Below are positions 1-64,000 of a stretch of DNA of 64,000 nt, one piece after another; position 1 is the first letter of the stretch; each line of letters begins with the position of its first letter. This DNA comes from Ancylostoma caninum (lineage: Eukaryota; Nematoda; Chromadorea; Rhabditida; Ancylostomatidae). The stretch lies in assembly GCA_037903475.1 (NCBI GenBank), contig JBAJFG010000638.1:1-64000 (forward strand), in the 5' to 3' direction. Below the pieces are notes generated by a model that saw only the letters and a program-made list of their open reading frames with translations, did not search any database and was not told the DNA's origin. Both the position numbers and the translations under genes were made by a program.

Positions 1-776
1 AGCCTCGGAGAGGATCGAACCCTTGACCATGTCGATGATGTGTATGGTTGTTTTTCGTGACGAATACGAAGGTATTTCGTTTCGAAACTCTGTACGAACG
101 CTTTCAGACTGAAATTCGCTCACCGCACACGCTTTAACCCCCAGCAAAAATTTTAGCCTCGGTAGGGATCGAACCCTTCACCATGTAGATGATGTATATA
201 GATGTTCTTTCTTGATGTGTTCGAGCCTCATTAGTTACGTAAGCAACATTGCATAGTTAATGCACGTTTTTTGTCCGCCGCGTACATTTCAACGTTTTCC
301 ATAAAACTTCCAAAGAACTAGTTAGATCTTTATCTCCTTCCTATGCTCTGGCTCCACCACGCCTCTCGCAGTACGAACACCTGAAATGGGATATCTAAAT
401 ATCTAAATTCTGCAAGCATAGAAGGCAATTTGTGTGCAAGGGGGAGGGGGTCGTATTTTTGGTGGCTGGAAAGGGGGGGGGGTCGTATGGGGATCGACTT
501 TTTACTATCATCACGCTTGACCCTGTCTAAGATTTTGAGTGCTTCTGAGCCCAGATATTTGTTCTTATAGCTCTATACGTGAACTGCCAAGAACAGCTTT
601 CTTATAGTTTCTTAAGTTCGAATACACTCGGCACAAAAGTGATTCTGTACAGTTTCTCACGAATTTTGAAGATGTTCTTTTCTTCTTTTGTACAAAATTT
701 GACTAGTCAAAGTATCACGAACTGTCAGCGCAAAAATTTTTCCATGAGTGTATGTCATTCAATTTCTCAGTTTTAG
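1..776. other. intergenic or upstream-intron DNA with a duplicated tRNA-like B-box motif
   Basis: I see no coding exon here. Two short related segments, 1-40 and 153-195, contain on the minus strand a GGTTCGATCC box like the internal B box of tRNA genes. No D arm or anticodon arm can be folded next to them, so they look like tRNA-derived (SINE-like) scraps rather than tRNA genes. A run of G at 434-483 is low complexity. The missing 5' exons of the adenosine deaminase are not visible in this stretch and should lie left of base 1. Confidence 0.4.
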
Positions 777-2018
777 GAAGCTTACAAGCGTGGAATTCAT
801 CGTACTGTCCATGCAGGAGAAAGTGGAGGTGCGAAGGAAGTTGTGAAGGTCTATTTTTTTTGTTTTTTTTTAACGAATGTAATATATTGGTTCTTTGCTT
901 GTCTGCTTCCATCACGCAAAATCTTATAGTATTTAGGCCATCAATGACATGCATGCTGAAAGGATAGGACATGGTTATCGAGTGATGCAGCAACATGACA
1001 TGTATAAGAAGTGAGTGACCTTCAATGTGCAGTGTTTTTATTCGAATTCTAACTGAACTCTTCTTTTGTCCTCGTTCCACTATTCGAAAACCCCTTGTGT
1101 TGGACTCTGCTCCCAGTTTTATTTGGAAAGTGTGATATATTTAGGTATTTCCTGGATGACCAACGAATTCACCTCGAGGCGTGCCCTTACTCATCAATCA
1201 TGACAGGAGCTGTCCCACTCGACTGGAAGAAGCACCCTATTGCCAGGTTAGCAACGATCAATGGTCGAATGTCATCTTCCGGGATGTGTGATGGGGAGCA
1301 TGGCCTAGCTCAACACATTCTGGGCAATTCATACTAGCTGCGTGTGTTTGACGTGCGTATATGATAAGGTATAGGCTCACTCGATGCAACTCGGAAGCAG
1401 GTGAAACGTACTCGTTTGCGTCCTCGCTGCCTTTCAACTGAGGATGTGCATGCCACGCTAACCTGTCTCCATGGAAAATCTTCGGCAAATGGATGCGTGC
1501 GTCCGACACGCGACTAGTGCACGCTCTTAGTATAAATTGCCCTTTACGCTTCAAGAGTGCTTCATGAAGGAGGGTGAAGCGAACCAGTAGACATCCTGGA
1601 AATATCCTTACTCGAAATAACGTATCACGTTTTCTAAAAATTCGTTTGATTATGACAATATTTTCCACACAAATTTGCAGGGTGAAAAGAAAATGAATAA
1701 CTATAAAACAGAAGCAAAAGTAGAAGTTTTCAGTTGGGCAAGGGACAAGGTGAATTTCTCGATCTCTCGCGATGATCCCACTTGCTTCGACAACACTATG
1801 CTGAGCGAGCTGCAGCTGGCAAAGGACGAAATTGGTCTAACTCCTCATCAACTCTGGCAATGTGTAAGTGTTCCTTCCTCTACTCATTGTACCTCATCCA
1901 GAAAAATCCAGGAGTGATTGGTTTTCAGCAACTCAACGCTGCCCGTTCATGTTTCTTGAAGGAGTCCGAGAAGGAGCCCATCATCGCAAAGATTCTCGCT
2001 GCAGAGCCCAAGCACTGA
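777..2018 (+). CDS. adenosine deaminase, C-terminal five exons (5' part outside window)
   Basis: This is a zinc-dependent adenosine deaminase (adenosine to inosine, purine salvage). Exons are 777-848, 937-1010, 1145-1246, 1734-1863 and 1929-2018. All junctions are GT-AG, the phases 0/2/2/0 fit, and the TGA stop is at 2016-2018. Together they give 155 residues, about the last 40% of the family's usual length. Visible signatures are TVHAGE (zinc His and catalytic Glu), GHGY (catalytic His), ACPYSS and the SRDDP motif with the catalytic Asp pair. The end, QLNAARSCFLKESEKEP, follows the ADA C-terminus. These motifs separate it from the ADAL (N6-methyl-AMP deaminase) branch. For the last exon the acceptor at 1928 was chosen over one near 1910 because it restores the family spacing. 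The third intron carries a MITE (1319-1546), and AATAAA lies at 2247-2252. Exons coding for the start and first zinc histidines must lie upstream of base 1. Confidence 0.9.
1319..1546. mobile_element. MITE family A, copy 1 (intronic)
   Basis: The ends are inverted copies of GGGCAATTNATACT, and the interior shares the GACGTGCGT and ATGGATGCGTGCG blocks with the copies at 10704-10947 and 28121-28372. It lies wholly inside the third adenosine deaminase intron and has no coding capacity. This copy is the most diverged of the three. Confidence 0.7.
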
Positions 2019-2246
2019 CGTCGATCTTTTTCCTCAATCAGCCGATCATTCCTAAAAACAACTTTCATTGTTAAGAGCACATTCATGGCGGCCTTAGTCC
2101 TGGTGGTTTTCACTTGCATATTTCCAAGGGTGGGATCATATCAGAATGCTAGGTTTTTGTAGTTATTGTCCACTCATGGAGATTCTGACGTTGTATTGCA
2201 TTTTTGAGTTTCCTATTGTATGCATGTGTTCTTCGCTGGTGTCAAA

Positions 2247-2252
2247 AATAAA
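2247..2252 (+). terminator. polyadenylation signal of the adenosine deaminase gene
   Basis: AATAAA sits 229 bases after the stop codon in an A/T-rich stretch. It is the first such hexamer downstream and is a reasonable 3' end for the adenosine deaminase transcript. Confidence 0.45.
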
Positions 2253-2299
2253 ATTATTAAAATCATAAATTGTAATGTATATTCCATTATAGACTGAAA

Positions 2300-4079
2300 A
2301 ATCGAATGTGACCAGTACTTGAATAGCCATTTTGCAAATAAAATCACTAAATCGATATTCTTGGGGAAAATGGCTGTCAGTGAATATAACCAGATCGATA
2401 AATCAATGAAGATGTAAGTTGCAAAAAGAAGTTTGTCACATTCGCGTCCAGCCTGTAGAGAATAATTTCGAGAGCTTCATGTAGGCTGACGCCATCCATA
2501 TTAGCTTGCAAGTTCGTGAAGTTTTGTGAGCCCAAATCAGGACGTTTTTTTCGAGCTTACCATGAGATATGGGTATCATCTAAAAAAAGTGTATCAAGTG
2601 AGAAAGAACCGTTGTGTCTTCGTTCTATGAACTGTTCTATGGAACAAAATCTGAGTTTCCTTTTGATTATACACAAGGAAGAAGTCTTCCAGCATTCCCA
2701 GCTAGGATTTTTGAACGCAGAGTTCTTGAAGGAGCAAAAATCGACAAATAATGGAATGGCTTCTGACCAACGAGCAGAATGAGGACGACGACACAGTATT
2801 GCGGCTGTAGGGAGAATTTCATTGTTTCTTAAATGGTGATGAGTACCGAATTCAGTGCCAGTACTTGAAGTCGGTAAGCGTACAAAAGTGGGTCGACACA
2901 AGAAGATGCTTATCGAAGCAGAAGGTTCCACTTCAGCATGTATCACGAGATCGTGACGAGTTGAGGCCGAAGGAATTCTGTACTAGGAGTACTCACTTAC
3001 TGTACTAGCGATACTTCCTCTGTCTCAAAAGCGATGACCAGCCAAAGCCTTTCCTTATTCAGTAACAGGGCGGGCTCAGACTCTATGAAATTTAGATAAA
3101 AAGTACTCAGTTCCTGTCAATCTCAATACGTTAAGCGCATGATAGATAAATTCTTGGATCAATGGCATCCCGATTGGTGGTTGTATCTACTTCTTCTATC
3201 TGTAACTTGTTTTTTGTTCCACTTGTTTGATTTGTGTTCTAAAGCTATACCATAGCATTTTACATTGTTTTATTAATAGCAATGATCGTGTTCTTTCCAC
3301 GATACGAGTTTGCTCGTGTAGTAAGTACATATAATACATAAGGCGTCCAAGACGAGCGCAATCGAAACGGAATCCGAAGGTGGAGACATCTCATCCTAAG
3401 TTTTGCGGAATAGAGAAGACTTCGTTTCACCTGAGTACCTGTACGTAGGCCCTGTAAGAAGGTAGATAAGCACAATACTACATTGCTCTAACGTGTTCCT
3501 AAATCAGCCGCAAAATCTCTGCGGAGACTCAGGCATGAAATTGATACTCTTCCACGAGACAACATTGTTCACATAATTGTAATTCTTCATGAGAGTATGG
3601 AAGGTTAATCGAGCGGTTCATAAGCGGGATCTAATGCTCAGCTACTAGAATCTGTTAGAAAATTCGAAACCGCTTCGGCGGAACCAGAGCGAAAATGAAA
3701 AAGAGCAGCGGTCTGGTATGTGATGAAAATCCCTATAAAAATGGTTTATTTAATTAATTAAATTGAATAAATTGCCAAAAAAAGTGCAGTGACCTCCGAG
3801 GGAACTTTCCCTTTCTTGAGTTGCATTGAAGACTAGAACGATAAATTAATTAAGGAAACTTTCTGGTGACACACTTGCAGGAGAGGTGCATGACCGCCCC
3901 CACACCCCTGAAAGAGTTACATCGTAGCGTATTTAAAGAATAGACAGGCCGTCCTCACGTCATGATGCAAAGCAAGAACGGCGTAATGTCTGAGCGAATA
4001 TAAGCTTGAAAAATAAGTGGAGCTGGGAAGGAACATGGTAGCGAAGAAAACAAACGAAGAATCCTTCCCATGCTAGTAC
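2300..4079. other. no gene recognised
   Basis: A/T-rich DNA. I find no phased exons on either strand. The longest open stretches (2516-2782 on +, 2557-2946 on -) overlap on opposite strands, show no family motif and have no convincing splice partners. Confidence 0.4.
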
Positions 4080-4562
4080 ATCTCATCCAGGGGTTATGTG
4101 GGTAGTCATCTCTCGTAATGCTAATGTCTTCAATAGGGCTGCCTTTATAGAATTATGGGGAAATTTGTTTATTTTCAGTTTCAGAATGCCCAAGATCTCA
4201 GACATCAAAGTTAACATGGTCTCTATAACAAAACCGATGACTATAGCTTCAAAGTTATTAGATACTCAAATCGTAAGTCAAACAACCCACGTTTCATAAT
4301 AACAAACACATTTGTAGCAGAAGTGATTAGAATAGGCAGGACGTGTTCTAGGATTGAAGACTTTAAAAGTAGGGTGATAGAGTTGTGTGAAGTTAGCATA
4401 CAGAATGGTTGGACACCTTTAGGAATAATTAGAACTGTATGTAATGCGCTCGGAGATAGGCCGTACATATTGCTTAGGTATGGTTCAACTAATGCTGTCC
4501 ATCTTCCGTTATTGCATGAAATTAATGCTCTAATTAGAAACATGACATAGAAGTGGCGCACT
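4080..4562 (+). pseudogene. degenerate retroelement ORF, possibly Penelope-like reverse transcriptase C-terminus
   Basis: One frame runs open from 4215 to the stop after 4550. It starts near HGLYNKTDDYSFKVIR, continues with FVAEVIRIGRTCS, then a DFKSRVIELCE stretch and a QNGW motif. This layout (short Ser/Leu-Tyr-x-Lys-Thr motif, an arginine-rich helix, then an asparagine-glycine motif) resembles the end of the reverse transcriptase domain of Penelope-like elements. I cannot align it without a search. A stop at 4212-4214 and a second frame that is open just upstream show that it is broken. The left border at about 4080-4095 resembles the terminal repeat of the element at 62762-63808. Confidence 0.3.
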
Positions 4563-4594
4563 TTTTTGAATAACTAGGTCATTGGCACAGGACG

Positions 4595-4603
4595 TATAAA
4601 AGG
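4595..4603 (+). promoter_or_regulatory. TATA-box-like site
   Basis: TATAAAAGG follows the broken retroelement ORF, with a CA-rich and then pyrimidine-rich stretch downstream. No start codon with a supported gene follows, so it may be the promoter of a decayed mobile element. Only the motif itself supports it. Confidence 0.25.
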
Positions 4604-5181
4604 ACAGGGAAACACAACTCACTTTCTTCATCTACTACACCTTGTACCTCTCTCATTCTCACTCTCATCTCATTTGTATAGCATTAAGCACTTTTCAAGC
4701 TTCCTTGGGAACTACTGATGAAAGGGTCCATGACCCGGGGGCGCCAAGGAAAGCTACACTTCCGGTCTAGTTCAAGCCCCGAAACCGGTAGTGTAAAAAC
4801 ATTAGGATGTTTGACTGCTGTGTTCTTGACACCATTCTTTATTACATTCATTCCCAGATGAATCAGGACCTCAACTGCTTTTCCTACATAGGATGTTACA
4901 ACTCTCTGTGTATGGGTTAATCCAAAACCTTTGTGTGAAGCGGCCAACCTCATGGCTCACCAAATTGTATTACTCGGTTTGAAAGCACATAGCAAAAACT
5001 TTCTTCCGCCAATGTTATAGCACACGAACTTTGGAATAATCAATTTTAATAATATTATTAGAAATATGGAAAGCTATTGTATCATCGAACTTACAAAAAG
5101 TTGGTAGAAGAATGTTGCCTTTTTGCCCGTTTCGCTCCCTAATCCATGTACGAGTAAATAGACTCGATAAGTAAGGTTCTC

Positions 5182-5617
5182 TTGGGAAAAGTGTTTTCCA
5201 GTGCGCTTTTCATGACCTATATTAGACCTATACTTGAGCACTGCACACCTATCTGGTCTCCCTCTAAGAAACTTCTCATCGATGCAGTAGAAAATGTCCA
5301 AAAGAAATTCGCGCATCGCATACTTGCCAGGAATGGGCTTGTTAGGATCTCTTATAGAGAGACTCTCGCACCTCAATGCAACATCACTTTTACTCAGGAG
5401 AAATATCTCTGACCTGAATGTGGTCTACATAATCGTAGCATCCGGTATTGATACCAATGTCGAAGATTTTTTCACTTTTTCTAATTTTAATGGCAATACA
5501 AGAGGACATCAATTGAGGATAGTTGTCGAAAATGCGCACACCCAACAGTTCCATGACTCCTACCTGGTTCGAGCTGCAGAAATGTGGAATGACTTGCCGG
5601 AGACCATCGTATACTGA
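5182..5617 (+). pseudogene. non-LTR retrotransposon (LINE) reverse transcriptase, C-terminal fragment
   Basis: The first frame (5182-5412) reads a block like YIRPILEHCTPIWSP followed by ENVQKKFAHRI, the classic post-palm region of CR1/jockey-type LINE reverse transcriptases (YxRPxLEY...W.P, then VQ+.FT+R). The homology continues in another frame (5294-5617) with RRNISDLNVVYII, an FFTFS motif, a TRGHQL motif and RAAEMWNDLPETIV, the usual end of that ORF (R..xxWNxLPxxIV). The frame change falls between about 5350 and 5400, so this is a frameshifted 3' fragment with no catalytic core. The class is clear; the exact clade is not. Confidence 0.8.
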
Positions 5618-5955
5618 TCGTCACCGACTTCTTTTAATAGCAAGCTCAAATCTCTTCTCAAGAAGAGGGGTTACATTAGCTTTTACCGTTGTTAAGACTA
5701 TAAAGTATCCTTGTTTTTTCGCAGTATGGTCTTTCATCGTCTTAGAAACGGAGTCAGCCACCAATCGCCCTAACAGACATATTATTTTCTTATTTGTTCG
5801 AGTTTTCTTTTGTTTCTGTACTTGTTCTGTTTTCTAATAGGTCATTCACTCACATTAATGCTCCTTTTCCAGGTTTTTTTTTGCTTAGGTACTGGATTAT
5901 TTGGTTTGTTTCCTCTTTCGAAAGCCCTAACTCTTTAAATATCCAGGAGTCGTTA

Positions 5956-7584
5956 CCGGGGCTGGTAGTAAAATCCTAAATATTGGCAGCCATCTGCTGC
6001 TGCCGTGACGTGAGGTAGCTGCCGACAAATAGCCAGTGGGATGTCGGCATCTTTCTATTCTTATGCACGTGTCCTCATGTTGGACACCAGTTTGTTGCCA
6101 GCAATGACCTCAGCGCTGCCGGCAGCTCGGTTGCTCCCAACGCGACCTGAGCCCACGGCGGCAAGTCAGAAAATGAAGAGAGAACATGTAGAGGCAAGAG
6201 GGTGCCGACGCAGAAGCTCGGTCATGGTCGGGAGCATGACGGACGTCAGCACCTCCTACTAAACCCCATTTACATGGAATTGTCCTCCTTTTAACTAGAG
6301 AGAAGTAGTCCACAGCACATACATATCTGCTGTAAGGAAGATGCTTTAAAGGATTAACTAGTTGAACTTGAATCTTTTAACATGGCAACATCTAATCTAC
6401 GCTTGTTCTCTCAACCTCGTCAATCGGATAGCCCGTCAATGGCAATTTCTTCACGGCACCGATACCCACGCAAATTACAATACCCGCACTAAGTTTGTTA
6501 AAAATGAACATTCAGAACGCGGATTTGCGTTCTTTTCGTTCCAGGGCGATAACTCATCGTAACAAAGTGATTCACAGACCAAACAAGGGGTCGGAAGCAG
6601 CAGTGGAGTGGGCTAGCATATTTCATGAAACCGGCTCTAAATTTCGATTTTCAACATTGAAATTCCAGAGTCATTCATAGTGCTCGGATCATGCCGCGCA
6701 TCAAAGTATGTCGCACGCTATGCGCGGCGAGGGCGCGGCAGAATTAAGAACTTGCGAATTTCGTGGTTGAAAATCAGAATTTGGGGCTGATTTCATGGAT
6801 TATGGTAGCCCACTCCATTGCCATTTTTTACCCCTGGTTTGGTCTATGAATCGCTTTGTTACGACGAGCTATAACCCTAGAACGAAAATAACGCAAACCC
6901 GCGTTCTAGACGTTCATTTTTTAACAAACTTAGTGCGGGTACTGTACCTAAGTTCAGACCAGGCTTATTGTATCTGTGCTCGTAGGGCATCGCTTGGTCT
7001 CTCACATGACCCTGGGCCATCCTAAACCATCTTATCGTCCACATCGTTCTCTTGCATCCTTCAATTGGATGTCTCTGACAACTGTGCAGCGCCAATGCGC
7101 CCGAACAGCGTAATACGTCGGTTTCAAATTCTACATAAGGGCGTCTGTTCTTTCTTGCTGTCGTCAATTTCTTCCATTCTTCCTCAATTTCTGTCAAGGG
7201 GAGCAAAGGTTTAACAAGAGATAAAAAAGCGAAAAGTCAAAAATGGTCTTAAGCTTTGAACTCGACTTACTGCACTGTTCGGGTTGCGTTCGTGCTGCAC
7301 AGTTTTCAAAGATAGAGCCGAGCGTATAGACTTTGTAAGCGAGACCTCCTCAAGCTGTGTAGTGGATCAACCAACTTCTCAAACGCGTTACATTGATATG
7401 AGTGCACACTGTGTCGGCATCCCTGCTCCCGACGTGTCGGCATCTTTGCTTACTTCATTTTCCATTATGATGACGCCATAGATGGGAGCATGTTGGGAGC
7501 AAAGATGCCAACATGCTGAAAGCACCTGCCTACATGACGGCATCTTAACGTCACGTCATGGAGTACTTTACTACCGGCCCAGCT
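5956..7584. mobile_element. 1.6-kb non-autonomous DNA element with long imperfect terminal inverted repeats
   Basis: The left end, around GGCTGGTAGTAAAATCCT (5960-5977), is mirrored at 7563-7582. Similarity continues inward on both sides for about 280 bp with indels, including CCGTGACGTGA/TGACGTGACG and a GAAAATGAAG block at 6170 and in the right arm. No transposase ORF is visible. The middle is occupied by a separate foldback repeat (6478-6952). Target duplications could not be identified by eye. Confidence 0.5.
6478..6952. repeat. foldback repeat nested in the 5956-7584 element
   Basis: The arms at 6478-6655 and 6764-6952 are inverted copies of each other. Both contain ACCCGCACTAAGTTTGTTA, TCGTAACAAAG and GGAGTGGGCTA blocks, with roughly 80-85% identity by eye. 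The spacer of about 110 bp is GC-rich. No protein is encoded. Confidence 0.75.
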
Positions 7585-7589
7585 GGCCT

Positions 7590-9425
7590 CCGCGGTCGGG
7601 AGCCTTCGCCGAGCTTTTCTAAGGGAAACAACCGTCTGCGAGCAATGTCAATAGTTTTGTTCCACATGCCGCTAGTATTTAATTACTATTCCGCAACTGA
7701 CCAGTAAATAATGATAACTCGTCAGTATGGCTTTGTCAGAATTCCCATCTACCAGACACTCAATTGTCTCATCACCAATATCATGAACGCTTTTACATGC
7801 CACCACTCTGAATTTTTTCGTCATTTTATTTTCCTTTTTTATGCTATATCATAGTGAGTTCCTCCAGCACACTAATGATTCTGAGCATTTGACAAGATTC
7901 CATCGATATTTGTTTTTTTTTTAAATATGCGACAGCGTTATGGTCGAGCAAATTAATAAACACAGAGAAGAGATGGGGGGGGGAATAGCATTTCAGCTAG
8001 TGCTCACAGATGGCCGATTGCACTGCGTTTTGGCTATTGCGCATTTTTATGGCTTCGTTCGTGTTTCGTTTGTGTGAGCTGTTTTATGAAAACTACGCAT
8101 CTCGTTTGCTAATTATGCGGAATAGTTCGGTCGCAGTCATACACAAAAGTCAGTTCAGGCAGCCAGTGATGCAACAACACTATTAAGACTAACAACTTCA
8201 CGTGCTACTAAAACACCAGTTGAAACTCTGCCCCAAAATCTGTGAAATCATTGCACTCATTCTGTTCGCATCCAGTTTTCGTTGTGCTATTATTCTGTAA
8301 CTACTGTTAGGAGAACATCTTGCGTTGTAAGGTTTGTCTCCAAGGAACGTCCCTTCACCACAGTAATGCTATTTTTGGATATGAAGTCACACCTGTCATT
8401 TCATAGTCATGATCATATTATTTACTTTGATATATTCTACCATTCCTATGGAATGTATCTAGGACTAGGCCAGTCGTATGAATGCTTTCCTTGAATGCTG
8501 AATGCTTTACTGGGAATCGCAGGGAAATATCCCTGTTGTTCACTTCCCTCTTCCACTTTCCCTAGAGTTTTTTGGTCGTTGTTTGCCTTTTTTAATCTCA
8601 AACAGCTTTTACATTTTTACTACATACATCACTGATGCGAACGATGAGCATTTCCTCAATTGCAGCCATTTCTCCATCTTTGACGAAACGTTCTTGACCG
8701 TATAACCGTGTTTAACGCTGTTTGCGCAACCCTATGATGCCCTCTGTACTCTCTTTTCAAATTTAGGCCTTGGAGATCAAGCGAAAGTCCCCCGAAATAC
8801 GTTCTGAAACTCATCACATAAGGGTGGCGACTGTGACGTCGTCGTATATCCTGTTGTAGCTTTGGTAGCGTTGCTCACATTCTCATATTATTGTTCTCTC
8901 ATATTATTGTATGCCCCATTTGGTTAATTTGCATCGTTGATGCTCATTGGTGTGAAATGAATCCGGCGGACATGTTGCAGATCCAAAGAAGGTGTTAATA
9001 CATCGAAAGCCTACCAATAAATCCATCACACCAGAGTCATAAACAATGTAAGAAGCAATCGTAGCAGTAGTACATGAAACTACACAGTTAATGCGTAAAA
9101 CTGAACAGCAAGCCCTTTATAGATTTCTGCTTGCTCCCTCTGCCATTAGTGCAGCTCAGACCTGCGACTAAATTTTTATTATTTACGAGAATAGTGGCCG
9201 AGAAGCAAAATACAGGTTTCGCGTGACACCAACGCGCTTCTTCACGTAGAAAAATATTTACATAATACATGTTCACATGTCTAAAGCGAGAAAATAGATG
9301 GTGGTGGTCTAACTGCGTCTGGGACTGTTCCAGCAACAATACAGGCAGCGTACAGTATGGCGTGAGACGTTTTCGGGCAGGCTAGACTAGAAAGCTGCGA
9401 GAGAACATGGTTCGGGTCAGCTCCC
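7590..9425. other. no gene recognised
   Basis: Neither strand offers exons with matching splice phases. The open stretches are short (60-80 codons), lack known motifs and use the A/T-rich composition of the surrounding intergenic DNA. Confidence 0.35.
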
Positions 9426-9430
9426 GGGCG

Positions 9431-12400
9431 TTAGTGCACCCAGGTGGTGCGATCTCTTCTTGGCGACGTGCCGGTCGTTCTCCTTGAGTGGTACTCCACC
9501 ATCATGATATCGTCGGCGTTTCTGTCGTACATCGACGCCGGAGACGACTGTTCAGAGCTAGAAATTCGTATGTTAGTGCTGAGGTCTGTTAGTACGAGAG
9601 TGCTAAGAATTCCTACAAATCAGCTGCAGCGCCTACCCGCTTGTGTAGTAGTCGGCGGCGGAACCGAGTGAACGAGGTGAAAGCTCGTACTGTCTCTTCT
9701 CATGGTATGCACCGTATCCTGCGCTTCTATACGGGATGTAGCCCTGTTTCTGTTCTCTGGTTGTCACTCTTAGCTCTTCCTTGTAAGGAGTACCTGAATT
9801 TAACGCTAGTAGCCGGGCAGAAGTGTGGTTTTTATGGATATTAGTACACTATTGGTGGGGTGAAATTGACGTTAGGCTGAGCATCCCTCCTATTTTTGCT
9901 AAGAATCAACTGTTACACCACGCTCCGTGATATACCATCAATCAAAGGGGGACGGATGGTCCATTCGTGGTGATCTGTTGGTGAAGCAATGCCAGGTTTC
10001 ATATTATCTGTTTCAAAAACGAAGTTAATTGAGTATTTGTGCCTATAATCTGCATTTCTCGGCTGTCTCTCCGAATGTGGCACTATTTCTCGCAATCTCT
10101 TTTTCTCTCATGTCTGCCCAACTACGTTCCCCGGTGAAACACACTATATGTAGGGTATCCAGTGTTGTCAACTATATAGTTAACAAGACATAATTTATCA
10201 AAGACGAAATTTCTTTAGTTCACAATCAAATTTGCACAGAAGGAGAATGAAAAAAAATTGATCAGGTGGCCAACTTTTGCACCAAACTAGGTCTCGCACG
10301 GAAGCAGAGATCAAAAGATACCGGGAAGAGAGTGCGGCTATAAGTGACGGCGCGGGAAACCCCCGGTGTAAAAGAAACGTTGTCGGTCTTTTCCCCGGAG
10401 TTGATCTCTTTCTCCATCGTTCTGGATCCACGCCGACGCCACCGCTCTCTCCTCCCACGGAGCCCCAGGAAGCTCTTTTGTTCTTTATATTTTTATGTTT
10501 GAATTTGTTTTTTCGTGATGTTAATAAATCGTTTTGTTTTTCCGTGTTCGAGTGTTCGGTACAGTCGTGAAAGCGATTGATTTACTTGAATTCTGCTTAC
10601 TTTGGGTCCCAACGTATCACAGTCTAAGTTCAAGCTAAAACAACTGCAAATTTGCCTGGAAGTGAAATGTAATCCAGAAGCAATACCACAATGGTGTTCC
10701 CATAAAGGGCAATTTATACTGGATGCATGCGGCTGACGTGCGTGCGTCTATACGATGAAGAATAGGGCTCAGTCGCATCGCAGTCGCAGCTCAGACGCAT
10801 GCGTTTACGGCCGCGCGGCGACCGCGCGTTTTTTTTTTATTGACGATTTACATGCCGTGTTGACCGGTCTTCATGGGAAATCCCTTGCAAATGGATGCGT
10901 GCGACTGATGCGCGACTGACACACGCAGCTGCTATAAATTACCTTTAAGACCGAGTAAATGCATGTCTTTTCACGGAAATGACTAGAAATCATAAAATTT
11001 TCTTGCGCCACAGATGGAGTTGAGGTGGAAACTTTCTTCATGTTGCGAAAAAGTTTGTCCTATGTAAATTTCATCAATCCAATCGAAGTTGCTCAAGCCC
11101 AAAAAAGAACGAGCATGGAAGCTGTCTAGAAATCAGCGTGCAGTTTCTGTCAAGATAAATTCTGCATTTCTTAAAAAACATGAACTCAAGGAAACGGGGC
11201 TCTAATTGCAAAGAACAGATGAATAACTTGCTGAACCAGCGCAGGAAGTGCCTAAACGCACAGCATCGCCTCAGGCTCAGTTTCAAGATCTTTTACTAAA
11301 TTCGCCAAAAGCAGCTGGTCACTACGACATGCATAATTCCATGCTAAAATACCCGAAATATAGATTGAAGTCCACTGGTTTGTGGAGAAAGGGGGCGGAG
11401 ACAAGGTTTCTCTATGAATTTGTGGTGAAGAAATCTCGCAGCCTCCTCTTAGGTTTGCCCACATCATGCAATCAAAAAGAGTTAGAGAGCATTTTGCATG
11501 GATTCACGCGCAGCATTGTGACTAACAGCTCCTGGGAACTTCAATGTTAAGAAAATCTTTGAGGCGTTTCAGATGAGATGTCGAGCCTTTAAAGGGAGAA
11601 TATTCCTTGGGTTCACATCCATAAACCTTGGAAATCGCACGGCAACGAGAGGTGAATAATTGTAATTTAGAGTTTGGTTATTTAGAAAATACCAGCTCTC
11701 AAAATGGAGAGGCGGGAGATTATTGGTCGCCTGTGAGTTGATAGGACAATTAAAAATTTAGGGAATTTCCTATAATTCATGTTCGAAAATTGCTGTGTGA
11801 TAAATCCTAAGTGGCGAAAAGTGACCCCTGACCACATCTGTGTCCATCGCCACTCATCCCTTCACCAATTCTTTGATTCTTCCAGAATATTCGGTCTTTG
11901 CTCCATAATCACATGGTCCCTAAGGAGTTCTTGCTCAACGATCTAAGACAAACTGAAACTCAACTCGGCGCATTCACCACCTCCACACATCGCTATGTAT
12001 GTTTGGGTAAATACTGCTACGCTTTCGCTCACTACGCGTTTACGAAGCGTATTTGCGTTTCTGTGCCTGTCGCCGCGAGCATGAACGCCGTAAGCTGTTG
12101 CGCAACCGAATCGCCCGTTTTTCGCCTGACCTTTGCCACTGGATTCGTGCGCTTGAATTCCTCAGTTTCACGTCAGAAGGGGAAAAAAGTGGGACTGAAC
12201 AGTGCCGGTTTAAGAGGATTAATTTCCGCAAGACTTGTGATATGGGGGAAAGTGGGGAAGGGATGATTCCTGGGTTTTCTTCCTGGAGATGATTTAATTA
12301 TCAATTCGGAAGTCTTTCTTCTGGAAATGGTTAATATTCGCAGTTTAAGATAAGCACACGGAAGATCAAGTGATATTTTACTCCAAGGTAAGTGTATTTA

Positions 12401-15395
12401 TTACGGTTTTGGTAGGAAAATAAACTTTTCTAGAAAGAAACTCAAAAACAATCCTCTGCAGACTTATAAATTCAGGACACTAGCATTGAGAACTGGAAAG
12501 AGACAAAATTTTCGACTCCACCGGTCACTTCTGACGTGAGGTAACCAGCTCACCTCACAGAATATGTGCATGAATGTGACCCGGTAGAACGAAATGAAAC
12601 CCATCTGGCTTGAAATTTTGCACAATAGGATGGTACAATATCTGCTGTGCTCGCTAGTCACTCTTACACCACAGAATACCGCACGCAACGCACCACCTAC
12701 ACAACGCGGCAGACCAGATGGATACTGCAGTTGTCAGGCGTTGCAGGTATTGATGTTTGGTTCATTTTCTCACCCAAGTGTTTCAGAGTAGAGACAAAGA
12801 AGCAAACAGAATGCCGGACAACAACAACATCCAGCTAACCTGCCGCGTCGCGTAGGAAGCGCGGTGCAGAAGATCAGGCGGCCGATATTCCGCGGTGCAA
12901 GAGTGATTGAGAGGCACTGCATGCCATTGTTACCCCCCAATCTCAAGGAGAAAAAGTCAAAAATGAAATTGGGAAATATCAGCGAGATTCAAGCCCTCAG
13001 TGCTTCATAATAAATCTGCTAATTCCCCACTAGGCCGTATATTGAAGGGTGACGTTTGATCTTCTACAGGAGTTTACTGAAAATTCCTAGGATCGGAGGG
13101 CAAAAAAAAAAAAGACTTTTCTGTAGCGCATTGTAAGGCGAAGCTTCTAAACAGATATGTAGGCTCCATTTCAATTTGTAATATGTCAATATCCTTTAGA
13201 AGAAATTTTCGGTGGCCTAGCCTAAATCCATAAGCCTCGTCTAAATCAGAGAAAAGTCAAAAATCCGCCGCCCTAGCTCTCAAACCATCCACCACCGCCC
13301 AAGTTGAGATCCGCAGCATCCAAGTTACCCTTATCCGTTGCAAATCTACTTTTCAGGTCGAGTTTTAAAGAAAGTCGCTTTGAGCACATTTAGATTTTTC
13401 GCTCGTCTAGGATTTAAAATTGGCGTGCTGAGTATCGACTATGCACATTAAGTCAACGCGCCAAATAGCCCTACATTTTGGGACATGATGGGTTCATCTT
13501 TTATAAATGGTAATATTCATCGGCTGCAGCATTCGAAACATCAAATGAATTTGCTAAAGTTTACCTGAAACACTAAAAACAGATGAATTTAATGAGGACG
13601 TGTGTCATTTTATCCGATGTCAAGATTTGGTAGGGGGGGGGTTACAATAATTTTTGGATGAAGCTTGGAAGAGTAGTTAATGATGGAATTTTTAGGTGCA
13701 TATATATTAGCCCGCTGCAAATCAAAAGATGTAGATCAAAAAATTCTTAGAAGGATATGTTTCTTTGTCGAATTCAATCGCTCCTGTTTTCTGTGGAGAA
13801 GAGTATAACCCATAAAACCTCAAAACTTTTGGATGCAGATGCACTCCACGCGAAGTATAAACATAGCAACGGAGTCGCCCGCGGATTCGAGTCACCAAAA
13901 ATCGATAGATACGCATCAAAATCTACTTGGCATTTGCGACGGCTATGGAAAGCGTGGGGTGTAGTGGAAGCCCTTGAACTCAAACGAGCGGAAAACTGAT
14001 GGAACACCTTTTTTCTGGGCCGACACGGTCCAAACCCGCATGGATTAATGTGCAAGTGCTGGGTTGTGGGTAAGGAGGGATGGTCTTGCCTCTGCCGCTG
14101 TACAGGAAGCCGCCAGCGTCGTGAGCGAACGGCGTTATTGAGCTGGGTATCCTCGGGCTTAGCGCCGGAGTACGATGAGGTGGGCGTGAGTCTGCGGACT
14201 CCTTCTTCGGTGAAGGAGCTCCGGATCTAGCGGCGTCCGCACCCCATTTGGTGCCGTAACGAGTCATCGAGTCTGCATAGCAAGCGAATAATCACAGAGA
14301 ACTCGTTTTACAGTTGAAACTATTTATCTTTAGGTCAGTCAAGGTAGTACTCAGTCTCTTCGACCCGTATGTAAGTGACTTTTTCCTCTACGAGATGCCA
14401 CAACATGCCGTACCACTCGATGCAGGGCACGTCGGGCATCTGCTCACTCTTCGCGGTTACGGACATCTGCAACTCGTCACCTGTTCTGTTCCGCTCGTAC
14501 TTCGCGTATCTGTCGTACGTCGGGATCGGCGACTCCTGACGCATCGGCGACGCACTCCTGCTGCGGTCCGGAATCGACAGCTTGCGCTTCTGGTGAGCTG
14601 GTCCTGAACAGATCGCATCAAGTGGAACATTTCTGAAGATGAATCTATTCGGCAGCTACCGTATCCAGCAGAGCGATGAGGCATTCTTTCGCGGGGGCTT
14701 GGTGGTACCTCATCTTCCACCAGCACAGGAACGGGAAGCTTGAATTTCGCGGGTGCCCTCCTTTCAGTGAGATCTTAAACGATTTTTTTTGTTGCAGAGG
14801 GAAAGATAAAGAGTCCACAAGTTGTCCACAAGTAATCAGTTTTTTTTTTCTGGAATTTTTTTTTACCTCCAAAAGGAAAATCCCACTAATTTCAGGTGTA
14901 TTGGGTCCGTTTTAGTTTCTGTTTTCAGGGCTAGACTCCTCGAGAAGTATAGCTATTCTCGCCGCTGTGACACGGCTACAATGTGTTCGGTGCTTATCGA
15001 TTTTTGCGGGTCAGCGACTGAAACAGCAGCGCACCGCCAACAATCAATACGCACTAAAACCAGTGTCGCACCGCTCCAGCGACCCCTCGTGAAGTATAAC
15101 AGTACCTAACAGTACAGTTTAGGACACAAATGAGAAAAACAGCGTCAAATATTCCTACCATAGGTCAATAATATTAGTGATCTCGAGTACTACATAAGTA
15201 CGCCCAAAGGTCCTCTACAATTCTGAACGGATTTTCACCAAGTAATACCCACTTTATGTTCCCTGGTCAGCATTATCTCCCTAATCCCAACACACTTTAC
15301 GATGTCAACAACAAAAACCTGTTACCTCGCGCTGGTTCGGACGAAGGAGTCCATCCGACCATTCCGATGGCATTGATTGGCTGCTCGATTATGTC
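9431..15395 (-). CDS. unidentified multi-exon protein with a possible FN3 end and a disordered Ser/Pro/Arg/Tyr-rich tail, C-terminal exons
   Basis: Eight minus-strand exons join in phase: 15326-15395, 14980-15017, 14867-14885 (a 19-nt micro-exon), 14660-14773, 14481-14603, 14036-14272, 9637-9793 and 9431-9557. They give 294 residues and a TAA stop at 9431-9433. The first exon reads INAIGMVGW...SSEPARV, which resembles the last strands of a fibronectin type III domain. The rest is low-complexity: an RSRSASP segment, proline-rich stretches, and the motif RSAGYG in two different exons (14660-14773 and 9637-9793), which suggests exon duplication. Every junction is GT-AG, though the acceptor at 14774 (TTTAAG) and the donor after 14036 are weak. 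Reading through that donor gives an alternative stop at 13980. Upstream exons must exist but were not found before the minisatellite. I do not recognise the protein; a sarcomeric or cell-adhesion protein is possible. Confidence 0.55.
10704..10947. mobile_element. MITE family A, copy 2 (inside the long intron of the 9431-15395 gene)
   Basis: It begins AAAGGGCAATTTATACT and ends with the inverse TATAAATTACCTTT, flanked by TA on both sides. The interior has repeated GACGTGCGTGCG/CGACTGATGCGCG words, also partly palindromic, shared with copies 1 and 3. It encodes nothing. The size and TA target suggest a Tc1/mariner-related MITE (inference). Confidence 0.8.
10950..13975. other. intronic DNA of the 9431-15395 gene, no further exon accepted
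   Basis: Several open stretches occur (for example 11248-11550 on +, 11898-12292 on +, and about 13265-13395 on -, where a short frame ends in NLGGGGWFES). None has both a supported acceptor and a phase that fits the flanking exons, so I left them out. The minus stretch ending at about 13272 is the likeliest missed exon. Confidence 0.35.
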
Positions 15396-15774
15396 CTGAA
15401 ATACAAAAATTTTAGAGAATAGCTTGGTTTAACAGCGGGCAAGGCGGGTTGTTTGCATATGGACTATTGTTGAGGTGCTAAACGAGCTAGGCTACTACAA
15501 CAGCTATTAAATTGTCCAATTTCCGGAACAGATCCTGACTTATGAATCTGATGAGTGTAAAAAAAGCAAAAAATATTGAAATGTATCAATGAAAGAGTTC
15601 ATCAGAATCAGCTATCTTCTAACACCTGACTGGAAGCGATTCATTTCCGCGGGTCCAGAATTCCCGACCTGGTGACGAAAACGGCTTTTTATTTGTTGGT
15701 GCCACCCTTTTGGCATTGGCTTTGGTTCAGGGGGACAATATCATGACTTATAATAAAGGGCTTAGTCTGTCACG

Positions 15775-15800
15775 TGTGTGTGTGCGTGTGTGTGTGTGTC
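15775..15800 (+). repeat. (TG)n microsatellite
   Basis: Interrupted TG/CG dinucleotide run immediately left of the 59-bp minisatellite. Confidence 0.85.
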
Positions 15801-15851
15801 AGTGTGAAACGAAATTCGAGGGCGTGGCCTAGAGTGAAGAAAATGTTCTAC

Positions 15852-16735
15852 ACCGAGTCCACTGTTGCTGTAGGAGTGCGCCGGCGTCCAAAAGTGGGGA
15901 AACACCTGGAGTCGGGTCCAACGGTGTGATAAGGGTGCGCCGGCGTCCAAAAGTGGGGAAACGCCTGGAGTCGGGTCCAACGGTGTGATAAGGGTGCGCC
16001 GGCGTCCAAAAGTGAGGAAACGCCCGGAGTCGGGTCCAACGGTGTGATAAGGGTGCGCCGGCGTCCAAAAGTGGGGAACGCCTGGAGTCGGGTCCAACGT
16101 GTGATAAGGGTGCGCCGGCGTCCAAAGTGGGGAAACGCCTGGAGTCGGGTCCAACGGTGTGATAAGGGTGCGCCGGCGTCCAAAAGTGGGGAAACGCCTG
16201 GAGTCGGGTCCAACGGTGTGATAAGGGTGCGCCGGCGTCCAAAAGTGGGGAAACGCCTGGAGTCGGATCCAACGGTGTGATAAGGGTGCGCCGGCGTCCA
16301 AAAGTGGGGAAACGCCTGGAGTCGGGTCCAACGGTGTGATAAGGGTGCGCCGGCGTCCAAAAGTGGGAAACGCCTGGAGTCGGGTCCAACGGTGTGATAA
16401 GGGTGCGCCGGCGTCCAAAAGTGGGGAAACGCCTGGAGTCGGGTCCAACTGTGTGATAAGGGTGCGCCGGCGTCCAAAAGTGGGGAAACGCCTGGAGTCG
16501 GGTCCAACGGTGTGATAGGGGTGCGCCGGCGTCCAAAAGTGGGGAAACGCCTGGAGTCGGGTCCAACGGTGTGATAAGGGTGCGCCGGCGTCCAAAAGTG
16601 GGGAAACGCCTGGAGTCGGGTCCAACGGTGTGATAGGGGTGCGCCGGCGTCCAAAAGTGGGGAAACGCCTGGAGTCGGGTCCAACGGTGTGATAAGGGTG
16701 CGCCGGCGTCCAAAAGTGGGGAAACGCCTGGAGTC
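15852..16735. repeat. 59-bp minisatellite, about 15 copies
   Basis: The word GTGCGCCGGCGTCC recurs about every 59 bases from 15876 to 16696, fifteen times. The unit also contains AGTGGGGAAACGCC, TGGAGTCGGGTCCAAC and GGTGTGATAAG. Most copies differ by 0-2 bases, and several have one-base deletions in the A or G runs. The left-most copy is the most diverged. Because 59 is not a multiple of three and the minus strand has no stop in any frame, three overlapping minus-strand frames of 278-294 codons run through it. They are an arithmetic effect of the repeat and not evidence of genes. Confidence 0.97.
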
Positions 16736-18018
16736 CTACCTAAATCACCTAGATGTACATTGTTTCGTTTCGTATCCGTGTTCTCTTCCCATTCCGTTTG
16801 TGTCTGAATGAACCACTCTATCTTTCCCGTTTATACACACCGGTCGACCCTTATCACTTGAATTACCACAACAACCAGTTGAGCCTAAATCATTTCAGGA
16901 TAATTCACGGCTACTAAATTCGCTCATATGGAAGAGCATATCTTCGTTATGGGGGAAGCTACCCTCTACGGGATCAAGGGTTTCTCAGGAGAGCGATAGG
17001 ACAGATTTAATCAATCCATTTACACCTTCGTGTTTGCTTTCAACGTGCAGTATGCGAGCGAAGCGAGCAACAACAGAAGTCTGGAAGTCCGGCGTTAGCC
17101 GGACGGCCAGACTGGTGTACAATAAGGGGTTATAAAAATATACTTCTGTTAGTAGTGTGCAGAAAAATTTGGCAAAAATCTGGCACAAAAAGAGGATCTT
17201 CCTCGTGAGAAAGCTTCTCATATACGGAACTGTTCCAGAAATTTCTCGAAGAGCCTCATTCATATCTTGAAAATGAAAACTAAGCATTGACTATGACGGG
17301 TTTTCCATGGAAAAATGTTTGAGCTGTCGATAGGTTCCATAAAAAACCTTGAGCAACGATTCTGCAAAATAATTTTGGGATCTGCTTTTTACTTGATAAG
17401 CCAGGCAGTTCCATAGGACTAGCAATTTTCGCTCTGAACAGAGCGGTTCTCACGGGTTTGCGTTCGGATCGTAAAATTCCAGAACAGTGTGTACGTACTT
17501 TTTTTATTCCCAGCATGCTGGATATAGTCCGTTCCAAACGCGACAACAGTTGGATAACCGCGTGGATACTTTGCATTTCTCTAATTCCTCTGCAACTACT
17601 GCGCACTTTCCCTCGTTCTTTTCCTCTCTGCTGTCTTCCCAACTATCGTCCACGGTGGGACGCACTATACCCTAGAGAAAGTCGAAGGGAAGAACATAAG
17701 AGTGGTATTCAATGTAATTTGTCACCGTGGTAACACTCTCCAAAAAGTTGCAAAGCATCTATTATACTTGTGTATAGAAAAGGTGTGCTTAGAATAGAAT
17801 AAAAGCCTAGTAATTCAATCAACCTAGTCAATAATTCAGGAACCGGTTTGAAAATTCGAACACTCAAGAAAGTAGGAGCCCTCCTTCTTTATCCTACAGG
17901 GCTGCATTTCTCACTTTTTTTGCGCATTCGAATCTCTATCCCATCAGATTTCTAATATATACTTATTACTAGCTCACTGACCTAGTAAATCAACTATTCA
18001 CTCACTCTGAATGGATAC

Positions 18019-18148
18019 CTGGCGTCATTGAGGCGATCGAGATGGTTGAACGTTGCCGAAATGAAGGGAATACTCTTTCCGCTCAGAGTCCAATGACCTA
18101 AACAATCCACCACTATTGCTCCCATGCTTATTGATCGGATGCAAAGAC

Positions 18149-18199
<51 letters not shown>

Positions 18200-18324
18200 T
18201 CACCTTCCAGGTCGAGAAACTTCAGTCGTTCTGGTCCTCTGCCTCTTACTACTGACTCAACACTAAGGTATCGAACGTCATCAGTGCTTAGACCGTAGTC
18301 GGGTAAAGAGCTCAGCGGGGCCAT
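18019..18324 (-). CDS. possible leucine-rich-repeat protein, first two exons
   Basis: Exon one starts with ATG at 18324 and ends at 18204, and exon two is 18097-18019. The junction is phase 1 and both ends are GT-AG. A tttttcaa...cttcag acceptor lies six bases before the ATG, as expected for a trans-spliced start. The peptide begins MAPLSSLPDYGLSTDDVRYL and contains RLKFLDLEG followed by SGKSIPFIS and NHLDRLND. This spacing is like the LxxLDLxG...LT..S...I...F.xLxxL pattern of F-box/LRR proteins (inference). The intron is almost entirely a (TC)n repeat on the coding strand. Later exons, which should start in phase 2 below 18019, were not found. It may be a fragment. Confidence 0.5.
18152..18198 (+). 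repeat. (GA)n microsatellite inside an intron
   Basis: Uninterrupted GA repeat of about 23 units. On the minus strand it is a (TC)n tract starting only a few bases after the GTGAG donor of the 18019-18324 gene. Confidence 0.97.
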
Positions 18325-19288
18325 TCAGTCCTGAAGTCAATGTTTTTTTTTCAACAAAGGAGCACTCAATGTAAGAAAAAGCGAGAAAATTCGTTGGAAA
18401 TAGAGATGGATAACTGGGAAAATGTGAGGTGTATGCAATATTTCGAATATGCAAACGGATCAATGACCTTTGCGATCCGAAAAAAAATTGCTGAATAATG
18501 TTTATTCTTGTGGAGCACTTCCTTTAAAGCTGGTTAGATTCGAATCCATAGCACCTTGCAGGGATTGCTTCAAAGTGTGGCGGAAACTTTACAATTCTAC
18601 TCCGATGTCGGGACTCATGTTTTTGGCAAGATTTTCGCTAGCAAAGTGGATAAACCGGACGAGTTCCCCCAGCAAATAGGTCTTAATAAATTGTCTATTT
18701 TCTTTCCTTTATCCTAAATTTGATCTGATAGGTCAATTTCTTATGTCCGACACGTCTCATGTGGTGTCCATGAAAAAAATGTTCAGCTACCTCCTCGACT
18801 TTCGTCCAATGTTCCCTGGATCAGCCCATCGTGTGCATTTTTCCCCGGGGATTTCATCCACTCTCGATAAGAAGAAGTAAAACCTTCCTGAGAGCATTTA
18901 TGGATACCAAACATTGTTGAACTGTCCTTCGAGTCTTACTGGTGCATTGAACATTCAAGCGAAAGGTAGCATTTAGACTGCTGAAGAAGTTTGAGAAATT
19001 GCGGACGGCTATATCAACAAGTTCTTCGGAAGGGCGTGACTCTTATGAGGACAAGAGTTACAGGGACAGGCATAACAGGTTATATTTCTATTTGGAACCG
19101 GAAGAAGGCGAAAAGACGGGAATTCCGAAGGTCAGTTAATGGATACCGGTTAAGCCGAATTCAATGTGGGGGGGGGGGGGTTGGGGGCGGGAAGAATCCC
19201 GACAATGCTATTATCTTGTGGCCACGGTTAGTGGAGTCTCCCTAGTAGGGTGGTTCTCCAGTAATCTAAACAGGTAGAGGTACAACAG

Positions 19289-20216
19289 ATCGAAAGTCAG
19301 AGAGTAATTTCTGTGAGAAGTGGCTTCACGAGCTGCTCCTCCAGAAATTTTTGCGCGGAATTCGCAGAATGCGATTTCGCACATTGTTTTCTTGGGAGAA
19401 AACACAAGGAGAAACGGCAGAGACACCAACAAATTGCTCGAATTGTTTTGCTGCTCGAAGGTAGCCCTAAATTGGAATCGATGAGTGGAACTGAATTATT
19501 TTAATCTTGTCTGAGGTCCGATCGAGAGAACGGCGATGTCAATGGAATGTGCGTATGCTCAGACAAAGTGCCGAGGCGCAGATGGTGCGACGAAGTCTCC
19601 TAATCCAGAAATCTGAGTCTAAGTAAGCCCCACGGGTTTTTTGTCGGAACTTAAAAGGATTCTTCAGCTTGATCGTCTTCAAAAATTTTTCAGCTCAATC
19701 AGCTTAAGTTGGTTTTAGCAAAAATCCGGAAAGGGTATACCTCGCAAACGAGATCTGGTTTTTGGACAAGCCAGAATCCAGCCTCGAAAGCACTGGATAT
19801 GGGTAACTGCTGCGTCATTGACCTATTCGCGCTCGCGTTTTCGCGCATTTTCTGAAGTTTTATCTTATTTCAGTACACGAATTTTCAATGGATTTCCTAG
19901 GTTTGGTCATTGTGAGTGATCATATTGTTTGGTAAACATCACTGCATTAACATCATTGTATTATAAAAAATTGCCGCTACAGTGCGACTCAATGATGAGC
20001 CAACAGGAACTGTACGAGGAGCAGGAACGGGTGGCCCAGTGGTAGCCAACAGGTAAAGTCAGTAGCCCCTTTGGTGGTGGGATTGAAGAATATTTCCGAA
20101 AGGGTTTTTCATTTATTTCTTTTTCACTTTTTGTTTTTTTTTTCATTTCTTTTCTAACACTTCTAAGCTCCACGCCCATTCATAGCGGACGAGTTTTTTT
20201 TTTCAGCAAAATGTGA
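19289..20216 (+). CDS. unidentified protein, five C-terminal exons
   Basis: Five plus-strand exons join in phase: 19289-19460, 19719-19802, 19874-19911, 19983-20052 and 20207-20216. The TGA stop is at 20214-20216 and the total is about 124 codons. Readable segments are KWLHELLLQKFLRGIRRMRF, ERVYLANEIWFLDKPESS, RIFNGFPRFGHLRL and a glycine-rich GTVRGAGTGGPVV near the end. The second to fourth exons are supported by acceptors with good pyrimidine tracts and by donors gtaact, gtgagt and gtaaag. The first exon is open in all three frames, so its inclusion rests on phase alone. I do not recognise a family, and no transmembrane segment is visible. Upstream exons were not found. Confidence 0.5.
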
Positions 20217-20219
20217 TAT

Positions 20220-22100
20220 GATTTTCTACCCTCGTTGTCGTTGAGACGAACCGCTAGTGCAGACTATATCTGGAGTTACCAGAAGAACTCGTCCAACTTA
20301 GAACCCTCAGTGAGCACTACCTTTTGGAAATGTTCGACGATTCCGCCACAAAGAAGAATTATAATAAATTTCTCTCATTTCAATAGAACTCCGCAAATTA
20401 ATTTGGTTCTACCCAAATCGGATCATTATGGTTTACTTTGATGTTTTTACTCTCCTTTATAGGAACTCATGTAGAGCCGGGCGAGCGTTGGCTTCTTTAG
20501 GGGGAAATTATTCTAATGATTACTTTCCGGTAGAAAACATTAAGAAGGAGAATTTCACCGCATTGGATGGGTCAGAATCCGGTTTTGCCCCAACTTTATT
20601 CGAATTTGTTTCTAAATCAAAAATAACCGAAAATATGCGAACAGTCGGAAATTCATTGGGTTTCAGCAGAACAAAAATAAATAAGTACTTGGTGAGAAGT
20701 TCTATTGCTTCAAAACTGCGGGGGACAGGAAAAATCTGAGAAACTTTTCGTTTAAATGAAGAAAGGCAGTGGACAAATATCAGGCTAAGCGAATCGAGAC
20801 GACGACGTGACAGAAGCAGTGCGGACGTGTGAGAGCCGAAGTGAGGACCAAAACTCTTGGTAGAGAACGCTGCGCAGTTGTTTAAATAGCGAATAGTTAC
20901 CGTCGGGGCGTGGCAGAAAATGTGAAAGCTGATTAGGAGGGGAGGGGGCGAGCCGCGGGGCCACGCCGCGTACCGTACCTGCGTGCCAACGACCGCAACC
21001 GGTTGACTCCCCGGGCGGGCAACCCGAACACGCGAAAAAAGAACGCGCGGGCCTCTCGGAAATCAGCCATGTCACCGAGGTTCGCATCAAGATCAAACAG
21101 AACGCTCTGACTCACGTGGCGCCCGTAAAAGGTGCTGCTCGACTAAGTCGCGGTTAAGTGGTCTCCCACTCAAGCTGAGCAACAGTGCAGGCCTATGAGA
21201 GGGCCTAAGATCAACATGGATGAAAAAGATTTTATTAAAACTTAGTACAGAATAACGTGTCATTGACGATGCACTTCATATACTACCATGCGCGTTGTCC
21301 AATTATTTCACTTAACTGAAACCAGTTCTTTTTCGTCCTGAAACAGGATTCCATTTAAATTTTCAAATTTATGAACGTACTATTGCTGATATTCGAAATG
21401 TGAACGTTGTTCTCTGGAGTGTCAAGTGGTGGAAGCACAGGAGCCATAGCGGCATGGTGGATAATTGCAGCGATCTGGAAGAATAGCAGCAATATCCTTT
21501 TGGTTAATTGACTTCCTGGACACTGGTTTGCTTAAGCCAGATTCTTTAGGCTATCCTGCTTGGAATCCAATGCTACCAGGGTAAAAATCAGGTAGAAGAT
21601 GGATCAAATATGAAGCAGCACTAAGTAATAATTTAACCACGCTACGTGAGAAATTTGAAATTCTGGCTTTCCACGAACCCTGGATGTTTTACCAACAACG
21701 TTGCGTTAACTTATTTACGACCGTCTCAAGTTGACTTCTGAGTTTTTTACGAGAAGTAACACTTGCACTTCGAGCCTGATCAGATGGAAGAATTACAAAA
21801 TAGACATGTCATCCCGCTAATAAATCACTATTTTATGCACTAAAATACCCTTGTGATCCCAATGTGAACGTGCATGTCCAAATGATAAGATTTTTTAGAG
21901 CAACATTGAACAATATATAGCAATAAACAATGCGAATGTTCAGAAATCAGTAGGTTCTTGGAGTTACCTTTAGATGTGAAAATTCTCGTGCAAACTACAG
22001 GTACTCTACGCGGTAAACCTGAGCCAAAGGTCTACGCCAAGCACAATTTAACCTCCCAGACCTCTTAGCCGTTATCTATAATTGCCGCGGGATAAAACTG
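20220..22100. other. no gene recognised; contains a GC-rich block at 20930-21130
   Basis: The GC-rich block has overlapping minus-strand frames without a recognisable family. A plus frame at 20428-20739 is open for 103 codons but has no motif and no splice support. The remainder is A/T-rich. Confidence 0.35.
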
Positions 22101-22501
22101 ACGCATCGAGACACAACGCAAATTAAGGAGTGAAAAGAGAAACCCTGCCCGGTAGGAACTGTTCCTCGTTTTGCTGTCGCGACTTCCGCGTGAACAAACT
22201 CCGTTTCTATTTTTGTCGAGACAACATTCACAAGTTTCACAGCCCGTACAGGATCCATATACATATGTATGTCTCTCTGAGCAAAACGGTGAAAACCAAC
22301 TCTACGATTGCTTCATTCAGAAGAAGCGCTGCTCCGAAACTTCTGACGTTTTAAAAGACCAAAATTCAATTGTGGATTATTCAACCTCGTTAGATCTAAG
22401 TGCTTGGTTGCACTTGTGTATTGTGTACTTGTCAATGTTAGCGGTCTATCCAGTGTTGCTTACACTAACATTTTCTAATGACTGTCTCAAAGAGCGTGTT
22501 G

Positions 22502-22536
22502 AAATAAACAAATAAATAAATAAATAAATAAATAAT
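22502..22536 (+). repeat. (AAAT)n tract, probable LINE 3' tail
   Basis: AAATAAAC followed by seven AAAT units, directly after a plus-strand open region (22171-22515). RTE/CR1-type LINEs often end in such short tandem tails, so this may be the 3' end of a decayed LINE insertion (inference). Confidence 0.6.
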
Positions 22537-22930
22537 ATGGATGCTCAGTGAAATTCTGGAGAGGCGCGTTACTTTTGCGCGCAGCAAACATGAAAAACGC
22601 CTTATCAATCTATAAACTGTAGTTCGACACTAGAATATTTGTCTAAAATGAGTCTAGCTGAAAACCCGCCATTCACATGCACTTCGCAGGTGTTAAGGTA
22701 TGGATAATAGGGTAAGAATGACCATATTAGAGGCTAGAGAAACGAAGGAACTGATAGAATCCCCAAAGAGTTGAAAAGATACGCCATGAGCAACAGATGG
22801 GTGTAGACAAAGTCACACACTGGTAAACTTTTCATGTGTGCCAGGTGAAGGATAAATTTGGGCACTTTAACTCGTTTGTCTTGGGTAATATCAACGATTC
22901 AGATATGAAGGAGACTACACTGCTACGTAC

Positions 22931-23044
22931 CGCATAGCCGCGTCGCATAATCTGTCTAATTGTCTGCGCATTCTCGCAGTGCACCGAAAACATCGTTTTG
23001 GCTCTCGATCGATTCTGTGGTTTCGCGCTTTCCGGACCACACAT
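22931..23044 (-). CDS. possible first exon of an unidentified protein
   Basis: A 38-codon frame starts with ATG at 23044 and ends exactly at a GTACGT donor (22930). It begins MCGPESAKPQNRSRAKT and contains FSVHCENAQTIRQIMRRGYA, a composition unlike the surrounding DNA. An ACATAG acceptor lies five bases before the ATG, which could be a trans-splice or cis-splice site. No downstream exon in phase 0 was identified. The family is not recognised. Confidence 0.35.
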
Positions 23045-23205
23045 GACTTCTATGTATATCTATCTGTGCATGGTACTACAGTTTAAGTAGTACTTGAACT
23101 TTTCGTAGTTCAGGTAGTACGGCAACTCTCAATAACTAACTGCAAAATTTCTTACCACGTGCCTGACAATGACACACGGGTCTAGGCTTATGATTGATGA
23201 TTACA

Positions 23206-23250
23206 ACAGATGATTAAACACCACATTACGTGATGTTTAATCATCTGTTT
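23206..23250. repeat. short perfect inverted repeat (hairpin)
   Basis: AACAGATGATTAAACA and its exact reverse complement, ending at 23250, are separated by about 13 bases. The 16-bp stem sits in intergenic DNA with no adjacent gene end that would make it a terminator. Confidence 0.7.
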
Positions 23251-24952
23251 ACTCTAAAACACCTAAGTTAACCTCAAAACACGTCCACAATTCAAGCTTG
23301 AAAGTACTGCAAAACTTTTCGTGCCGCGTTGTTTAAAGATACTTATGAATAGACTAGACAATCGTCACGACTGACAAACTTCCGTTCACGATCCTGCAAA
23401 GTGCATCTAGGCTTACGTTGTGTACCTTCGCGTAGGTTGAACTTTAGGTTTTTTCGTTACACGTCATGCACACGCCTTCACGACGATGTAGAAGCTTCGT
23501 ACACATGAATGCTATTAGAGATGAGGTTAGTACCCCATAGGTTGTGATCCGATACGTCCTGAAGCCAGGCGTGTACTCTGTTCCAGGATCTCATGTGTGA
23601 TTCCAGCAGCGCGACTGAATCGCAGCGGCTAACGAAGCGACACGAACGCGGCGATTTCGTTTTGATATCAATATTTATGTAAGCATACCAGCACCACCAT
23701 AGGAAAATATACCCAGCAAACGGTAGCGATTCTGCTTCTCCAGAATACTACTCCATAGCAGACGAAGTATAACCGGTGCGAAAAATACTGCATTCTGGAA
23801 CGATCCCTCCTGTTTCGAATGCGGATCACAACAACAAAATCGCGCCGCGACCAAATCGCAGTCGTTGCTGGTTTAAACAAGAGTGGAGTTATGCTTGTTT
23901 AGGCTTTTAAAGGTAATAATTAGGGTTCCTTGATTGCTTGAGCCGCCTAATACTGGAATTAACACATTCTTGCTGCTGTCTCTTCAGATAAATTACACAA
24001 ATTTCCCAATTCAGAGTATTTTTGCAGCCTTTTCAGAGGCGGCTGAATCCAGAGAGCATTATCAGGATTGTTTTTGACAATCTGAGTGTTATAAATAACC
24101 ATATGATATATGGATACCGGCCATAATAATTGTACGGTACAGCAGTCCACGGTTTATATCATCTGTGGACATTCACAAATAAGGCCCAGATGTTTTACTG
24201 ATGGAATGGGTAATCTAATGCTCATGGATATGGTTCCCTATAGGTGGCAGCTGGGTATAAGCAATTTCACGTTTGGGATAGATACTGACGGGTGCTAACT
24301 AAAGTCCGAATTTATCTGCGTTAACACTTTTACCTATAGATAATAATAATTGGTAATATGCATCCAGTCCTAGGTGTGGAGCGACTCCAATGAATAGGAG
24401 ACTCCGTGAATAAATGCCGTAGGCAGCGTTACACCACTATATTGATCGAGACTGGGGAACGGCGACATCAATGACATATGTGGATGCGCAGACAGGCAGA
24501 GCGCCAAGACGCAGGTGATGTTGCGGGGCGCGCAGCCCTGGACCACTGCGCTAAGGGCTCGAAATACAAAATATACCCGAAAAACCCGTGGAAAAATTCT
24601 TTTGCCATATGTAGCGATTTTTTCTTTATTGGAATCAGCCACTTACATGAACACTTCATTCCCTTGTGTTCGGAGTCGCAAAAAATATATCTGGTTCAAT
24701 ACTAACATTGACTTGTACTCGGTTAATTCAGTCGTTGATCAGATTTGAACTGATTGCTTAGCGTTTTTGAGTGTACTACCTATCGGCCAGTGTGAGCAGA
24801 GCACATTAACAAAATCCGTTGAGGGGACAGAGACGCGCAGGAAGAGACACCCGGAAAAAAGTCGGCTCGGTAGCTCTACAGAAAGACGAGAGATGGAGTC
24901 TGGCAACGTTTCGTCGGGGACTGGAAGGGAAGCTTGGATTTCCCTTCACCTA

Positions 24953-25478
24953 TCATGGAAAAGAGCACTTTTTCTCGAATACATGAATTCTTGGGACCAC
25001 TTGGAAACCCTGAACGTCTGATTCTAACTTGTCTGACTAAAAAAAGTGTACCTTGCTTGGCACTTCACCAGTAGTACTCCAAGAGCTCGGCCAAAGAGGT
25101 CGTTGTCAGGTTTTTGCTGCTCACCTGCGCGCTCTAGTAAACCACAAGATATCGTTACCTGTTCTCCCTTCCAGTATAGGCACTGGTTTTTGTCGCGAAC
25201 TTTTGCCGCTGCAATATACTCCTCATCGTCGAATTGCTCCTTCTGAAGTTGTTGGGCGAACGGTGATGGTGTCTCTGAAGAAAAAATCATGTCTTCCTGA
25301 ATCTGACGCGATTTATGTTCAAAATTTTGCCCCATTGAGCCAGATCTGACAACTATTCATTATTCTCTCAACATTCTCCTATGCAAATTTATCTATACCA
25401 AGGTATAAACCGTGTTCTGTTCCATTTCCACAAAGAACTCCTCATTGAGTTGCCGCTCAAACACCGTTGTTTGCTGAA
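24953..25478 (-). CDS. unidentified protein, three C-terminal exons
   Basis: The exons are 25399-25478, 25159-25296 and 24953-25036, with a TGA stop at 24953-24955. Junctions are phase 0 throughout and all GT-AG (donors gtatag and gtaacg, acceptors gattcag and ttttttag). The 99 or so residues are acidic: NEEFFVEMEQNTVYTL, then EDMIFSSETPSPF, KEQFDDEEYIAAAKV and, at the end, VVPRIHVFEKKCSF. An alternative is to skip the gtaacg donor, since the middle exon stays open to a second donor after 25052. The family is not recognised. Coding is supported by composition and by phase agreement, not by homology. Confidence 0.5.
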
Positions 25479-25655
25479 CTGATTTCGAAGCGCTTCCCTT
25501 TCAACTACATGTCCCGCGGAAATGTCTCTCAGTTGATGAGCGGAAATGTGGGTGAAACTCGCAGTTACCGCCATTCTTTGGCTCACAGTTAAGTAAAACG
25601 CCTTTCTGCGACTAAGTCATTCTACGAGTATAAAAGCGTCAGGTTGGGGAGAGAG

Positions 25656-25678
25656 TTATTTATTTATTTATTTATTTA
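25656..25678 (-). repeat. (TTTA)n tract, probable tail of a minus-strand LINE
   Basis: Five to six TTTA units. Read on the minus strand, this is an (AAAT)n tail of the same type as 22502-22536, following a 3'-UTR-like stretch (25679-25760). Confidence 0.55.
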
Positions 25679-26066
25679 CATGCACATAAGTGCGCTGTAA
25701 AATGGTGGATCACGAGCACAAAGAGGTAGATGAGAAGCTCTCCGGATTCAGTTGAAAAAAAATCCGAAGTTATTTCAAGATGTATCCCTGTTGCGTAAGG
25801 TATGAGGGTCAGTACTTTGACCAAAGATTTTTCTGCTCAGAAAATTAGAGAGACAACAATGCAATTCGCCCATAACTTCTCTCACGAGCAGAAAGGATGT
25901 CGAAATACCCGTGCACCCCTTAAACCCGAGCAATTCAAACCTTCTGCGCTATTTTTGCTCGAGTGGGATGGAATCGTGGGAACCATCCCCGTCGGTTCCT
26001 CGCTGTATCCGTTTCGATAGTAAGAGGAGAACTCCGAAACTCTTGCCGCTGTGTCGTATGAATATA

Positions 26067-26600
26067 CAGGGTGGGCCGTAAATATGGTAACACAGAAACG
26101 TCTACACCGAAAAAGTATTTGCATGTAATTTGAAACGTAGTCGTAAGATTTACGTTCGCTAGGTCATGCTCAAAACAAAGCAATCCTCCATCTTGGGATA
26201 TCCCCAGTCAGCTCCGACACAGGGCCCAAGATGCTGAGTGAAGTTGCTGGCCATGGCGTGCAAGCAGTTGGGGTTCAGGTCATCCAACATTTTTCGAAGT
26301 GCTTGTCCAATTGATCCAAATTCAGAGGAGGTTATTAACGAGCCCTGGTCTCGGGCATCACCAAAACCCACTAAGCTCACCCTACTGATTGAGACCCAAG
26401 CAATTGGGTGGTCATTCGATGAAACCAATGCTACCTAAAATCTATTTTTAGCTGAGTTCTGAAACAAACATGACTTGTGGGCCGGAGCACTGTTCGATAA
26501 AACGTTGCAAAAGGTCATCTCAATTGGATTCAACTTCAAGACAAAACAATTTTCCTCAGGGGAGAAACAAGCATTGTTATCGTATTTTTGGCCCACTCTG
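26067..26600. mobile_element. mariner-like element, non-autonomous (534 bp)
   Basis: The left end CAGGGTGGGCCGTAAATATG and the right end, read inverted as CAGAGTGGGCCAAAAATACG, are terminal inverted repeats. A TA dinucleotide flanks each side (26065-26066, 26601-26602), the Tc1/mariner target. The CAGGGTG start is typical of mariner. A minus frame at 26159-26428 lacks the D..D motifs of a transposase, so the element is either non-autonomous or deeply decayed. Confidence 0.75.
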
Positions 26601-27270
26601 TAATACTCTGCCAGTATAGTATTCTTCCCACTATGCGAAACTCTCACAGACGGGACCCTACGATTGAGGAACCTTTCCAAGTTCTCATCGACCAAGAAAT
26701 ATTCAGGTCCAACTGCACCTAAGGATGCAGCGCTTTATCGTTTCCCTCAAATCACTCTTAAACCTCGTCAGTAATAGTAAAAATTTTGAGTTATAGTTTA
26801 TTGTTCAATAATTGATTGATTTATTGCGTCTTATTTACAAAGCTATGATAAAGATTCAGATAGAATACGAGTTCTGATTGAGCAGTTACCACTACTAAGA
26901 AATTGTACAGTAGTCATATTGATCTATGCTACATATATCTTGGACCTAATAGCTCGTTTGAACGAAGCGCTGGAACATCTGGAGGGGTACTATCCCTTAT
27001 CTTATCTCTATTCTTTCAGAACTATGAGGTTGTTTTGGTTATTTCTGAGCTTTTTTGGAGCTGTGCGACATAGTTGTGTACGTATGTATATTCACGGACG
27101 GGCGACAGAGCTTCCCATGCGTAGTGTTGCGCCGGCGGCTGTTTCACATGCCAAGAAGGATTTCACTCATGTAATTTTCTGTCGGGTAGAATATTATATG
27201 GGCAGAATATTTCATACCTCACCGCATACTTCTCGAGAACTATAGCGAATGACATGTTACCTAGGCGACT

Positions 27271-30200
27271 TCATTTTTGATACGTATTGATTGTGGGCGG
27301 TCCGCCAATGACTGAACGGCCATAATCCGTACGAATCAGAAATGAAGTCGTCAGGACGGCGACGATGCTAAATGCTGTAGTCCTCGAGCAGTATACCGGC
27401 ACTCTTACTAGCATTTGTGCAACACGAAATATTTCAGAAAGGATTACGCGTCTGAACACTCACTGGACTTCTTCGCCTGCCGCTGGATCTCCATATCATG
27501 GATCATCTCATCTGCTTTTGCCCTGTAGTGTATCCGTATTACGACGATGATGATGAGCGAAAGAGCGAGGAATCCAGTCATTATAGCCATAAAAGCGATC
27601 AGCATGTTCTCTACGTCGTACGTTGATAGCACTGCAATGGAAACGCTGTCTTGTAATTTTATAGCACTTCATCACCTGAAATTAACTCTTGAACGAACTT
27701 CTGCCATCCCTGAATTTCGGATCGTCATACCATACTTTCACCGATGGTTTTGTAACAATTGGGGGATCTGAAACAAGAGGATTTACAGCGGAAACCAAGC
27801 TATTGTTGCTTCGGTATCGATCGAAGGCTCGTAGTTCTCGAGGAGTTCAGCCGCAACATAAGAGATCGCTTCGCTCGCATGAATCTATTTTTTCCTACCT
27901 ACAAACCCTTCTTTTCATGATTCGGCAGCTCGGCTTTTTGCTCAGGTTGTATCCTGACTCTTCGCTTTGACCCATCTCCTCCTGACCCAAACTAGATTGA
28001 CGAGCGTGACAAATCCTCCCACCCCTTTGCATGCTGCACCCCTTTCTCCGGTAAAGGGCTTCAGACCAACCGAACCGCCAACAAAATGAGCGCTGACAAT
28101 TGTTGCTTTCATTCCGACAATAGGGAAATTTATATTGGATGTGTGCGACTGACGTGCGTGCGTCCATATGATGAAGAATAGGGCACAGTCGCATTACAGT
28201 AGCATCGCAGTCGCAGCTCAGACGCGTTGCGTTCACGGCCTCGTGGCGGCCGCGCGTTCTTTTCATTGAGGATGTACATGCCGTGTTGACCGGTCTTCAT
28301 GGAAAATCCCTTGCAAATGGATACGTGCGACTGATGCGCGACTGACGCACGCATCTAGTATAAATTACCCTAATGACGACTATTCATTTCTTCTGGAAAG
28401 AATGGAAGTCTGTCAGATCGATCATAAAAGCAGGAGGGAATGGTTAAAGATAGATCGAAGTCCTGCCATTCAAGGTGATATTACAAATTTGCAGGCTTTC
28501 AGGGGCATAATGTGACCTCAGTGCCCTACTCACCACGCGCCACACTATATGCAACACGGCTCTCTGACTGTCTGCGCGTCTGCAGATTCACTGATGTCAC
28601 CGTCCTCACACTCGTTCAATCCTTCTCCTTGCTGCTTGTTGACTTGCCCAAGTACGTGGTGAGGAGCGAGCGCAACCTCGACATATTAACGCGACGCGAC
28701 ATATGATCTGACTAGGTGCAAGGATTCTTTTCTTTTCCAGCAAATTTTAAGAGCATATAGATCGAGAAACGATTCTGTCATGGCTCTCGCGCATAGTCGC
28801 TCCACTGAATTGCAGAGATTGTTTAGACTGCTTGGAGCCTGAGAACTGACAATTCTCCAGAAACGTTCCCATTACGAGAACCCCGTTAGTTTTTGATCAA
28901 AATCTTGACCAGTTTTTCGGGTCCCGCCCCGCCCGAAATTCTGAAGCGCCAAGAGAGCTTAGGGCTTCACATGCGTCGAACAACCTACACTATCTGGACA
29001 GGTCCCGATAGTCTACGTAAGTACCTGCACGGGACAAAACTATTGGACACTTTTCGTCAGCTATAACTGCAATGTTTCACCTGATGCGGTATCCTCATCC
29101 GTAATGGTACCCATCCTGCTAGCTACGGTTGAACGAAATGAAATCAACTCGGTCAGGTGTTTTGTTTACAGTTTTTTTCATCGGTTTCGATTGTTTTTCG
29201 GATCTAATGCAGCGATATGATTACCAGATGACTACGAATGAGTCCATCGGCTGACGTAGGCTAGAGGTTCTTCCGTGTAAAATGCAAATAGTTTTGGGGC
29301 GCAAAAATTGGGAGGGAGGGGGTAGGTTTCGAGAAGAAAAGGGGGTCTTCGCCTTTGTGGGGAATCGGATGGGAAATAAAAGTGATAAAAATATTCATTA
29401 CAATGTTATACAAATAATAAAATTATTTTAAAAAATAATGACAAAAAATAAGCAATTGAAAATACACCAATATAAAGTTTTCAATTATTTAGTAATATAT
29501 TTCCGAAAATTCTGTTACCCATTCTAGGCGGGAGCCCCCCCCCCCTTCCTGCTTCTGCCACTGTTTTGAGATTGTCGAGCAGCGCAACTCCGAAGGGTGG
29601 CACTTCTAGTGGAATGTTTTTTTCTTCAGGATACATGATATTCCAGGACAGCGTTCCCCCTGATTGAATTAATGCCGCAGAAGGGGTTGCATCCTCTAGG
29701 TTATTCAGAATGGACGAGTTTTCTGACAAAAATTCGTAATTTTTACACAATATATCCAAACTAAAGACGAGCAAATAGTCACGGGAAAATATTCAAACGC
29801 TTTGCTGGGGAAAAGCGCTCGTTCTCCTCAATCAGAGTAAGGGTCGAAAGTTTTAGGAGAACCGTTGACTGCACTGTTCAGTGACCTGTTTGGTTAAACA
29901 GCCTGAATCTTCATTAATTCCGGCCACAAGAGCATCGAAACTAATTTCTTCATATCCACATTCCAAAATATCCCAAGTGTGAAACCTGAATTGCTACCAG
30001 ATACAAGTAATTACTGTGAAGTTGTGAATGTTCGTCCCTTTCCAAATTTTCAGTTCATGTCCCTTTTCAATTAACGCATCTATATTTCTACATTTTTGAT
30101 GTATCTTCATCCCTCTATTCTTCATGCACATATCTCACACCTCTTAAATTTGAGGCATGTTCCGACTGGCTATCCATGCGTACTGATCCCATACTTCCAG

Positions 30201-30936
30201 TACTATATGTCCCAGCACGTTCATCACGTGTCTCACATCTTGCTTCAGTGTCCCAACCTGGGATCATCCGTACCATTCCAAATTTTTGAGCACAACGGTT
30301 TTTGACCTCGAAACGCCCTTTGAACGGAGCATCACATGCAGTGTTGCTCGAGCTTGCTTGCGTACTGTTTGTGAACTAATCGTTTCTCAAACACAACTCC
30401 TGCGTTCTCCAGCGCCAATGATGATCCGAAAATATGCCACATGCTCACTAAGCAACAGTAAACAGTGCACAACATCGAGAATTCGTTGCTTGATATGAGA
30501 GAAGGGGACACGTTCTACCATGGCAAGGCGCAGGGAAGCCAGTTCTGTGGATTTCTCGCAAATTACATGCTATTGGTGCCTTAACTGTGAGGTTTCGTTC
30601 TTTGAAACACAGGCACTGACGAAATCACCGACCCGAAAATTTGTGCGAGTGCTGCCTTTACTCCCACATCAGAATTTGTGTAAGCATTGGGGTGAGGTGC
30701 TTTAACCACTGCAAGAGATCCAAGCAAAAGGAAACCAATCCATTCCTTGTCTTGTGATTTCTTGTCGTCTTGAATGTATATACTTCACCAAAATTTGGTG
30801 GCTCTTGATCAAATGCGAACAGAACTGATTTCTAATAGATACCAAGTACACATCTGTTCTGTCAGCACGTCTACTTACCGAGGCATGAAGAAACAACGCA
30901 GCGCAATCTTGGAAAGACCGCTCAGGATTCGTCTCG
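27271..30936 (-). CDS. single-pass membrane protein, C-terminal exons
   Basis: Five minus-strand exons join in phase: 30879-30936, 30789-30831, 27699-27767, 27464-27631 and 27271-27374, with a TGA stop at 27271-27273. The fourth exon encodes a clear transmembrane segment (MLIAFMAIMTGF followed by LALSLIIIVVI), then a basic and charged stretch RIHYRAKADEM and an EIQRQAKKS helix, which fits a type I protein with a short cytoplasmic tail. The exons before it read FAFDQEPPNF and PSVKVWYDDPKF and would be juxtamembrane ectodomain. The intron between 30788 and 27768 contains a MITE. The final exon (TDYGRSVIGGPPTINTYQ) depends on choosing the CTACAG acceptor. A cadherin or similar adhesion protein is conceivable but no diagnostic motif is visible. 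Confidence 0.45.
28121..28372. mobile_element. MITE family A, copy 3 (intronic)
   Basis: It starts TAGGGAAATTTATATTGGAT and ends with the inverted AGTATAAATTACCCTA, flanked by the TA duplication. The interior is close to copy 2 (10704-10947), sharing GATGAAGAATAGGGC, CGTGTTGACCGGTCTTCATG and TTGCAAATGGAT. It lies in the long intron of the 27271-30936 gene. Confidence 0.85.
28497..28706 (+). CDS. possible terminal exon, unidentified
   Basis: After a good acceptor (AAATTTGCAG, ending at 28494) one frame stays open for about 69 codons to a TGA at 28704-28706. It includes VPYSPRATLYATRL and LVDLPKYVVRSERNL. No upstream exon on the plus strand was found and no family is recognised. It lies within the intron of the minus-strand membrane protein, so it would be a nested gene if real. 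Confidence 0.22.
   Translation, partial: FQGHNVTSVPYSPRATLYATRLSDCLRVCRFTDVTVLTLVQSFSLLLVDLPKYVVRSERNLDILTRRDI
28750..30080. other. intronic/intergenic, no gene accepted
   Basis: A minus frame (29481-29774, 97 codons) with VPPFGVALLDNLKTVAEAG ends in a poly-glycine run and has no splice support. It may be a transposon scrap. The rest is A/T-rich with G-runs at 29310-29345. Confidence 0.3.
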
Positions 30937-30999
30937 CTACATAGATACGTATGTATTGAAGACATCAGTAAAATAAGTGCTCACCTTTTATTGTACCCT

Positions 31000-31810
31000 A
31001 GATTAGATCTAATCTAATCCGCCATCTGGCTGTCAGGGATGCTTTGTAGCTATTAGATCTATCAAGTTTTTGCAGAATGAAGCTATGGTGCGATTGTCAT
31101 CCAAAGTTGAAGGTATTATAATATGTAGTATCAAAAGCAACCTCTTCGCTTGCTCCTGAGTCGCTCATAGTGGCCTTGTGATATAAAAATTACTTAAAAC
31201 TGTTCCAATCGAACCGTGGTGGAATTCAGTAGGTGCATAAGGTTGGAATTAAGTCTTGTTTACCTCTTCCCTCCAAGTAATCGATGAATCAGTCATCGCT
31301 TTCTAGGACGACGCAGCAGTGGGAGTGAGAAAGAGGTGCCACTAACTACTGCTCAAGGTTGCGAGTGACCTTTTTAGATTTTGGGCAGAACGCCGCGAAG
31401 AAAACTAATGTTATGTGCAGTCCGCGAGTATGGAAAGGAGGACACCAGCATCTCAGAGCTCACAGTGAAGGCAGAAATCAAGCATGCGATAATAAACTTC
31501 CTGCACACGCTTTATCTCAGATAGGATAAGTGATGAGACAAAACCATGTCTTATCCGGGCTCAGTTGCAAGTTAATGTCGTTTCAGTTGGTCTGGAATAG
31601 ACTTCATGACAGAAGATGTCAAACAGAGAAATGCATTCATTACCTGTCCGCACCAAGAAGTGGAGATTGTATCAAACGAGAGTTGCTGACGAAATTAAAT
31701 GCTGGAAACGACTTTAACACAGCATGCGCAATTCTGGCTCATGAGCATGAATAGGAGAACACTCGATGCATCCTGAATTTCTGTGCAAATGACAGAAATG
31801 AGAGTATATG
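31000..31810. other. no gene recognised
   Basis: Contains a short palindrome, TAGATTAGATCTAATCTA (31000-31017). No phased exon connects to the membrane-protein exons at 30879-30936, whose upstream partners should lie here or further right. Confidence 0.3.
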
Positions 31811-31814
31811 CCAC

Positions 31815-31980
31815 TGCTAACTAATTTGCCCTTGTAAAAATGCAAACTAGAGAATGAGTGGCCAAAATCCGAACCGTTCGGCATGGCAGAGTGAAAATGA
31901 AATGGTGGCATAACTCGAACGGTTCGGATTGTGGCCACTCATTCTCAACTTTGCACTTTTGCTAGGACAAATTAGTTGGC
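31815..31980. repeat. 166-bp hairpin MITE
   Basis: The arms 31815-31880 and 31915-31980 are inverted copies with few mismatches and a 34-bp loop. Shared words include AACTAATTTG, GAGAATGAGTGGCCA and ATCCGAACCGTTCG. It is nearly all stem, as expected for a small foldback MITE. Confidence 0.85.
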
Positions 31981-31999
31981 ATATCCCGCATATTAGCGG

Positions 32000-34930
32000 A
32001 ATACTTAGTGAGCTCATCTCTTTGCAGTCGGTGCTCATCGTTGTCTAGTCGAAATGAGTTGAGTGTGCAGGTCAGGGGAGGTGTTTGGTGGGCTAGATAG
32101 CAAATATTGCAAATTCAAGAAAATTGATCCACTTCTGGGCCTCTGAAGACGACTTGTTGTGGAAACATCGGCGAATAAAAGTGTCTTATAACAACCTGTA
32201 TGGCAGAAAAAAAAAACAATGAAGACACTAACCAGGGAAAGATATTAGCTGGGTCTGTGATGGCATGTGCACTAATAAGTAGTTTCTGACTCTGCACAGT
32301 TGCTAATTTCGAACATTTAGCCGATCAAAATTAATTTTCTAAGGAAGCGGTAGATAGACTCTTTTACTTTTCAGCACGTATACTCTGTCCGTCCGCTTCA
32401 TCTATGCACTGCACATGACCCATGGAAGCCAAAGATTCAGGGCACTTTCTAATAGTTCTGCAATAGAGCCTGAGAGCACAAAATCATGTGCTGAGGAATA
32501 ATTTTCTACGCAGCAGCTGCGCCACGTAAATTTGAGTCTCTATGCGTGTTTGTAAACAAATAAGTATGCAAAACGTGAATATGCGTTTCAGCTTCAGGAC
32601 CGCATACATTTCCACATGATGAGCATGATGTGAGCTAACATATTAAACTACTGGATGTTTTGTAATATTTTGCAGTCAAGAAAATAGTAATTCTAGGACT
32701 GCCGCTCATATAAATAGCCTAATCAGCCTCGAAACGTCAACTTACATGGGAATCTCATAATTTATGAGGATTCCAGTAAGATTTGTTAAGGTTTGCTCGA
32801 TGAAGGCGGTAGCTTGTAGGGTATTTCAACATGGGATGTCTTTGAAGACGATATTATTCCATTTTTGACGAGTATTTTCTCCACCAAATTTTTTATCAGT
32901 GTTAATTTTTCTGAAAGTGGTTTTTCCCCAATTCAAGTACTTTTTTTATTCACATTAACCTCAAAAGTGCCGCTTTTTCTTCACTCAATTGCTTTCATGA
33001 TGTCCGCTATTGGCGCAGGGCTAACAAGCCAGAGGTGTTGCTAAAATAGACCTCTTGACCCACAAAAGTCTTGCATAACACTACCCAAGAAGACATTCTG
33101 AAAGAAGAAACGCTTGCGAAATTGCAAGCTCATTTCTTTCAAGCATATCGGAAGGGACTGTCCTAGAGAGCAGCGGTTTCGGCTTACATAGAAGCCTATT
33201 CTGTAGAGGATCGCAGTTGGTCGCAAAAATAACACACATGTTCGTATAGAGGAAGGTTACTGCTTGCCACTACACGTACTTTCTTAGCGGAATCTCGTGG
33301 AACTTTTTTTTAGATTTATCCGAAAACACAAATAGGCCATGTGCTTAATCGCTCATCTCTCAGACACGTTTGGATTTCTTTCCCATATCTGAGAAATGTG
33401 GTTACTAGAAAACATGAAAGCTAGTTCCAAGAGCTATTGAAATAATCCTGAATAGAAAATTCAGCCGACAACATAGATGAGAGAGACAACTCATAAAGTG
33501 CTCAACTGTATTACGTAGGCGGTGTTGTATAGAAATGGTATCTTTTCGTTATCTAATTACGTCCCGCCAGGTGATCGGTCGCCAGAAACTACTTGTGTCG
33601 TATGCGCGCACTATCGGCGAATATTTTGGTGCAGTTATATGGTAGGTCGAGAAATACATTTTGAGCTCCTAATTTGCGAAATTGCACACTGTGCGATGAT
33701 TTCAAATTTGTACCGCGTTTCTGCTGCGGTGTTCCCTGTAAAGAGTTGAAGCGATTTTTCCCTTCTCTGGTTTGTAGCACGACGTTTATGGTTTGATCCG
33801 AGCCAGAGCGCCGCTCTGACTCGGACCCGTGTGTCACGTTCGGGCTAGGTAAACTCTAGAAAATCACTGTCATCCGCGAAGCTGCGCTTCGCGGATGACA
33901 GTGATTTTCTGCGAAACTGCATAGCTCCTAAACGTTTGAAGGTTAACTCTTATTATGTTTAATATAAAGAGCTTCTACATGGTCCTTTGTATGAGTAGCA
34001 ACACATATCCTCACGTGGTCAAGTAGTTTTCATTTGTCATAGCGCTGAATGTCCAAATTGCTATGGTTCGGGCACAGTTAGCTTTCAACAGGAGAAAACT
34101 GGGTAAACGTTCTATTCCTATTTTGTAAGCACAATATTAAGCCCATGGAGTGCACCATTTGTTCCCCTGACCGTTAATTTCTAATTGCTATTACTACTTA
34201 ATGCTTTAGAAGGAGTGCAGCGAAAATTTCCGTACAACTGTTGTATTTGGATGATTCGCGGCTCTGATTGCGAAATCACACTCGCTTCATCAGTGGTTCT
34301 CCCATTCTACTTTAAAGATCCAAGATATTCCGTTTTCATTACAAATTAGATGTCCTAACTGAAGATTTCCATGTTGTACATATACATTTACCATGGGCGT
34401 GTCATTGGGCGTGTCAATTTTCGCAATTGAGCCCGTGGCGGCGGGCAAAAGAATAGGGGCAAGGAGAGTGGATCAATGACAGCGTTACCTGTCATCCCCG
34501 GCGCGGCGATGGGGGGGGGGGTCTGCGCTTCATAAAGAGTAAGATGTCTAAAAATGTTAGCTGGAGAGATTCCAGAGTGGAAGGCAAAGTATACAGTAGG
34601 CGAAGGGGAGGCAAAAAGCAATGTAATGTGGAGAAATCCCAATTTTCGTATGAAACAGTGTTGCACAGAGGACGATTCGAGCACGATCAGCATGTGGGCC
34701 GTGGTGCAACGGTATGTAAGTGTCTCGCATTTCAGGTGGATGGACAAGGGTTCGCATCCTACTGCGGGCGGTGGTTCTACATTTTCTCATTAAATGTTGT
34801 GTTTCTTTGAAAGACATTTCATGTACTGCCACGTCATCTTCTTCGCAGGAGTTTTAGAGCTTTAAAAGCAGTTTGTGCGATCTTTTTGTCGCTAAATTTT
34901 CACAGCACTGGAGGTAATATCCGCATATGG
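32000..34930. other. no gene recognised except a short perfect hairpin (33858-33910)
   Basis: The open stretches are short, A/T-rich and without motifs. A 34388-34747 minus frame opposes 34544-34832 plus frames, and none has splice support. Confidence 0.35.
33858..33910. repeat. perfect 25-bp inverted repeat with a 3-base loop
   Basis: Positions 33858-33882 and 33886-33910 are exact reverse complements (arm AGAAAATCACTGTC... ending CGCGAAGC), with TGC between them. It could be a cruciform, a small RNA hairpin or the core of a decayed foldback element. Confidence 0.95.
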
Positions 34931-34941
34931 GTTCTTCTACT

Positions 34942-35341
34942 TGTAAAGGAGAGCTAGTAGGGCGTGAAAGGATGAGAGAAGGGCTAGAGAGGAAGGCTAA
35001 GCGTGAGAGTTAGAGGCATGAGTCACTTGATTTCTTGTCGCTAAGGAAGATATTTTCAGGGGGTGGCGATGCGACGGATCAACGAGAAGAAGCCCCGAAG
35101 GCTGGAGCCTGGTGCGGCCGCCTGACGCCTAGCCCTCGATGCCAGCCTATCTCCAACCTGAGCCTACCCACGTGGAGAAGTGCCCGTTGCCGCCCACCTC
35201 GATCAACCTACCTGCCGCCCATAATCTTCCTCACATACTTCATGCCAATAATAAAAGCATTTTATTCAGTGATTGTATTTCCCAATAAACTGATTTATTT
35301 ATTCTGTGTGTGCATCGGCACCTTCCACGGCGCTACGCTCA
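34942..35341 (+). repeat. 5' long terminal repeat
   Basis: It begins TGTAAAGGAGAGC and ends CGCTACGCTCA. It contains AATAATAAAAG and CCAATAAACTG, likely polyadenylation signals near the R/U5 border. It matches the 3' LTR along its whole length. Confidence 0.93.
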
Positions 35342-35342
35342 C

Positions 35343-35360
35343 TGGTAGCAGCGAGTGGTT
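35343..35360 (+). promoter_or_regulatory. tRNA primer-binding site
   Basis: TGGTAGCAGCGAGTGGTT begins with the complement of a tRNA CCA end and lies one base after the LTR, the standard place for the minus-strand primer. The tRNA species is not assigned. Confidence 0.75.
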
Positions 35361-35361
35361 C

Positions 35362-36640
35362 CACCGCTCGCTTGCTACGATTTGTAGAGGGCCTCAGGTG
35401 AGATTTTGTTCTGTTGAGCAGAAACATGACTGGCCACCTTGTTTTTCGTTTGTCACAGATGGTCTAATTTAGCAGCTAGCAGCGCAGGCGATTCTCCAAA
35501 TGAGTAGTACCGTAGTTATCGATTTTTTATGCCTGTTGCGAATTCAGAGCCATGGCGGCGGGACGGCAAGCGTTTTGCCGAACACGTGGCTCGCGAAGAA
35601 GTCGTGAAGGACACTTTTCGAAGTCGCAGCTGCACAGGAAAACCTCATCGACTTTCTTTTGTGATTCTGCTGTGCTCAAAGGGCATCCTTTTGGGGTTCA
35701 GCTGCACTCAGAGAATCGACTACGGTACCTTTCCTTGCATTCGCTCGAGCATACGGTTTTCTTAAGGACGTCCCCGGGGACCTGTTGGTCAGAAACTAGT
35801 GCGACACATGAAATGAAGTGACTTGCGGTATTTTGCAAGATGTCGTCCTCGAATAAAAAGATATGAGTCGCGCAGAGTTGAGTAGCAGTAAGGCGCCAGA
35901 ATGAAAGTTTTAGTAGCAATGGAAACAGTGACTGAGCCGTGTTTCGCCCCCGCCAAAAGAGTGTACGAGGACCAGATGCTAGCGACTGACTAATCCACCT
36001 AGGTAAGAAGATATGCATGATAAGAGGCCGAGGAGTAGCAGTGTACCTTGATTCTCGATAAAGCATTCTTGACGTGCAGTCGTCGGTGACACGTTCTTCT
36101 AGGGACATTTGCGAGCACATTTTGAGCTCTTCCTTAAACTCCGGCCCTCATTCCGTCTGCGAGTTTCGACCTGGCTGCTATGCCCACTTTATATTGCACC
36201 TCAGCATGACCATTATAACAGAATTCTTCGAATGCTGACACTGTCGCCGTATCATTCTTCGCCAAATCCAAAAAAGGCCGTGCTCAACCCTTGTAAGCCG
36301 TGCAGCTGCGCCGAGTTTTTGAGAGTTTCTTTCAACAAGAAAGCTTTCTAGGGCCCTGATCCCGCCCACATCAGGTACGTATAGAGAGAGCCGCGTGAAG
36401 GGTCACTTACTCATTTGTGATATCTCATCGTGACCATTAGGGACTAGCGTTATGCCCCCCCCCCGCCTTCCATCCTTTGGCTTCCAACACCTCATACGTT
36501 TAGCCGGTTACATTGCACTATGTCTTCGTTGCCCTACCAATTTGGCACCATTACCCAGGCGACGTCGTCTGCCCATAATTATTCGGTTGTGCGAAAAGTT
36601 CTTCGTCGTTAATTTCGATCCGTTGCAGATTACCAAGGGG
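35362..36640. other. leader region of the LTR element, no recognised gene
   Basis: This 1.3-kb stretch between the primer-binding site and Gag has overlapping open frames on both strands (for example 35698-36120 on -), without motifs. It could be 5' leader or captured sequence. Confidence 0.4.
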
Positions 36641-36677
36641 TCCCGCAAAGAGATCCAAGACGCGACCCAGCGAAGCC

Positions 36678-37400
36678 ATGGCTGTTGCCGCGACACCAGT
36701 GTCTACGCCCGATCAAGTTACCGCTCCGCTGGTTGGAGCCCTCGCCAACCTCGACGACGCCTCAACGGTCTATGGAAAGGAGGCAAAGGAGCTCCGAGAT
36801 GCCGCCACCGAGGCGCTCGTGAACGTATGGCGTGACGCCCGCCAATCGACATCACAGCTAGCCCAGCAGTTCAACCAAGGTAATTCTAACCTGCTTTCTG
36901 GGTTGAATGATTCTTTTGCCGCTGTGAGCTCACGCATAGAGGCGTTACCCGTGGTAGCGTCATGCAGTCCTGATGGGCAGATTCCGAAAGTTCAAACTTT
37001 TTCCGGTTCTGGTGAGAACGTGGCGCAATTTTCAATTTGGTTGCGTCGCCTCGAGGACATCATTAGGATGCGCGGCGTACCCATGAGTTCTGAGTAAAAG
37101 GCTAACTTCTTAATAGGCCACCTTGATGGGGTAGCGCGCGAAAAGATTGAGGAGCTATCGGAGGATGACAAAAAAAGTTTCGAGGCGATAGTAGGCCATT
37201 TGCGTGGATTCTTTGAAAGCCCGCAACAGCGCTACGTGGCTCGGCAGACTCTAGCAGCCTGTAGGCAGGAACCGGGTGAATCCAGTACGATTTTTGCGAA
37301 CCGTTTACTTAACCTAGTCCGAGCCGCTACAGCAGGACAAGACCCCCTCACTCAGAAGGAGAGAGTCCTCGAAGAGTTTGTTGCTCGACTGCGAAGCGAC
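36678..37400 (+). pseudogene. Gag-like protein of the LTR element (one in-frame stop, truncated)
   Basis: The reading frame starts with ATG at 36678. An alanine- and glutamine-rich N-terminal helix region is followed by the Ty3/Gypsy-type Gag core: PKVQTFSGSGENVAQFSIWL, then RLEDIIRMRG, and after the break GHLDGVAREKIEEL, LRGFFESP and CRQEPGESSTIFANRL. A TAA at 37095-37097 interrupts the frame once, and homology continues in the same frame. It ends around 37400 without a zinc knuckle and runs directly into helicase sequence in the +1 frame. Gag would form the particle shell and bind the RNA; this copy is inactive as it stands. The Gypsy assignment is by overall pattern only. Confidence 0.75.
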
Positions 37401-38704
37401 AATAGCGGCTCGGCAGGCTCTTTCGTCCCGCGAAACTGTGGTAGTTACTGCGTCTACCAATGCGGCTGTTGCCCAATTCGCTGAAACACTTCTATCTGTC
37501 GAGGAATTCGCAGAGTTTGTCATCCTGCGCTATGTTTCCGACACCGCCATGGCCGAGGAGCGATCCGCCCTTCCAGTGGACCTCAATGAGGTACTCAAAT
37601 CTCTTGGCGATGATTTCGCCGCCCGTCTCAGTGTTGCCGACAGAACCACCTGTGCCCGTTTTCGAGCTGGGCGGTTGCGCTATGAACAGTTCGCACAGCA
37701 GGAAAATCTGGAGCTGTCCGACCACGACAGAGAGGAGTTCATCCTGGCGGAGAAAGATGTCTCGGAGACACTGGAGGACATGATTTCGATCATGTTCGCC
37801 GTGCATCACAACTGCATCTTTGCTAAATGCCTCCGATGAAAAAGGAATATTCGCAGGCCACTGGGATAACTTCTCCCTACTCATTTGTGATGAGGCATCC
37901 CAGGTGCCAGAGCCCGTGTTTGTGGCCATCGCGAACCGCTTGCCACAGTTGCGGCACGTGTATATCGGAGATATCCACCAATTAGAACCTCATGTGCGCT
38001 GCCCCCGCAATTCCAATCCTGCAAAATTCGGGGCCCGGAGCGTGATTGATCTCCTAGTTGCCGCGCGTGCAGTCCCCACTGCACCTCTTGTAACAACATT
38101 TCGGGCTCATCCTCTCCTGAATGGACTCCCGAACACGGTTGCCTACGATGGAACCCTCATCAGTGGCGCAATCCCCGAGCAAAGGAGCATGTTGTTAAAT
38201 CTGATGATGTTCCCCGATGGAGAGACCCCATTCCTTTTCCTGGATGTGGCCGGAAATTCTGAAAGGGCGACGAGCCGCTCGCACTTCAATGAGGCGGAAG
38301 CGACAGTGTGCACATCAATTATCGATCGATTGATGGGGAAAGGTGTCTCCCCCGCCTCCATTTGCATCATCTCCTTCTACAAGGAACAGCTGCGACGGCT
38401 CGAGGACTACGCTGCGAGAGTCGGTGTAGAGTTGGGGACTGTAGACTCCGTCCAAGGCCGTGAGAAAGACATCGTCATTCTGCTAACGACGCGCACGGAC
38501 TTCAACCCGCTGACTGCAGAGTTCCTCAATGACCCCAGGAGGATGAACGTTGCCCTCACTCGTTGTCGACACGGACAATTTGTCCTCGGCCACGTGGAGT
38601 CTCTGCGGCGTGTCAACTTCTGGAACGTCGTCCTTACCTGGGCTGCTGCCCGCAATGCCATTGTTCCTGCAGCCGATTTGGGCAGTTATCTCAGCACCGT
38701 TTAA
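37401..38704 (+). pseudogene. UPF1-like superfamily-1 helicase, truncated and frameshifted, 3' ORF of the LTR element
   Basis: The order of motifs is clear: Ia (VVVTASTNAAV) at about 37438, II (LLICDEASQ) at about 37875, III (YIGDIHQLEP), a TTFRAHPLLNGLPN block with YDGTLISG, IV-like CIISFYKEQL, V (TVDSVQGREKDIVIL) and VI (RRMNVALTRCRHGQFVLG). This is the UPF1/SMUBP2/MOV10-like SF1B core. Walker A (GxxGTGKT) is absent because the homology begins immediately after it, at the junction with Gag. The first part is in frame 1 (to about 37795) and the rest in frame 2 (37820-38704), so there is one frameshift. The stop lies 46 bases before the polypurine tract, so the helicase occupies the 3' ORF position of the element. 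Its role, if any, in the element's cycle is unknown. Confidence 0.85.
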
Positions 38705-38750
38705 GGGTAGGTGTTTTCAGTCACTTAGTCCGAGGACGGACTTTTATTTA

Positions 38751-38761
38751 AGTGGGGGAGG
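38751..38761 (+). promoter_or_regulatory. polypurine tract of the LTR element
   Basis: AGTGGGGGAGG immediately precedes the TG that opens the 3' LTR, the expected plus-strand primer position. Confidence 0.8.
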
Positions 38762-39159
38762 TGTAAAGGGAAGCTAGTAGGGCGTGAAAGGATGAGCGAG
38801 AGAGCACTAGAGAGAAAGGCTAAGCGTGAGAGTTAGAGGCATGAGTCACTTGACTCCTTGTCGCTGAGGACGATACTTTCAGGGCGTGGCGATGCGACGG
38901 GTCAACGAGGAGAAGCCCCGAAGGCTGGAGCCCTGTGCGGCCGCCTGACGCCCAGCCCCTGATGCCAGCCGATCTCCAACCTGAGCCTATCCACCTGAAC
39001 CGCTCGTCGCCGCCCCCTCGATCAACCTACCTGCCGCCCATAACCTTCCTCCCCTTATCCTGCAAATAATAAAAGTATTTTATTCACTGATTGCATTTAC
39101 CAATAAACTGGTTTATCTATTCTGTGTGTGCATCGGCACCTTCCGCGGCGCTACGCTCA
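38762..39159 (+). repeat. 3' long terminal repeat
   Basis: Direct repeat of 34942-35341 with scattered substitutions and small indels. It ends in the same CGCTACGCTCAC before unique sequence. Confidence 0.93.
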
Positions 39160-39813
39160 CTGGACGACCAACCTTGTCGGAGCACCCAAGCCCCTGTAGT
39201 CGTTGAGCCCCGACCTCTGTAGGGACTGCAGAGCCGCCTCGATGAGGTCGAAGTCATCGAATAGGTTTTCCATCAAGGAGGGTGCTCTTTACCTGGGCAG
39301 TGGTGGTAATTGCAGAACACAGAGAGTCATCGTGAACGGAGTTATGCAATCAGTCGGTTCGATTTTAGTCGAAAACGGCGGTCTCTTTATAAAGAGGACA
39401 CAGCGAACATTTGCGAACGTCCTCGAATCTTCCATATCTGTGCGTGCGCAAACAATTGCAAGCACCACTCTTTTCTGGGACGTTCTGGATCGTCGTAGAT
39501 ATTGTCTTTCGCCTCCAGAAGGTGTCCGACCTTCTTCTTGCCATCCTGAGCGTACTTCTTACTCCACAAGATTTAGGGATATCTTCTTTAATTCACTATG
39601 AACTCTTCTCGGCCGCGTATTCTCAACGCTATAAAGAACTTTCAGTTGGATCTTGTTAGGAGTGGCGTGTTACAAGCTAGGGGGGTAACTTTGGTTCAAA
39701 ACAAACTACGCGTTTAACAAGGTTTACATTTAATTGTGTATTTGAATTGTTCTGTATTTTGGCATACTGTAGCTTGCCTTCGACGCAGCCGAAGAAGTGG
39801 CGGGATTTGACGA

Positions 39814-39820
39814 CTATAAA
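39814..39820 (+). promoter_or_regulatory. TATA-box-like site
   Basis: TATAAAA in the context GACGACTATAAAAGCAGTGC, followed by transcribed-looking C/T-rich sequence. No supported gene starts nearby; it could belong to an unrecognised LTR. Confidence 0.25.
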
Positions 39821-40464
39821 AGCAGTGCCGTGGATGAGACCAGAGGCCAGTTAGCTCCAGAGTGGATCGCTGCGGATACGCCGATCCTGTGATCTCTTTC
39901 CTTGCATTTTTAGTTCTGTGTATCATGGATTGCATTCTTTTATCCCAATCTGTCTCTCACTTAGTCTAGTAAAAGGTGTACTTACTTGTGCATATGGTTG
40001 TTTGTAAGGGTCGTAAAAGCTGTGTTCCTCTTCTCGTTGCTCCTAGAACGAACGGTTGAAACTAAAAACCACAACACTTGCCAAACCATCTTCTTTTCAT
40101 TTTCGGGGCCACCAAGTTCACAGTCTTTTGCTGAAGCTCTAATCCTCCTTCCTTGTTCCAGACCGGATTCCTTTAACACAATTCGGAAGGAAACTTCATC
40201 TAACCATTCAAAACTCCGCGGTTGGGGATTTTTGGCGGCTTAGATCGAGTTGCCTCAACAGTGGCACTAATTTTGAAAAAATATCGGACAATATACTGCT
40301 GCTTCCTTTCGCCAGCCTATAATTCCATCTTCTTACATGCAAGGGTTTTGAACATGATATAGAGGAATCTCTATTTTTGTATATCTTCAAGTGTTGTACT
40401 TGTTGTTCTTCAAATGTTATAACTCTTCTGTTATCTCAAGAATCCATCTCAATCTCGTGCAGTA

Positions 40465-41141
40465 TTTACTCAGACAAACCCTCGCTGGGCGCGCGCGACA
40501 ATCTCGCTGGCCGCGCAGGTAAGGCCCCGGCAGAAGCGAGTTTGTCGCGCGCCCAGCGACCGAGATAGGCGCGCGCGCCCAGCAAACTTGTAGCGCGCGC
40601 CTTGCGAGATCGGTGCGCGCATCCAGCGAGATCGGCGCGCGCGCCCAGCGACGATGTCACAACCGGTCAATACCGGATGATGCTCAGGTGTTGAACGTTC
40701 AGCAACAGGGGTCCACCACATAGGTGTACTGATGGTGCATGACCATCTTTATAAAAATGGCCGCTATGACGACGGATTATTGGATGAGGCTAGCGGTTGA
40801 AAATTATTGCCTTCACGCCTTGAAAAACCAAACCTGTCCGCCGCCCTGACCAGCGGAGTCCCACCGCCGTTGCTTCGTATTTCTTGCTGGTGAAGATGTG
40901 TTCTCGCGCGCGCTCTGGCGCGCGCCGAGCAAGCGTCTTTTGTCGTCTGCGTCCTTCGAAAATCGTCCCTCGTCTGCTCCGCGCCTAGCGAGATCCTACT
41001 CCGGCAGAAGCGAGCGATATTACTGACCTGCGTCTTCGAAACTTTACTATTTCCTTCTGCTCCGGGCGAAGCGATGCGGGGCTCGCTTTTCGTGGAGACC
41101 TCAAACAGGCGCGCGCGACAAGCGAGGGTTTGTCTGAGTAA
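40465..41141. mobile_element. 677-bp CpG-rich TIR element
   Basis: The ends at about 40465-40498 and 41108-41141 are inverted: ACTCAGACAAACCCTCGCT followed by a GCGCGCGCG run, with only a few differences. The inside is extremely CpG-rich, with repeated CGCGCGCCCAGCGA words in both orientations. No ORF carries a transposase motif, so it is non-autonomous. Confidence 0.75.
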
Positions 41142-41163
41142 GGACTGAAATGCCGATAGCTGT

Positions 41164-41402
41164 ATGGTCTATTAGCTCACAGAAGGCGCCTGATCTGACA
41201 TTGTCCGCAATTACGACTTTGCCTGCAGAATGCGTCTGAAAGGATATTTTAGCGGATGGCAGTGGGGAAACATAAGAATGGAAGAAACCACACCATATGG
41301 ATATCAAAAAAGTGCAAAAAATAGACCGGTTGGCCGAAAAATGGTGAAGTCGTAATTGCAGACAATGTCAGATCGGGCGCCCTCTGTGAGCTAATAGACT
41401 AT
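41164..41402. mobile_element. MITE family B, copy 1
   Basis: The terminal inverted repeats of about 50 bp start GTCTATTAGCTCACAGA and include GGCGCC. The interior contains GGATATTTTAGCGGATGGCAG and ATCAAAAAAGTGCAAAAAA, matching the copy at 57975-58206 along its whole length. It lies 22 bases right of the CpG-rich TIR element. Confidence 0.85.
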
Positions 41403-41487
41403 ATGTTCAGTACTTTGTCCTTGTTCTCTTTTCCTCTAACTGAATGTTTCATTAGTATTTTTCATTAGTATGTAGTATGAACATTTT

Positions 41488-41509
41488 GGTTTAATTACCC
41501 AAGTTTGAG
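41488..41509 (+). other. exact 22-nt SL1 spliced-leader sequence embedded in the genome
   Basis: The stretch GGTTTAATTACCCAAGTTTG plus the following AG is identical to the nematode SL1 leader. It is not an SL1 RNA gene, because what follows (GTTCATTAAATGG) is not the SL RNA body (which continues GTAAAC...) and there is no Sm site. It is best read as the 5' end of a reverse-transcribed trans-spliced RNA. Confidence 0.9.
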
Positions 41510-41522
41510 GTTCATTAAATGG

Positions 41523-41593
41523 TGCATCGGCCAGGAATCGAACCCGAGCCGCCCGCGTGGCAGGCGAACATTCTACCACCGAATCACCGATGC
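41523..41593 (-). tRNA. tRNA-Gly (anticodon GCC), probably a retroposed copy
   Basis: A 71-nt cloverleaf folds on the minus strand. The acceptor stem is GCATCGG/CCGATGC with discriminator A, the D arm is ATTC...GAAT, the anticodon loop is CTGCCAC with anticodon GCC, and the T arm is TCGGG-TTCGATT-CCTGG with two G-U pairs. The B box GGTTCGATTCC is intact. Two features argue against an ordinary gene: the three bases after the discriminator (41520-41522) encode CCA, which is normally added after transcription, and the tRNA lies antisense between an SL1 leader and an A-tract. It could still be transcribed from its internal promoters. No T-run terminator lies directly after it on the minus strand. 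Confidence 0.85.
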
Positions 41594-42055
41594 CTCAAAA
41601 AAAAAGATCATTTCGTCCGTTCTATTGTATTTCTTCATCTAATGAAGCTTCTTCATAACCGTTCCAGAACAAAACGGACATCGCTGCAGCAATATTACCG
41701 TTACCTTCCCAAGCTGGTATTTTTTTTGTTGGCTGCTACTAGAAGGCCAATTCCTGCAAGAAATACACGTCTATTTTTGAAAAAAAAAAAGTCAGTGAGA
41801 ATTAATCGAACCCGACATCCATACTCGGCGTCATTCTGATCCACTTTTCCTTCCTACAACGGCGCCTTCTCCGAACCGCTAGTTTCGTGGCTATGTACCG
41901 CATATGTCTGCAGCACGGTTTCCCCACAATAACCACTGGCTCAGTCACGTTTTTATATGTAGGAGGGTATCCTAGCAGGTATCTTCGCAGGTTCTTTAAG
42001 TTCCTATTCGCTCTGACTCGCTAAAATCGGAGTAGCACCCATCAGGACGTGTTTA

Positions 42056-43813
42056 GAGGCACTGTCCCACCTCAGAATCGTTTTCGAGATTTTCGCATGA
42101 AAAGAATCTCCAGCAGCCACTGATGACAATGCTATATGCGACTCCATGCAGAACTGCCGGAAAAACCCTCAATTATTAAGAAGCCTGTGAGCGGAGCCAA
42201 ATTACAATGTTCTCACCTCATGTATTTCTTTGCTCGTCACACAAGGAGCGTAGTTTCTATTTTGATAGGGAGCGGATGAGGAACTCTCACGAAGATTAGA
42301 AATTTGCCCGGAAGTGCGCTCCCATGGGTGAAATATTCAGATAGTGCCTTGGCCCCATCCTCGGAGCCAAGGCACGTCTGAACATTTCACCAATGGGAGA
42401 CAAAGACATCCCACACTCAGGCACTTTCAGCGGACGGCGCGCGCACCCAATACAGGACGGCCCGCGTAAGGGTTGAGAATTCGCCAGGACTTGGGTGCGC
42501 GGGCCGTCCGCTGCTGCTTACTAGCGGACCAGCCGCGTGCCTTCAACGGACCAGCCGCGCGCCTTTCTGAGAACCGGTGAATAGCTCCGTCCTCTACCTT
42601 TTCTTTAACAGTCTAAACGCTTCATATCACAAATGGGCAAAATGTTAACATCACATATAATAAATGGTTAATTTATTTTACCATTATCTTAGTACAAACA
42701 AAGCAAATATAGCTTCAAATGACAGGAGTCTACGTGACAACGTCTATACAGCTTGAAATAATATCAGACAAGAATGAACGAATAAGTAGGAGTCTACAAT
42801 ACATCAGTAACTGTGGCGTCACGAGTATTGCACATATCCTCTATATATCGATATTCATATACTATACACCCTTCTTGCCGCCTGCACTGCCTGCTTTATT
42901 AGGTGTCGTATAGATCATTCGTATCTCTGAAAATCCAAACACTCTTTAATAACAGGGACGTTGGGAACCACAGAAACGAACTCATTGTGAAATGTTATGA
43001 ACTTCAAAGCCTTCTTCTCTGTCACCCATAGATGCAGCCGTAGTGCGTGTTCCCTTCAAAAGTATGATATGTGGTATCTATAGCTGTTCACTAGATGAAT
43101 TAATAAAAATGACAGGTAAGCTAAGAATTATAAAGAAGTAACCAACTGACGATGTGCTCTTTCTGAACTTCTCGGCCTCACTGTACCATTGCTTGATTCG
43201 GCTGCTCAGCTTGTGAAGCAGCGCCAGACGCAACTTCTTCTGTCACTTCGCCTTCTCCGACAATGGTCTGAGGTCTGAGGGGCAGTAACGCACTTCAAGT
43301 GATCCCAAATTTTGAAAAATGTAAAACAAGAGCATTCTTCTATGTATACGAAAACGGGAGACGATTGAAAACCAAAGCGTGTGTGACTTCACCCCACACC
43401 AAGACACTCAAAGCAAACGAAAAATAGGTAGAATAGATACGACGTTCAGTCAGCACTGGGTTCGCGGCAATTTGAATTCAAATGAATAAAATGCTGTAAT
43501 ATTTCGTCGCGGTTGTTTCACAGTTCACGCCAAAATTAAGGCGCGCGGATGGTCCGTGTTCAGAATGGGTCCGCGGCTGGTCCGCTGCGAAGCTCCGCCC
43601 ACATTTTGGGTCCGCGGCCCGTCCGCAACCAAGGATTTGGCACGCGGACCGTCCGCTGAAAGTGCCTGAGCAGGCTCCTCAAAAATTGGTGCACGAAAAC
43701 GGGTTTTTCGGCAGTTTTGCAGAGAATCACATAAACCATTGTGATCAGATGTACCTGGAGACTCCTTTACGTCAAAATCTCAAAAACGATCCTGAAGTAG
43801 GACTGCGCTTTTG
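42056..43813. mobile_element. 1.76-kb non-autonomous TIR element
   Basis: The left terminal region (CCTCAGAATCGTTTTCGAGA, 42071-42090) is inverted at 43780-43800. Further inward, AGCGGACGGCGCGCG (left) pairs with the right-hand CGCGGACCGTCCGCT. The inverted repeats are about 500 bp in total, with a G/C-rich inner zone full of CGGACC/GGTCCG words. A second hairpin (42322-42410) sits in the left arm. No transposase is encoded. Confidence 0.75.
42322..42410. repeat. hairpin inside the left arm of the 42056-43813 element
   Basis: CTCCCATGGGTGAAATATTC...GTGCCTTGGC is inverted as GCCAAGGCAC...GAACATTTCACCAATGGGAG around a 12-base loop, with a few mismatches. Confidence 0.8.
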
Positions 43814-43899
43814 AACCTGTACACATTCTGACGGAACCGTCTCGCAGTGCTCATTAAATGCAAAGCAGTGCCACTGTCTTTTTTTTCACAAGAAGCCAA

Positions 43900-44800
43900 T
43901 ATTATGCCTCAGATAATTCGGAAATTTTTATAATTTAAAGGTCGTGAGGTGGCGTTCATCACAATGATGTGCATAACAAGTGAAGAGAAATCATTTTTGA
44001 GTCTCTCCTTTTGGAGAGAATTTGAGATGCGCACTGAGAAATTTGTCACCTGAAACCAGTCACATGCTATTGATCTCGTGCCAACAACTGGAAACAAACG
44101 TACTTTTATTAAACAAGCATATAAACAACAATTATGCAAAAATTATCAAGACCATGGGATGTGATCTGGTGATCAGAACGGTAGTACGGTAGCGCAGCTG
44201 TAAATTTTAAACATACACCTACTATAACAAGTACATGGACTAGGCAGTACGATATTGAACTAGGAGCATTTCCGAAAAATATATGCGCTTAGTTGAGGGT
44301 GAGGAGAGAGGCGCGAGGGAGAAACCGGCCCAATGTGAGATAACGAGGCGTACTATAGTCAGCTAACCAATCAATAATGTGTCATGTCCCCGTGTACAGA
44401 AAAATCAATTCTGTTTTATTCATACCAATGGATATATGCGCGTCAAACAACGTCTAGAAGTCCTGTGGAGCTTCGTACTAAAAAATAGTGTAGAGGTGAG
44501 CACAAGAGTCTGTGCACCGATCGATCAACTATTGATTGATTAATCATTTATGAGACATGCGTTGCACGCTCAATAAAACTGGCCCGTATAAAAAGAGCAC
44601 TCGGTTAAATGGTCAAGTGAAAATACAATGTGCACAAACGCTGGATGTTGTACAGTATACAAAGTGTCCCAAAAATCACGCATCGATCGATAATTTAATG
44701 GCGAGCGCTCTTCATTCTGAATACTCGCACATCCTGTTTATGGTTCGCGACGTCGTCACAGGTATCGTAACCAATCATTTTTGGCTACCGTAGTCAGGAT
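43900..44800. other. no gene recognised; possible mariner-type end at about 44654
   Basis: TACAAAGTGTCCCAAAAATC (44657-44676) resembles a mariner terminal repeat, but no inverted partner is visible nearby. This A/T-rich stretch lies just downstream of the nucleoredoxin stop codon and should hold its 3' UTR. Confidence 0.3.
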
Positions 44801-44818
44801 TACAGTAATCACTGGCGG

Positions 44819-47800
44819 TCAGACGGCTTTCACTTCTTCTTTGCCACCACCCATAGAGTTTTGAGATGGTGAGTTGCTTATGAGCGCCTGTTCGATGATG
44901 GCGCTTGGAATGCCTCCTACAGTTTTCGACTGAAATAGGAGTACAATAACCTAAACGAATCTAATGAGTAAAAAAAAAACAGTGAAAATTCTAGGGTTAT
45001 ACGACATACCGCGCTTTGAGCAGCAGCAGGAAGAGGAGTCCACTGAAGTCGTCCCGCCCTATACTCGGTGACAAACTCGTCCAGCACCGCCTCCGACACA
45101 TCTGGCCGATCACAGACACAAAGCTGACCTGCCAAACCGTCCACGATGCAGATCAGTGGAAGTTCGACATCTCCCAGTCCAAGAATTGACTCCAGAATCT
45201 AAAATAGGATGATGTAGCGCTAGTAGCGAGCGAGGAGGCATTGGCTTACATGGTCGCAGATCGAATCCTCGCCAGTGTAGAGTAACTGAAGTGGATCTGC
45301 TTGGGGTGGGATTGGCAGGTCCGACCCCGTTGAACTAGAAGAACACTAATACAGTTGAGAGAAAGAGAAGTTAGGGAAATGAAGCAACTCACCTGCACTC
45401 CTCGCTACTAGCCGATTTCGACAACCCATTGCCTGGCTCAGCATTTTCGTCTGCCTTCTTATCCATCTCTTCAAGCCTACGGTCCTCAATTTTCATCCTC
45501 TCGTCAAATAATCGTCTTGACAATGCATCCATAACAGACAGAGAGAATTGGATGTCATCCGGTGAGCCTTCTGCAAATCGATAAATGTGCAACTCTGCGA
45601 TCAGATTTGAATGGTTTCCAAGAGGATGGCTTACCTGTGAATAGTATTAGGGACGGTTCATCCCGTAGGCGGCACACAGTGTACTCGTTGAGCTCATAAA
45701 GGGGGCGTGGTCCCCATGGGAAATATCGCCCAGCTGGATCTTCAAGCAGGGATGATCTTCCATGATTAGTGATAACTCGTCCAGTTTGGTCCAGGAGAAT
45801 TAATGAAGGGATTCCTGGAAAGCAGGGTAAAAGGCAGTGTGTCACCTCGGTTCAGGGTGGTAAGGTGTGGTGTGTCACGTGGGACACGCGCATTTGAACG
45901 CGCGTGGGTCCCGCGCTCAACCGCTCAAGCTTTTGGTCATACGCGGTATGAATTTTTCCTCGGCCACATAATACTCCGAATATGCGCAATTTCGAATATC
46001 TGAGACCGATTCTTTTCTCCTGTGGTCGTGAAGTGTTTCCAAATGTCTGTCGTAAATTCCCCCTATCTACCCAGTATGTGGGTAGAACTCCTGAATATGT
46101 AATAGTTTATCACTATGTAGGAGTTCGCTAGTTACGACTGTTTCACAAAAATAAAACTGAAAAGAGCGTGCTCACCCGGTTGGGCACGCGGTCCAACGCG
46201 TCGCACCTGGCGTGAAAACCGGTTGAGCACATTGTCATGAATGTGCTAATAGCTAAAATTACTTTTGCTTCTCAGAAATATGTTCTCTTCATAGAAATTT
46301 CACCATATTTTTTGCGAAAAAAGCCCTAAGTTCAGATTTTTTGCCCAAGTTACGGTTAAATAAGTTTATGAGGAGGAAAAATACACATGAAAGACTCACC
46401 ACTGATATTGTAAACCCTCGTCAGAGCCAATGTCTTCGCTGGATCATAGCTGAACGCCAGCCAGGGCATCTAAATGAAACATAGATTCCTGACATCAGAA
46501 ACCAAAAACCAAAAAAAAAGAAAGAAAAAGAAACAGACCTAACTCTTACCTGTTCAACAAAATGGTCAAACGCCTCTTGAGATCTATCCGATGAGCAGAA
46601 AACTATCTCCAAAGAGGTCCCGTTCTTCTTCATTTGTTCATAGACGGGTGTTAGCTGCTTTACCCACTGCCTGCACGGTGGACACTGGAATAACGACTGT
46701 TAAAACATATAAAAACACAGAAAAGCAAAAATCATGGCAATGTGAACAGTTGAAGGAATTCATAATGAAAATAAAACAAGAACCCCTGAATCAAAAATTT
46801 AATATTTCGAAAACCAACCCACTGCGCTCCAAACAACAGTCCTCGAACGGTAGTTTCTATCGCCGAGAAGTCCGATGTCTCGACTGCTCCATTCACTCGT
46901 TTTATAACATTGCCTTTAAGGACTTCTACGGCTGCTGGAGGCCACCTAGAAAGAAAAACGGGGGGTAGACAGCATGTTTTGATGTCATTTCTTGATGCGA
47001 AAACCGATCGCCGCTCATTTTCTTCTCCATCACAAGATATGGTGGGTTCAACAGTTGGTCATAAAGAAGTGTCCTCGTACCATATTTACTCAGAAAATTA
47101 GAAAAAAAAACTAGCAAACTAGCAACTCACCAGGGAAACGAAGCTCCATTCACATCATCTGCAAGTAGCCGTCGTCCCTCCGTGGTAACCACACTCCTCG
47201 ACGCGGTATCGACGACTATCAGCGATGGCGGGAACTCAAATCCCAGCGCTCGTAGTAGCCGACTCTGAGAAAAAACCACTCAAATCACATATCTGGGGTG
47301 TGGGAACTACTTGACAACCTACCTTAGTAGCCAGCAGCTGCGGAGCGTAGACGTACCACCCGGGTTGCGCCAACTGCGACGAGCCTCCTTCGTCGGAATT
47401 GGACCGATAATCAGTATCTATGAGGACAACTGATATCAACGTTGGGTCACCGCTAACGCTTCCTTCCTTCTTCTTCTTCTTTTTCATGCTGAAGAACCGT
47501 CGAATGCGAGCAGGAGAGCTTAAAAAAAAGTTCTGAGAATGTATTGAAAGGTCATCAGCGGAGGGATGGGATTGGCGCGACCTTTGCAAATGAAATTGAG
47601 AAAAAGTCGGTTTGAAAAGAAAGACCTTCGGAAACTCAAACCATCACAGAAGAAGCAATGAAATTCCAGAAAAAAGTTCATCTCATCGCCTTTCATTGCT
47701 TGGACTGCCATTAGCCGAATGAACGTGAATATCAATCTTGGTGTATTGCTCAACGAACTACTCTTCTATTACTACACTACTCACTATGTCAAGATCCAAA

Positions 47801-50800
47801 GACGGTCGAACTTGGGACTTGGATTGCCCTTACCAGGCGACGTTTCAATTTGGGCACACTTCAAAAAAAGATCTCTCGATTTTCTAGTGTACAGCAGGCC
47901 ATAAGTGACATCCACATCAACGTCGACTAGAGTCAAGTACTATCAACAAGGACTTTTTTATTCCTAAGCACAATGGGAAATTTAGCCGACCTATTAGGAT
48001 ATTTCAGAACAAAATCTCTCCAGCAAAACTGCAAAGAAAATAAATGGATGATTGGGAAATTCGCTGACCTCAATAGAAGTGAAACCTGAAGAGAAGCATA
48101 AGAAATAAGAGGAGAAATGCCTCTCCACTACTTTCACATAGTAACTCTAATAGCAGAAGTCAGCATCCAACGTTACAAGACATCATAACACCAATCAGCG
48201 AACATGTATCCGCAAATTCGTGGGCATGAGATGATTCATTCTATACTGGATTGAAAGGCGTTCCAGGACGTGCACGTCAAATTCATCCTTGTTTTTTCCG
48301 GCTTTTCCAGCCAACAGAATGCTCTTTTATTCATTCTTGTACTCCATCCCCAGTCTCTTGCTGATAAAATGACACTACAAGGTGCGCACAAATTATTGGC
48401 GCGTGGTTTTTAGGCCCCAATCAGCTGTGGTTGGGCGAATTCGAAGGTCGTGTTGTGGGTGTGATTGCTAGAGCAACATCTAGCATAAACAACAGCAAGT
48501 TTGCCAACCGATCTCTTTCTTAGTCTGTAAAGACTAGGGGAAGCCTTTAGCTCAGACCACGCCCACGACATGTTAGTGTTATTTTAAAAGATATCTTCAA
48601 GATTCTTCAGGGACGAACTTCAACCAGTCTGTTCCTACCCATTTAGTACCACTGACCTTACACACTAACATATCCAGAGCGGAGCTTATAAGGATGCGAA
48701 TGAAGTGAGTCACGTGGACAATCCATTCAAGTTAAAATTCAAGGAAATCACCTGTGAAACCACTTTCGAACGAATTTTGCTCTGTAAACTGGGGATGAAC
48801 GAGTTTGCAAAAACCTAATTTTACTAGAAGAATTGGGAGTCTTCCATGGTTTTAAAACATTCACTACATTTGCTCTTCTTTTCTGGTTATCAGTCCTGAG
48901 TTCGCAAAAAATGGCAAAATGGCTTGTTAGATATAACACCTATTTTTACCATGGTAGTCATTTAGTGGTCCAATCCACGGTGAGTACTCAGTAGTTAAGA
49001 CCTAGCCTTGAACTATCATACACGGACTTCGGAGTCTTTTAGACCTACCTCAGAAAATCTTCGAAGGTAAGGAGCCGTAACCGACCTCGTGTCATGGCTC
49101 TCTACCCCGCGATTTGACCAGAAGGATTCCTAAAGCCTATGTAGGCACAGAAAGAGGTCACCCAGGGAAACAGCTGTTGTCTACGGTAGAGATGAATCAA
49201 GAAAAGATGCCTAGAGCATGGTTTGTGAATTCGATCAGTCCTACGTAATCCTACCCGATTGAAGCTCAAAAAAAAAACCACGCGCCAATAATTCGTGCGG
49301 ACCCTGTAGTAGAAATCATTTCCCCCATGCTGGTATTCCTTCACTTTAGCCTCACTATATCGGAATATCGGGAAAGCCGAAGTATTAGGTTGTAACATAA
49401 GTTTTCAGTACTTTGAAATCTCCGATAAAAAAGTTTTATAAAGAATCAAATAACAATAGTTATCAATCATAGTATGCACCACAACAGTCGCTGGTTTTTT
49501 GCTCTTTTTGCAGCAGGAGCTCGACTCCGCTGTCCTCGCACAGTAGACATTCTTGTAATCTGATAACCGGAGTTGTTAGTTAGATTTGTGCTCATAATGC
49601 ACAATTAAAGATTCCTTTGTGAGCTCTTCGCCTTTTCGGAGAGTTCGACCAACAAAATTAAGGCGCCCTCCGCGAATATGGCAAAATGGTGTAATTTCCA
49701 CTGAGCGCTAGGAACTTATCCCATAATTCTACCAATTAGTGTCCGCGAACGGATGATGTTTGTAGTCACAGTACAAGAAATCCCACTTCAATTCGCTTAG
49801 ACTCCAGAGAAAAACGACATAATCAAAATTTTGGGTTACCAAGTTTGGTGCCTGTGCTTGAGACGGTTCAACAATAAAATGGGGAGAGAAAGTACCAGGG
49901 CGACTAAGAATGACCTCGAGATTATTCTACTCAAATTTGGTTAGCCTAATGCAAACTAATGGTGAAATTATTATTCGTGCAAAAGCAGCTAGTGATTTTG
50001 CATTCTCGAAGGGTCCACTCCGAAGTTAATTACATTTTCAAAACAAGACGGAAAAATATGAATCACATTTAAGAATATGCGCTTTGAAAAGATACGGGGG
50101 GCGGTCGTATGGCGCGACTCTTCGGATGGCACTATAGACAAGCTAAGCCTGGGGCGTGCTGCTACCACCCGATTACGGTCATGCGTCGCGGTTTGCCTGG
50201 ATCTGCCTGACGGAGCAACTTGTCCATCCACCCATCATCCGACCGAAGAGGAGAACGTTGAACTAGCGGTAGTAATGGGTGTTAGGGTATGGATAGCGTA
50301 TACGGAACGTTTCAAACATACAGCTTATCTGAAGAGGATACCATGGAAAAGAGCGTACAGAGTTGCAGAGGAATCTGCAACTCTGTACGCTCTTTTCCAT
50401 GGTATGGCAATGGCGGGGAGGTGGACGAGTTGCTCCATCAGGCAGATCCAGGCAAACCGCGACGCATGACCGTAATCGCGTGGTAGCAGCACGCCCCAGA
50501 CTCGGCCTGTCTGTAGTGCCACCGGAAGAAGCGCGCCATACAACCTACACCCAAAAGATACAAGTGCTCCGACCCGCCTCCGGCGAGTCTCGCACTTGGC
50601 CGCTTCACGGGACCTTGGTGATCGCAATTTGTGAGTGATTCTCGCTTCTTCACCAAGGCTATCCGCCACTTGTTCAAGTGCACTGCATCACATCGGCTTC
50701 GACACCCACAGCTCATATACATTTCTCATTCGCTCACTTTCGAACTACCTGGAGGACCATAGTAAGAGCACCAGCAAACTATCCAAGGATATAAAATACT

Positions 50801-53800
50801 GAAGAAGATTCGCAAAAGACCCTGACGTTGCACAGGAGGGCACAATTCTGAGTCGAACGGTATAGGTTTCATGTGTGTTTGTCCTCTGGATCGTGAGATA
50901 TAAGCGATTACAGACAAACACACAAACAGATGAGTTTTACTATAGAGTGATGGGGTAGGGGGCCAAAAATCGATAGAATCGATTTCTCGAAAAACGGCAA
51001 AAGACCCTGACTTTGCACAGGCGGGCACAATTCTGAGTCGAATGGTATAGGTTTCATGTGTTTTTGGTATAGGTTTCATGTGATCATGAGATATAAGCAA
51101 TTACGAACAGACACACAAACAAATGAGTTTTACTATATAGTGATGCAGATGTGAAAAATCTTATCGGGAATCATATATTACAAACGTTGGAAAATCCTTA
51201 TGCGAAAACAGCAGAAACTTATGTTACAACCTAACAGGAGCCATGAGAAATCTCAATGGTATATGCCAAGGCTCTCTCCCCTTCACTTCAGGCAGGGGTC
51301 CGGCAGACCCCCTTCACTTAGACGAAGGGGGGGGGGTGGACAAAACCCCGGTGAAAAAAATTAATAAAATTATTTTTTTGGGGTGATGGAAACGATGAAG
51401 GAAATGAGAAGAAGGAGGAGGAAGACGAAGTAACAGAAGGCAATATCAGGAAGTTAGACGGAAACACCCTTATTAGGGAATGTTAATAAACATTTAATGA
51501 AGGATTATAATAAATGTGTGTGCGGTGTGAGTCGGCCGGAACGAATGTCTTATAGGTTACGAAATTCGAGTAAGAGTACTGAATTGAACGGATTGCAAGG
51601 GGTTGAAGGAACTAGGAATAACACGGCTGTGAGTGAAAATTTCCGTAGGGTGAAGGGTATCCTTGGATAGCTGAAACCTAGGAGATGAAGAAGGCACCCT
51701 GTTTGCCTAGAATAAGTCAAAACTTGCGGAACCGTTTGCATTTTTCGAAAGCAATACTTTTCGTGGCACTTTCAGTTCTATGGCTAATAAAAGTATTAAT
51801 AGGAAGTGAATCAAAAATGGGACAGTCCTGGGAAGAAGAGGAGGAAAAACTGTATAATGTGAAATCAATTGCAAATCCTCTAGTGAATATCTTACGGGAA
51901 CCAAGATGAGGTTTTTGAGACCGACGAAAATAGCGAGAAACAGTAGGTTTTTCGCAAATTTCTCTTCAACCACAGAACCAAATGAGACGATCAGGACATG
52001 ATAGTGAAGTAGAAGAAATTCTCTATCGATCCGTATATGATATGATGGGAAAAAGTCTGTCCTGCGCTGTGCAGGAGGGGATGGAGCCAAAACCAGTACA
52101 TTGGCTCCGGTCAAAAGCGAGACAGTGCAATGAGGGAGGAGGGCGCAGAGCGAGAACCGGAGCCATCCTCAAGAGGCCGACTCCGGTACCCTTCACCTTT
52201 AGCGGGAACGACTTACAACGACTTTCCAGAAGAAGTGACGAGTGATATAGGTGTAATTTCACAAAAAGTGGTCACTATGTACCCTTCACTAACATGTCCA
52301 CGTTTCAAATAAGGAAGTTATAAGGGAAAAATAGCCGTTTTTGGCACTTTTCAGTATGATCAAAAGGGAAAGGGTTGCCGTGGGTGAATTATAGGGTATT
52401 GGGCACCGGGAGGTAGGATATAAAGTGCTGATATCCCTCGGACCCTCCCATTTTGGAAATAATAGCAATTTGAGTGTTTTTTATGTTGAAATTAGTGCCA
52501 GATTTTCCTCAACGAGGAGATGACTCATCGCGCCACCGCCGTCACTTCGCTGCAGATGGAAGGGGTACCTGATATCTGAGCTTGCATAAATACCTACGTC
52601 TGTAATGTGACGACCCCCCCCCCCGGTCGTCGCCTTTTTGTGACAGCCAGCGCTAAGAAAGCTGCCGCTACCCCCTCCCCCACATCGGGGTCCATGACCC
52701 CTTCACTTTTGGCACCTCTGAGAGGCCTCAGACCCCTCAAACCCCCTTCACTTCGCAGACCCCCGGCTCCCCCCTATCGCACCTATGAACATGATTTCAA
52801 GTTGGTTTCTAGGAATTTCTGTTATTTCCTTTTTATGTCGGTTTTGTTACTTCTGTTTCTTTGCATACTCTTCGTTTATGTATACATATTTAGGATCTGC
52901 TTTTTTTGCGATGCACCTTTGGTGCATAAATAAATAGACTGATATCTCCATAACTCTAAAACAATTTCAAAACAGACTGACACCACATAACTCTAAAACA
53001 ATTTCATCATAAAGAATTTATATCCAGCGTCAACCCTACACCAGCAATAATCCTCTTTCACTCTTTCACCTCAACTACGCACTTCGCCCAGCACTCCACC
53101 AACTCGCAACTTTTGCTCGAAAGTTGCCGCAGTGCTGAGAGTCGTTATCGCGTCGTGAAATCAGCGCCGGTGAATCCATCATTCGGTGGCGGACCGCTTT
53201 GATCCGCACACCGCATGACGCCGTGGCTCATCATCGATGCCACAACACTCGCTCACCCACGGACAAGGCACCAGCATTCACTCGAGGATCAACTCCGACA
53301 GATTAAATCATTTACGGAGCTGTCAAACAAAGAAGATTCCAGTACTTATGACACTAGGAAACAGGATGCGTCCACTAGTCGATGTTCCCCAGCTTCTCAC
53401 AAGAATTCTGTGCTGGGAAGAAAACATCCGTAGAAGGTAAAACTTCTGCTAAGAACAACAACTGGCACAGGTACAGGTCCGGCCGGCTCCAATTCCACTT
53501 CACAGCCGCTTTCTGCTTAGAATTTCCTTTTCATTTCCTTCTCAATTTCCAGTTCATCCTCGCTATGGACGTCATTGTCGTCGCACTTATGCGAGCTTAT
53601 CGCCCCCCCCCCCGGGGGGGGGAGTGACTGATGGAATGCGTTTACTTCGAACTCATGTAGTCTTACATCACTCGGGCCCTTCGTTTAAGTTTTTAGTTAG
53701 CCTGTAGAACATGTTTTCGTGCTCGTTTCAAATAATAATTTCGCATTCTTTCGATACCCAAATGCTGAGACTGATGTTATTTTTGGCAATGTGACACTTC

Positions 53801-55603
53801 TACTCCCTCCCCCTCTCCCCAAAACCTAGGTGATTTAATCTTTTAAAACTAATGGATAAAACGAGCTAGCAGAGAAAAGTGCTTTCGAATAGTTATGTGA
53901 TATATAGCTTTCCAACAGTTATGTGATACGGCGAAAAATAGCAAATAGGCGAAAAACAACTAAAAAACCGCACGACCTTATGTTCACACCCAACACAAAC
54001 TTCAAACAACCCGCACGCCCCTTTGTCGCTAGATGTTCCTGCCGCTCACAGCCACACATTTTTATAATAGTTCCTCGAAACTCAAAGGAATAGCGTCATA
54101 TTATTGTAATGTAATGCGATATCGATACATCTGTTCACTTGTTCATCCTCACCTCGGCCACGATCCCAAGCCCCTTCACATACCCCTAGCCAGGATACTT
54201 CAAATGCACATTGTTTACTCGGGAATGCAAAGCTCCCAGTTTTTTTTTTCAACGACTCTTGACCGAAAGCTCCTCATAAACAAGCCTGGTGCCAATCTGC
54301 TGTCACATCACTTGACATACTTTTACAGCATAAACACAAATAAACAACGTGAAAAGACTATATGTGTTTTCTCTCACACAACAGAGTAATCCCACGTTGA
54401 AAAGGGTATTCTCTATTCTCTACATCTATTTATATCATAGCAGTCGATGTTATTGCAGCTGTTAGTTCTCCTCGAAGACAAATATTTTGATTCTTAGGCT
54501 GAACAAATGTTCAGGAGTTCCAAAAACCTTGTAAATGCTGTCGTGCTTGTCATGCAACAGTTGGGACATTCTCGCTGTTATTAAGATATAGCGCCACTGG
54601 GAAAGAAATGGATCCCAGAATGTTTACCGTGCACTCTTCATTTCGAAGACTGCGAAGTGCAGGTGTGGTGGCTCCGTGAGAAAACGATCGACATAACGTA
54701 TAACATACAACTGCGGACCAGACAGGGGCGAACCCCTGCAGCGACATAAAGCGACGCCAAACGATGCCGCTTCACTTTTATTCGGCTGGTTTCTGCGATT
54801 TTCCAAAGAATATTGCCGTTACAACTGCTAGAGAATCGCTCAACTAAAACCAGAAGTGTCCTACATAGCACAGATCTTGCCGGATCCCAGCATCACCTTT
54901 CCAAGAACCTGGGAAAAGCTTTCCATACTTTTCTAGATCAACCGATAAGTCTACTTGGAATCATTGAAGATGAAAGTCTAGCAGCAGAAATTTGAGAAAA
55001 AAAAGTTTTCAATTCAGTGAGCTTAGTTGGGTCTCGCAAGAAACCCCATGCACGCTGGATATTCAATTCCAGTCCATTTGAAATAACTAAGGATCGTGTA
55101 AACTGATTCTAGTTGAACAAATCAGTGCGAAGGTAAGAATTAGGAAACGATGAACAATGCCTTTTAGGTAAAATGGCCCGGCCAAAAGAAACAGCGGCTA
55201 AAGCTGGCTTTAAGAAGAGATTAGCCCCATGAATTCGAAATAAATAATGGAAGTTTTCATCCGATTTACAAAAAAGCAGTTATCTTCACCACAGAAAAAC
55301 TCACCTCTGTGCCTTGTCCTTATCACCTTTTTCATTCTTTTTCTTAATCATATTGTCGAGTTTTAGACCGAGATCTGCTCCTTTCGCGCCAGATGTCAAG
55401 AAAAACACGACATACTGGCTGCTATTCATCACGTAATCAAGCGTAACCAGCAAAGAAGCATCATCCTTCGTCTAAATGGGCTAATTCTCATGTCGCAAAA
55501 ATTCGCAGTTGAGAGAGCAAACGTAACTAACCGGTTTTCCCTGTGGGACCTTCACTAGCGATGCGTTTCGAAAACAGCTCTCATAAAGCTCGTCAAATGA
55601 CAT
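44819..55603 (-). CDS. nucleoredoxin-like protein, complete, twelve exons
   Basis: The exons are 55532-55603, 55305-55471, 47323-47518, 47131-47264, 46819-46945, 46550-46684, 46400-46469, 45635-45814, 45393-45570, 45250-45334, 45010-45198 and 44819-44929. All phases agree and the sum is 1644 nt (547 residues plus TGA). It has three thioredoxin-like domains, as in nucleoredoxin. Domain 1 (about 20-195) ends FPWWPP and has no CxxC. Domain 2 (about 205-360) has WCPPC at residues 232-236, then VFCSSDRSQEAF, MPWLAFSYD, GIPSLILLDQTGRVITN and YFPWGPRPL. Domain 3 (about 365-510) carries DEPSLILFTEG, LQLLYTGED and LPLICIVDG, plus a charged insertion. It likely acts as a cytosolic or nuclear thiol oxidoreductase. 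The start ATG directly follows a TTTCAG acceptor, as in SL-trans-spliced genes. It is longer than human NXN (435 residues) because of the insertion and tail. Confidence 0.93.
50090..50665. mobile_element. foldback element with a perfect 31-bp core hairpin
   Basis: The left arm (about 50100-50225) and right arm (about 50425-50560) are inverted copies: GGGGCGTGCTGCTACCAC, ATTACGGTCATGCGTCGCGG and TTTGCCTGGATCTGCCTGA occur in both orientations. The centre 50338-50368/50375-50405 is an exact inverted repeat with a 6-base loop. An unpaired stretch of about 110 bp sits only on the left. Frames read across it (50077-50469 on +, 50325-50669 on -) mirror each other and are not genes. Confidence 0.85.
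50815..51140. repeat. imperfect tandem duplication, about 185-bp period
   Basis: AAAAGACCCTGACGTTGCAC at about 50815 recurs at about 51000. GAGTCGAACGGTATAGGTTT, GAGATATAAGC and GATGAGTTTTACTATA also recur. The second copy carries a small internal duplication of GGTATAGGTTTCATGTG. Confidence 0.85.
53603..53622. repeat. C11-G9 homopolymer palindrome
   Basis: Eleven C followed directly by nine G. It may form unusual structure or mark an assembly-sensitive spot. Confidence 0.9.
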
Positions 55604-55810
55604 CTGAAATGAAGTCGAGTGAAGGAATTGGAGATGTTGTCGCCGCGCTTGCGCCTGCGATATGTCCGACATGACATATACAGCTGAAAGATCGTAAATA
55701 GTGAAGAAGAAGGGAGAGGGCTGTGGGAGTGCGAAAAGTCGCAGTATACGAGTGAAGAAAAGAGTCGAGGGACAAATTTCTGAATTGCATTGTTAACAAT
55801 TCCACTACAA

Positions 55811-56367
55811 TAGAGTAGAGACTATTTCTACATATTTAATTCGGCTCCTTGGCAAACGCCAGGGCTGACGGCGTTCATCGCTGTGCCCATCTACTCCGGA
55901 ACGCTATGGTCCTTCGAACACTGCGCTGGGGAAGAGTTTGGAATAGATAGCTGGTTCGGATGAACACATTTCCGTCGTCTGCCACTGCTCCATTATTCTA
56001 ACAGTGTTCTATTCCTGTCTTTATCGCGTTGTGGGCATTCCAACTAAGTACCTGGCTGAACTTGAGCGTACTAAGATTAGGATCTGTGCTGAAAATCCTT
56101 AACAAATTAGCAAATGCAAGCGCATGGCAGTAAGTCGGAATGCCTACAGTGCGATAAAGGCAAGAGTAGAACACTGACAGAATAATAGAGCATCGGTAGG
56201 GGACGGAAAGTTGCTCAACCGTACCAGCAACCTATTCCAAATTCTTCCCCAACACAGTGTTCGAAAGACCGCAGCGTTCCTGAGTAGATGGGTCGGGCGA
56301 TGAACGCTGCCAGCCTTGGCATTTGCCAAGGAGTCGAATTAAATATGTAGAAATAGTCTCTACTCTA
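55811..56367. mobile_element. 557-bp TIR element (foldback type)
   Basis: The terminal repeats of about 170 bp begin TAGAGTAGAGACTATTTCTA and include AATTCGNCTCCTTGGCAAA, CGTTCATCGC, CCATCTACTC and TTGGGGAAGA blocks in both arms. No coding capacity. It lies about 200 bp upstream of the nucleoredoxin start codon, so it may sit in or near its promoter. Confidence 0.88.
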
Positions 56368-56445
56368 CAATAGTACAATCAAACCTATAGAAAAAGATCA
56401 CCAATTAAAAGGAAGTCTCTAGAAATCGATGTAATGAAATGAAAT

Positions 56446-56516
56446 AAGAGCAATACTAGAGGAACAAAGAAAAACCAAAATAGAGCAATACTAGAGGAAC
56501 AAAGAAAAACCAAAAT
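56446..56516 (+). repeat. tandem duplication of a 37-bp unit
   Basis: GAGCAATACTAGAGGAACAA followed by AGAAAAACCAAAATA occurs twice in a row without differences. Confidence 0.9.
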
Positions 56517-56519
56517 AAA

Positions 56520-57960
56520 GGGGGATGGAAAGTTGCTCAAACAAACAAGCATGACGTATGCAAACGCTGCAGGAACCTTTAAAAAATATTCATCTAATTG
56601 TTTTCACGTACTGTCCAAACACGAAGCCTACAGTTGAAAAGCAATCGAAAAGAATCGTCAGGAAATGAGCAGCAGATAGGCGATGTGGTAAACAGAGCTA
56701 TTATTCTAATGAACAAATAGAGGGAGAATATAGAAAAAGAAATAGTACACATGCATGGATAGGGTTTTATAAAGGAAATGGAGAAAGGGAGAAATAATAG
56801 GCACCAAAGATACCAAAATTTGATTAAAACCACCAAAAGAATTCAAGCTATGGTGTACAAGTTGAAAAAGGCTCTCTCACTATGGAAGCAGAGCATGTAA
56901 TGTCTACCGCAAAAATCAAAAATCACACTTATACACAATAATGTCAGCTGTATTTCAACAATTCTACGAACTTATGCATTTTGTGTATTTCTGAGCATGG
57001 CCAATTCATGAAATTGAGAATACGATGAGCAAATCAGAAAGGATACGACGTCCCTCGAATCTAGCAAATGGTTGAACACTGTATTAGGCAATATTACATA
57101 TTATAATATCTCTGCACCCATATACGAATGAAAAGCAGAGGGAATAGAGGAATAACCCCAAAGTGAGAGATACTACTGCCATTCAGGAAAATTCTGTTTA
57201 GGATTCAAAGAATTAGAGTACACAGTGTAATTGGTAGAATTATCGACGTGAAAGTAGAAGTTACAATGAGGTGAAGCTAACAGTACAATAGCCTAGTAAA
57301 TATTGCAAAATGAAAATAGACTATTTATTTGAAGATGAAGAAAACACCTCAAATTTCACATCTACTAAATCCCTAGAAACGACTACTACTCACCTCGTAC
57401 CAGTAATTATCCACAAACAGTAGAGAAAAGGAGAAAAAGACGTGTAAATCTACCACGAAACACCTATCGATTCCACATGTAATTTCGTAGGCACACCCCA
57501 CAGTTACCATGTATATATCTGTCAACCTATTATAAATAAGGAACGATGAATTGACAAAATGCAGCCTTTTCTCAAGAGAATCGGATATGAAGTCGTCAAT
57601 CAAAACGGATATTAGCGCTCCACAGAGTAAATAGTATCATGTCTTCGATGAGTGAGTGCTAGACAGACCCAGTGAGAACACCAACCAACCCCCCGCACGA
57701 TCAATACTGCGAAAACTATGGCAAGTGCAACGGATTTCTTATTAAGAAATGCTTTTTATGGCAAGAAGAAATCCCTTTACTGCCACTCCGCAAGCAACTG
57801 GTTTCACCAGGGTAATGATGGAAAGATGTGAACCACAATTACAGAAATTTGGATCTTCTGATAAAAGGAAATCTTTTGAAGGAATAGTTTCTACGGCCCC
57901 TGCTGCTGTTATACAAAAATAAAATTTTCGATAAGGCGCCGCATAGTATATGGTTGACCA
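56520..57960. other. no gene accepted
   Basis: A minus frame at 57373-57603 is hydrophobic, ends at a GTGAGT donor and could be an exon of a membrane protein. It has no partner exons or family motif. Confidence 0.25.
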
Positions 57961-57974
57961 TCCCAAGCAAGGTT

Positions 57975-58206
57975 TGGTCTATTAACTCACAGAGGGCGCC
58001 TGATCCGACTTTGCCTGCAATTACGACTTTCCCCACAGAATGTGTCTGGAAGGATATTTTAGCGAATGGCAGTAGGGAAACATAGGAATGGAAGGAAACA
58101 CACCACATGCAAATCAAAAAAGTGCAAAAAAAAAATTAGTCAGTCAAATTATGAGGTCGTAGTTGCGGACAAAGTCGGATCGGGCGCCCTCTGTGATCTA
58201 ATATAT
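57975..58206. mobile_element. MITE family B, copy 2
   Basis: Same ends (GGTCTATTAACTCACAGAGG) and interior (GGATATTTTAGCGAATGGCA, AATCAAAAAAGTGCAAAAA) as 41164-41402, about 85-90% alike by eye, with a longer A run in the middle. Confidence 0.85.
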
Positions 58207-59151
58207 AGGCTGTGTAGTGACCGTAGACGATGGAAGTGCGTTTTTCGCGGGCTTGGGAAGTACGCAGAGCGGCCGAGCTGCTCGGACTGCTGTCGCCGCC
58301 ACAATGGCAAATCTGGAGTTTTAAAGTAGTTTTTTTTATCCTTTTTGATGTCTACTATCGAGGAAACTAACTAAGAAAACTCTGTGGTTGGCCATGTTGA
58401 AACAAATAAAAATGACTACGTTCCGGTTAGATCTCACTTTGAATAAATCAGTCGCATACATAGAAACACTCTATGCGACAGCACCACCAAATAATTACTA
58501 GGAAGAAATTGCAAAGTGCCGTATCAGAAAGAGATCAAAAGAATGTCGTTAAGAAAAGGCCAGCACAAAGGAAGTAGATACGCTGCATATACCAGGAAAG
58601 ATATTTGAAGAGAAGGAGAAGAAAGAACGCGATAGATAGTGGGGTAAAAGCAAGAAAAACTATAACCCTATTGAAATAAATACATTGCAAATCTATTAAA
58701 TAAGATGATGTACAAAGGGAGACTTAACACTATTAAATATTATAAATCAGATCCGCCAGGACCAATGGCAATGGAGAGCATTGCAAAAATCATAGAACTC
58801 TGGAGCTGCGAGAGCATTCCAGTACACTCCTCAACTTCTAATGGAATGTTCTTTGGGACAAAATCTATTCTGAGACTTCTTATTGAGCGTTGAGTGGGAA
58901 TGAACAGGCAAAGGCGGCAAGAAGAACCGAAAATGGGTGTGCCTGTGCAAAGTGGCGAGCAGTTGGGACGAAAAAATGCGCTGTGACAGGAGCGGCCTGT
59001 GTTGTGGATTGTCTAGGGGTTTTGTAATTCTTTGTTGGAACGACTCGTGTAGACAGCAAGCTACAATCATCGACCGACCGACTTGCTACTCCAGTGGCGG
59101 ACTGACTGACTAAGTCTCTACTGCGGCCGCGGCGCCCATAATACATAGCAT

Positions 59152-59186
59152 GTGGGCGGGGCCTCGGCGCGGGAGCGCGTATATAA
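59152..59186 (+). promoter_or_regulatory. GC-box plus TATA promoter-like site
   Basis: GTGGGCGGGGCC is followed after about 16 bases by TATATAA at 59180-59186, in a locally GC-rich island (59110-59180). No supported gene starts to its right. The word GTGGGCGGGGC also occurs at about 63939. Confidence 0.35.
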
Positions 59187-60236
59187 CGCAGACTACTTCG
59201 AAATACTAGCGAGAAGAACTACGAGATGGACTACGTACATTACAGATACAAACACTACATGTACTACAACATCATACAACCTAGCACTTCAATCGCTACA
59301 CTCAGGCTACAGCTCAGCATAGATTGACCATTTGTCACAGCTCGAATTTTTTTAGCGCGTCTCATGCTAATACGCACAATAAAATAACAAACCAATGTTC
59401 AAATAGTTTACAGCATTACGGGCATTTTAAACAGTAACAGATATTCATTTCAATGAGGGACGAAAAAATGCAGAAAAAAAGGAATATGGAGAATAATAGG
59501 GCATTCAGTGCAATTTGCAAGCACAACCTAATTGCTATAGTCTGTCCGAGACGACGAGTCCACCCACGCACGCTGGGATGCAGAGGTGGACACGCTGGCC
59601 AGCCCTCCACGTCATCATCTCTAATCTGCGTATCACGTTCCATCATTACCTCCACAATGATTTGGCTGTGACGTGGACGACGTGGCAGCTAAGAGCATAC
59701 GTCTCAGCCGCGACGCCTCTCGATCGCCGCGTGCGTGAACAGACTATAACCGCTTAGCTCACAAACTGCAAACTTATGCCAGCTACTGAATTTCATCGTT
59801 CTTGAGAAATAACACGGTTTTTTGTGCTGCGCTGCCAAAGTAGTCATCAGCATTCAAATTTGAGCTGTGAAAAGCACAAAGCTAAACACTTGCAATTGTA
59901 GATAATTGCATATTCGATTCAAAAGTCTGGTTCCGAATCGTGTCGCTTTGCTACGACGTTAAAGACCGCACCACGGGATATTCCTCTTTCTAAGATGTAT
60001 TGACGCGAAAAATCAAGCTAGTCTCGAACATAGAAATAGTCACTTGAATAGGAAATCACGCCCTTCGAAGCATAAACAACATACAAACGCTCCCTGACAA
60101 TCAAAATATAACGACACTTGAGCACACAGCCAGCGCAAGTCCAGTAGTCGAATAACAAATGGCCTATTTAGGCTCTGATGTAATTATATGCATGCGGTCA
60201 ACATAAGGAAGCACCATAATTACACAAATGCACTGC

Positions 60237-60422
60237 TCATTTCTGTAGCTGGTTTCCAAACGGTGTAAAAAATACCCCAACAAGTCCGTCATTCACTGGA
60301 ACCAAACTCTCGACGTCTACTTTACTACGATAGTTCCTCACAGCAACAAATGCTGAACAGGCGGCGAACAACAAAGCGATATAAATGAGGCGTTTCGGCA
60401 GGTTCATTAATGAGAAGTACAT
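60237..60422 (-). CDS. possible small membrane-anchored protein or N-terminal exon
   Basis: From ATG at 60422 or 60407 the frame reads MNLPKRLIYIALLFAACSAF followed by VAVRNYRSKVD and stops at 60237-60239. A basic start and one hydrophobic helix give a type II signal-anchor look, as in Golgi glycosyltransferases. A GTATTT donor sits inside the last part, so this could instead be a first exon. A strong acceptor (tttttttttcag) lies about 90 bases upstream. A second frame in the same stretch is also open, so the call is weak. Confidence 0.3.
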   Translation of the reverse strand: MYFSLMNLPKRLIYIALLFAACSAFVAVRNYRSKVDVESLVPVNDGLVGVFFTPFGNQLQK

Positions 60423-60959
60423 TCGAAGGGATGAATTGCTGCTGGGTGCTGTTACATTTGAATGGGCGCCTATCAGCCATAAGCATTTTGAAGAGTAGCC
60501 AGAAACTGAAAAAAAAACACTCGAAAGCAATGCCAAATTCGAGAAGAGAAGGGGATATATGTATGCGGTTAAATATGCCAGATCCTCAGTGATGAAAAGA
60601 ACTGAAAAGAACTTGATAACGGGGAAGATATTGCGAGCTTGGGCCGCAAAATCGCCTCTCCTGATAATTGTACTGGAAGGTTTCCGCCCAAACTTTCTAC
60701 AAGGGTGGGGTACTCGGAATTTACCGGAGTCTTTTTTAAAGGCAGCACTCACGCTGAAAAAAGTTCTCTTGCATTTGTGCTTATTTAAAAGCTGCCATCA
60801 ATTGGAGCGTAACTGCAAAAGGAATCACTCCGAATCGTGCAGTTACTCGAGTAATAAAACTCGTACGCATGTACAAATGCGCCCGCCATGCTCAACCCCG
60901 CCCCATTCTCTTTGATCGTGTGCGGCTGTGTTTCTCAGCTGATAAAGGATCGATTAGTA

Positions 60960-62500
60960 TTTTCGGATGGCGATGATCTTTGCCGCACCTCGGCGGCCGC
61001 AGCCATTTCACGCGATTAATCTCGTACAAATGGACATGGATTGGCAAAATACAACATAGTATTTCCCGCAAACGTGGCCTTTTTTCATGGTCTTTCCTCT
61101 GCTATGGACACAAGAGAAGCGTCCAGAGTAGAATTTCAGGAAAAAATCGAGGACGTTTTTTATCGTGAGTGCTGTCTTTAAAGGAACGATAGAACATCAG
61201 AGCGCACAAATTAGGCGGAGCTACGCGTTTTACATGGTACCAGAAGAAAAAAATGGGTTTGGGAGTGGCCGCCCAAGTTGACGCTCAGGCTCAGGTACCC
61301 TTGGCGAGGCCTACGATTGCTTTTTGGGCGTCCTCATACCTCACAAAGCACAGTTACCTTCGAAACCTAAAACTCCACGGGTGCTGCATCGAAATGACGA
61401 AATTGGAATATACTGGGAAATAAGAACGTTGGCCCCACCTTATAGCAAGTCCCAGGCAGAATCACCGAAAACAGAGGAGGAAGCGAGAGCGTTCAAAAAG
61501 AAGAAATAAGGTATCAATAATGCTTTTTGCAGAACAAATTCTGGGTAGGTAATCAAGAGAAGTGGACAAATGGGTTAAAAAGGATAAACGGTTATTAGAA
61601 GGAAAAAACTGTTGCAGTGCTGCGGCCGACTAATTCTGCAAGCCAAATGCATTTGTTCTCTCAGATTTTTCTTTCCACAAAAACATACGATCCCGAATGA
61701 AATAGTTTAGATGGATATTGTGAATAAGCACAGGCAGCTGACAAACAAACACAACCGAACCAATTAAGCGAGAAGAGAAAGGGTTGAAAATATTGGATTC
61801 CCGAACTGGAGCGGAAGAAATAACATAGCGAGAAATTTCTAGAAGTTGTTAAAGGCAGGGGTCCACCTCATTTTCGTAGCTCAGCTAACAGCAGATTCTG
61901 CGTCTACTCGGCGCGATGGTTCCAACGGTATACATAAGTTGTCTCAGAATGGTCTATAAACCCGTCTTCCAGGACGGGGTCGGTAACAGTTTGCCAACCC
62001 GAGTTGACATGTGAAGCCGTTGATCTTATCGATTGGACACGCCAAGACTCGTTGACCGACGCGGCAGCCGTGGCAGGCAGCCAGCACAGCTTGGAGCGAT
62101 CCGCCTCCGGGCTCCAAATTTTCATCCAGTTCGAGCCTTTCAAAAATGGGGATTTCGTCGCTTCTGTGCCTGTTGATGTACATCCCGGAGATCAACATGA
62201 TGAGAAGGTCTAGGATATGTTGGTAAATCCAACAGGCAGAACGAGGTGGCCCTCTGCCTTTAAGCGGGAACAAGAGAACAACTGCTCTCATCCCAGCACC
62301 AGCAAAGAAATTCAGAGTTTGAACACGTCAACTGCCGGGCGTAGGATAAAGAGGCTCCCTTGCCTTGGGGATACATATCCTGGAGGGATACACTCCCTTG
62401 CCGCCAACGGTCACGCCCACAGCTGTCTCGTCCTGCCTTCTCTTCTCTTTCATCATCCTACTACTGTCTGTGCTCTCTTCAGCATGAAACTGTAGCTATA
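60960..62500. other. no gene accepted; open on both strands at 61900-62290
   Basis: Between 61904 and 62291 two minus frames and one plus frame stay open together. The minus frame ending SETTYVYRWNHRAE and the plus frame ending DVHPGDQHDEKV are both plausible, and neither has convincing splice sites. One may be a real exon. Confidence 0.3.
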
Positions 62501-62761
62501 TATGATGGAGATAAGAATTTGGGAAAAGGAAATCATTAGAGTGAATGATAATAGCGAAATGAAATGATATTTAGGTGAATATATGCGATATATGATGCGA
62601 TATAATACGATATAAAATAGTATGTATAGACTACATAAATAGCCACATAAACTACATCAACTTCATTGGGAGTTGTCAAAACTTTAATTTGAATAAGAAG
62701 TAAAAATAATAAAGCTGTAATTTAAATTGAAAAAAGAACCGTTGACTTTAGGGAGTAAAAT

Positions 62762-63808
62762 CTTCACCCGGGGGTTATGTGACATGCTGATTACGAATCT
62801 GACACCTATTTTGTATCAAAATGCCATTCTTGAAGTGTTAAAAGCGAATACAGTAGATATCATGTTTTTCAGAATCTTCTGAAAGATTGTAACCTAAGGT
62901 TATTTGAGGTTTTTATCTCGAATACGTTCTATGTCGTGATGTAATGATCTTTTTCAACAACTAAGCCGCAGGATGGGTGTAATTTCTTTTCTAAGATACT
63001 GGATTCACATTATAAAGCAAAGTTGAAATTTCGAAATCGTTAGAAAGTTAGTTTATCATAAAGAAAAACGAATCGTCTGTATGAGAAAGTTTGCTTCTAA
63101 AAAGAGTCTTGAGCTTTTTTTGTGTGCCAGAACCTTCTCAAAAAGATTCTGGCGCACACAAAAACACTTTTTTCGCGATTCTCCGCTCCCTATTTTGTCA
63201 TAAGAGAAATATATGAAAAATAAACAGTTCCCTGTGGGAATAATTTTATGTAGTAATTAAGACTCCTTATGAATATGCTGAATACCAGCTCATTTCACAT
63301 TTTTTTTTGCTCAGGGACCGCAGTCTATTTGAGTGTTGCACTCTTAGTTCCAGAAAATCAATACTAACAAAACAGGAAGAGAGTGGCGATCCGACGGCAT
63401 TGTATCCGTGAGGTACGCCTGCAGGCATGGCGCGTACCTGCGGGGCTTACACCTCATCTGGCGATAGATTCATGATCGATTGCGTTTGAGAAAATACAAA
63501 TGTAAATAAGGAACAGGAAATTCTAGAAAAATCTTACAAAGCATCCTAGTGTAGTGATGAGCTTTTGGAGTTTTGATTCATCTGGCTATGCACAGGTTTC
63601 ACCTCCACTTTGTTATTCCCAGCACGTGCATTAATTGTTAACCGAGTTCGAGATGACAACGTCGAATAACCCCCGTTTACAAGAATTCAGAAAATTCTGA
63701 AAAATGTGATTTCTAGTGTAAAGGTTTGGAATACTTCAGAAATGGCATTTTTATACAAAATAGATATAAAATTCATAATCAGCATGTTAAATAGCCCCTG
63801 GATGAATG
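62762..63808. mobile_element. 1.05-kb TIR element at the right edge
   Basis: The left end (CGGGGGTTATGTGACATGCTGATTA region, 62769 on) is inverted at 63740-63808. Shared words are ACATGCTGATTA, TATTTTGTAT and AAAATGCCATT. No ORF. The terminal word CCAGGGG(C/T)TAT also occurs at 4087-4097, suggesting a family member there. Confidence 0.7.
63117..63168. repeat. hairpin within the 62762-63808 element
   Basis: TTTTTGTGTGCCAGAA and TTCTGGCGCACACAAAAA flank a 14-base loop, with one mismatch in the stem. Confidence 0.85.
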
Positions 63809-64000
63809 TTTAATTTCTCAAGACCGTCGATCTTTTTTTTTAAGATGTGAATTGCGGCTTTATTAAACTTTCATGGGTATCACTCCTCAATTTCTCGAGT
63901 TCCGCTTTCCCCTCCAAGTTTGCATATGAGCTCGCCATGTGGGCGGGGCGATGAGTGTGGCCGCTATCCGCTGCAGCAAACATGCAAAATCTCCGCAAGC

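What the first reader, a model, noticed from the sequence alone, without database searches (positions are those of the whole stretch)
34942..39159. LTR retrotransposon that carries a UPF1-like helicase as its 3' ORF
Seen: paired LTRs, primer site, Gag core, then SF1B helicase motifs Ia to VI ending 46 bases before the polypurine tract. Known: nematode Gypsy and BEL elements end in pol (protease, RT, RNase H, integrase) or an env-like gene, and UPF1/MOV10-type helicases are host RNA-decay and RNAi factors that restrain retrotransposons. Inference: an LTR family captured a host helicase and placed it under element control, which could counteract or exploit host RNA surveillance. This copy is dead, but complete relatives may exist.
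Basis: partly seen in the sequence, partly recalled or inferred. Interest (0 to 1): 0.85.

Follow-up and report, generated by a model that had tools for sequence, protein, structure and literature searches.

The report
Jumping gene that carries RNA helicase
In this hookworm-like genome a retrovirus-like jumping gene carries, besides its usual genes, a large enzyme related to those that cells use to unwind and check RNA; the copy in the window is a broken remnant, but fuller relatives sit elsewhere in the same genome and in related parasitic worms.

Summary
Window 34942-39161 has LTRs, primer site, Gag, a UPF1-type helicase fragment starting just after motif I, and a polypurine tract. The copy lacks pol: gag meets helicase at a 7-bp microhomology. 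Its LTRs (88% alike) are not sisters: its right part matches a copy on contig C113 with 99.75%-identical LTRs, which exactly lacks the window's 1.23-kb GT-AG leader intron. Of 11 helicase loci read on both sides, 9 show LTR-gag-pol-helicase-LTR (13.4-17.7 kb). The helicase is a third ORF in the env position (1,261-1,413 codons open in 8 of 9). Ten gene models from six strongylid genera join its product to gag or pol. It is under purifying selection (one measurable distant pair, w about 0.1) and diverges with pol (r 0.94). A splice acceptor precedes its ATG by about 50 nt in 5 of 6 copies tested. The fold is a UPF1-like core; the tree rejects a clade with UPF1 and puts unnamed Caenorhabditis helicases nearest. 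Verdict: a strongylid Ty3/gypsy lineage with a helicase ORF3, a new variant of a known kind. Function (perhaps shielding element RNA from host surveillance) and host source are inferred, not shown.

The parts
34942..35343 (+). 5' LTR (TGTAA...TCACT); from a different copy than the 3' LTR
   Evidence: 88% to the 3' LTR; for 34942-36626 no other match of 90% or more was listed except two rows of 49 bases; no matching target-site duplication with the 3' side
35343..35358 (+). primer-binding site TGGTAGCAGCGAGTGG
   Evidence: same GGTAGCAGCGAGTG after the 5' LTR in 8 of 9 complete-structure relatives
35398..36628 (+). spliceosomal intron in the leader (CAG|GTGAGA...TTGCAG|ATTACC)
   Evidence: exactly absent in the C113 copy; read by eye, a CAG|GT at the corresponding place in C80, C588, C160, C227 and C13b and AAG|GT in C9, that is 6 of 9
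36629..37401 (+). gag fragment with one in-frame stop
   Evidence: PF03732 E 0.0012, below cut-off; 49-67% identity to gag of gene models P0033, P0105 and P0233
37395..37401 (+). gag/helicase deletion junction, 7-bp microhomology AGCGACA
   Evidence: AGCGACA occurs at the gag site of C80 and C588 and at the helicase site of C594, not at the helicase site of C80 or C588
37402..38704 (+). helicase ORF3 fragment, motifs Ia-VI, one frameshift, no motif I
   Evidence: blastx to the C80 helicase, 79% and 86% identity; AAA_12 E 2.7e-39
38750..38761 (+). polypurine tract AAGTGGGGGAGG
   Evidence: G-rich purine tract immediately before the 3' LTR in all 9 complete-structure relatives
38762..39161 (+). 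3' LTR
   Evidence: identical to an LTR on C113 and at least 96% to copies on C594, C613, C285, C621 and C164
39162..39165 (+). GGAC, the target-site duplication of the C113 insertion; here on the 3' side only
   Evidence: C113 has GGAC on both sides; the window's 5' flank ends TACT

Best explanation
The window holds a broken, composite, pol-less derivative of a Ty3/gypsy LTR retrotransposon lineage of strongylid nematodes (13.4-15.0 kb in 8 of 9 complete structures, 17.7 kb in one). The lineage has gag (with protease), pol (RT-RNase H-integrase) and, in the env position, a long ORF3 (1,261-1,413 codons stop to stop in 8 of 9): a lineage-specific N-terminal module followed by a UPF1-type superfamily 1 helicase. 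SHOWN: the anatomy, its repetition between LTRs, its spread in strongylids, conserved motifs, co-divergence with pol and, on one measurable distant pair, strong purifying selection. INFERRED, well supported: ORF3 is made from a spliced subgenomic RNA (leader donor to an acceptor about 50 nt before its ATG), as env or Cer1 CERV are. INFERRED, weakly supported: the helicase acts on the element's own RNA, stripping proteins or structure so that unspliced genomic RNA escapes decay and small-RNA amplification (about 0.4; help in reverse transcription about 0.25; decoy of a host RNAi helicase about 0.2; other 0.15). The window/C113 derivative probably arose by a reverse-transcriptase template switch at 7 bp that removed pol, and moved with proteins supplied in trans.
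Against: No transcript or protein evidence. Not every derivative keeps the helicase: C613 (LTRs 100% alike) has gag and a pol piece but no helicase match; 5.2 kb downstream of a related pol copy (C16) shows none. The C633 helicase is only 22-27% identical to the others and lacks the -50 acceptor. 4 of 13 copies show no target duplication. Several genome copies are near-identical (C80/C588, C227/C13b) and some may be allelic contigs, so copy counts are not insertion counts. Gene models can fuse neighbours wrongly.
Confidence: 0.85

Rival explanations
1. Chance local capture: a host helicase piece happens to lie between two unrelated LTRs.
For: The window's LTRs are only 88% alike and have no shared target duplication; the left half does not match the C113 locus.
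Against: The same helicase position is found in 9 LTR-gag-pol-helicase-LTR loci and in gene models of six genera; the C113 copy of the same junction has near-identical LTRs and GGAC on both sides.
Confidence: 0.02
2. The helicase is a replication factor: it helps reverse transcription, strand transfer or packaging inside the particle, rather than countering host surveillance.
For: Conserved ATPase motifs and selection; SF1 helicases of this kind act on RNA and DNA (established). The fold also matches SEN1, DNA2 and nidovirus helicases.
Against: Most Ty3/gypsy elements replicate without one (established); ORF3 is a separate ORF with its own predicted acceptor, so it is not obviously packaged with Pol.
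Confidence: 0.25
3. Decoy: the protein mimics a host RNAi helicase of the ERI-6/7-MOV10 kind and poisons or diverts that pathway.
For: Nearest sampled relatives are two Caenorhabditis helicases (100/100); a segment before motif I is shared by 17 of 24 element and 2 of 2 Caenorhabditis proteins and 0 of 77 others, motif chosen after seeing it. ERI-6/7 is homologous to MOV10/Armitage/SDE3 and acts in siRNA pathways (PMC3213143, passages).
Against: That the Caenorhabditis protein is ERI-6/7 is a guess, not tested; both branches are long; profile comparison aligned only the core and about 80 residues before motif I, not the N-module; by plain search score UPF1 proteins (up to 108 bits) are nearly as close as P0132 (111 bits); a pure decoy need not keep its catalytic motifs, yet they are kept.
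Confidence: 0.2
4. The LTR mismatch and missing duplication in the window are an assembly join at a repeat, not a biological recombination.
For: C113 ends inside the shared stretch (contig length 279,931); C113 has the clean insertion structure.
Against: No long match of 90% or more to the window's left part was listed elsewhere in the assembly; C621 also has one LTR at 97% and one at 86%.
Confidence: 0.5

Closest known systems
LTR elements with an extra ORF3: bdelloid rotifer Vesta and Juno (DEDDy exonuclease, GDSL esterase; PMC5408684, passages seen)
   Same: gag-pol plus a lineage-specific enzyme ORF3 after pol; that paper says ORF3s in LTR retrotransposons are typically separate transcriptional units expressed from spliced messages
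   Different: A different enzyme; here a UPF1-type helicase with its own N-terminal module, spread over strongylid nematodes
Insect retrotransposons with SF1 helicases: TRAS and Jockey LINEs, and fusions to LTR-element proteins in Diptera and Hymenoptera (PMC5563155 abstract and passages; PMC6338049 part 1 of 4)
   Same: Retroelement carrying a superfamily 1 RNA helicase; the same idea of silencing suppression is proposed there
   Different: Those helicases are of plus-strand RNA virus type; this one matches AAA_11/AAA_12 and the UPF1 core, and is a separate ORF3
Cer1 CERV of C. elegans (PMC10309623, passages seen)
   Same: Nematode gypsy element, large 3' ORF in the env position made from a spliced mRNA; CERV serves genomic RNA export
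   Different: CERV is 517 aa; the word helicase does not occur in that main text
UPF1 (SMG-2), MOV10/SDE3, ERI-6/7 helicases
   Same: SF1 core fold and motifs; UPF1 is the top structural match, IGHMBP2 tied by VIA Z
   Different: UPF1's CH domain was not matched; clade with UPF1 rejected; the N-terminal part up to motif I was found only in strongylid proteins (29 of 29 hits, query included; limited sensitivity)
Orchid Ty3/gypsy elements with an m6A demethylase domain (PMC9289625, search listing only)
   Same: Gypsy lineage that gained an RNA-acting enzyme domain
   Different: Other enzyme, other host kingdom

Membership tests
Ty3/gypsy (Metaviridae) LTR retrotransposon | LTRs, primer-binding site and polypurine tract | tested here: met
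   Window and 9 complete-structure relatives; the usual primer site is missing in C13a
Ty3/gypsy (Metaviridae) LTR retrotransposon | pol order RT - RNase H - integrase | tested here: met
   P0114: RVT_1 106-266, RNase H 329-458, H2C2 599-658, rve 691-769 (rve below cut-off). The window copy itself has no pol
Ty3/gypsy (Metaviridae) LTR retrotransposon | 4-5 bp target-site duplication | tested here: met
   4 bp in 9 of 13 relatives; not met for the window copy
UPF1 / SMG-2 | UPF1-type helicase core fold | tested here: met
   IGHMBP2 is tied by VIA Z
UPF1 / SMG-2 | Groups with UPF1 in a helicase tree | tested here: not met
   p-AU 2.4e-5 against the clade, 37 rows; long branches
UPF1 / SMG-2 | N-terminal CH zinc domain | tested here: inconclusive
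   Alignments to CH-containing UPF1 structures start at model residues 284-296; the N-module folded alone gave no match at E 0.001 or better
ERI-6/7 / MOV10 kind | Orthology to the named proteins | not tested
   No named ERI-6/7 or MOV10 sequence was used in any call; P0132/P0133 are unnamed Caenorhabditis proteins
Virus-derived SF1H of insect retroelements | Viral_helicase1 (PF01443) as main domain | tested here: inconclusive
   In 5 proteins (4 element, 1 Caenorhabditis) AAA_12 scores 126-139 bits, Viral_helicase1 14-32, cut-off 21; no insect retroelement sequence was in the tree

The most novel reading that the evidence does not exclude
The helicase carried by these LTR elements and a Caenorhabditis helicase (P0132/P0133, possibly ERI-6/7, an RNAi factor reported to silence LTR elements) descend from one gene apart from UPF1: either the elements took a host silencing helicase, or a nematode host domesticated the element's helicase against the elements.
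Probability: 0.2. Interest if true: 0.92.

Novelty: new variant of a known kind. Interest (0 to 1): 0.75.

Why it matters
An LTR lineage of parasitic nematodes has kept its own UPF1-type RNA helicase over a time in which silent sites saturated. That makes a question testable that is usually only argued: does a retroelement carry a helicase to get its RNA past host surveillance? Nematode Argonaute and small-RNA pathways act on LTR elements (PMC13195028 title, start of abstract and passages; PMC12852730 passages), and MOV10 restricts retrotransposons in human cells (PMC3475670, start of abstract in the listing). It also bears on annotation: the Haemonchus contortus genome paper lists a set of helicase domains among expanded gene groups (PMC4054779, passage). 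Many close hits here are Haemonchus proteins named only hypothetical or AAA_12, so part of that expansion may be retroelement ORFs; I did not match the paper's gene list.

Tried and rejected
Splicing as the cause of the gag/helicase junction: rejected, the junction is a 7-bp microhomology and no GT follows the break on the gag side and no AG precedes it on the helicase side in C80 or C588. Selective retention of the helicase in pol-less derivatives: not supported, C613 lost it. UPF1 as direct parent: clade rejected, with the caveat of long branches and no MOV10 in the tree. N-module as cold-shock domains: top Foldseek hits are Unr cold-shock domains at E 3e-3, none at 0.001 or better, so no claim. 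Viral contigs: 12 stretches matched a pattern, none a relative; the tool says records near the window's genome may be left out. Virus library: top structural hit an SDE3-like helicase of Sylvanvirus, E 1.9e-28, not followed. Lenient Pfam scan of 5 proteins, which would have shown other helicase-linked domains: nothing named for MOV10 was listed. Host UPF1 in the same genome: not completed. Novelty searches: (one search read AAA_12 as aaa12). In these listings and the passages read I saw no report of a UPF1-type helicase in an LTR element; subscription papers and Repbase were not searched. In one search my Walker A pattern missed nearly all element proteins; the count was redone.
Full report
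Observation. LTRs 34942-35343 and 38762-39161 are 88% identical. The primer site follows the 5' LTR and a G-rich polypurine tract precedes the 3' LTR. Between them lie a gag fragment (PF03732 E 0.0012, below cut-off; 49-67% identity to gag in gene models P0033, P0105 and P0233) and a helicase fragment (AAA_12 E 2.7e-39; human UPF1 best PDB sequence, E 2e-30). The helicase starts a few residues after motif I of a relative and carries one frameshift.

What the window copy is. The same genome (G000, 348 Mb, 638 contigs, species not given) holds a second copy on contig C113. Its two LTRs are 99.75% identical, GGAC stands on both sides, and the gag/helicase stretch is 99.8% identical to the window's. 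The window from about 36626 to 44971 equals the C113 locus, flank included, at 99.4-99.9%, to the end of that contig; left of it only the LTR/leader and short weak matches align. For the window's 5' LTR plus intron the long matches elsewhere are 69-89% identical. So the window's LTRs are not sisters, and 88% says nothing about age. Whether this is recombination or an assembly join is open. The 1,231 bases 35398-36628 begin CAG|GTGAGA and end TTGCAG, and are exactly missing in C113: a leader intron, so the C113 copy went through spliced RNA. The gag/helicase junction carries AGCGACA, found at the gag site of C80 and C588 and at the helicase site of C594, as expected for template switching.

The complete structure. 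AAA_12, a broad family that also rings in 8 of 14 control genomes, has 96 matches in this genome, some in open frames of up to 1,413 aa (a list limited to the best candidates). I fetched both sides of 11 helicase loci. Nine read LTR-gag-pol-helicase-LTR, 13.4-17.7 kb, LTRs 96.9-100% identical. One (C594) is LTR-gag-helicase-LTR without pol, and one (C79) gave no LTR pair, its contig ending just before gag. Pol was confirmed by tblastn with P0114 in 8 of the 9; C437 rests on reading its ORFs, and its frames are broken. A CCHC knuckle was found in 7 of 7 gag ORFs tested, C79 included. 4-bp target duplications were found in 9 of 13 LTR-bounded copies; C13a, C9, C588 and C285 showed none. LTRs at 96% identity or more to the window's 3' LTR occur on C113, C594, C613, C285, C621 and C164; the first five have two LTRs and are 3.0-6.6 kb long. 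C613 has no helicase match. Some copies show no stop in gag, pol or helicase within the pieces read; none is singled out here.

Spread. Ten gene models join the ORF3 product to gag or pol in six genera (P0033, P0089, P0105, P0111, P0114, P0117, P0129, P0228, P0230, P0233; P0230 has part of the N-module only). Gene models can fuse neighbours wrongly, but repeated fusions in the same order support adjacency. The N-terminal part up to motif I was found only in strongylid proteins, 29 of 29 hits, the query included (the search needs shared words and similar length).

Selection and co-inheritance. Motif patterns I, II and VI matched in 8 of 9 ORF3s, III and V in 7 of 9; C633 has variants such as AYGAGKT, DEASMVPEA and GDSKQL. 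For C9-C160, dS 2.19 (near saturation), dN 0.216, ratio 0.10; two near-identical pairs carry few changes and the other pairs are silent-saturated. Identity in helicase and pol correlates across 7 copies, r 0.94 (2 of 5040 permutations as high); without C633 r 0.84 (4 of 720) (identities taken).

Expression. The first in-frame ATG of ORF3 lies within 70 codons of the frame's start in 8 of 9 (C79: 164). A TTNCAG starts 49-56 nt before it in 5 of 6 copies tested; mononucleotide shuffles gave a mean of 0.59, and 0 of 5000 reached 5. C79 was left out because its first ATG lies far inside, C588 and C13b because they repeat C80 and C227; C633 lacks the site. With the leader donor, this predicts a spliced subgenomic helicase mRNA, like Cer1 CERV (PMC10309623, passages). 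SL trans-splicing to the same acceptor is an alternative.

Mechanism. Most likely the helicase acts on element RNA, clearing proteins or structure and so keeping unspliced genomic RNA from decay or small-RNA amplification. This rests on the enzyme class, the env-position ORF with its own acceptor, and established roles of host UPF1/MOV10-type helicases. No call tests it.

Known ground. Extra ORFs in LTR elements and SF1 helicases in retroelements are both in print (PMC5408684, PMC5563155, PMC6338049; parts seen as stated). A UPF1-type helicase as ORF3 of a gypsy lineage was not seen in searches.

Noticed in passing
window 15876-16735: Tandem repeat, 59-bp unit, 14.6 copies, 97% matches, which creates long open frames on the minus strand.
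   Followed up: no
window 33858-33910: Perfect 25-bp inverted repeat with a 3-nt loop.
   Followed up: no
window 40482-40651: GC-rich direct repeats spaced 22 bases and inverted repeats, downstream of the element.
   Followed up: no
L036 (G000:C613:175500-182700, minus): Derivative with LTRs 100% alike and 4-bp duplication GCAG; gag plus a pol N-terminal piece beside the 3' LTR, no helicase match.
   Followed up: partly
G000:C621:3468111-3472170: Another LTR pair with one LTR 97% and one 86% to the window's 3' LTR, a mismatch like the window's.
   Followed up: no
L025 (G000:C633): Deeply divergent subfamily (helicase 22-27%, pol 39-47% identity to the others) whose helicase is the best-scored own-genome match to the Caenorhabditis protein P0132.
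   Followed up: partly
L038 (G000:C16:1381800-1387000): 5.2 kb downstream of a pol copy 47% identical to P0114 shows no helicase match and no open frame of 200 aa on that strand.
   Followed up: no
Haemonchus contortus genome paper PMC4054779: It lists helicase domains among expanded gene groups; part may be ORF3 of this element family. Not matched gene by gene.
   Followed up: no
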